Origin: Chloroflexota bacterium
GTDB lineage: Bacteria > Chloroflexota > Anaerolineae > J102
Assembly: GCA_013152585.1 (NCBI GenBank)
Contig: JAADGC010000120.1
Location: 23,324 to 56,570, forward strand
Reading direction: 5' to 3'
DNA length: 33,247 bases
The translations under genes were made by a program, and so were the position numbers. Positions 1-33,247 of the stretch are shown one piece after another. How positions within the stretch are numbered: position 1 is the first letter of the stretch; each line of letters begins with the position of its first letter. A model generated the notes under the pieces. The model was not told where the DNA came from. It saw only the letters and a list, made by a program, of their open reading frames with translations, and did no database searches.

Positions 1-23
1 CCGTCCGATCTTCACCCCATGGA

Positions 24-43
24 GAGTCGGCGAAGGCCGACTC
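24..43. repeat. GC-rich hairpin downstream of the AOR gene
   Basis: A perfect 8-bp stem, GAGTCGGC / GCCGACTC, encloses a 4-base loop (GAAG on the plus strand, CTTC on the minus strand). It lies about 70 bases past the stop codon of the minus-strand AOR gene, where a transcription terminator could be expected. No T-tract follows on either strand, so it is not a classical intrinsic terminator. The rest of 1-114 shows nothing else recognisable. Confidence 0.45.
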
Positions 44-114
44 CTGGCCGCAGGCCTGAAGAGCCTGACTTCAGTCAGCGAGAGCACAACGAAAGCTAAT
101 TTCTAGACGGTTCC

Positions 115-2289
115 TTAGTGCCGGTGCGCCGCCACGACGGCCATCACCTCAGGAAAATCGATGCCCAGCCGTTGCAGTGTTGCGAGCGTGGGAATGCCGT
201 TGCTGTCCCAGCCGCGGCGTTTGTACACAGCGTCAACCAGTTGTTCATAGCGATCTTCACGGTAACGACGCAGAGCCGCCATTTTCTCTGGTACGCTCAG
301 CCCTTCGGGATTCACGCCAGCCTCGTGGCGCAGTTGTTTGTCGTAACGCTCGGCCCGCGATTCGTATTCTTCGACGGTGACCGGCCCCATGGCGCGGTAC
401 GGCGGGTAATCGTGGGCGCGGGTGCCAAAGCCCAGGCGTAAAGCGAACACGCGCTGGAAATTGTAAACGCGTTCGGATTGCAGAATAAGCTCGTCCGCCG
501 TGATCGCCTGGCCGGTCGTGCCTTCGAACAACCAAGCATAGTTCTCTACATGCTCGGGCACTTTGGCGGCATCGGGCAATGCTTTGTTTTCGGGGGGCTC
601 GATGTCGTTCCAGGGCAGCTTGCAAAGACCGTGAATGCTGAACCAGGTGCGCCACATGGGGAAGTAGTGCAGGGCCTCGGCCTTGTCTTCGAAGCTGGGG
701 ATCTGATTGTTGACCTGATCCATGAAGATCAGCCAGGCTTCATCGTGTTGCCCACCCTTCAGGGCCAGGGCATAACCACCCTGTTGGGCCAACGATTCTT
801 TGGTGACATATTCGGAGAACTCCAGGCCTTTGACTTCCATGCCGATGTCTTGCAGGTAGTGGGCGTCGATGCCGTATTCTTGCGCGAAGTATTGCTTCAT
901 CCCGCGCACGCCTTTGCCCACGATCATGCCGAAACCTTCGCCCCGCGCCATTTGGTGCACCAGCTCGGCTACCGCCCGCCAATTGCCCCAGCGCAGGTCC
1001 AGACCCCCGGTTTGTTCCTGGCTGAGATGCCCGGCTGCCACCAGTTCCATGACAAAGGCGATGGAGTTGGCAAGGGTGATGGAGTCGATGCCGTAAGTGT
1101 CAGCATAAAAGTTGAGCTCGAGCACGGCAGCAGGGTCGAACACACCGATATTGGAACCCAGCCCGGCGATGGTTTCATATTCGGGGCCATCTACCAGCAC
1201 GGCTTCGCCAACATAGGGGCCAGTTTGCAAATGAAAGTGATCGACGCCGTGCGAGCACGAAAGCTGGCATCCGGCCCAGCAACCATCGGGCAATCCCTGC
1301 GTAAAAAGCTGTTTCCACACCGTGGAATCGATTTTGTACGAATCGGGATGCCGGCCGAAGCGGTAATTATGCACGGGCAACAGGTCAAAGTGATCCATGA
1401 TCTCGACGAGATGGGGCGTGCCTACTTTGCGCATCTGATTTTGTTGGTCGTCATACAGGGCGATCTCGCGATTGATACGCTTCCCCGCCTTCTTGATCAG
1501 TTCGGGTTTAGCGGGATGGTTGCTGCTGCCTTTGAGCCGGCTGTAGCGCACCACAATTGCCTTGATCTTCTTGTCCCGAAGCACGCTGCCGCTGCCCCCG
1601 CGAGCAGCCTGTTTGATGCGGACATGCTGGCGGCGCCCATCGTACCAGCTCAGATTTAGACCGGAATACAGGATGTGATCGGCCGCGGCCCCGGCCGAAA
1701 CCACCGAAATGCCTGCCTTGCCGCGCTCGCCCAGCGCCGGATCGGCGTACATGTCGGTGAGCTGGCTGGCCAGCAGATGGCTATCGAGCACTTCCAGCGG
1801 GGCTTCTTCGATACTGACTTTGCCCGTATCGCCATCGATGAAGATGATCACATCTTTTTCGGCTTTACCCTGGACTTCGAGGGCATCGAAGCCGGCAAAT
1901 TTAAGATAGGGACCAAAGTAGCCGCCGCCATTGCTATCGATAACCTGGTGCGTGAGCGGCGACAGGGTGACGACGGTTGATTTTCCCAAGCCCGGGTAGA
2001 CCGTAGAGCCGTTGATGGGGCCGTTGGCAAAAACCAGTTCATTTTGGGGATCATCCCAAGTCATGCCGTCGGCAACGGCCTGCCACAACAACCACAACGC
2101 AAAGCCACGGCCACCCGTAAATATCTCCTTCATCTCCTGCGTGACCGGCTTTTCGGCAATCTTGCCGGTGGAGAGATTGATGCTGAGGGTGCGGTTGGCA
2201 TAGCCGTGCTGCACAGGACGTTTTTTGTAACTGTATTCGCTGAGCATTTTGTGTGCTTGCTTCATTTGTTCTAAGGTCGGAGTGGCCAT
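115..2289 (-). CDS. Aldehyde ferredoxin oxidoreductase family protein (tungstopterin enzyme)
   Basis: This is a 724-residue member of the AOR family, cytoplasmic enzymes that use a tungsten (or molybdenum) bis-pyranopterin and one [4Fe-4S] cluster to oxidise aldehydes or reduce acids with ferredoxin. The N-terminal domain has the expected GGRGFALWLL and NGPINGSTVYPGLGKS type segments. The cluster ligands appear to be Cys337, Cys341 and Cys345 (CWAGCQLSC), with a distant Cys556 in a GLCKLPW context. The first three are spaced CX3CX3C, whereas classical AOR is described as CX2CX3C, so this is probably a divergent subfamily; the substrate cannot be read from sequence. The start is the ATG at 2289, which has AGAGGA six bases upstream; a longer reading from 2349 lacks such a site. 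No partner ferredoxin or molybdopterin gene lies beside it, though the gene fragment at the other end of the window is unidentified. Confidence 0.9.
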   Translation of the reverse strand: MATPTLEQMKQAHKMLSEYSYKKRPVQHGYANRTLSINLSTGKIAEKPVTQEMKEIFTGGRGFALWLLWQAVADGMTWDDPQNELVFANGPINGSTVYPGLGKSTVVTLSPLTHQVIDSNGGGYFGPYLKFAGFDALEVQGKAEKDVIIFIDGDTGKVSIEEAPLEVLDSHLLASQLTDMYADPALGERGKAGISVVSAGAAADHILYSGLNLSWYDGRRQHVRIKQAARGGSGSVLRDKKIKAIVVRYSRLKGSSNHPAKPELIKKAGKRINREIALYDDQQNQMRKVGTPHLVEIMDHFDLLPVHNYRFGRHPDSYKIDSTVWKQLFTQGLPDGCWAGCQLSCSHGVDHFHLQTGPYVGEAVLVDGPEYETIAGLGSNIGVFDPAAVLELNFYADTYGIDSITLANSIAFVMELVAAGHLSQEQTGGLDLRWGNWRAVAELVHQMARGEGFGMIVGKGVRGMKQYFAQEYGIDAHYLQDIGMEVKGLEFSEYVTKESLAQQGGYALALKGGQHDEAWLIFMDQVNNQIPSFEDKAEALHYFPMWRTWFSIHGLCKLPWNDIEPPENKALPDAAKVPEHVENYAWLFEGTTGQAITADELILQSERVYNFQRVFALRLGFGTRAHDYPPYRAMGPVTVEEYESRAERYDKQLRHEAGVNPEGLSVPEKMAALRRYREDRYEQLVDAVYKRRGWDSNGIPTLATLQRLGIDFPEVMAVVAAHRH

Positions 2290-2690
2290 ATTAAATCCTC
2301 TGTGAATGGGGATGGGTAGCAAGAAGTGGGTATCGAAAGTCAGGAGCAAGCTGGGAAGCAGACGTCCTCCGGCCCGTACGACGAGCCATGATCTCCAGGA
2401 TGGTCACGATGCCCCCACGAATTCTCTCCCCATCGAATCGAAGCTTTTGTGGTTCAACCGCATCTCAGGAGGTCTCACTGTGACTCCCACGAAATCCACA
2501 AGAGCTGCTTTTGTTTATGAATGAACGATGAGACAGCATTGTGCCGGCGACAAACCATGCTTAACTCCTGGCGGAAGGCATCTTTGCCTCGATGTACTGC
2601 TGCAAATCTTACTATGTCGGAACCTGACCGTCAAGACGCAGGGGGCAATAAATCGCTGTTCCGTGCTGGTAATCAGCCATCAGACAACGA
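2290..2690. other. Intergenic region with one dispersed repeat
   Basis: No convincing gene is visible in these 401 bases between the AOR gene and the DUF624-like gene, both on the minus strand. The small open frames here have no family resemblance. The region holds repeat copy A (2441-2505). No clear sigma-70 promoter for the AOR gene could be picked out. Confidence 0.5.
2441..2505. repeat. Dispersed intergenic repeat, copy A
   Basis: About 65 bases are related to copies at 22855-22920, 28111-28240 and 32838-32928. Shared blocks are TGTGGTTCAACCGC, ATCTCAGGAGGTCTCAC, GTGAC and CGAAATCCACAAGAG. The core TCACTGTGA is a small palindrome. This copy has the uninterrupted form, in which the GTGAC block is followed within a few bases by CGAAATCC. 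Confidence 0.65.
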
Positions 2691-3332
2691 TCATGAGTCT
2701 GCGGAACCACCGGGCTCATCCCCTCTCATGGCCGCCAGACCATAATCCGTCGCAAAACACACAATCAGCGCCATCAGTCCCGGCCATGCCAGCACGGCCA
2801 ATGGCGGCAGATACCGCCATAACAGCGACAACAATACAAACTGCACCAATACCGCCAGGCTGTACAGGGGCTGCCGGAAAGCCAGCACAAAAGCATTGAG
2901 GTAGACGCTCTTCACTGTAGGAGCCGTCATGCGCTGCAAAATCGGCAACAAATAAAACCCCACCACCACCCATAAAATCGCCATATAAGCCCAAAAACCG
3001 GCCACATAACGCAAAGAACCTGTCAGCCGCGCCGAATAAAAGTACACATTGAACAAAAACAGCAGCAGCATTCCCCCCCACAAACCCATCACCCGATACG
3101 TCATTCCCAGGCGGGCTTTGGCCCCCTGCCAAAAGAAATCCATGTTCACGCGCTTGTCGGCCACCATGCGCGAGCTAATGGCAATCAAACCAGCAGCGGC
3201 GGCCGGCGCCAACACCACCGTCAGCAGCGCCACAGAGCAAAGGAGACTCAGTCCCACCATGAGATAGAACTCGTCGAAAAACAGGATCACAGATCGAGCC
3301 AGATAACGCCACGGCATTCCTAATTGCTTCAT
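2691..3332 (-). CDS. DUF624-like (YesL-type) integral membrane protein
   Basis: This is a 213-residue hydrophobic protein with about five or six predicted membrane segments and a short charged C-terminus (GDEPGGSADS). The N-terminus, with the pattern LARSVILFFDEFYLMVGLSL, resembles DUF624/YesL family proteins, which often accompany transporters and have no established biochemical role. The start is the ATG at 3332, preceded by AAGGGGG; a frame extending to 3521 would run into the neighbouring PAP2 gene and is rejected. It begins 10 bases after the PAP2 stop, so the two genes are almost certainly co-transcribed. The family call is by residue pattern only. Confidence 0.7.
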   Translation of the reverse strand: MKQLGMPWRYLARSVILFFDEFYLMVGLSLLCSVALLTVVLAPAAAAGLIAISSRMVADKRVNMDFFWQGAKARLGMTYRVMGLWGGMLLLFLFNVYFYSARLTGSLRYVAGFWAYMAILWVVVGFYLLPILQRMTAPTVKSVYLNAFVLAFRQPLYSLAVLVQFVLLSLLWRYLPPLAVLAWPGLMALIVCFATDYGLAAMRGDEPGGSADS

Positions 3333-3342
3333 AAACGCCCCC

Positions 3343-4263
3343 TTAAGCCAACCGTAAGCGCTGAAAGACCCAGGGGCCAAGGCCGGGCACGACAAATCCC
3401 ACGGCGGCATAGCGACCAAAACGGAGCCCCTGCGCCACAGCATACGAGCCTTGCGAAAAAGGTGCAAAGAGCAAATCCAACCCCACATAGGCCACCAGAA
3501 CCAGCAGCAAGCCCAGGCCAAAACGCAGCAGCCGCTGTGACCACGGGCCCGTGGCCTGGAAATGCAGACGCCGCCTATCCCAGATCAGCCCGCACAAAAA
3601 CCCGGTCAGCACGCCGGCATTGAGCACACCCGCCTCGGCAGGACGCTGGCCCTGCCAGTTGGTGGGGAAAATAGCCAAAAGCACGAGTGCCAACAGTAAC
3701 ACACCTCCCACTTGTGCCCACAAAGGCCACACATCCACCTTCCGTTCTACCCCCGGCAGCCACTTCACCACTATGATCATCACCACCAGCCCCACCAGCC
3801 AGCCGCCCACCACATCGGCGGGATAGTGCACGCCCAGATAAAGCCGCGAGACGCCGATCAAGAAAGCCAGCGTTATCGCCAGCAGCGTGAACCAGCGTCG
3901 GCGCACTTGCCAGGCCAGCGTCCCCCAAACCCCCACTGCCGGGGCCGCGTGTGTGCTCACAAAACCCGGAGACGTCTCGGGCCACAACCTCTGCACGGGC
4001 GGAGATGGGGGCCGGGGGAGTTTGAAAAGCCACTTCAGATATTCGCCCGCATAAGTGGAGCCTACCAGCCCGAACGCTGCCCAGACGCCCCAGCGTTTGT
4101 TCACGCACCAATACAAAAAGGGGAAGAGCAGCAGATAAAAATACTCGCGCCCCAACCAACTCATCGACGTCATGCCACCATCCAGCAAGCCCGAGCGCCA
4201 GCCTTGCAGCCAGACCAGAAACGGCACGCTAGCATCGTTGATCATTTGTAACCATGCAGCCAT
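3343..4263 (-). CDS. PAP2-superfamily membrane phosphatase
   Basis: This 306-residue polytopic membrane protein has the PAP2 acid-phosphatase signature in the first half. A KX6RP element appears in KWLFKLPRP, a variant second motif reads VSTHA (usual form PSGH), and SRX5HX3D appears in SRLYLGVHYPAD. The histidines of motifs two and three, the phosphate acceptor and its partner, are present. Such enzymes dephosphorylate lipid phosphates such as undecaprenyl pyrophosphate or phosphatidate at the membrane; the exact substrate is unknown. Further hydrophobic segments follow the catalytic core. Two ATGs are adjacent (4266 and 4263); AGGAGG lies 2 and 5 bases upstream respectively, which favours 4263. 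The gene starts 14 bases after the peptidase gene and ends 10 bases before the DUF624-like gene. Confidence 0.87.
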   Translation of the reverse strand: MAAWLQMINDASVPFLVWLQGWRSGLLDGGMTSMSWLGREYFYLLLFPFLYWCVNKRWGVWAAFGLVGSTYAGEYLKWLFKLPRPPSPPVQRLWPETSPGFVSTHAAPAVGVWGTLAWQVRRRWFTLLAITLAFLIGVSRLYLGVHYPADVVGGWLVGLVVMIIVVKWLPGVERKVDVWPLWAQVGGVLLLALVLLAIFPTNWQGQRPAEAGVLNAGVLTGFLCGLIWDRRRLHFQATGPWSQRLLRFGLGLLLVLVAYVGLDLLFAPFSQGSYAVAQGLRFGRYAAVGFVVPGLGPWVFQRLRLA

Positions 4264-4277
4264 CATAACCTCCTGGT

Positions 4278-5381
4278 TCAGAACGTTTCGGTCAACAACG
4301 TGATGATCACGCGGGCGCAATCCACCATATCCTGCACCGCGATATGCTCATCTTTGGTATGCACATCGGCCATGCCCGTCGACAGCGGCACACAAGGAAT
4401 GCCGGCGGCATTGTAGATATTGCCATCGCTGCCACCCCCGCCCATCTGCGGGGCAAATGTCAGCCCCAAACTTTGGATAGCGCCGGATGCCGCCATGTAG
4501 GGACGCTGATCTGGCGTGATGAGATAGCTGGAAAAGGCCGGGCGTAGTTCGATATCGACGGTGGTGCCGTGTTCGGCGGCCGCTGTTTCCAGCGCCGCGG
4601 TCATGGCCTGCAATTGCGCTGCGAGCTTGGCCTCATTGCGGCTGCGAGCCTCCCCCTGCATACTTACCCGATCTGGCACGATATTCGTGGCCTCACCGCC
4701 TTCGATGATGCCGATATTGGCGGTGGTTTCCTCGTCGATGCGGCCCAGCGGCATGGCTGTGATCGCTTCGGCTGCCACGCGAATGGCATTGATGCCCTTT
4801 TCGGGGCTGGAGCCGGCATGAGCCTTTTTGCCATGGACTGTGATATCGACAAAGGTCTGCGAGGGCGCAGAATACGTGAGGCTGCCTATGGGGCCGCCTG
4901 CATCCAGGATCACGCCCCAGTCGGCCTGCAACTGACTCATATCCACCTGCTTGGCGCCCAATAAACCCTTCTCTTCGCTGACAGAAAGGACAATCTCCAA
5001 CGGCGGATGTTCCCAATCGGGATGCTCCTGCAAAAGTCGCAAGGCCTCCAAAATAACGGCTATGCCCGATTTATCGTCCGCCCCCAGGATCGTATCTCCC
5101 TGGGAATAAACGACGCCATCGCGCACGACGGGTTTGATGCCGGTATCACTGCCCACGGTATCCATATGGCTGCTTAGCAAGATTGTCTCATCGCCTGTGC
5201 CGGACAGACGCGCAAACACATTGCCGGCTGCATCCCTGTCCACGCTGCAACCCAGTTGGCGAAACTGAGCCAGCAGATGCTGTCCGATAGCAGCTTCCTG
5301 GCCCGAAGGGCTATCCATTTTCACCAGTTCCAAAAAAGTATCGAGCACACGATCAGGACGCACATAATCAGCAGCTTTCAC
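4278..5381 (-). CDS. M20-family zinc peptidase, PepT-like
   Basis: This is a 367-residue dinuclear zinc aminopeptidase/deacylase of the M20 family, closest in pattern to 'peptidase T-like' proteins. Probable metal ligands and catalytic residues are His72 (SSHMDT), Asp102 (GADDKSG), the Glu136-Glu137 pair (VSEEKG), Asp160 (ILDAGG) and His341 (ADVHTKDEH). A lid/dimerisation domain lies between about residues 175 and 285. It probably trims small peptides or N-acylated amino acids in the cytoplasm. A GTG at 5381 is chosen because GGAGG stands seven bases upstream and the preceding in-frame residues are low-complexity; the open frame itself extends to 5492. Its stop lies 14 bases before the PAP2 start. 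Relatives of this fold (YgeY) accompany ygeW genes elsewhere, but this one is 8 kb away and on the other strand. Confidence 0.9.
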   Translation of the reverse strand: MKAADYVRPDRVLDTFLELVKMDSPSGQEAAIGQHLLAQFRQLGCSVDRDAAGNVFARLSGTGDETILLSSHMDTVGSDTGIKPVVRDGVVYSQGDTILGADDKSGIAVILEALRLLQEHPDWEHPPLEIVLSVSEEKGLLGAKQVDMSQLQADWGVILDAGGPIGSLTYSAPSQTFVDITVHGKKAHAGSSPEKGINAIRVAAEAITAMPLGRIDEETTANIGIIEGGEATNIVPDRVSMQGEARSRNEAKLAAQLQAMTAALETAAAEHGTTVDIELRPAFSSYLITPDQRPYMAASGAIQSLGLTFAPQMGGGGSDGNIYNAAGIPCVPLSTGMADVHTKDEHIAVQDMVDCARVIITLLTETF

Positions 5382-5448
5382 AAAGACACCTCCGGGGGGG
5401 ACGATTTTGATAAAGGAAACGAAGCCGCGGGGTTTGCGCTCCGTTGGG

Positions 5449-6777
5449 TCAGGATAAGGGACGGGATGGGTTGGTGGCAGGGTGATAAACACTATACAGC
5501 GTCAACAGGGCGACGGCAAAACAGGCATATGCCAACCATCCCATCAGCCGGGGAATCCCCACCAGATCGGCCAAAGTAGCTGCCACCATCAGGGGCACCA
5601 GTCCCACCAGATACGTCAGCATCGACTGCACCGTAAAGACGCGGCCGCGTAAATTGGCAGGCGTTAAACTTTGGATCACGGTTTGGGCCACGGTATTCAC
5701 CGAATAGAGGCCAAAGCCGATATTCAGCGACACCAAGGCAACCAAGGCGGTGAGGGTAACCACCCGTTGTGGATAAATATCGAAGATGGGGATGTGCAGG
5801 GTGGAATAATCCCGGCTGAGCATTCCCAACGCCAAAAAACTCAAGCCCACCCAGAAGATCAGCAAAGTCTGCAACCAGCCATGCGATATGCGATCTCCCC
5901 ATTTACCCAGTATAAACATGGCCAGCACCATACCGACGCCAGCCGGGGCAAACACCAAGACCGAATCCTCGGGCGCCAAACCCAGCACACGGGCGCTCAG
6001 CCCTGGCGCTAACATGGAAATAATCATAAGTAAGGTGGCGACCAGGGCAATGTGCAATACCGACATATAAATACGCTGCTGCTGGGCCACAAAAACCCAT
6101 CCTTCGCGCACCTCGCGGCGCATATGCTGCCAGCCACTGCGCGCCGTCACCCCGCGCACACGACGGTCGGGGTCACGTGGCAGGCGCAGCACCAGCACAC
6201 CGGCCAACAGATAAGCCACCCCCATAAACAGAAAAGCTATCGACAGGCCAAAAAGCTTCACTAAGATGGGCGCCAGAGCAATCAAACCCAGCATTTGCGC
6301 CCCGGCAATGGTGATATTGAACAGGGCGTTGGCCACCAACAACCGGTTTTCGCCGACAACCAGGGGAATTTTAGCCAGCACAGCCGGGGTAAAAAAGGCC
6401 CCGGCCGAAGAGCCTAAAAAGGTCACGGCATAAATGGTCAACAGCAACGTATCGTCGGAAAGCGTGTGTAGGAACACCACATAACTGATGGCCAACAGGC
6501 CCCGGATGAAATCTGCTCCCACAATCAGCCATTTTTTCGGCACCCGATCCACCACAACCCCCGCCAGAAAAGAAAAAATCACCGGCGGCAGGCTAAAAGC
6601 AGCAATCATCAATCCCAAATGGAAACTGCGTCCCGTAAGCCGCTCGATCAGTACCAGTTGAATAAAATGAATGCCGTTTTGAGCGGTCAAAGCCAATAAC
6701 TGCGATACCCAGAATTCGCGAAATGCCGGGATACGCAATACTGACCCAAATCCACTGTCGTTCTGCGTTGAACTCAT
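5449..6777 (-). CDS. MFS transporter (DHA3-like)
   Basis: A 442-residue protein has about twelve hydrophobic segments. An N-terminal amphipathic stretch (RIPAFREFWVSQLLALTAQNG) and the cytoplasmic loop GVVVDRVPKKW between segments 2 and 3 are typical of major-facilitator drug/macrolide-efflux-like (DHA3) transporters. The second half is separated by a long basic loop (LRLPRDPDRRVRG and following). It is an inner-membrane exporter or importer of unknown substrate. The ATG at 6777 is used; no clear Shine-Dalgarno sequence precedes it. It sits 46 bases after the DUF951 gene and 67 bases before the M20 peptidase on the same strand, so a shared transcript is likely. Confidence 0.85.
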   Translation of the reverse strand: MSSTQNDSGFGSVLRIPAFREFWVSQLLALTAQNGIHFIQLVLIERLTGRSFHLGLMIAAFSLPPVIFSFLAGVVVDRVPKKWLIVGADFIRGLLAISYVVFLHTLSDDTLLLTIYAVTFLGSSAGAFFTPAVLAKIPLVVGENRLLVANALFNITIAGAQMLGLIALAPILVKLFGLSIAFLFMGVAYLLAGVLVLRLPRDPDRRVRGVTARSGWQHMRREVREGWVFVAQQQRIYMSVLHIALVATLLMIISMLAPGLSARVLGLAPEDSVLVFAPAGVGMVLAMFILGKWGDRISHGWLQTLLIFWVGLSFLALGMLSRDYSTLHIPIFDIYPQRVVTLTALVALVSLNIGFGLYSVNTVAQTVIQSLTPANLRGRVFTVQSMLTYLVGLVPLMVAATLADLVGIPRLMGWLAYACFAVALLTLYSVYHPATNPSRPLS

Positions 6778-6823
6778 GAAATAAAAGGAATGGCTGGTGT
6801 TTGATGCCGGTCGTTCGTCAAGA

Positions 6824-7060
6824 TCATGCTGACGTATCAGGCTGGGGATCGGAATCCGCCGGGGCCTGCCTGACGCCGGGAATGATCTGCCGTACCGCTT
6901 TGCGAAATTGCTGTCGCGGCAGCATCAGGCGGCGTTGACAGGTGGTGCAAACGAGGCCAATGTCGGCGCCTATGCGTACCACTGTCCACGCCCACCCCCC
7001 ACAGGGGTGCTGTTTGCGGAGGCGAACCACATCGCCGGGTTGGACATCAAGGAAGTTCAT
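6824..7060 (-). CDS. DUF951 family small protein
   Basis: This is a 78-residue protein that matches the DUF951 pattern: an opening [18 protein letters not shown], then [14 protein letters not shown], a CTTC pair, and an R-rich [14 protein letters not shown] segment. The family is small, widely conserved in Gram-positive bacteria and Chloroflexota, and has no firmly established role; nucleic-acid binding has been suggested from its basic beta-barrel-like character. The two Cys of CTTC plus the earlier Cys could bind metal, which is inference. The start ATG at 7060 begins directly with the conserved domain; the open frame extends upstream to 7255 but that part lacks similarity to the family. 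The C-terminal tail is acidic and probably disordered. Confidence 0.8.
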
Positions 7061-7160
7061 TGCATTATCTCGGGACCGGAACAGCATTTGGTGCCCCAGA
7101 TTATAACGCAATCCCGCCAATATGGCAGCATTGGCAGGGCCCGATCCCCGGGGACGCCTA

Positions 7161-8285
7161 TCAGACGATGAGTTCCAGTCGCTCGCCCAGTAGATGGGTA
7201 GGGGTTTGATGGATGGGCAAAAAACCGGCAGCAGCCAATTCGGGGGTAGGCGCACAAGCCTCGTCCGGTTTATCCGATAACGCCACGATCAAGACCCGGC
7301 GCTCTCGCAGCCATTGGCAGGCGTCCCACACCTCTTGCGTGAGACAAATCTCCTCAGCCTGGCGTTGCTGAGGCGTGGCAGTAGCCGGCAATGAGCCCAT
7401 ATGCGCCACGGTCATACGATATTCGTTGCGTCGAAAGTCCTTAAACGGTGTGGGATCATGTTGCTGGTTGGCCACGAACACCGCCTGATGCAGCGCCTGC
7501 AATGAAGATGAAAGAAGGTGACGCTGCGCCTCCACCACATCCAGAAAATGCGCAAACGTATTCATCTCGCCCCGGGCATGTTGGCTTCGCAGGATAGACA
7601 TCGGCACCACACCGGCACCGGTCATGATGCTGATATAAGCCAGATAATCCTGATTGTCCCCGGTCAGATCGTGGAACTCGGCCCGATTCAGCGCATGGTA
7701 GATGGCCGAAAACGCCGCAATATCGGCCTGTTCGCCGATAGCCTGCACCACGGTGGCGCGCATCGCTTCCAGGCGGGTTTGATCGATGATGCCATGATTG
7801 CGGCCGCGGGCGCCCAGGGCGGTTTTATCCACATCCACAATCGCAATCGTGCGTTCATCCAATGCCAGCCGGCGCTGGCGTAGTGCCTGCAGCCATGGCG
7901 CCAGCGCCCACCAGCGTTGCGCCACGAAAATATCGCCCTGCCACTGCCCGACCTCTGCCGCGGGGTCTCCTTCCCGGCCGATAAAGGCTGCGCCCGACCA
8001 GCCGGTGTACTCCGCCAGCCGTTGATACGCCCCCCCATCATTGCTGAGCGTATCCCCAATCAGCAGGAGTTCGCTGGGGTTTGTGTGCGCAGCATGGTGC
8101 TCATGAAAACGACGCAACATCCATGCCACCACCTGCGAATACTGCGGATCGCGTTTGCGCACAATGCGCGATGATGCCAGTCCCAGCGTCTGCCAGACTG
8201 CGCTGAGCCCGGGCACACCGGCATAAAACGGCTCCAGATTGCGATAAACGACGAAATCACCGGTGAGTTCAGAAAGGGTGTGCAT
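7161..8285 (-). CDS. HAD-superfamily-like hydrolase with permuted motif order
   Basis: This 374-residue cytoplasmic protein carries all HAD signature elements but in an unusual order. Near the N-terminus there is a motif III/IV-like block: a basic [12 protein letters not shown] helix start, then [11 protein letters not shown] (GDX4D, residues 77-83). The motif I nucleophile block, [11 protein letters not shown] (Asp151, Asp153), comes only in the middle. A helical cap-like region follows, and a motif II-like [12 protein letters not shown] (Ser about 337) lies near the C-terminus. That suggests a circularly permuted HAD fold acting on a phosphorylated metabolite. The ATG at 8285 has GGCGG seven bases upstream. 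An alternative GTG at 8291 would overlap the asd stop codon. A much longer frame reaching 8900 overlaps asd and is not credible. The tight link to asd, hom and lysC suggests a role in aspartate-family amino-acid metabolism. Confidence 0.65.
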
Positions 8286-8287
8286 GT

Positions 8288-9343
8288 TCACACCGCCATG
8301 ATCTGCTGGTGAACCATCCATTCGGCGTTGAGGATCGAGCCGCCGGCGGCGCCGCGAATGGTGTTGTGCCCCAATACCGAAAAGCGCCAGTCGAGCAGAT
8401 TGCAGGGCCGGATGCGCCCTACCACGGTGGCCATGCCTCGTCCGGTCATACGATCCAGGCGCGGCTGAGGCCGGGACATGCCTTCCACTACCACCACCGC
8501 CGGATCGGGGGCGCTGGGCAACCCCAGCTCTTGGGGGGAACGCCGGTAGGAACGAAAGGCATCGTTGATTTGCTCGGCTGTGGCGGGCGTGCGCAGCGCC
8601 ACCGATACTGCCTCGAAATGGCCGTCGAGCACGGGCACGCGGTGGCAGTGGGCGCTGATTGTCATGTTGGCATCGACAAAATGGCCCCCTTCGAAGCCTC
8701 CCATGATCTTCAAAGGCTCGGTTTCTACTTTCTCCTCTTCGCCATACTCGTGGGGCACGATGTTGTCGATCAAATCCAGGGCCGGCACGCCCGGATAGCC
8801 GGCACCCGACGCCGCCTGCATGGTGGCAACAAAAACGCTCTCCACGCCAAAGGCCAGGTGCAGAGGATGCAGTCCTCCCACGAGGTGGGTGGTGGTGCAA
8901 TTGGCATTGCAGACGATGAAACCATCCCAGCCGCGGCGAGCCTGCTGCACCCGCACCATGTTCAGATGCTCGGGGTTGACTTCCGTGATCACCAAGGGCA
9001 CATCCGGGGCCATGCGATAGGCCGATGCGTTGGAAAAAAGGTAATGCCCGGCAGTCGCAAAAGCAGGTTCGAGTTCGCGGGCCTGCTCGGAGGGGAGCGC
9101 CGAGAACAGAATCCGGGCCCCGGCGGCGTCCGGATGAGCGGGGCGCACGGGCATATCGGCGATGTGGGCGGGCAGGGGCGTATCCAGTATCCAGCTCACG
9201 GCGTCGCCATAGCGTTTGCCTGCCGAGCGTTCGGAAGCCAACAGATCGGTGATTTCGAACCAGGGATGCTGTGCCAGCAGCGAAATAAACCGCTGGCCAA
9301 CGGCGCCTGTAGCGCCCAACACGCCAACAGCAATTTTAGACAT
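8288..9343 (-). CDS. asd: Aspartate-semialdehyde dehydrogenase
   Basis: This 351-residue enzyme reduces L-aspartyl phosphate to aspartate semialdehyde with NADPH, the second step toward lysine, methionine and threonine. The N-terminal Rossmann motif LGATGAVGQRF binds NADP. The active-site cysteine sits in CNANCTTTHLVGGL, the catalytic region ASGAGYPG follows, and a GHFVDANMTISAHCHRV segment carries a substrate-binding His/Arg pair. The pattern is closest to the archaeal/fungal-type branch. The start at 9343 has AGAGGT seven bases upstream. It begins 11 bases after homoserine dehydrogenase ends, and the next gene starts two bases beyond its stop, indicating a single operon from lysC to the HAD-like gene. 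Confidence 0.95.
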   Translation of the reverse strand: MSKIAVGVLGATGAVGQRFISLLAQHPWFEITDLLASERSAGKRYGDAVSWILDTPLPAHIADMPVRPAHPDAAGARILFSALPSEQARELEPAFATAGHYLFSNASAYRMAPDVPLVITEVNPEHLNMVRVQQARRGWDGFIVCNANCTTTHLVGGLHPLHLAFGVESVFVATMQAASGAGYPGVPALDLIDNIVPHEYGEEEKVETEPLKIMGGFEGGHFVDANMTISAHCHRVPVLDGHFEAVSVALRTPATAEQINDAFRSYRRSPQELGLPSAPDPAVVVVEGMSRPQPRLDRMTGRGMATVVGRIRPCNLLDWRFSVLGHNTIRGAAGGSILNAEWMVHQQIMAV

Positions 9344-9354
9344 GATCCATACCT

Positions 9355-10446
9355 CTAAATAAGGAAAGACGTAGATAAGGCGACAAGATCAGCCATCACG
9401 CCGGCTGCGGTACCATGCACGCCGGCCCCGCGGCCCTGCAAGACCAGAGGGGCATCGGCATACACGTCGGTATGAAAAGCGATGAGATTATCGGTGCCCT
9501 GCAATTGGCCCAGCGGGCTACGCCGGGGCACTTCCTGCAGGCCCACCTGTGCTCGTCCGCGATCGATCGTGGCCACATAGCGCAAGACCTGATCCCGCCC
9601 GGCCGCCGTGGCCACGCGTTGTCGGTAGAGCTCGTCCAAATCAACGGTTTTTTGCATAAACTCCGGGACTGTTCCCTGGTTCATCGTATCGGGAAATAGT
9701 CCCTCCACCTGAATTTGGGGTAATTCCAGGGGCCAGCCCATGGTGCGGGCAAGGATCAGCGCCTTGCGGGCTACATCCATGCCTCCTAAATCGTCCCGAG
9801 GATCCGGCTCGGTGTAGCCGCTGGCCCGGGCCTGACGTACCAGGGCCGAAAATGCTTCGCCAGCCTGCAAGCCTGTGGTGAGATATCCCAAAGTGCCACT
9901 GAAGCAGCCCTCGATGCGATGAATAGGATCATGGGCGGCGATGAGCGCCTGCTGCAGCGTGGCGATCACCGGCACCCCCGATCCCACCGTGGCCTCATAG
10001 CGTACTCTTCCCCCCTTCAGCAAAGATAAAAAGGTCTCGTATGTCTGGGTGAGTGGTTTTTTGTTGGCCAGCACCGCCCCATAGCCGCGACTGAGCGCCA
10101 GTTGCAGGGCCTCGACAGTATCATCGCTGGCGGTCACATCGATGACAAGGGCGTTGGAGGTGCCCGCCACATCGACAATATCGGCCAACCCCTCGTGATC
10201 ATAGCCAATATCGAGATCGGCAAGGCTGGCGCCTTCTGCTTTGGCCGTCACTGTCCGCATCAGGTCGCCGTAAGTGAATCCTTGTTGTTCGATAGCCGCT
10301 CCCTGGCTATCACACAAAGCCACGTACGCAAAACGAATGCCGTAGCGCCACTCGAGTTCGTCCTGTGCCGCCAGCACCCGTTCTACCACGGCACGGCCCA
10401 CACCGCCCAGTCCAAATTGGATAAGTGCGATTTCTTTCATAGTCAT
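9355..10446 (-). CDS. hom: Homoserine dehydrogenase
   Basis: This 363-residue enzyme reduces aspartate semialdehyde to homoserine, the branch point to threonine and methionine. Visible features are the NAD(P)-binding QFGLGGVGRAVVE, VIDVTASDD, GAVLANKKPLTQ (Lys of the nucleotide site), YEATVGSGVPVI, the substrate-loop segment FSGTLGYLTTGL, and GYTEPDPRDDLGGMDVARK with the acidic residues that position homoserine. The protein ends soon after the catalytic domain, so the regulatory ACT domain found in many 430-residue homologues is absent. Its ATG overlaps the aspartate kinase stop as ATGA, like a bifunctional ThrA split into two translationally coupled genes. A second in-frame ATG at 10440 is possible. 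Regulation probably acts on the kinase. Confidence 0.94.
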   Translation of the reverse strand: MTMKEIALIQFGLGGVGRAVVERVLAAQDELEWRYGIRFAYVALCDSQGAAIEQQGFTYGDLMRTVTAKAEGASLADLDIGYDHEGLADIVDVAGTSNALVIDVTASDDTVEALQLALSRGYGAVLANKKPLTQTYETFLSLLKGGRVRYEATVGSGVPVIATLQQALIAAHDPIHRIEGCFSGTLGYLTTGLQAGEAFSALVRQARASGYTEPDPRDDLGGMDVARKALILARTMGWPLELPQIQVEGLFPDTMNQGTVPEFMQKTVDLDELYRQRVATAAGRDQVLRYVATIDRGRAQVGLQEVPRRSPLGQLQGTDNLIAFHTDVYADAPLVLQGRGAGVHGTAAGVMADLVALSTSFLI

Positions 10447-11876
10447 GGGGAGAGGGGTAAGTCGGAGGTTTGGGGTGTTGGCAGTTCAAAAAAGGCAGCA
10501 TGAATACGACGCACGGCTTCAGCAGCATCCTCTTCCGACACGACCAGCGAGATATTGACTTCGCTCGAACCCTGGGCCACAGCAATGACATTGATGCCCG
10601 CAGCACCCAGGGTGCTGAAAATACGGCCGGCAATGCCGGGGGTGCCGCGCATGCCGGCGCCAACCATAGCAATAATCACGATGTGTTCCTGCACCCGCAC
10701 ACGGTCGATGAAATGCCGGCGCAACTCCAGCTCCAGTTCCTGTTCGAGAGCACTGACGACGGCGGCCGCGTTTCTTTCGGGTACCGAAAAGCAGATGCTT
10801 TGTTCCGAAGAAGCCTGGCTGATCATCAGCACATTGGCTCCAACCTCGGCCACAGCCTTGAAGGTGCGGGCGGCAATCCCGGGCACGCCAATCATGCCCC
10901 GCCCTTCCACATTAACCAGGGTGAGATCATGAATGGCCGTGATGGCTTTAACCGAGCCTACCACTTCTCTTTCCGGTAAGACCAGCGTCGAGGGGCCTTC
11001 GGGATCGAAGGTGTTGGCGACGCGGATGGGAATGGAAGCTTCGACCACAGGTAGGATCGTCTTGGGGTGCAGCACTTTGGCGCCAAAATATGCCAGTTCT
11101 GCGGCCTCGACATAACTAAGCTCGGGCAAAGTCCTGGCTTCGGAGACGACGCGGGGATCGGTGGTGAGGATACCGTTGACATCCGTCCAGATTTGCACTT
11201 CGTCGGCGCCCAGACAGGCGCCCAGGATCGCAGCCGAATAATCGGTGCCGCCGCGGCCCAGGGTCGTGGCAATGCCATCTGCCGTGGCCGCCACAAAGCC
11301 GGTCACCACTGCCACCTGACCCTGATCGAGCAGGGGGCGCAAACGAGCATTGACATGGGCGCAGGTTGCCTCCATCAGGGGCGTGGCATCGCCGAAATGG
11401 GCATCCGTGACAATCATATCCGCTGCATCCACCCACACAGCATCGACGCCGGCCGCTCGCAACACGGCCGCCAACAGCGGCGCCGACATGCGCTCTCCCA
11501 GGCCAGACACCACGTCCAGCCCCCGGGTTGTCAACTCGCCCAAGACGTAGATCGATTGGCACAGTCTTTCGAATGAGCGTAGCAGATCGTCGATCAGGCG
11601 GCCGTAGGCGGCTCGCTCCACCCCATCAGCGATCAACTGCCCGGCGACCAACTGATGTTTGAGTAAGAGTTCACTGCGGGCGGCGTGGTACGGCTGTTCA
11701 TGGCCAGCCGCAGCAGCCTGCGCCGCCTCAATCAAGGTGTTCGTCGTGCCTTTCATGGCTGATGTGACCACTACCACGTGGGTGTCTTGTTGCCGCGCCC
11801 GGGCGATGATTTCGGTGACCTGCGAAAATGCTTGTGTCTGACCGACGGAGGTTCCGCCAAATTTCATGACGAGCAT
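10443..11876 (-). CDS. lysC: Aspartate kinase
   Basis: This 477-residue enzyme phosphorylates aspartate, committing it to the aspartate-family amino acids. The kinase domain (about 1-290) starts with MKFGGTSVG and includes LGRGGTDYSAAILG and WTDVNGILTTDPR. Two ACT domains follow (about 310-390 and 395-470); these contain GMIGVPGIAARTF, VLMISQASSEQSICF and GMRGTPGIAGRIF. The ACT pattern is close to that of kinases fused to homoserine dehydrogenase, and homoserine dehydrogenase is indeed the next gene, overlapping by four bases. Threonine and/or lysine feedback is expected from the ACT pair, but the effector cannot be read off. The ATG at 11876 has GGAG eight bases upstream. It is the first gene of the operon, behind the promoter at 12000-12028. 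Confidence 0.95.
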   Translation of the reverse strand: MLVMKFGGTSVGQTQAFSQVTEIIARARQQDTHVVVVTSAMKGTTNTLIEAAQAAAAGHEQPYHAARSELLLKHQLVAGQLIADGVERAAYGRLIDDLLRSFERLCQSIYVLGELTTRGLDVVSGLGERMSAPLLAAVLRAAGVDAVWVDAADMIVTDAHFGDATPLMEATCAHVNARLRPLLDQGQVAVVTGFVAATADGIATTLGRGGTDYSAAILGACLGADEVQIWTDVNGILTTDPRVVSEARTLPELSYVEAAELAYFGAKVLHPKTILPVVEASIPIRVANTFDPEGPSTLVLPEREVVGSVKAITAIHDLTLVNVEGRGMIGVPGIAARTFKAVAEVGANVLMISQASSEQSICFSVPERNAAAVVSALEQELELELRRHFIDRVRVQEHIVIIAMVGAGMRGTPGIAGRIFSTLGAAGINVIAVAQGSSEVNISLVVSEEDAAEAVRRIHAAFFELPTPQTSDLPLSP

Positions 11877-11928
11877 GGGATATACTCCAGCTTAGAAGAG
11901 GATGAAGGGCAGCAGACGTATTACAGGT

Positions 11929-11979
11929 TTAACAAAATGCCCCCTCGCTTAGCGAGAGGGCAAACAACTGTGTCTGCAT
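11929..11979 (-). promoter_or_regulatory. lysC leader: short ORF overlapping an attenuator-like hairpin
   Basis: Between the predicted transcription start (about 11993) and lysC lies a 16-codon open frame (MQTQLFALSLSEGAFC) starting at 11979. Its 3' half forms a GC-rich hairpin at 11939-11961 (CCCTCTCGC / GCGAGGGGG with one bulged base), followed on the minus strand by ATTTTGTT. The arrangement is reminiscent of transcription attenuation, but the peptide has only one Thr and no run of regulatory codons, the U-tract is weak, and no clear ribosome-binding site precedes the ATG. The remaining leader shows no known riboswitch. Confidence 0.35.
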
Positions 11980-11999
11980 GTTTCAATTGATCCTGTGCG

Positions 12000-12028
12000 A
12001 GTTTATCATGGTCGTTGCCGGGCGTCAA
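12000..12028 (-). promoter_or_regulatory. Sigma-70-type promoter of the lysC-hom-asd operon
   Basis: On the minus strand there is TTGACG at 12023-12028 (-35, five of six matches), a 17-base spacer, and TAAACT at 12000-12005 (-10, four of six). Predicted transcription start is near 11993, giving a leader of roughly 117 bases before lysC. Confidence 0.6.
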
Positions 12029-12031
12029 CTG

Positions 12032-12058
12032 TTGCCACACAAAAGGGGTGTGTGGCAA
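12032..12058 (+). repeat. Perfect hairpin upstream of the lysC promoter
   Basis: TTGCCACAC (12032-12040) and GTGTGGCAA (12050-12058) form a perfect 9-bp stem around a 9-base loop. It abuts the -35 box of the lysC promoter and precedes a plus-strand terminator-like hairpin, so it may be a structural element of a plus-strand RNA or an operator; neither can be decided from sequence. Confidence 0.45.
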
Positions 12059-12083
12059 GATTTTGGGCGTAAGGTTGGAGGTG

Positions 12084-12125
12084 GCGCTGCGGCGCATCAC
12101 GGATGCGCCGAGCGCTTCCTTTTTT
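12084..12125 (+). terminator. Intrinsic-terminator-like hairpin, plus strand, with no gene upstream
   Basis: GCGCT (12084-12088) and GGCGCATC (12091-12098) pair with GATGCGCC (12102-12109) and AGCGC (12111-12115) around an ACG loop. TTCC followed by six T residues comes next on the plus strand. No plus-strand gene precedes it; the adjacent gene is lysC on the other strand. It would therefore end a short untranslated plus-strand RNA, or attenuate a long leader of the MFS gene at 12349. The rest of 12127-12348 holds no gene; an isolated TACAAT at 12246-12251 could be a -10 box for the MFS gene, but no matching -35 is seen. Confidence 0.55.
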
Positions 12126-12348
12126 CGTGTGTTGGCCGCATCCATGATGCGAGCCACCAAAAACATGGGACGCACCCCACACCCCCGCCCTCCCTCTCTG
12201 CCCTGCATCCTCTTCACCGCCATCCCCGTGGACGTAGGCCTGTGTTACAATGTGCTGAACAGAAAAACTCTCTCTGGGCCTATACGCAGGAGCATCAAAT
12301 CGCCTCCAGGCACTTAAATAATCCAACACCTTATCAGCCCATTATCTC

Positions 12349-13596
12349 ATGATATTCAAAAACAAACTCCAAAACATCCAAAATATTGCAAACGAATATC
12401 CCAAGCCATTCAAAGTCTTGATGGCAGCATCATTTATTGATAACGTGGGGGGAGCCCTGCTGTTTCCCTTCTTCTCGCTATACATTACCGCCAAATTCGG
12501 CGTCGGCATGACCACCGTGGGCATCATCTTTGGGTTATTTTCGGCAGCCAATATCGTGGGCAACACCCTGGGCGGGGCACTGGCCGATCGTTGGGGGCGC
12601 AAGATTATGATAATCTTCGGCTTGATCGCCAGCGCTTTTACCAGCCTGGTGATGGGCTTTGCCAATGAGATTCAGGTATTCTTTGTCGCCGCAGTTTTTG
12701 TGGGTCTGTTTGCCAGTGTGGGCCATCCTGCCCAGCAGGCGATGGTGGCTGATTTGCTTCCCGAACGCCAGCACGCCGAAGGCTACGGCGTACAGCGGGT
12801 GGTATCGAATCTGGCCGTGGTGATCGGCCCTGCGATCGGAGGCTTGATGGCCGTACGATCTTATTTACTCTTGTTTATCACGGATGCTGTTACCAGCCTG
12901 ATCATGGCGGGCATTGTTTTATTGACCATCGCCGAAACCAAGCCGCAACTGCAGGAACACGAAGAACGTGAGACACTTTTGCAGACCTTCGGGGGCTATC
13001 GTTTTGCCCTGCGGGACAAAATTTTTATGGTGTTTATTTTTGCCTCCATGCTGGCCACCCTGGTGTACATGCAAATGAATACGACGTTGGCCGTCTACCT
13101 GCGCGACAGTCATGGCATCCCCCCCCAGGGCTATGGCTATTTATTGAGTATGAACGCAGCCCTGGTCGTTCTGTTCCAGTTCAGCATCACTCGTCGCCTG
13201 CGCCATCGCTCTCCCCTGGTGATGATGACCGTGGGCACGCTGCTCTATGCCATCGGCTTTGGCATGTACGGCATTGTGAATCATTATTCCTTCTTTATCC
13301 TGGCCATGGTCATCATCACAACCGGGGAAATGATCGTAGTCCCTGTCTCGCAAGCTCTGGTGGCCAAACTCTCCCCCGAACGGATGCGCGGTCGTTATAT
13401 GGCGGTGGCAGGTCTGGCCTGGACGGTGCCCTCGACCGTGGGCCCGCTCCTGGCCGGGCTGATTATGGATTACTCCGATCCGCGCTGGGTATGGTATGCC
13501 TCGTTTATATTGGGCGTGATCTCGGCCGCTATGTACCTGGCCCTGCACCGGTTCAGCTCCCGCCAGGCGTCGCCAGAACCCACTGCCGGGGGATAA
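12349..13596 (+). CDS. MFS transporter (DHA1-like)
   Basis: This 415-residue membrane protein has about twelve hydrophobic segments. The hallmark loop GGALADRWGRK between segments 2 and 3 and PERQHAEGYGVQRV before segment 5 are typical of the major facilitator superfamily, drug:H+ antiporter-like branch. The C-terminal half repeats the motif as SPERMRGRYMAVAGLAW. It is an inner-membrane permease of unknown substrate. The ATG at 12349 has no clear Shine-Dalgarno sequence; the first 25 codons are noticeably A-rich compared with the remainder. It stands alone, separated from the lysC operon by a divergent intergenic region and from gntR by 124 bases containing the gntR promoter. Confidence 0.88.
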   Translation: MIFKNKLQNIQNIANEYPKPFKVLMAASFIDNVGGALLFPFFSLYITAKFGVGMTTVGIIFGLFSAANIVGNTLGGALADRWGRKIMIIFGLIASAFTSLVMGFANEIQVFFVAAVFVGLFASVGHPAQQAMVADLLPERQHAEGYGVQRVVSNLAVVIGPAIGGLMAVRSYLLLFITDAVTSLIMAGIVLLTIAETKPQLQEHEERETLLQTFGGYRFALRDKIFMVFIFASMLATLVYMQMNTTLAVYLRDSHGIPPQGYGYLLSMNAALVVLFQFSITRRLRHRSPLVMMTVGTLLYAIGFGMYGIVNHYSFFILAMVIITTGEMIVVPVSQALVAKLSPERMRGRYMAVAGLAWTVPSTVGPLLAGLIMDYSDPRWVWYASFILGVISAAMYLALHRFSSRQASPEPTAGG

Positions 13597-13643
13597 GGGG
13601 AAGGCAGGGGAAGCAGTGGGGTGCGCGGGCGTCGTTGGAGATA

Positions 13644-13673
13644 TTGACCTCGGCTGCCGATCGCTGGTATAAT
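13644..13673 (+). promoter_or_regulatory. Promoter of the GntR-family regulator gene
   Basis: TTGACC (13644-13649) and a perfect TATAAT (13668-13673) are separated by 18 bases. The -10 box is embedded in TGGTAT (13665-13670), which has a matching inverted ATACCA at 13687-13692. This arrangement could be an autoregulatory operator for the GntR/UTRA protein, since that class often binds TGGT...ACCA-type palindromes; the 16-base gap is wide and the operator is speculative. Confidence 0.6.
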
Positions 13674-13720
13674 TCGTCATACAACCATACCATAATACAA
13701 AAGCAACGAAGGCGCAGTTC

Positions 13721-14446
13721 ATGTTCAAACGCAGCCCCTCCCTGACAGAACAAACCAAGAATTACATCAAAGAACGCATTATCAAGAATGAATTCGAGAA
13801 TGGGCGCATTCCCTCGGAAAATGAGCTGGCGACAACTTTAGGCGTCAGTCGCACCACCATTCGCGACGCCCTGAGTCGTCTGGAGTTGGAAGGGGCTGTT
13901 GTGCGCAAGCAGGGGGCAGGCACCTTCGTCAACAAGCTGGGGTTACAGATTAGATCGCGTTTAGAGGAAATTTGGTCCTACGAAAACGTTTTGCGGGCCC
14001 ACGGCTACACGCCGTCGGTTCGGGTTTTGCAAACGTCTTCCTTAGCAGCATCAACCCTCGATGCCGAACTTCTGGACATCAAAGAGAACGATCTTCTGTT
14101 CTTTATCGAAAAACTATTTTTCGAAGACGATAATCCTGTCATCCTCACACAAAACTATATTCCTCAGGCCCTGATCAGCCGTGATTTTCAAACAGAAGAT
14201 TGCCAACGCCCTATTTACGACTTTGCGGAAATCTGTTGCGAACAGCAACTGGCTTACTATCTCTCCGAAATTGTGCCTGTGCTGGCCGGTGAACAAATCG
14301 GAAACGCACTTCATCTTTCCGCCCAAACCCCGTTGATTTCTTTCGAGGAGGTCGGGTATAACTCAGACAATCAACCCATCTTAAAATCCACATCTTATTT
14401 CCGCGACGATCTCCTGCGCTTTCGCTTGATTCGTCGCCAAGTCTAA
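13721..14446 (+). CDS. GntR/HutC-family transcriptional regulator with UTRA domain
   Basis: This 241-residue DNA-binding regulator has a winged helix in residues 5-70 with the classic RIPSENELATTLGVSRTTIR, then SRLELEGAVVRKQGAGTFV. The UTRA effector-binding domain (about 90-235) follows, recognisable by the chorismate-lyase-like pattern with EKLFFEDDNPVILTQNYIP and the final YFRDDLLRFRL. UTRA regulators bind small metabolites and usually repress a neighbouring catabolic operon. Here the next genes on the same strand encode transcarbamylases and carbamate kinase, so it is the likely local switch, sensing perhaps a carbamoylated or amino-acid ligand. It has its own promoter at 13644-13673. Base composition is more AT-rich than the genes downstream. 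Confidence 0.9.
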   Translation: MFKRSPSLTEQTKNYIKERIIKNEFENGRIPSENELATTLGVSRTTIRDALSRLELEGAVVRKQGAGTFVNKLGLQIRSRLEEIWSYENVLRAHGYTPSVRVLQTSSLAASTLDAELLDIKENDLLFFIEKLFFEDDNPVILTQNYIPQALISRDFQTEDCQRPIYDFAEICCEQQLAYYLSEIVPVLAGEQIGNALHLSAQTPLISFEEVGYNSDNQPILKSTSYFRDDLLRFRLIRRQV

Positions 14447-14453
14447 TTCCCCT

Positions 14454-14475
14454 TATCTGCTCATCAAGGCAGATA
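14454..14475 (+). repeat. Hairpin between gntR and the transcarbamylase gene
   Basis: TATCTGC (14454-14460) and GCAGATA (14469-14475) form a perfect 7-bp stem with an 8-base loop, immediately after the gntR stop. There is only a mixed AT sequence behind it. It could be a weak terminator separating gntR from the enzyme genes, or an operator. Confidence 0.4.
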
Positions 14476-14509
14476 TCACTCATTATTTTATAGTTAGGAG
14501 AAAGTAAAA

Positions 14510-15463
14510 ATGAGAAGTTTTGCAGGCCGCGACATCCTCTCTCTGAAGGATTTCGAACGTAACGAATTTTTCCGTGTTTTCGAAGTGGCAGAAGAACTCG
14601 AACCCATCGCTCGCAATCGCCAAAACGCAGAAATACTGAAGGGAAAAACCCTGGTGACGGCTTTCTACCAGCCTTCCACCCGCACCCGCCTGGCCCACGA
14701 AGCCGGCATGATCCGCCTCGGCGGTCAGGTGACCGGTTTTTCCGACGCCAAAATGACCCGTGCTGGCGACTTCTATCAGGAATCGATCAAAGACACCATC
14801 AAGATGCTGGAATTCTACGGCGACGTCATCGTCATGCGCCACTTCCAGCAGGGCGCCCCGCACGAGGCCGCCAAATGGGCCTCGGTGCCTATCATCAACG
14901 GTGGCGACGGCTGGGGCGAACACCCCACCCAGATCCTCACCGATCTCTACACCGTACTACGCGAAAAGGGTCGCCTCGATGGTCTGAAATGGGTGGCCGT
15001 GGGCGACATGCGCATGCGCACCATGCACTCCCTCGGCTACGCCCTCACCCAGTTCGATTGCCCCATCACCTTCGTGGCCCCGCCCGGTATGGAAATGCCG
15101 GAAAGTTATCAGCAGGACTACCGCAACTATGGACTCGACTTCAAATTTGCCGACCATGTCGAGCAGGTGATTGGCGACGCCGATGTCATCCTGGTCGAAC
15201 CCACCGTGCAACCCGACTACACCAAGTCCCGCGACGAGCGCAAGGGCGAGCTCCCCACCACGCCTTCCAACTACAAGATCACCCGTGATCTGCTGGTCAA
15301 CAAGGCTAAATCCGACGCCATCCTCCTGCACTCGCTGCCCCGCATGGACGAAATCCCTGCCGACGTGGACATCACCCGCTGGTCACGCTACTGGCAGGAA
15401 GCCTTCAATGGCGTGGTTATGCGCATGGCCTTGCTGGCCCTCGTCCTCGGCGCCATGGAATAA
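14510..15463 (+). CDS. Aspartate-transcarbamylase-like carbamoyltransferase, altered amino-acid site
   Basis: This 317-residue protein has the two-domain transcarbamylase fold. Carbamoyl-phosphate residues typical of PyrB are present: STRTR at 56-60, Arg110 in VMRH, EHPTQ at 137-141, and LHSLPRMDEI near 273-282 (PyrB has HPLPRVDEI). Arg170 in RTMHSL matches PyrB Arg167. However, the PyrB SLGKKGE loop that supplies Ser80/Lys84 is replaced by a segment ending ESIKDT, as in ornithine transcarbamylases. The aspartate-binding Arg229 (TRVQ in E. coli) is replaced by Thr in PTVQ (231-234). Aspartate may therefore not be the acceptor. No pyrI or other pyrimidine gene is nearby; the neighbours are a UTRA regulator, a second transcarbamylase and carbamate kinase, which suggests catabolism. 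Start: ATG at 14510 behind AGGAGAAAG. A degenerate true PyrB is the alternative. Confidence 0.8.
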   Translation: MRSFAGRDILSLKDFERNEFFRVFEVAEELEPIARNRQNAEILKGKTLVTAFYQPSTRTRLAHEAGMIRLGGQVTGFSDAKMTRAGDFYQESIKDTIKMLEFYGDVIVMRHFQQGAPHEAAKWASVPIINGGDGWGEHPTQILTDLYTVLREKGRLDGLKWVAVGDMRMRTMHSLGYALTQFDCPITFVAPPGMEMPESYQQDYRNYGLDFKFADHVEQVIGDADVILVEPTVQPDYTKSRDERKGELPTTPSNYKITRDLLVNKAKSDAILLHSLPRMDEIPADVDITRWSRYWQEAFNGVVMRMALLALVLGAME

Positions 15464-15471
15464 ACCTCCTC

Positions 15472-16302
15472 ATGACCCCTCCCAACCGCTCCCTCCTGGC
15501 TGCCTGGCTCCGGGCGATCCCACAATCGCGCCACGATCCCTGCCCGCTACACGAACTGCCCGGCGGAGACGTGATCGGCCAGGGCCTGGCACTGCTTTTG
15601 CAGACCTGGGGAGCGGTTGAATTTTCTGCCGCCGGCCTGCGCGCCACTTCGCAGCCAGCCACCTACTTTTTACACAGCCTGGCGGCCTGGGCCGAAAACG
15701 CCGGCGAAGTCATCCTGGATTGGTCCGAGCAATACGGCGCCCATCCCGATGCCGGCCTGCGTCACGGCACCAGCCTCGTCTACCTGCTGGAAAGCGAACG
15801 CCTGGCCCGCAACCCCACCGCTGATCCCATCCGTTTTACGCCAGCCGCCCAGATTCTCATCGTGCAGGCAGGGGAACCTCCCCGTTTTTTGTGCCAGTGG
15901 GACGGTCCCGGCGGGGCTTTTCAGCTCATCGGGGGCAGACAACGGATTGATCGGGATCAGATCGAAGCGATTCGGGATACCGCCCTGCGCGAGATGGAAG
16001 AAGAGCTGGCCGGGCAAGTCCACTATCGGCACGGCGATTTCGAGCTCATATTTCTGGCGGAATTTTCTGGCCCCAAACGTCTCTCTCCCTCCTTCGGCGC
16101 CCTCACTGCCTACCACTTCACCTTCTATCACGCTCTTGGCCTGAAATCCATCATTTTGGGTAGCCAGGATCGCTGGTTGACGCGAGCCGAGCTTTTGGCA
16201 GGCATCACCCACGATGGCAAAACCGTTCGCGGCAATCACATTCCTCAACTAGAACGGCTCCTTGGCTATTCCATCGAAGACCTCCCCCCATCCTTCGCTT
16301 AA
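15472..16302 (+). CDS. Nudix-domain protein with extra N-terminal domain
   Basis: This 276-residue protein has a C-terminal half (about 120-260) carrying a Nudix box variant, GGRQRID followed by REMEEELAG. It keeps the metal-binding RExxEE core but has Ala where the usual Gly of EExG stands. Nudix proteins hydrolyse nucleoside diphosphates linked to another group, or serve as ligand sensors. The N-terminal 120 residues are unrecognised; they look mostly helical and may form a binding module. The gene starts eight bases after the transcarbamylase-like gene and is clearly in its operon. How a Nudix protein fits a carbamoyl pathway is unclear: it could process a nucleotide by-product or act as a regulator. 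Confidence 0.72.
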   Translation: MTPPNRSLLAAWLRAIPQSRHDPCPLHELPGGDVIGQGLALLLQTWGAVEFSAAGLRATSQPATYFLHSLAAWAENAGEVILDWSEQYGAHPDAGLRHGTSLVYLLESERLARNPTADPIRFTPAAQILIVQAGEPPRFLCQWDGPGGAFQLIGGRQRIDRDQIEAIRDTALREMEEELAGQVHYRHGDFELIFLAEFSGPKRLSPSFGALTAYHFTFYHALGLKSIILGSQDRWLTRAELLAGITHDGKTVRGNHIPQLERLLGYSIEDLPPSFA

Positions 16303-16346
16303 CCAACCTTTTTACTCCATCATTCGTACACGAGGTTTGACATATC

Positions 16347-17324
16347 ATGCAAACAAACATGCGCGGGCTCGACATGATCACCACCCAGGAGTGGACCAAA
16401 GATCAGATCGATACCATTATGGAAATCGCTATGGACTTGAAAAAGAAGCGCGCCCTGGGCATCCCCCACGCTTATCTGCGCCACAAAGTCTTGGCGATGA
16501 TGTTCTTCTTCAGCTCCACCCGCACCCGCGGCTCTTTCGAGGCCGGTATGGCCCAGTTGGGCGGCCATCCCGCCTTCATCGATAGCCGCACCACCCAGAT
16601 CAAACATGGTGACACCACCAAAGAAATCGGCGACATCTTCGGCCGCTATTTCGACGGCATCGCCATCCGCGAAGTGACATGGGGCCAGGGCAACCGGTAC
16701 CTTCGTGACGTAGCCGAGGCCAGCCGTGCGCCCGTGCTGAACATGCAATGCGACATCTATCATCCCCACCAGATTCTGGCCGACCTGATGACCATTATCG
16801 AGAAGAAGGGCAACCCTCGCGGCAAGACCCTTACCGTGAGCTGGGCCTATGCTTCCAGCTATCTCAAACCCATCAGCGTACCGCAAAGCCTGATCCTGCT
16901 GGCGACCCGCTTCGGCATGAACGTACGCCTGGTGCGTCCCCCCGAGTTCAAACTGATGCCCGACATCGTGCAGCAGGCCCGCGACAACGCCCACCAGCAT
17001 CATGGCAACTTCGAGATTATGGAAGACTTCGAGGCTGGCATGGCGGGCAGCGATGTCATCTATGCCAAGAGTTGGGGGCCGCTATTGACCACTGCCGATC
17101 CTGACGAAGGCAAACGCATCAACGATCAGTACAAGGACTGGATTACCGACGAACGCCGTATCGCCATGGCCGCAGAGGATGCCATCTACATGCACCCCCT
17201 GCCCGCCGACCGCAACATCGAAGTCACCGACGGCGTCATCGATGGCCCGCATTCCGTCGTCTTCGATCAGGCTGAAAACCGTCTCCACGCCCAAAAGGCT
17301 GTGATGGCGCTGACGATGGCGTAG
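16347..17324 (+). CDS. Knotted-type carbamoyltransferase (YgeW / N-acetylornithine transcarbamylase group)
   Basis: This 325-residue transcarbamylase has STRTR at 57-61, the second-motif HPHQILAD at 139-146, and MHPLPADR at 282-289, followed by an AENRLHAQKA helix. The segment WAYASSYLKPISVPQ (166-180), with a conserved-looking SYxKPxSVPQ core, and the stretch GSDVIYAKSWGP (234-245) match the knotted transcarbamylases: N-acetyl- and N-succinylornithine transcarbamylases and E. coli YgeW. These have a looped chain instead of the SMG substrate loop of ordinary ornithine transcarbamylase. YgeW relatives have no proven substrate and are found with carbamate kinase and a PLP lyase, as here. The reaction is probably phosphorolysis of an N-carbamoyl amino acid to carbamoyl phosphate. 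It could instead be an arginine-biosynthetic enzyme, but no arg gene is adjacent. Confidence 0.82.
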   Translation: MQTNMRGLDMITTQEWTKDQIDTIMEIAMDLKKKRALGIPHAYLRHKVLAMMFFFSSTRTRGSFEAGMAQLGGHPAFIDSRTTQIKHGDTTKEIGDIFGRYFDGIAIREVTWGQGNRYLRDVAEASRAPVLNMQCDIYHPHQILADLMTIIEKKGNPRGKTLTVSWAYASSYLKPISVPQSLILLATRFGMNVRLVRPPEFKLMPDIVQQARDNAHQHHGNFEIMEDFEAGMAGSDVIYAKSWGPLLTTADPDEGKRINDQYKDWITDERRIAMAAEDAIYMHPLPADRNIEVTDGVIDGPHSVVFDQAENRLHAQKAVMALTMA

Positions 17325-17330
17325 GGAGTA

Positions 17331-17371
17331 GGTACAGGTAAACCAGTAAACCGGTAGACCAGGAAACCAGG
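17331..17371. repeat. Left GGTAAACC-type repeat array flanking the IVS gene
   Basis: Seven bases after the transcarbamylase stop comes a degenerate array of eight- to nine-base units: GGTACA, GGTAAACCA, GTAAACC, GGTAGACCA, GGAAACCA, GG. Its reverse complement closely matches the array at 17876-17918, so the two form imperfect inverted repeats of about 35-40 bases around the four-helix-bundle gene. Confidence 0.75.
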
Positions 17372-17381
17372 AATTGTTTGA

Positions 17382-17873
17382 ATGAACCCCGCTCGACTAG
17401 AAAGCCCGCCATCTGGAAAACGAGGATTCGAAGATCTTCGATTTTATCAGGAAGCGTTGGCTTTGCTAAAAACCTCATATTCATTGGCGAACCGCTTTCC
17501 AAAGATAGAACAGTACAACATGGCAGATCAGATCAGGAGGTCTGCCAGTAGTGTCACGCACAACATTGCGGAAGGATACGGGCGCTACCATTTTGCAGAC
17601 AGACTTCGCTTTTTCTATATTGCCCGCGGCTCGCTGGACGAAACACTGAATGGTTTCATCGAGGCAGGAGTTGTGGGCTACTGCGATGAAGAAACTGTTG
17701 ATCGGGCACGTGCGCTTGTTCATAGCATCCATCGCGGGCTGAATGGCTATATTGCCTTTGTACATCGCCAGCAACAAGGATCGGGCCTTTTTGGCGCAAC
17801 TTATGTGCGTGAAGATTCTCCAGTTTACCTGACAAACACTGAACCTACTATAAAAAACGAATCGCTCGATTAG
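17382..17873 (+). CDS. Four-helix-bundle protein (23S rRNA IVS / TIGR02436 type)
   Basis: This 163-residue protein belongs to the small four-helix-bundle family first seen in intervening sequences of 23S rRNA genes. The characteristic pieces are GFEDLRFYQEALALLKTSY, then QIRRSASSVTHNIAEGYGR, a helix with FFYIARGSLDET, and a last helix ending in a LNGYIAFV segment. The family forms pentameric barrels and includes the Avd accessory protein of diversity-generating retroelements; in isolated form its role is unknown, and nucleic-acid binding is likely from the basic surface of that family. The C-terminal 30 residues are not part of the bundle. No reverse transcriptase or variable gene is nearby, so it is not a retroelement here. 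It starts inside the cassette and ends two bases before the right repeat array. Confidence 0.85.
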   Translation: MNPARLESPPSGKRGFEDLRFYQEALALLKTSYSLANRFPKIEQYNMADQIRRSASSVTHNIAEGYGRYHFADRLRFFYIARGSLDETLNGFIEAGVVGYCDEETVDRARALVHSIHRGLNGYIAFVHRQQQGSGLFGATYVREDSPVYLTNTEPTIKNESLD

Positions 17874-17875
17874 CC

Positions 17876-17918
17876 CCGGTTTATCGGTCTACTGGTTTTA
17901 CCGGTTTCCTGGTTTACC
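17876..17918. repeat. Right repeat array, inverted copy of the left array
   Basis: CCGGTTTA, TCGGTCTACT, GGTTTTA, CCGGTTTCCT, GGTTTACC run consecutively. Read as reverse complement they repeat the order GGTAAACC / GGAAACC / GGTAAAACC / GTAGACC of the left array, including the one variant unit containing GGTCTAC (left: GTAGACC). Confidence 0.75.
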
Positions 17919-17956
17919 CTTAGACCCCAATTTACTCATCCATAAGGACACATCCC

Positions 17957-18913
17957 ATGACCAACCCCCAAAAAACCGCCGTCATCGCCATCGGCGGCAA
18001 TTCACTCATCAAAGATAAGCAGCATAGGACGGTGCAGGATCAGTACCAGGCTGCCAGCAAAACTGCCAGGCACATCGCGACCATGATCCAGCAGGGCTGG
18101 AATGTCGCCATTGGCCACGGCAACGGCCCCCAGGTGGGCTTTATCCTGCGCCGCTCGGAATTGGCGGCCCACGAACTGCACGAAGTGCCCCTGGACGTAT
18201 GCGGCGCCGATACCCAGGGCGCCATCGGCTATGCCCTGCAACAGAGTCTCTACAACCATTTTCTGGACATGGGCATCGATAAAAACGTCGTCACCGTGGT
18301 CACTCAGGTGGAAGTCGATACGGGCGATCCCGCCTTCCAGAATCCCTCCAAGCCTATCGGTTCGTTCATGGAAGAAGATCAGGCCATGAATCGCCGGGAT
18401 AAAGATGATTGGAATGTGGTGGAAGACGCTGGCCGGGGTTGGCGCCGGGTCGTCGCTTCCCCCCTGCCTACACGGATTGTAGAGGAAGTGGCAGTCAAGC
18501 AGCTCATGGCTGCCGGCATCATCGTGATCACGGTCGGTGGGGGCGGTATTCCGGTGGTCGCCGACGCCGACGGCAAGTTGCACGGCGTGGCAGCCGTAAT
18601 CGACAAGGACTTCGCCTCCAGCCTGCTGGCCACCCGCCTGCAAGCCGATGTCTTCATCATCAGCACCGCGGTCGAGAAAGTGGCGCTCCATTTTGGTCAG
18701 CCCAACCAGCAATGGCTCGATCACCTGACCCTGGCCGAGGCCAAAGCCTATCTGGCCGAGGGCACGCACTTTGCCAAAGGCAGCATGGCTCCTAAAATTC
18801 AGGCGGTCATCAACTTCCTGGAAGCGGGCGGAGAGAAGGCCATCATCACCGATCCGTCGAACATCACCCGCGCTCTGGCCGGCGAGACCGGTACGGTCAT
18901 TACGCGGGAGTAG
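17957..18913 (+). CDS. arcC: Carbamate kinase
   Basis: This 318-residue amino-acid-kinase-fold enzyme interconverts carbamoyl phosphate + ADP and carbamate + ATP. Diagnostic segments are AIGGNSLIKD at the N-terminus, GHGNGPQVGFILRRSE, a GADTQGAIGYALQQ helix that binds substrate, VVASPLPTRIVE, the nucleotide-site GGGGIPVV, and VIDKDFASSLLAT. Length and motifs fit ArcC/YqeA exactly. In catabolic operons it makes ATP from carbamoyl phosphate released by a transcarbamylase running backwards, which fits the two transcarbamylase-like genes upstream. The ATG follows AAGGA by eight bases. The arginine deiminase gene (arcA) that would mark the classical pathway is absent from the window. Confidence 0.95.
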   Translation: MTNPQKTAVIAIGGNSLIKDKQHRTVQDQYQAASKTARHIATMIQQGWNVAIGHGNGPQVGFILRRSELAAHELHEVPLDVCGADTQGAIGYALQQSLYNHFLDMGIDKNVVTVVTQVEVDTGDPAFQNPSKPIGSFMEEDQAMNRRDKDDWNVVEDAGRGWRRVVASPLPTRIVEEVAVKQLMAAGIIVITVGGGGIPVVADADGKLHGVAAVIDKDFASSLLATRLQADVFIISTAVEKVALHFGQPNQQWLDHLTLAEAKAYLAEGTHFAKGSMAPKIQAVINFLEAGGEKAIITDPSNITRALAGETGTVITRE

Positions 18914-18915
18914 TC

Positions 18916-18925
18916 TGGTCGACCA
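18916..18925. promoter_or_regulatory. TGGTCGACCA palindrome between arcC and thrC
   Basis: A perfect 10-base palindrome, TGGTCGACCA, lies two bases after the arcC stop. Its TGGT/ACCA halves resemble operators of GntR/UTRA regulators, so it could be a second site for the regulator encoded at 13721. It could equally be chance in a GC-rich sequence. Confidence 0.25.
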
Positions 18926-18943
18926 CCACGACAGAAACTAACC

Positions 18944-20197
18944 ATGAACCACATCAAACACCTTAAATGCGTCATCTGCGGCAAAACATATCAGCCTGAC
19001 GAGGTGGATTACGTCTGCCCCGACCACGGCGCCGAGGGCATTCTCGACGTTGTGTACGACTACGACGTCATTCGCCAGAACATCAGCCGCGAAACCCTGG
19101 CCGGGAACAAGGATACCACCATCTGGCGCTACAAGCCCCTGCTGCCCGTCGAGCCGGATTCCCCCGTGCCACCGCTGACCGTGGGCGGGACGCCTCTTTA
19201 CGATGCCCCGCGGCTGGCCGCGGGTCTGGGCCTGAAGCATGTGTGGATCAAGGATGACGGTCGGGAGCCGACCGCCTCCTTCAAAGACCGTGCCAGCGCC
19301 ATCGCCGTGGTCAAGGCGCAGGAAAAAGGCGCCGAAATCATCACCACTGCCAGCACCGGCAATGCCGCCGCCGCCCTCAGCGGCCTCTGCGCCAGTGTCG
19401 ACCAGCCCAATGTCATCTTCGTGCCCAAGAGTGCGCCCCAGGCCAAGATCGCCCAATTGCTCGTCTTCGGATCTACCGTCATGCTGGTGGATGGCACCTA
19501 CGACGATGCCTTCGAACTGTGCCTGGAGGCGGCGGATGAGTATGGTTGGTACAACCGTAACACCGGCTTCAACCCCTACATGTCGGAGGGCAAGAAGACG
19601 GTCAGCTACGAGATATGCGAACAACTGGGCTGGGATGCACCCGACGTCCTCTTCGTCAGTGTGGGCGATGGCTGCATCATCGGCGGCGTACACAAAGGAC
19701 TCAAGGATCTGCTGGCCCTGGGCTGGATCGACAAGATGCCCCGTATCATCGGCGTGCAGGCCGAGGGCAGCAATTACATGGCCGAAGCCTGGACCCGGGG
19801 CGAGGATGTGCTGACCAAGCCCCCCATCCAGGCCGAAACCGTCGCCGACAGCATCAGTGCCGGCCTGCCCCGCGACCGGATCAAGGCCATGGCTGCTGTC
19901 ACCGAAACAGACGGGGCGTACATCACCGTCAGTGATGAAGAAATCCTGGCGGCTATCGTCGTCCAGGCCCGCGGCAGCGGTGTGTTTGGCGAACCGGCCG
20001 GTGCTGCCGCTTACGCCGGATTGGTGAAAGCGGTAGAGATGGGCCTGGTTTCGCCCCAAGATCGCATCGTCGTCATCAACACCGGCAACGGTCTCAAAGA
20101 TATAGCCGGCGCCATGAAAAGCGTCGAGATGGACGGCACCGAGCCTTATCTCGTCAAACCCAGCCTGGAAGATGTAAAGCGGGCGCTTGGCGCTTGA
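18944..20197 (+). CDS. thrC: Threonine synthase family PLP enzyme
   Basis: This 417-residue fold-type-II PLP enzyme has a small N-terminal zinc-ribbon-like segment with CVIC and a later Cys-Pro-Asp-His, as in archaeal- and Thermus-type threonine synthases. The PLP lysine is Lys114 in EPTASFKDRAS; TASTGNAAAALSGL is the Asn loop that holds the cofactor ring. SVGDGCIIGGV is the phosphate loop, and GVFGEPAGAAAYAGL is near the C-terminus. The usual reaction is O-phosphohomoserine to threonine, and lysC, hom and asd lie in the same window. Yet it sits 30 bases behind carbamate kinase in a catabolic-looking cluster, so a lyase reaction analogous to YgeX (diaminopropionate ammonia-lyase) is an alternative. 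No homoserine kinase gene is seen. The start lacks a clear ribosome-binding site. Confidence 0.82.
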   Translation: MNHIKHLKCVICGKTYQPDEVDYVCPDHGAEGILDVVYDYDVIRQNISRETLAGNKDTTIWRYKPLLPVEPDSPVPPLTVGGTPLYDAPRLAAGLGLKHVWIKDDGREPTASFKDRASAIAVVKAQEKGAEIITTASTGNAAAALSGLCASVDQPNVIFVPKSAPQAKIAQLLVFGSTVMLVDGTYDDAFELCLEAADEYGWYNRNTGFNPYMSEGKKTVSYEICEQLGWDAPDVLFVSVGDGCIIGGVHKGLKDLLALGWIDKMPRIIGVQAEGSNYMAEAWTRGEDVLTKPPIQAETVADSISAGLPRDRIKAMAAVTETDGAYITVSDEEILAAIVVQARGSGVFGEPAGAAAYAGLVKAVEMGLVSPQDRIVVINTGNGLKDIAGAMKSVEMDGTEPYLVKPSLEDVKRALGA

Positions 20198-20221
20198 TTT
20201 TGTGCGGCAAAACGCTATACA
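20194..20221 (+). promoter_or_regulatory. Promoter-like sequence before the antitoxin relic
   Basis: TTGATT (20194-20199), a 16-base spacer and TATACA (20216-20221) overlap the thrC stop. They precede the relic gene at 20251, which has AGGAG three bases or so upstream. This promoter may also serve the downstream PLP-enzyme gene. Confidence 0.4.
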
Positions 20222-20250
20222 ATTGCCGTACAATTATCATTTACCAGGAG

Positions 20251-20365
20251 ATGGAAAAAGCCTAAGACATCTGTCATTACAGCCCGCGTCGAACCCGAAC
20301 TCAAGGAAGAAGCCGAGAAAGTCATTTCGCAGGTCGGACTAACAATGTCCCAAGCGATGAATTAA
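20251..20365 (+). pseudogene. RelB/DinJ-type antitoxin relic, frameshifted and truncated
   Basis: From the base after the ATG at 20251, the frame starting at 20252 reads KTSVITARVEPELKEEAEKV and then ISQVGLTMSQAMN before a stop at 20363. This is the characteristic ribbon-helix-helix N-terminus of RelB/DinJ antitoxins, normally about 85-95 residues and continuing with an IxLFL-type helix. The ATG is out of frame by one base: ATGGAAAAAG contains one extra base, probably in the A run, and as written reads M-E-K-A-stop. The C-terminal toxin-binding half is lost, and no RelE/YafQ toxin gene follows before the next gene at 20437. It is therefore a dead fragment left between thrC and the last operon gene. 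Confidence 0.75.
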
Positions 20366-20436
20366 TTCTAATTCGTACAGGCAGCCACGCCCAGCTATTC
20401 CAAAAATAACATTCACCTCTTTTTTAAGGACTCACC

Positions 20437-21924
20437 ATGTCTAACTTTAATCTGATCGATCTGACTATCCACGACGAAACGGCGCTGGAACATGCCGTCC
20501 AGCGCGCCCGCGAACGCAATATCATCATCCCCACCTTCAAGCAACAAAAGCACCCCGAACTGATCCCCGACAAAATCAAAGCGAAGTTGCAGGAAGTGGG
20601 CTTGTGGGACTTGAATCCCCTGAATCTCTTCCGCATCACCTGGCACAACGAGCCTGTCGCCAGCGGCGGCGGCTACAACGGCGTCAACATCATCGAGTTC
20701 CCCAAAGAACTGACCGGTGTGGACGCCCGTATCGTCACCCTGGTAGGCAAGTGGTTCCCCACCGGCGCCCACAAAGTCGGGGCGGCCTTTGGCTGTCTGG
20801 CCCCGCGGCTGGTCACGGGCCAGTTCGACCCCACCACCCAAAAAGCTGTCTGGCCCTCCACCGGCAATTATTGCCGCGGCGGCGCCTATGATTCCAACCT
20901 GCTGGCCTGCCAGTCCATCGCCATCCTGCCGGAAGGCATGAGCAAAGAACGCTTTGATTGGCTGGCCCAGGTAGCGGGCGAGGTCATTGCCACCCCCGGT
21001 TCCGAGAGCAATGTCAAAGAGATCTTCGATAAATGCTGGGAACTGCGGCAGTCGGGCGAAGATGTGGCCATCTTCAACCAGTTCGAGGAATTTGGCAACT
21101 ACCTCTGGCATTACGAGGTCACCGGCGCCGCCATGATGGAAGTGCTGAAGCAGATCATGGGATCGGACGACACCTACCGCGGCGTGGCTCTGAACACCGG
21201 TTCTGGCGGCACCCTGGCTTGTGGCGATTACATGAAAGAACAATTCCCCGCCAGTAAGATCGCGGCCAGCGAAGCCTTGCAATGCCCCACGCTGCTGAAA
21301 AACGGCTTCGGCGCCCATCGCATCGAAGGCATTGGCGACAAGCACGTCCCCTGGATCCACAATGTCAAGAACACCGACATGGTGGTCGCCATCGATGACG
21401 CCGCCACCATCGGCCTCATGCGCCTGTTCAATGAGCCTGTGGGCCAGGAATACCTCATCGAGCAGGGCGTACCCGCCGAAACCATCGCCCAACTACCTCA
21501 GCTCGGCATCTCCAGCATCGCCAATATGCTGGCTGCCATCAAGATGGCCAAATACTACGAGCTGGGCGCCAACGACATTGTCTTGACCGTGGCCACCGAC
21601 TCCATGGAAATGTATGCCAGCCGTATCGAAGAGTATCGCCAGAGCGAAGGCGAATTCACAGAAGTCGCTGCCGCAGCCCGCTTCCATCGCTATCTGCTGG
21701 GCGCAGGTCTCGACAATTTGCAAGAACTCACCTACGCTGACCGCAAACGCATCCACAACCTGAAATACTTCACCTGGGTGGAGCAACAAGGCAAAACCTA
21801 CGAAGAAATTCAGGCGCAGTGGTACGAACCCGATTACTGGACCAGCCTTCACGGCCGCGCCGACGAAATCGATGCCCTCATCGAAGAATTCAATCGTCGT
21901 GTCGGCCTGTTAGACGCACTATAG
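20437..21924 (+). CDS. Uncharacterised fold-type-II PLP-dependent enzyme (495 residues)
   Basis: This is a 495-residue relative of the tryptophan-synthase-beta/cysteine-synthase superfamily. The probable PLP lysine is Lys113 in FPTGAHKVGAAFGC. The cofactor Asn loop appears as PSTGNYCRGGAYDSN (140-154), and the phosphate-binding loop as NTGSGGTL (253-260). The protein is longer than cysteine synthase (about 310) or TrpB (about 400), with an extended N-terminus and a long C-terminal region rich in acidic residues. There is no trpA or cys gene nearby. As the last gene of a transcarbamylase/carbamate kinase cluster, it may remove or exchange a side-chain group of the amino acid freed by the transcarbamylases. 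That is inference: the reaction is not known to me. AAGGA precedes the ATG by eight bases; a strong terminator follows. Confidence 0.8.
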   Translation: MSNFNLIDLTIHDETALEHAVQRARERNIIIPTFKQQKHPELIPDKIKAKLQEVGLWDLNPLNLFRITWHNEPVASGGGYNGVNIIEFPKELTGVDARIVTLVGKWFPTGAHKVGAAFGCLAPRLVTGQFDPTTQKAVWPSTGNYCRGGAYDSNLLACQSIAILPEGMSKERFDWLAQVAGEVIATPGSESNVKEIFDKCWELRQSGEDVAIFNQFEEFGNYLWHYEVTGAAMMEVLKQIMGSDDTYRGVALNTGSGGTLACGDYMKEQFPASKIAASEALQCPTLLKNGFGAHRIEGIGDKHVPWIHNVKNTDMVVAIDDAATIGLMRLFNEPVGQEYLIEQGVPAETIAQLPQLGISSIANMLAAIKMAKYYELGANDIVLTVATDSMEMYASRIEEYRQSEGEFTEVAAAARFHRYLLGAGLDNLQELTYADRKRIHNLKYFTWVEQQGKTYEEIQAQWYEPDYWTSLHGRADEIDALIEEFNRRVGLLDAL

Positions 21925-21934
21925 ACAGAGCAAA

Positions 21935-21971
21935 AGAGGCAGTCCCCAGACATGAGGGCTGCCTCTTTTTT
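21935..21971 (+). terminator. Intrinsic terminator of the carbamoyl/PLP cluster
   Basis: AGAGGCAG (21935-21942) pairs with CTGCCTCT (21959-21966); CCC and GGG extend the stem past one bulged T. A run of six T residues follows. It begins 10 bases after the stop codon of the PLP enzyme gene and is the clear end of that operon. Confidence 0.88.
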
Positions 21972-21994
21972 ATGCCCCGGGAGAAGTGTTACCC

Positions 21995-22786
21995 ATGCCC
22001 CCTTCGACTACGACCGAACTCATTTTTCTTGGTATCGGCGCCATACGCCCTGCCATCCCCGGCGATCATACGGCCCTGCTGATCCGCCACGGTCAGGCGC
22101 ACATCCTGCTGGATGCCGGCCCGGCCATCTTCATGCAGCTCGACCGCGCCGGCATCTCCCCCGATGACGTCAGCCATGTATATTTCAGCCATCAACATGG
22201 AGACCACACCCTGGGCAGCCCCATCTTCATGTTTTATCATCGTCGGCGCACGTATATGGCCGCCCCCCCGGTGCTGGCCGCCTGGGAGAACCTGCTGGAA
22301 GTCGTGTACCCGGGCTTTGCTGAGTCAATCGACGACGAGATGCTCCTCCATCCCCTGTTCCTCCAGCGCAGCCAGCCCCTGCCCGATTTGCCCGACGTGA
22401 CAGCGCGTCTGGCGCCGAACGATCACAGCGGCCTGCCAGCCTATGCTCTGCGTCTGGACTTCGCAGCCACGGAGACTCACCCCAGCTTTAGTCTGGTCTA
22501 CTCGGGCGACACAGCCCCCACCCAAAGCCTCATCGAACTGGCACAAGGCGCCGACCTACTGGTCCATGAGGCGACGTTCGCGGAAACGCTGGGCATGACG
22601 CCTGCTTCTATGCACACCAGCGCCCGTCAGGCCGGGGCCCTTGCCCAGGCGGCCGGCGTGCAAACATTGGCACTCGTACACCGTCTGGCAGGAGAGAGGG
22701 ATGTTTGGATACGGGAAGCCGGGGAACAGTTTGAGGGCCGGGTTTTGGCGCCCTTAGCCGGGGAGAGTCTGGCGCTGTTTGTGTAG
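21995..22786 (+). CDS. Metallo-beta-lactamase-fold hydrolase, RNase Z-like
   Basis: This 263-residue cytoplasmic protein has the MBL-fold HxHxDH motif as FSHQHGDHTLGSP and further metal ligands at NDHSG and YSGDTAPT. A conserved VHEATF and a late THTSARQAGALAQAAG-like helix (here MHTSARQAGAL) with LALVH supply the final His. The order and the short HEATF element are those of the ribonuclease Z/ElaC branch. The length is below that of canonical tRNase Z (about 305), and the exosite arm is not evident, so it may hydrolyse another phosphodiester. The ATG at 21995 has GGGAGAAG eight bases upstream, better placed than the GTG at 21986. It lies behind the terminator of the preceding operon and appears monocistronic. 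Confidence 0.85.
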   Translation: MPPSTTTELIFLGIGAIRPAIPGDHTALLIRHGQAHILLDAGPAIFMQLDRAGISPDDVSHVYFSHQHGDHTLGSPIFMFYHRRRTYMAAPPVLAAWENLLEVVYPGFAESIDDEMLLHPLFLQRSQPLPDLPDVTARLAPNDHSGLPAYALRLDFAATETHPSFSLVYSGDTAPTQSLIELAQGADLLVHEATFAETLGMTPASMHTSARQAGALAQAAGVQTLALVHRLAGERDVWIREAGEQFEGRVLAPLAGESLALFV

Positions 22787-22854
22787 GGCATGAAGTTTTT
22801 CCCAGCACCAAGGCGGGAAGAGGCCTACCGGGAAGAACTCTCTCGCAAAGTCGC

Positions 22855-22920
22855 AAAGCCTTGTGGTTCGACCGCGTCTCAGGGAGCCTCACCGTGACCA
22901 TCGCGAAATCCAAAAGGACC
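22855..22920. repeat. Dispersed intergenic repeat, copy B
   Basis: An uninterrupted copy: AAGCCTTGTGGTTCGACCGC, GTCTCAGGGAGCCTCAC, CGTGACC, CGCGAAATCCAAAAGGACC. It is about three-quarters identical by eye to copy A. It is preceded by TCGCAAAGTCGCAAAG, a block also found just after copy C as GCGCAAAGTCGCGAAG (about 28252-28267). Confidence 0.65.
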
Positions 22921-22989
22921 GTCAAGAAAAACGGGTCACCCCCACTGTTTCGTGTAGTTAAAATAAGTTCATGACCCTACACATCAAAT

Positions 22990-23017
22990 TTTGCCTTGCG
23001 TCAAGATATGCTACAAT
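22990..23017 (+). promoter_or_regulatory. Promoter-like sequence of the zinc-ribbon gene
   Basis: TTTGCC/TTGCCT around 22990-22996 stands 15-16 bases before TACAAT (23012-23017, five of six -10 matches). The gene starts about 50 bases downstream. The -35 element is weak. Confidence 0.4.
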
Positions 23018-23068
23018 ACGAATATTACTCCCCTGCTTTTCCAAATTGGGCTACGGCAAAGGAGGACC

Positions 23069-23776
23069 ATGCGTCCTATCGAATTATTGGCCGCCTTGCA
23101 AACCATCGATATAAAGCTGGACGCGCATCGCAAACGCTATGCCGAGATCCAGGCCGCCCTGAAAACACCGGCTACCCTGCAACAGGCTCAGAACGCCAGG
23201 GATGAAGCCAGAGATAATCTGACACACTGGCGCAAAGAACACAAAAACCGCGAAACCGCGGTCGCAGATCAAATCCGCCGCATTAAGGCCCAAGAACAGC
23301 AATTGTATGGAGGTCGGATCAAGAATGTGCGGGAACAGGTAGCCTTACAAAAAAATGTCGAGTCGTTAAAACGCCATCTCGATGCCCAGGAAGAAGCTGT
23401 GCTGGAAGCAATGATTGAACTGGATTCGGCCGAAACGACCTTTGCTACGACCGGAGAACAGTTAAGTAAGCACCAGGCGAGTTGGGCACAGAAGGAAGCT
23501 GAATTGCTGGCGGAAAAGGCAACGCTCATCGCCGCAGCCCGCAAACTAAAAACCAAACGCACCCAGGTGATCTCTCATATCCCGGCGTCACCTCTGAAGC
23601 GCTATGAAGCCTTACGCAATAGCAAACAGGGGGTCGCCGTAGCTACATTGAACAGAAACAGTTGTAGTGGTTGTGGGGCAACTCTGCCCACCGCCCTTCA
23701 TCAACAACTCTATGGCGACGATCTGGTATCATGCCCTCTGTGCGGCCGCCTGCTCACAGAGCGATTGCCCAGGTGA
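23069..23776 (+). CDS. Coiled-coil C4 zinc-ribbon protein (DUF164 / COG1579 type)
   Basis: A 235-residue protein consists of a long antiparallel coiled coil (about 10-175, rich in Lys, Glu, Gln and Ala) followed by a four-cysteine zinc ribbon: CSGCGATLP and CPLCGRLL near the C-terminus. The segment QLYGGRIKNVREQVALQKNV between helices is typical of the family, whose members are widespread, probably bind nucleic acids or partner proteins, and include chlamydial CdsZ. The ATG at 23069 has GGAGG three bases upstream of the start and begins directly with RPIELLAALQTID. The longer frame from 22991 has no ribosome-binding site and is rejected. It is monocistronic. Confidence 0.87.
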   Translation: MRPIELLAALQTIDIKLDAHRKRYAEIQAALKTPATLQQAQNARDEARDNLTHWRKEHKNRETAVADQIRRIKAQEQQLYGGRIKNVREQVALQKNVESLKRHLDAQEEAVLEAMIELDSAETTFATTGEQLSKHQASWAQKEAELLAEKATLIAAARKLKTKRTQVISHIPASPLKRYEALRNSKQGVAVATLNRNSCSGCGATLPTALHQQLYGDDLVSCPLCGRLLTERLPR

Positions 23777-23787
23777 TTTATAGATAC

Positions 23788-23817
23788 TTGACGAAAGCAT
23801 TTATTCTATTCTAAAAT
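23788..23817 (+). promoter_or_regulatory. Sigma-70-type promoter driving a non-coding leader or small RNA
   Basis: TTGACG (23788-23793) and TAAAAT (23812-23817), five of six matches each, stand 18 bases apart. The predicted start, about 23824, lies inside the palindrome GCGAAGCTTCGC (23821-23832). No open frame of note follows for more than 400 bases. Confidence 0.6.
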
Positions 23818-23820
23818 CTA

Positions 23821-23966
23821 GCGAAGCTTCGCCTCAAACCGCTAAGAAGCAAACGCTGATAACGCGGTCAGATTTTAATACCGAGAAAGAAAAAGAGCCC
23901 TTTGTGATCTGCCTCGGTCGTGAGGCCGCAGCGTAGACCCCGCGGGGTCCTGGCTCTATGAGCCGG
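23821..23966 (+). ncRNA. Structured RNA candidate (small RNA or 5' leader)
   Basis: Consecutive pairing elements are present: the 12-base palindrome GCGAAGCTTCGC (23821-23832); ACCGC/GCGGT around 23838-23870; GCCTC GGTCGT GAGGC (23911-23926); the perfect 14-base palindrome GACCCCGCGGGGTC (23936-23949); and GGCTC TAT GAGCC (23952-23964). Alternative pairings exist: CCGAG at 23881 with CTCGG at 23913, and AGAGCC at 23894 with GGCTCT at 23952. These are the kind of competing helices found in regulatory RNAs. I recognise no known riboswitch consensus. Confidence 0.4.
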
Positions 23967-24263
23967 ATGGATGTGGCCCAAAACTTGACTCATTCGTGCA
24001 AATTTCGAGCTATGAAAGTACCTAGCCAACACGTTACGCGGTGACAAATTGAATAATTAGGAGCTTGCCTGCGTTGGTATAGCTCCATTCTCCCTAAAAT
24101 CGACAATATACCCGTTTTTGCCAATCATCCGTTTTGACACACCTCTCTGTCAAGACTGGTTTATAAATATCTCATGCGACGCAAACAAGGAGGTGCCTAG
24201 CGAAACAATCTCTGCTTCTATAACGACGTTTTTTCTCTTTACCCCACCAAGGAGCTAAGTTTT

Positions 24264-27200
24264 GTGATGAATGGCAAAGTACGTCAATCTCCCATTGTTT
24301 TTGTGGGACTCGCTTTGATGCTGGTTTTCACCATGGCCCTGCTGACGGTGACGGGAGTCTCTAACGCCCAAGTCGCCCAGGTAGAAACCATGGATGGCAC
24401 CAATCCCGGCCCCCAGCTCTGGCGGGTGCAGGAGTCCAATGCTTATGTCTATACACCCAGCATGAGCACCAATTACTGGGCCAGCCTGCGCATGCCAAGT
24501 GCTAATGTTGTCATCGACTGGCTGAAAGAGAGCGGGGCAGTATCACTGAATGCGACCGAGGCCGAACAGAAAGCCGCAGCCATCAATTGGTACAAAAGTT
24601 TTCTGAAAAAGAATTATGTCGGCCCTGATCCGTTAGAATTCCGCAAGTTGATGCAACGTGAAAAGGCTTTGATCTCGGGAGATCCTGCCGCCCAGGCGGC
24701 CACGGAGGAATTCTTCCCGCCTTCCCCGCGCGATCCCTTGTATGTCGTCGTCGAATTCGCCGGCACCGATACGATCACTCGCCCCTATCCCACCAATCCC
24801 GGTGATCCGGTAGATCCCGGCCCCTGTGTGGACACAGAATTCACCTGGGGTCCGATGATGTTGGGCGAAATGACGCCTCCGGGCCCGCGTGACAATTTCA
24901 CTTTCTTCAAGCCCGACATCGGCATCCCTGATTACGAATCGGTTATCTATGGCGAAGGCCCCGACGCCCCCGGTTACGGTGTGATCGATCACCCCAGTGG
25001 CCAGATCGATTTGACCGGCCTCACCATGCAGAATTACTTCAATGAGATGTCGCGAGGGACCTATCATGCCGGTGGGGGCGTCTTCCCCGAACCCATCCAG
25101 GTCAACCACTCTCATCAATACTATGGCTATGCCGACTACGCCGAAAATGCTGACGGCACCTGTGTCGTCCAGGGCATTCCCGTAGGCCACAACGCCCGCC
25201 AACTCCCACGCGACGTAGTGAATGCGTTGGTAGAACAATATGGCGACACCTACGATTGGAGCCAGCATGATGCTGATGGCGACCATATCATCGATCTCTT
25301 CGGCATCATCCATGCCGGTGGCGATCCGGCGGCTGGCGACAGCGAAGACTTCATCTGGAGCCATAGCTCAGCTTACATCCCCGGCTTCGAAGAGCTGCCA
25401 CAAATCGGCGGTCTCAGCACCCCGGATGATCCCAGTGACGACTACTTCATCTCCGGCTACAACCAGGATCCCGAACAACTGGACCTGGGTGTAATCCAGG
25501 AAGAGTTTGAGCATCAGTTCGGTCTGCCAGACCTCTATTCCACGGATGGCTCCAATTCCAATGCCTGGTGGGGCGCTCACTCCGCCGGCGTGTGGGGCGG
25601 TCCTTTGGGTGCCACCCGCCCGGTCGGCCACAACCTGTGGCAGGACTATATGCTGGGATGGCGCGATCCTGTCGTTGTCAACTACGACGATGCGGCGTTG
25701 GATCTGACGATTGGCCGTGCCCGATACACACCAGAAGGCACCGCCGATGGCTTGATCGTAAAATTGCCGCCGCAGGAAACCAACGTTCCTAACAATGCTG
25801 GCGATGGCATCGGCTGGTGGTCCAATTCCGGCGACTTGATGGACAATGTCGTCACCCGCGATTTCGATCTCACTGCTGCCACGGGCCAGGTTGTGTTCTC
25901 GTTTGATGCCGCCTGGGATATCGAGCAGGACTGGGACTACGGCTACGTTGAGGTCTCCACCGATGGCGGCGCCGCCTGGACATCCCTGCCCGACATGGAC
26001 GGCGTCCTCACTGACACCGATCCCAATGGCAACAACCAGGGCTGGGGCCTCACGGGCACCGATTCCGGCCATCTGAGCTTCGACCTGTCGGCCTATGCCG
26101 GCAGCACTGTGGGCGTACGCCTCCGCTACCTTACCGACCCGGCTGTCTCACAGCCCGGCTGGTGGGTGGACAACCTGTCATTGGATGATGACAGTGGTAA
26201 CCTGTACGCCAACGACCTCGAAACAGACTTCAGCGACTGGACCAACGAAGGGTGGCTTGTGGTACCGTTTGTGCAGAACATCGAACAATACTACACGGTG
26301 GAATGGCGCGATAACAACGGTTTCGACAAATCGCTGGATGATCCTTACTACTTCTACTACAACAACGAAGACGAAAGCGTCGTCAGCCGTTTGCCCTACA
26401 GCACGCCCGGTATGCTGGTCATGTACCGCAACACCGGCCAGGACTTCGACTACGAGATCAGCAGCGATCTGAGTGATTCACCCAGCTACGGGCCCAAATT
26501 CGCTCTGCTGGCCGTCGATTCCCACTTCGAAGCCATGCGCTTCGATACCACCTTCAACAGCTTCCAGGATGGTCTTGTGGGCCTGACTATGAATGGCCGT
26601 GTCAAATCTGGTAATGCTGCTTTCAGCCAGCATCCCACCAACGAAAAAACCGCCATCCTGGGCTTCGACCTCGATCAACCCGGCTCCCCCTACGTCGATC
26701 CTCCCCTGGAAGAAAAGACCTGGCCGGCCATGCCCGGTGAATGGGCTTTCCATGATGCCTGGGGTTACTATCCCGGCTTCTACTATCCTGGCGGCGGTTC
26801 TTCCGTGTACCTACATGACTGGGATGCCAGCCTTGCCATGCCAGCAACGGCAGACTACACCACCCGCGTTACCTGGCCCGACAGTGCGCCCTTCCCGCAA
26901 CTTTACGGTGTGCCCATTGGTCCTGCTGGCTTAGGCACGGGCAACCCCGGCGATGATGGCGTGCAATACGGCGTCCATGTCGAGATACTGAACGAGGCCG
27001 AAGACCAGGCGACCATTCGTTTCTGGAATGCGATGTACGATATGGATCTGGCGGCAACGGCTTACACGGACAAGGCTGTTCCCGGCGACACCGTCGACTT
27101 CCATTTCTTCTTCCGGAACACCGGTACTGCGGCTAACTTCTTTGGCTACTTCCCGTTGCCGGCCGGCGTCACCTATGTGGAAGACAGCGCATTCGGAGGC

Positions 27201-27986
27201 CTCGTGCCTGTGAACGCCCCCATGGCGCAAGCCTTGGCTGCCAAACGGGCCGGGCAAGACCTGATGGCCATGACGGCCACGCAAGCCGCGGACGTGCAGG
27301 GCTTCATCTTCGCGTACAATACTCCCACCAAAGGTGGTGGGCCCATGGGCTACCAGACGGTGTTGAATGATTCTTCTGCCGGCACCCGCATCGCCGGTAC
27401 AGGCACCTTCTTCGACATGGGCTATGGCGGCGATTATCTCTCCGCCTGGAAGACTGTCTCCACCGGTGAGGTAGCTGTGGCCAAGACGATCGAACTGCCG
27501 CTGGTGGCCGACACCTGGATCAATGGCGGCGACGTAGCCACCAATAACAACGGCTTTGCCGCCCTCATTGCCCGCACCACCGGCCTCGACAACGTGCTGC
27601 TGGCCTTCGACCGCAGCATGTTGCCCGTAGGAACACAGATCGTCGATGCTACCCTGACAGCCAACATCGCCGGACAATCAGGTCAATTCGGTAAATCACT
27701 GAACGTGCTCAACGCCGAAGACTTCGATCCGGCCGCTGTCACCTACACAACGGCTCCCAACACCTACAACCCCAGCGCCGCGGTCGCGGTTCCGGATGCC
27801 CCGGGCAGCGTCAGCTTTGACGTCAGCTTCAATGTCACAGCCTGGGATGCAGTGGGTGCGCAAGCCATGAATAACACGGGCTACCTGGCCATCAGCGCCA
27901 GCGGTCCCGCCGGTCGTGTGATCTTCGACAGCATGGAAACCTGGAACGCCACACCCGTGTCGCTGCAGGTGACCTACCTTCCCTGA
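24264..27986 (+). CDS. Secreted immune-inhibitor-A (M6)-like protein with degenerate zinc motif
   Basis: This 1240-residue protein begins with a signal peptide (about 1-36, ending near SNAQV). A propeptide-like region runs to about 140, and a metalloprotease-like domain with DADGDHIIDLFGIIHAG follows. The active-site helix reads IQEEFEHQFGLPDLYS (411-426). Family members normally have HExxH, for example HEFGHDLGLPDLYD; here the first His is Glu413, while Glu414 and His417 remain, so zinc binding is probably altered or lost. Next comes the M6 VEG/jelly-roll-like domain (about 510-660: GWWSNSGDLMDN, DYGYVEVSTDGGAAWTSL, PGWWVDNLSL). A DUF11-like segment and a C-terminal DNRLRE-type beta-sandwich (about 1075-1240, beginning LPLVADTWI) finish the chain. 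GTG 24264 is nine bases behind AAGGAG; ATG 24267 is equally possible. It is probably extracellular or surface-bound. Confidence 0.85.
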   Translation: MMNGKVRQSPIVFVGLALMLVFTMALLTVTGVSNAQVAQVETMDGTNPGPQLWRVQESNAYVYTPSMSTNYWASLRMPSANVVIDWLKESGAVSLNATEAEQKAAAINWYKSFLKKNYVGPDPLEFRKLMQREKALISGDPAAQAATEEFFPPSPRDPLYVVVEFAGTDTITRPYPTNPGDPVDPGPCVDTEFTWGPMMLGEMTPPGPRDNFTFFKPDIGIPDYESVIYGEGPDAPGYGVIDHPSGQIDLTGLTMQNYFNEMSRGTYHAGGGVFPEPIQVNHSHQYYGYADYAENADGTCVVQGIPVGHNARQLPRDVVNALVEQYGDTYDWSQHDADGDHIIDLFGIIHAGGDPAAGDSEDFIWSHSSAYIPGFEELPQIGGLSTPDDPSDDYFISGYNQDPEQLDLGVIQEEFEHQFGLPDLYSTDGSNSNAWWGAHSAGVWGGPLGATRPVGHNLWQDYMLGWRDPVVVNYDDAALDLTIGRARYTPEGTADGLIVKLPPQETNVPNNAGDGIGWWSNSGDLMDNVVTRDFDLTAATGQVVFSFDAAWDIEQDWDYGYVEVSTDGGAAWTSLPDMDGVLTDTDPNGNNQGWGLTGTDSGHLSFDLSAYAGSTVGVRLRYLTDPAVSQPGWWVDNLSLDDDSGNLYANDLETDFSDWTNEGWLVVPFVQNIEQYYTVEWRDNNGFDKSLDDPYYFYYNNEDESVVSRLPYSTPGMLVMYRNTGQDFDYEISSDLSDSPSYGPKFALLAVDSHFEAMRFDTTFNSFQDGLVGLTMNGRVKSGNAAFSQHPTNEKTAILGFDLDQPGSPYVDPPLEEKTWPAMPGEWAFHDAWGYYPGFYYPGGGSSVYLHDWDASLAMPATADYTTRVTWPDSAPFPQLYGVPIGPAGLGTGNPGDDGVQYGVHVEILNEAEDQATIRFWNAMYDMDLAATAYTDKAVPGDTVDFHFFFRNTGTAANFFGYFPLPAGVTYVEDSAFGGLVPVNAPMAQALAAKRAGQDLMAMTATQAADVQGFIFAYNTPTKGGGPMGYQTVLNDSSAGTRIAGTGTFFDMGYGGDYLSAWKTVSTGEVAVAKTIELPLVADTWINGGDVATNNNGFAALIARTTGLDNVLLAFDRSMLPVGTQIVDATLTANIAGQSGQFGKSLNVLNAEDFDPAAVTYTTAPNTYNPSAAVAVPDAPGSVSFDVSFNVTAWDAVGAQAMNNTGYLAISASGPAGRVIFDSMETWNATPVSLQVTYLP

Positions 27987-28050
27987 TCGCCATCAACCAA
28001 CCTTCTCTCAGGGGTGGCATGACAGCATGTCACCTCTGACCACGACCATC

Positions 28051-28082
28051 AAGGCCGGGCCTGCCACAGGCCCGGCCTTTTT
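28051..28082 (+). terminator. Strong intrinsic terminator after the first M6-like gene
   Basis: AAGGCCGGGCCTG (28051-28063) and CAGGCCCGGCCTT (28067-28079) make a perfect 13-bp stem with a CCA loop, followed by a T run to 28082. A weaker imperfect hairpin (GGTGGCATG / CATGTCACC, about 28014-28037) precedes it. Confidence 0.93.
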
Positions 28083-28110
28083 ATCGCTACGGCGAGTGCG
28101 CGGAAAATAT

Positions 28111-28240
28111 TGGCTCAATCGCATCTCAGGGGTCTCACTGTGACCTCCGGGAGGTGGCCAAAAACTCTTTATTAGGGCAAAATTGTCATGGCCACCTCCC
28201 GGAGGTCTGAATAACGTATCCGACGAAATCCAAAAGAACC
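28111..28240. repeat. Dispersed intergenic repeat, copy C, carrying an insert
   Basis: It begins GGCTCAATCGC, ATCTCAGGGGTCTCAC, TGTGACC and ends CGACGAAATCCAAAAGAACC, the same two halves as copies A and B. Here, however, the halves are separated by about 80 bases containing the perfect inverted repeat at 28142-28207. Confidence 0.65.
28142..28207. repeat. Perfect 19-bp inverted repeat element inside copy C
   Basis: GACCTCCGGGAGGTGGCCA (28142-28160) and its exact reverse complement (28189-28207) enclose 28 AT-rich bases. Each arm itself contains a CCTCC/GGAGG hairpin. The whole 66-base unit could fold into a cruciform or mRNA hairpin and resembles a tiny non-autonomous palindromic element. 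Confidence 0.85.
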
Positions 28241-28364
28241 AAAATATTCAGCGCAAAGTCGCGAAGGGCACAACGGGTCTCATCCCGTACCCTTCTGCAT
28301 TGTCCTTACGTCTACTTTTAACGAACACTTGGGTATGCTCCATGTTTGTTAGCGAGGTCCAAAG

Positions 28365-31300
28365 ATGAAATTACCCCAACTTGCTGTTTCTCTGCCATCC
28401 TCTTTTTCCGTGCCCCTGACTGTGCGTACAGTGCTTTTGTGTTTGATATGGGTTTTACTGTTGGCACAGGGTGGGACGACCGCACCAGTCCTGGCGCAGG
28501 GGCCTGGTGGAAGCACGGGCGACGTGCAGCGGTATCTGCGCCCACCCGGCGCCGAGCAGGTGACGGCCCTCTTGCAGGCCGAAGGGCGCCTCGCTGTGGG
28601 GGCATCGGTCCAGGAAAGTGCGCCAGTTGTGCGTGCCTGGTATCAGCAATTCCACAAAGCGCACGACATCGGGCCCGCACCCGCGGCCTGGGCGCGCTTG
28701 CAGGCGCGGGAAACAGCCTTGCTGCATGGCGATGTGCAGGCAATGGGCAGCGATCTCACGCCCGCACCCACCCATATCCTGGGGCTGGTAGTCGCATTCG
28801 GGGGCGAAGATCAGATCGTCCGTCCCTATCCCGACCCAGTGACGGGCGCCTGTGTCGATACGACATTCAACTTCCAGCCGTTAGCCTTGGGGCAAGACCC
28901 GCCTCCCGGCCAGCGCGATAATTTTAGCTTTTACAAAGCCACTATGGGCCCCGACGCCTATGATGCGGTATTGTTCGGTATCGGCCCGGATGCCCCCGGC
29001 TACGGCGTGGTGCGTCCCGACCTGGGCGGCATTGATCTCTCCGGCCTCACCCTGAACAATTATCTATTAGAAATGTCTTCGGGCGCGTATCAGGTGGGAG
29101 GCGGCGTCCTTCCCCAGACGGTGACTCTGCCCCACGCCCCGGAGAGCTACGGCTATGCCCTCTATCAGGCGGACGCTCAGGGCCGGTGTCAGGCCGATCC
29201 GGCCAGCGATGCCGGTTTCATGGCCTTTGCCCAGGATGCAGTGACAGCCATGGCCATAGACTATCCCGATCAGACCTGGAGCCAGTTCGACGCCAATGAC
29301 GATCATGTTGTCGACCTGCTTTTCCTCATCCATGCCGGCTACGGCTGGCAGGATGGCGGCGGCGAAGACCGGCTCAGCGATGGCAGTTCCTCCTTTAGCC
29401 TCAACGGCCTGGCTCAGCCGCAGATCGCCGGCCAGCAGACCCCCAATGATGCCAGCGACGATTATTTTGTCGATAATTTTGCCGTGTTTTCCGAGCAAAC
29501 GGATTTGGGAGCATTTCAGGAGACGTTCGAGCATTATCTGGGCCTCCCTGATCTGTCTACGCTGGACAGCATGAATGCGAACGGCTTTTGGGGATCGTTG
29601 GCTGCCGGGGTCTGGGGCGGACCTTTGGGCGGTGTGCGACCGGCCGGGCACAATCTGTGGCAGGATTGGCTGCTGGGCTGGAAAAACCCGCTGATCATCG
29701 ACTACGATGATCCTGCCCTTGACGTAACGATAGGTCGGCTGCGGCAACAACCTGCGGACACCGTCGATGGCCTCATTATTCTCCTGCCGCCCAAAGAGGT
29801 GGAGGTGCAGAACCGTGCCGGCAGTGGCGGCGGTTGGTGGTCTGGTTCAGAAAACAATCTGGATCACCGTATCTGGCGCGGTTTTGACCTCAGTCAGGTG
29901 GGGGAGCATCCCGTGTTTTCATTCGACGCCTATTGGAATCTGGAAACCGGCTGGGATTATGGCTATGTCGAGGCCTCGAAAGATGGGGGGGCGACGTGGA
30001 CTTCGTTGGCAGATGAGGATGGCCGCCTCACCCGCGACAATCCTCATGGCCTGAACCAGGGCTGGGGCCTGACCGGACAGGGGCAGGGGCGTCTGCATTT
30101 TGATCTTAGTGCTTTCCGCGGCCTGAGCATTCAGTTGCGTTTGCGCTATGTGAGCGACCGCTTCGCCACCGAACCCGGCTGGTGGGTGGATAATCTCTCG
30201 TTGGATGACGAGCAGGGCAATGTGTACAGCGACGAACTGGAGACGATCACGACGGACTGGCACAATAATGGCTGGTTGACCACGCCCTTTGTCAGGCGCA
30301 GCGACCATTATTATCTGGTGGAATGGCGCGATGCCAGTGGCTTTGATCAGACGCTCAACGATCCTTATCAGATTGTGTATCAAGATAAGCTTAACCATGA
30401 AACCAAGGTGAACCGTCTGCCTGCCACCACGCCCGCCCTGATCATCAGCTATCGCGACCTCAGCCAGCCGTTCGACGACGAATTGTTGAGTGATCTGGCG
30501 TCTCCACCCAGCTATGGGCCCAAATATGGCCTGTTGGTGGTCGATGCGCATTTTCAGCCCCAGCGTTTTGATACAACCTCGCCGGCATTTCAGGATGCCT
30601 GGGTGGGGGTGCCGCTCAGTGGCCGGGTGATGCCGGGCGACGCCGGCTTTGGCCTCACGCCCACGCAGGCCTGGACGGCTCGGCTGGGCTGGGATTTCGA
30701 CACGCAGTCATGGAGCGAGACGCCGCTGGAGACGAAATCATGGCCCAGTCAGGCGCCGGTGCCCGCGTTCCACGATTCCCTCAATTACACCCCCGGCTTT
30801 TTCTATCCCGGCACCGGCTCGCTGCTCTATCTGCACGATTGGGATGCCAGCGCCGTGATCCCGGCCCGTGCCGACTATGCCACCCCCATCACCTGGCCCG
30901 ATGATCAGCCTTACCCCGAGCTCTTTGGGGTGGAAGTGGCGCCGGGGCGGTTGCTGGGCACGGGGAACCCCGGCGACGGGGGGGCGCAGTACGGTCTGCA
31001 CATCCAGGTGCTAACCCAAAGCCCGGAGCAAGCCACCGTGCGGGTGTGGAATGCCATGCACGAGGTGGCGGGCGCGGCCTCGGCCAGCCCCGCTTCTGCC
31101 CACGTGGGGGAGCGGGTGACGCTGGCCTTCAGCGCCCGGAATGTGGGCACGGCTGCTGATTTCTTCGCTTTTGCGCCCTTGCCCGCGGGCGTGCGTTATG
31201 TGCCGGACAGCGTCAGCGGCGACCTTTTCCCCGTGGGTCTGCCCACAGCGCAACTGCTGGCCAACTGGCAGGCCGCGGAGAGTGCGACCCTCACGGCTGC

Positions 31301-32795
31301 CACTTCCGCCGACGACATCAGTGGCTTTGCCTATCTGGGAACGTTGGCCACGGGCGAGAGCATGGCTGGGAGCTTTGTGGTGGAGGTAGAGCCAGGGCAG
31401 CACATTGCCGACGTCAACGCTTCACTGATCTTCTATGTCGACCAGCAGCCCGAACCCTTCCGCGTACTTTCCACCACCCTGCACGTGCAGAACACAGCCC
31501 CCACCCTTAGCCTTCCCGCCGATCAGCAGCTTGACGAAGGATCGACCCTGCACGCGACAGCTTCTTTCAGCGATCCTGATGCCGATACCTGGACGGGAAC
31601 GGTGGATTATGGCGATGGCTCCCCGGTCCAGTCCTTGGTCTTGGCACCCGACCACAGCTTTGCCCTCGAACATCGCTATACGCAAGACGGCGTTTACCCG
31701 CTCGGTGTGACGCTGAGCGATGGCGAGGCCAACGCCAGCGGCCAATTCACGGTGACGGTCAGCAATGTAGCGCCTACATTCACTCTACCTGCCACCGCGG
31801 CATTGAACGAAGGCGATTCATTACAAATGAGCGGCGAAATGCACGACCCGGGTGCGGATACCTGGACGTTGACAGCGGATTATGGCGACGGCTCCGGCAT
31901 CCAACCGTTGGCTCTGTCCCCCAACCACAGCTTTGTCCTCGAACATCGCTACGCCGACAATGGCACGTACACCGTGACCGTGCGTGCCGATGACGGTGAG
32001 GATGTGGGCGTTGCCCGCGTGCAAGTGGATGTGAGGAATGTGGCGCCGAAGGTGACGCAGTTGCATGTTGCTGCCGCAGCCGCGGGCGAAGCCGTGACTG
32101 TAACCGTTGCCTTCGTTGATCCAGGCGCCGATAGCTGGTCGGCAACGCTCGATTTTGGCGACGGTTCGCCGCCGTTGGAACGGGCAGATGTGACCCCGCA
32201 ATTCGCTGCCAGCCATGTTTACGCAGCCGCCGGCGTCTATACGCTCTCGTTAACTGTTGGCGATGATGATGGCGGCATAGGCGCCGCCACCGCCCAGACG
32301 AGCGTGTGGACCACAGTCAGCCTGCCATTACTGGCCGACACCTGGGTGGATAGCGGCACGCCGACCACGAATTATAATGCCTATGCGGCATTGATTGTAC
32401 GCCCCACCGGCCTGGACAATGCCTTCCTCAGCTTCGATCGCGCCCTGCTCCCCCCCACAGCCGACATCCGCAGCGCCCAACTCACCCTGACCGTTCTCTT
32501 CGAATCGGGTGCGGCCGGTAAGCGCCTGCAAGTGCTGAATGTGACAACCTTTGACACCACGCAGGTGAGCTATGCCAACGCCCCCGCCACTTACAATCCC
32601 GACACACCGGTGGTCGTGCACCCGGGCCAGCTAATACTGGATGTGTCGGCGCAGGTATCTGCCTGGGCCGATGACTCGGGGCCGGGACAGTTGGCGCTAA
32701 GCGCCACCGGCCCGCGCGGGCGCATCGCTGTGGCCAGCCGGGAAAGCTGGCCGTCGGGGCAGGAGCCAACGCTACAAGTGACTTTTGTGCCGTAA
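28365..32795 (+). CDS. Secreted M6-like pseudoprotease with three PKD domains
   Basis: This 1476-residue paralogue of the preceding gene is collinear with it through the protease-like, VEG-like and DUF11-like parts. The signal peptide spans about residues 1-45 (ending TAPVLAQ). The helix corresponding to HExxH reads FQETFEHYLGLPDL (384-397): first His replaced by Glu386 and catalytic Glu by Thr387, with only His390 kept, so peptidase activity is very unlikely. Unlike its neighbour it has three PKD-type beta domains (about 1045-1130, 1134-1222, 1225-1305), each with a YGDGS or FGDGS turn and a HRY or HVY strand. A C-terminal DNRLRE-like domain beginning LPLLADTWV (about 1318-1476) follows. It may act as a surface adhesin or substrate-binding scaffold, which is inference. 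The ATG has GAGG seven bases upstream. Confidence 0.87.
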   Translation: MKLPQLAVSLPSSFSVPLTVRTVLLCLIWVLLLAQGGTTAPVLAQGPGGSTGDVQRYLRPPGAEQVTALLQAEGRLAVGASVQESAPVVRAWYQQFHKAHDIGPAPAAWARLQARETALLHGDVQAMGSDLTPAPTHILGLVVAFGGEDQIVRPYPDPVTGACVDTTFNFQPLALGQDPPPGQRDNFSFYKATMGPDAYDAVLFGIGPDAPGYGVVRPDLGGIDLSGLTLNNYLLEMSSGAYQVGGGVLPQTVTLPHAPESYGYALYQADAQGRCQADPASDAGFMAFAQDAVTAMAIDYPDQTWSQFDANDDHVVDLLFLIHAGYGWQDGGGEDRLSDGSSSFSLNGLAQPQIAGQQTPNDASDDYFVDNFAVFSEQTDLGAFQETFEHYLGLPDLSTLDSMNANGFWGSLAAGVWGGPLGGVRPAGHNLWQDWLLGWKNPLIIDYDDPALDVTIGRLRQQPADTVDGLIILLPPKEVEVQNRAGSGGGWWSGSENNLDHRIWRGFDLSQVGEHPVFSFDAYWNLETGWDYGYVEASKDGGATWTSLADEDGRLTRDNPHGLNQGWGLTGQGQGRLHFDLSAFRGLSIQLRLRYVSDRFATEPGWWVDNLSLDDEQGNVYSDELETITTDWHNNGWLTTPFVRRSDHYYLVEWRDASGFDQTLNDPYQIVYQDKLNHETKVNRLPATTPALIISYRDLSQPFDDELLSDLASPPSYGPKYGLLVVDAHFQPQRFDTTSPAFQDAWVGVPLSGRVMPGDAGFGLTPTQAWTARLGWDFDTQSWSETPLETKSWPSQAPVPAFHDSLNYTPGFFYPGTGSLLYLHDWDASAVIPARADYATPITWPDDQPYPELFGVEVAPGRLLGTGNPGDGGAQYGLHIQVLTQSPEQATVRVWNAMHEVAGAASASPASAHVGERVTLAFSARNVGTAADFFAFAPLPAGVRYVPDSVSGDLFPVGLPTAQLLANWQAAESATLTAATSADDISGFAYLGTLATGESMAGSFVVEVEPGQHIADVNASLIFYVDQQPEPFRVLSTTLHVQNTAPTLSLPADQQLDEGSTLHATASFSDPDADTWTGTVDYGDGSPVQSLVLAPDHSFALEHRYTQDGVYPLGVTLSDGEANASGQFTVTVSNVAPTFTLPATAALNEGDSLQMSGEMHDPGADTWTLTADYGDGSGIQPLALSPNHSFVLEHRYADNGTYTVTVRADDGEDVGVARVQVDVRNVAPKVTQLHVAAAAAGEAVTVTVAFVDPGADSWSATLDFGDGSPPLERADVTPQFAASHVYAAAGVYTLSLTVGDDDGGIGAATAQTSVWTTVSLPLLADTWVDSGTPTTNYNAYAALIVRPTGLDNAFLSFDRALLPPTADIRSAQLTLTVLFESGAAGKRLQVLNVTTFDTTQVSYANAPATYNPDTPVVVHPGQLILDVSAQVSAWADDSGPGQLALSATGPRGRIAVASRESWPSGQEPTLQVTFVP

Positions 32796-33094
32796 CCCGC
32801 ATCTGGCTCAACCAGGGCCGGATGGGATACGGCCCGATTTGGATCAACCGCATCTCCTGGGGGCTCACAGTGACCTCCAGGAGGTGGCCAGGACATTTTC
32901 GCCTCAACAGAGTGTTTTCGGCCACCTCTTTGACGGTATCTTCCCCCACCTGGTGATTGGTGGCCCAGGCGTTATGATACATTTGTTTCCCAGTCGCTTC
33001 GTTCATGATGGTTAACTCACACCCACCAGTTCACCAAAAGGGCTCATCTTCTACCCCTTCTGCGATTTTTCAACCACTCTCTAACAAAAATGAA
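32796..33094. other. Intergenic region with repeat copy D
   Basis: Between the second M6-like gene and the converging fragment on the right edge there is repeat copy D and otherwise unremarkable sequence. No clear terminator for either gene was found. Confidence 0.45.
32838..32928. repeat. Dispersed intergenic repeat, copy D, with related palindromic insert
   Basis: TTTGGATCAACCGC, ATCTCCTGGGGGCTCAC, AGTGACCTCC lead into GACCTCCAGGAGGTGGCCA (32872-32890). This differs at one base from the left arm of the element in copy C. The right arm is shortened to GGCCACCTC (32920-32928), leaving a 9-bp inverted repeat with 30 bases between. The trailing CGAAATCC half was not found. Confidence 0.6.
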
Positions 33095-33247
33095 TCAAAC
33101 GTCTTTCCAGACTTTGTTCATCAGGTAGTAGGCAGTGGGATGCGCTTTCACGTTCTTGAATTCAGAACGGGTGATGTCCCACACATTCTTCCAGTAGCTG
33201 TTGCCAATGGGTCCGTGGTCTTGCATGATGTCTTCCAACTTGCACAT
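33095..33247 (-). CDS. C-terminal fragment of an unidentified gene, running off the right edge
   Basis: On the minus strand an open frame enters at the window edge and ends with TGA at 33095-33097, giving 50 residues that start MCKLEDIMQDHGPIG and end MNKVWKDV. An ATG coincides with the last three bases of the window but may be internal. Codon use looks coding (a regular mix, aromatic residues in Tyr-Trp and Tyr-Tyr pairs). I do not recognise the family; nothing can be said about function. Confidence 0.5.
   Translation of the reverse strand: MCKLEDIMQDHGPIGNSYWKNVWDITRSEFKNVKAHPTAYYLMNKVWKDV

Follow-up and report, generated by a model that had tools for sequence, protein, structure and literature searches.

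A likely circularly permuted HAD-like protein encoded downstream of asd in Chloroflexota

The window analysed here, a 33,247-nucleotide stretch from the genome of a Chloroflexota bacterium (contig JAADGC010000120.1), carries an operon-like run of genes for aspartate kinase, homoserine dehydrogenase, aspartate-semialdehyde dehydrogenase (asd) and a HAD-like protein (Table 1). The ATG of the HAD gene lies 2 nt past the asd stop codon. The sequence-only reading had placed this last gene exactly, as translation confirmed its coordinates, ATG start and length of 374 residues, and the motif strings that it quoted fall at residues 42-48 (VRKRDPQ), 73-83 (motif IV block), 150-155 (VDVDKT) and 332-343 (motif II block), with the motif I aspartate correctly numbered as Asp151. 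The HAD motifs therefore follow one another along the chain in the order III-IV-I-II. On the same strand and downstream, the listed start of an open reading frame at 6824-7255 overlaps the 3′ end of the HAD gene; translation probably begins at an internal ATG, and its C-terminal ∼75 residues presumably resemble a DUF951-type small protein.

Table 1. Genes and protein features of the asd-HAD locus (window positions; residue numbers refer to the HAD-like protein).
Feature	Position	Strand	Evidence
Aspartate kinase, same operon	10443..11876	-	TIGR00656, 408 bits, over cut-off
Homoserine dehydrogenase, same operon	9355..10446	-	NCBIfam; best E 1e-87, homoserine dehydrogenase part of PRK09436
asd, aspartate-semialdehyde dehydrogenase, asd_EA type	8288..9343	-	TIGR00978, 433.7 bits, over cut-off
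Permuted HAD-like protein, 374 aa (likely)	7161..8285	-	ATG start, stop codon counted; ORF and translation, homologues, alignment
N-terminal block, residues 1-141, bearing motifs III and IV	7863..8285	-	hhalign to HAD_2 C-terminal half
R43-K44, motif III Lys	8154..8159	-	Invariant; K44 opposite K of GKPDPE in permuted-core alignment
G77-D78-T79...D83, motif IV (GDTxxxD, 77-83)	8037..8057	-	G77, D78, D83 invariant; weak 2hcf match
D151-V-D153-K-T155, motif I, putative nucleophile and acid/base	7821..7835	-	D151, D153, K154 invariant; profile match
RGR (160-162), tripeptide past motif I	7800..7808	-	Invariant in 34 proteins
Helical insert, residues 173-310, C1-position cap	7356..7769	-	Between motifs I and II; helical in low-confidence model; invariant polar residues
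Cap motif TxDNQD (208-213)	7647..7664	-	T208, D210-D213 invariant
Cap motif DPTPFKxFR (277-285)	7431..7457	-	T279, P280, F281, F284, R285 invariant; D277, P278 nearly so
S337-D-K-P340 (SDKP), putative motif II	7266..7277	-	Invariant; no significant profile match

Two further regions of the window were described. Between 13721 and 22786, one strand encodes a GntR regulator, two carbamoyltransferases, a Nudix protein, a 23S-rRNA-insert-like four-helix protein, a carbamate kinase, ThrC-like and cysK-like PLP proteins and a metallo-beta-lactamase, which together look like a carbamoyl/purine-type catabolic cluster. At 24264-27986 and 28365-32795 lie two adjacent large, related proteins with M6-protease-like stretches (EEFEHQF, ETFEHYL); by the look of their N-termini they may be secreted, and the pair is an apparent tandem duplication.

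Homologues of the HAD-like protein were found only in Chloroflexota. A single-sequence scan of a genome collection reaching beyond this phylum gave one homologous locus (59% identity), also from Chloroflexota, and together with a 400-genome Chloroflexota sample and the window's own family (f1) the searches yielded about 37 distinct homologous genes in addition to that of the window. Counting as holders those genomes with a near full-length match (E 3e-45 or better), there were 29 among the 400, the window's genome included; within f1, 9 of 20 genomes carry the gene, two of which were already in the sample. Presence and absence cluster by lineage, most of the 29 holders belonging to a single family (f25). 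No relative was seen in the viral contigs, plasmids and phages scanned. We aligned the window protein end to end with 33 diverse homologues, the most distant sharing 32% identity, and R43, K44, G77, D78, D83, D151, D153, K154, S337, D338, K339 and P340 were invariant in all 34 proteins. The motif order III-IV-I-II was likewise common to all 34. Because the quoted motifs are invariant and always occur in this order, they are not chance resemblances; the suggestion that all four are intact and that the gene is not decaying held, given three dozen or so homologues in which every putative catalytic residue is retained.

Standard searches gave little indication of a HAD relationship. In its native order the window protein matched no Pfam or NCBIfam family, and hence not TIGR00191 (the GHMP-type ThrB); a Pfam search with permuted sequences returned nothing, PF00702 appeared as one sub-threshold match (E 0.16), and no member of the family reached any Pfam HAD cut-off. 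Matches of single members to Pfam HEPN, and other scattered weak matches, were dismissed as chance. A sequence search of the PDB with the window protein gave no meaningful E-value, and the best match of a whole-length profile was the HAD protein 2hcf over the motif IV stretch, weakly (E 0.17); permuting this profile raised the match to E 0.11, no decisive gain. Because the curated models and the PDB were silent, we built a HAD profile for hhalign from 24 PF13419 (HAD_2) proteins of related genomes. The N-terminal block (residues 1-141) matched the C-terminal half of this profile (P 2.4e-4; equalled by 0 of 200 column-shuffled decoys), and the motif I block (residues 142-172) matched HAD positions 1-24 (P 5.5e-4; 1 of 200 decoys). 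Neither block matched decoy profiles of aspartate-semialdehyde dehydrogenase or aspartate kinase, and both matches persisted, weaker in places, when the family was split into two subsets. With the cap excised and the core permuted, D151 and D153 fell opposite the HAD DxD, K44 opposite the motif III Lys and D78 opposite the motif IV Asp. For motif II, S337 stood opposite the HAD Thr under a restricted target, an alignment that 43 of 200 shuffles scored equally well.

Structure prediction was uninformative as to the fold. AlphaFold models of the full-length protein and of residues 1-172 were each made from a two-sequence alignment (the window protein and that of locus L003) and reached pLDDT 49 and 53, respectively; at these values their Foldseek matches were given no weight for or against the HAD Rossmannoid core with its 3-2-1-4-5 sheet order, squiggle and flap. 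The low-confidence model has a helix, a strand at GDT, a helix, a strand, a helix and a strand at DVD, followed by a ∼140-residue helical stretch, a helix and a strand at ALS. With low confidence, this predicted pattern would be that expected of a permuted HAD, whose strands would run S4-S5-S1-S2, the last two being separated by the helical insert. The central proposal of the sequence-only reading, a circularly permuted HAD domain, thus stands as regards motif order, invariance and two independent block matches on the correct HAD halves; motif II is left with no significant profile match and the fold with no confident three-dimensional model. Because conservation and these two matches, each on the right half, favour it, we infer from the sequences that the protein is likely a permuted HAD, a reading better supported than any alternative and as yet unproven.

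The genomic setting points to the metabolism of the aspartate family. Seventeen loci from seven family-level lineages were examined, and in 15 of them the HAD gene comes directly after asd. Two loci of family f61 (G142 and G385) have the order ThrC, aspartate kinase, GNAT acetyltransferase, asd and HAD, the ThrC gene of G385 (L077) being truncated where the contig begins. We consider it rather probable that the permuted HAD acts in the aspartate family, where its substrate would most likely be a phospho-amino acid of the aspartate-threonine pathway. We analyzed the distribution of homoserine kinases in the 400 genomes, calling ThrB by TIGR00191 at E 1e-30 or better. ThrB was present in none of the 29 holders and in 284 of the 371 non-holders (Fisher's p 1.6e-17, a value that ignores shared ancestry, the fair count being seven lineages), and the PGM-type kinase TIGR02535 was over its cut-off in 0 of 29 and 30 of 371, respectively. 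All 47 genomes tested, whether or not they carry the HAD gene, have threonine synthase (ThrC). Since every holder tested has threonine synthase and none of the 29 has ThrB, holders must phosphorylate homoserine somehow.

Several observations run the other way. The permuted HAD and a recognised kinase are both missing from 59 of the 400 genomes, those checked retaining ThrC, and a search of these 59 for distant relatives of the permuted HAD, run without a positive control, found none. Eleven non-holders of the window's own family (G402, G403 and G405-G413) have threonine synthase and no permuted HAD, and in the five of them that were checked, with TIGR02535 not among the kinases surveyed, ThrB was in no case over cut-off. 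Further kinds of homoserine kinase, the shikimate-kinase-like enzyme of Desulfovibrio among them (PMC5764234), lay outside the survey. Holders in f25 also carry a gene with weak similarity to thrB_alt (TIGR00938) and APH-like proteins. Such APH-like proteins were seen in genomes of f25 and f61 (L098, 5905-6909; L099, 5791-6768; L101, 5589-6623), and inspection of the neighbouring open reading frames placed their genes away from threonine genes. They are possible homoserine kinases of another kind; given its location, the f25 gene was provisionally not adopted as a dedicated kinase.

A role in homoserine phosphorylation is thus favoured by the adjacency to asd, the absence of ThrB and TIGR02535 from holders, the retention of threonine synthase and the precedent of ThrH, and is opposed by the 59 and 11 genomes described above, the thrB_alt/APH-like gene of f25 and the clustering by lineage. 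That a HAD might phosphorylate homoserine is plausible because ThrH does so (PMC1079889). By this analogy the permuted HAD could, as a tentative proposal, supply O-phosphohomoserine by phosphotransfer in lineages that lack ThrB. The fuller claim, that several Chloroflexota lineages phosphorylate homoserine with this family, which works by phosphotransfer via Asp151 rather than as an ATP-dependent kinase fold, is in our judgement doubtful. The strongest competing explanation accepts the permuted HAD and makes it an ordinary phosphatase, acting for example on phosphoserine or in metabolite repair, whose place downstream of asd is incidental, the loss of ThrB being ancestral and unrelated. Of 26 genomes tested, just one had a SerB over cut-off, as this explanation would allow, and it also accommodates the many non-holders without ThrB and the APH-like candidate of f25. 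However, most loci retain the pairing with asd, in several family-level lineages, and other SerB-like HADs were found in these genomes; we regard an ordinary phosphatase as possible, though not the outcome we would expect.

Our best reading, which we hold to be probable, is that the protein is a circularly permuted, capped, Mg2+-dependent HAD phosphatase or phosphotransferase of the aspartate family. In the proposed architecture the chain order would be III-IV-I, a ∼140-residue helical cap and then II; the old N- and C-termini would be joined at residues ∼125-147, and the new ends would fall between motif II and motif III. From HAD chemistry, D151 would be the nucleophile that forms a phospho-aspartyl intermediate and D153 would serve as the acid/base; the phosphate in transfer would be held by S337 and K44, Mg2+ would be bound by D78 and D83 together with D151, and the invariant polar residues of the cap may select a small charged substrate. 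One alternative is that the protein is not a HAD at all but has another Rossmann-like fold in which the DxD and GDT motifs arose by chance. The silence of the curated models on any HAD family and the lack of a good structural model fit this view; nevertheless, two separate blocks match HAD profiles at the catalytic positions, with 0 and 1 of 200 shuffles scoring as high and no match to the decoy profiles, and every would-be catalytic residue is invariant, and we therefore regard it as improbable. A domain-swapped dimer, in which the HAD core is completed between two chains because the halves do not close within one, is compatible with the motif order and has nothing specific in its favour, and it is very improbable given that the S5-S1 linker, which runs to about 45 residues and includes a helix, is long enough to let a single chain close on itself.

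If the permuted HAD reading is true, the HAD catalytic core tolerates permutation with all four motifs kept. Few phosphatase superfamilies are as large or as well studied as the HADs, and a natural family with a permuted core is undescribed in the full-text literature that we searched for work on HAD permutation, on homoserine kinases and on ThrH, a search with most subscription journals outside its scope and hence weak as evidence of novelty. The nearest relatives by motif are the C1-cap HAD phosphatases (HAD_2, PF13419, of the Gph/PSP type), which share DxDx(T), the Lys, GDxxxD and the block-wise profile matches, and putatively also the Ser/Thr and a helical insert that parts motif I from motif II, but have the order I-II-III-IV where the Chloroflexota family has III-IV-I-II. 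ThrH is a PSP-like HAD of conventional order. In Pseudomonas it moves the phosphate of phosphoserine onto homoserine (PMC1079889), and it resembles the Chloroflexota protein in the HAD chemistry predicted for the latter and in the predicted link of the latter to homoserine phosphorylation, whereas no sequence match between the two was found.

Homoserine kinases yet to be found are an acknowledged gap (PMC5764234, PMC9026213), and the enzyme has yet to be assigned in bacteria that have threonine synthase but none of the known homoserine kinases (PMC5764234); the permuted HAD is a testable candidate for this gap. ThrB (GHMP, TIGR00191), the PGM-type ThrB2 (TIGR02535, PMC9026213) and thrB_alt (TIGR00938) possibly serve the same pathway step, and the occurrence of ThrB and TIGR02535 is complementary to that of the permuted HAD, but none of these enzymes is a HAD and their sequences are unrelated to it. 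The CheY receiver domain shares its Mg2+ site and phosphate-binding residues with HAD proteins (PMC10400377). Although CheY has a separate, cap-less receiver fold and is not a phosphatase with HAD motifs I-IV, the comparison of CheY with HAD is the closest known precedent for one site being recognised across a non-trivial structural relation.
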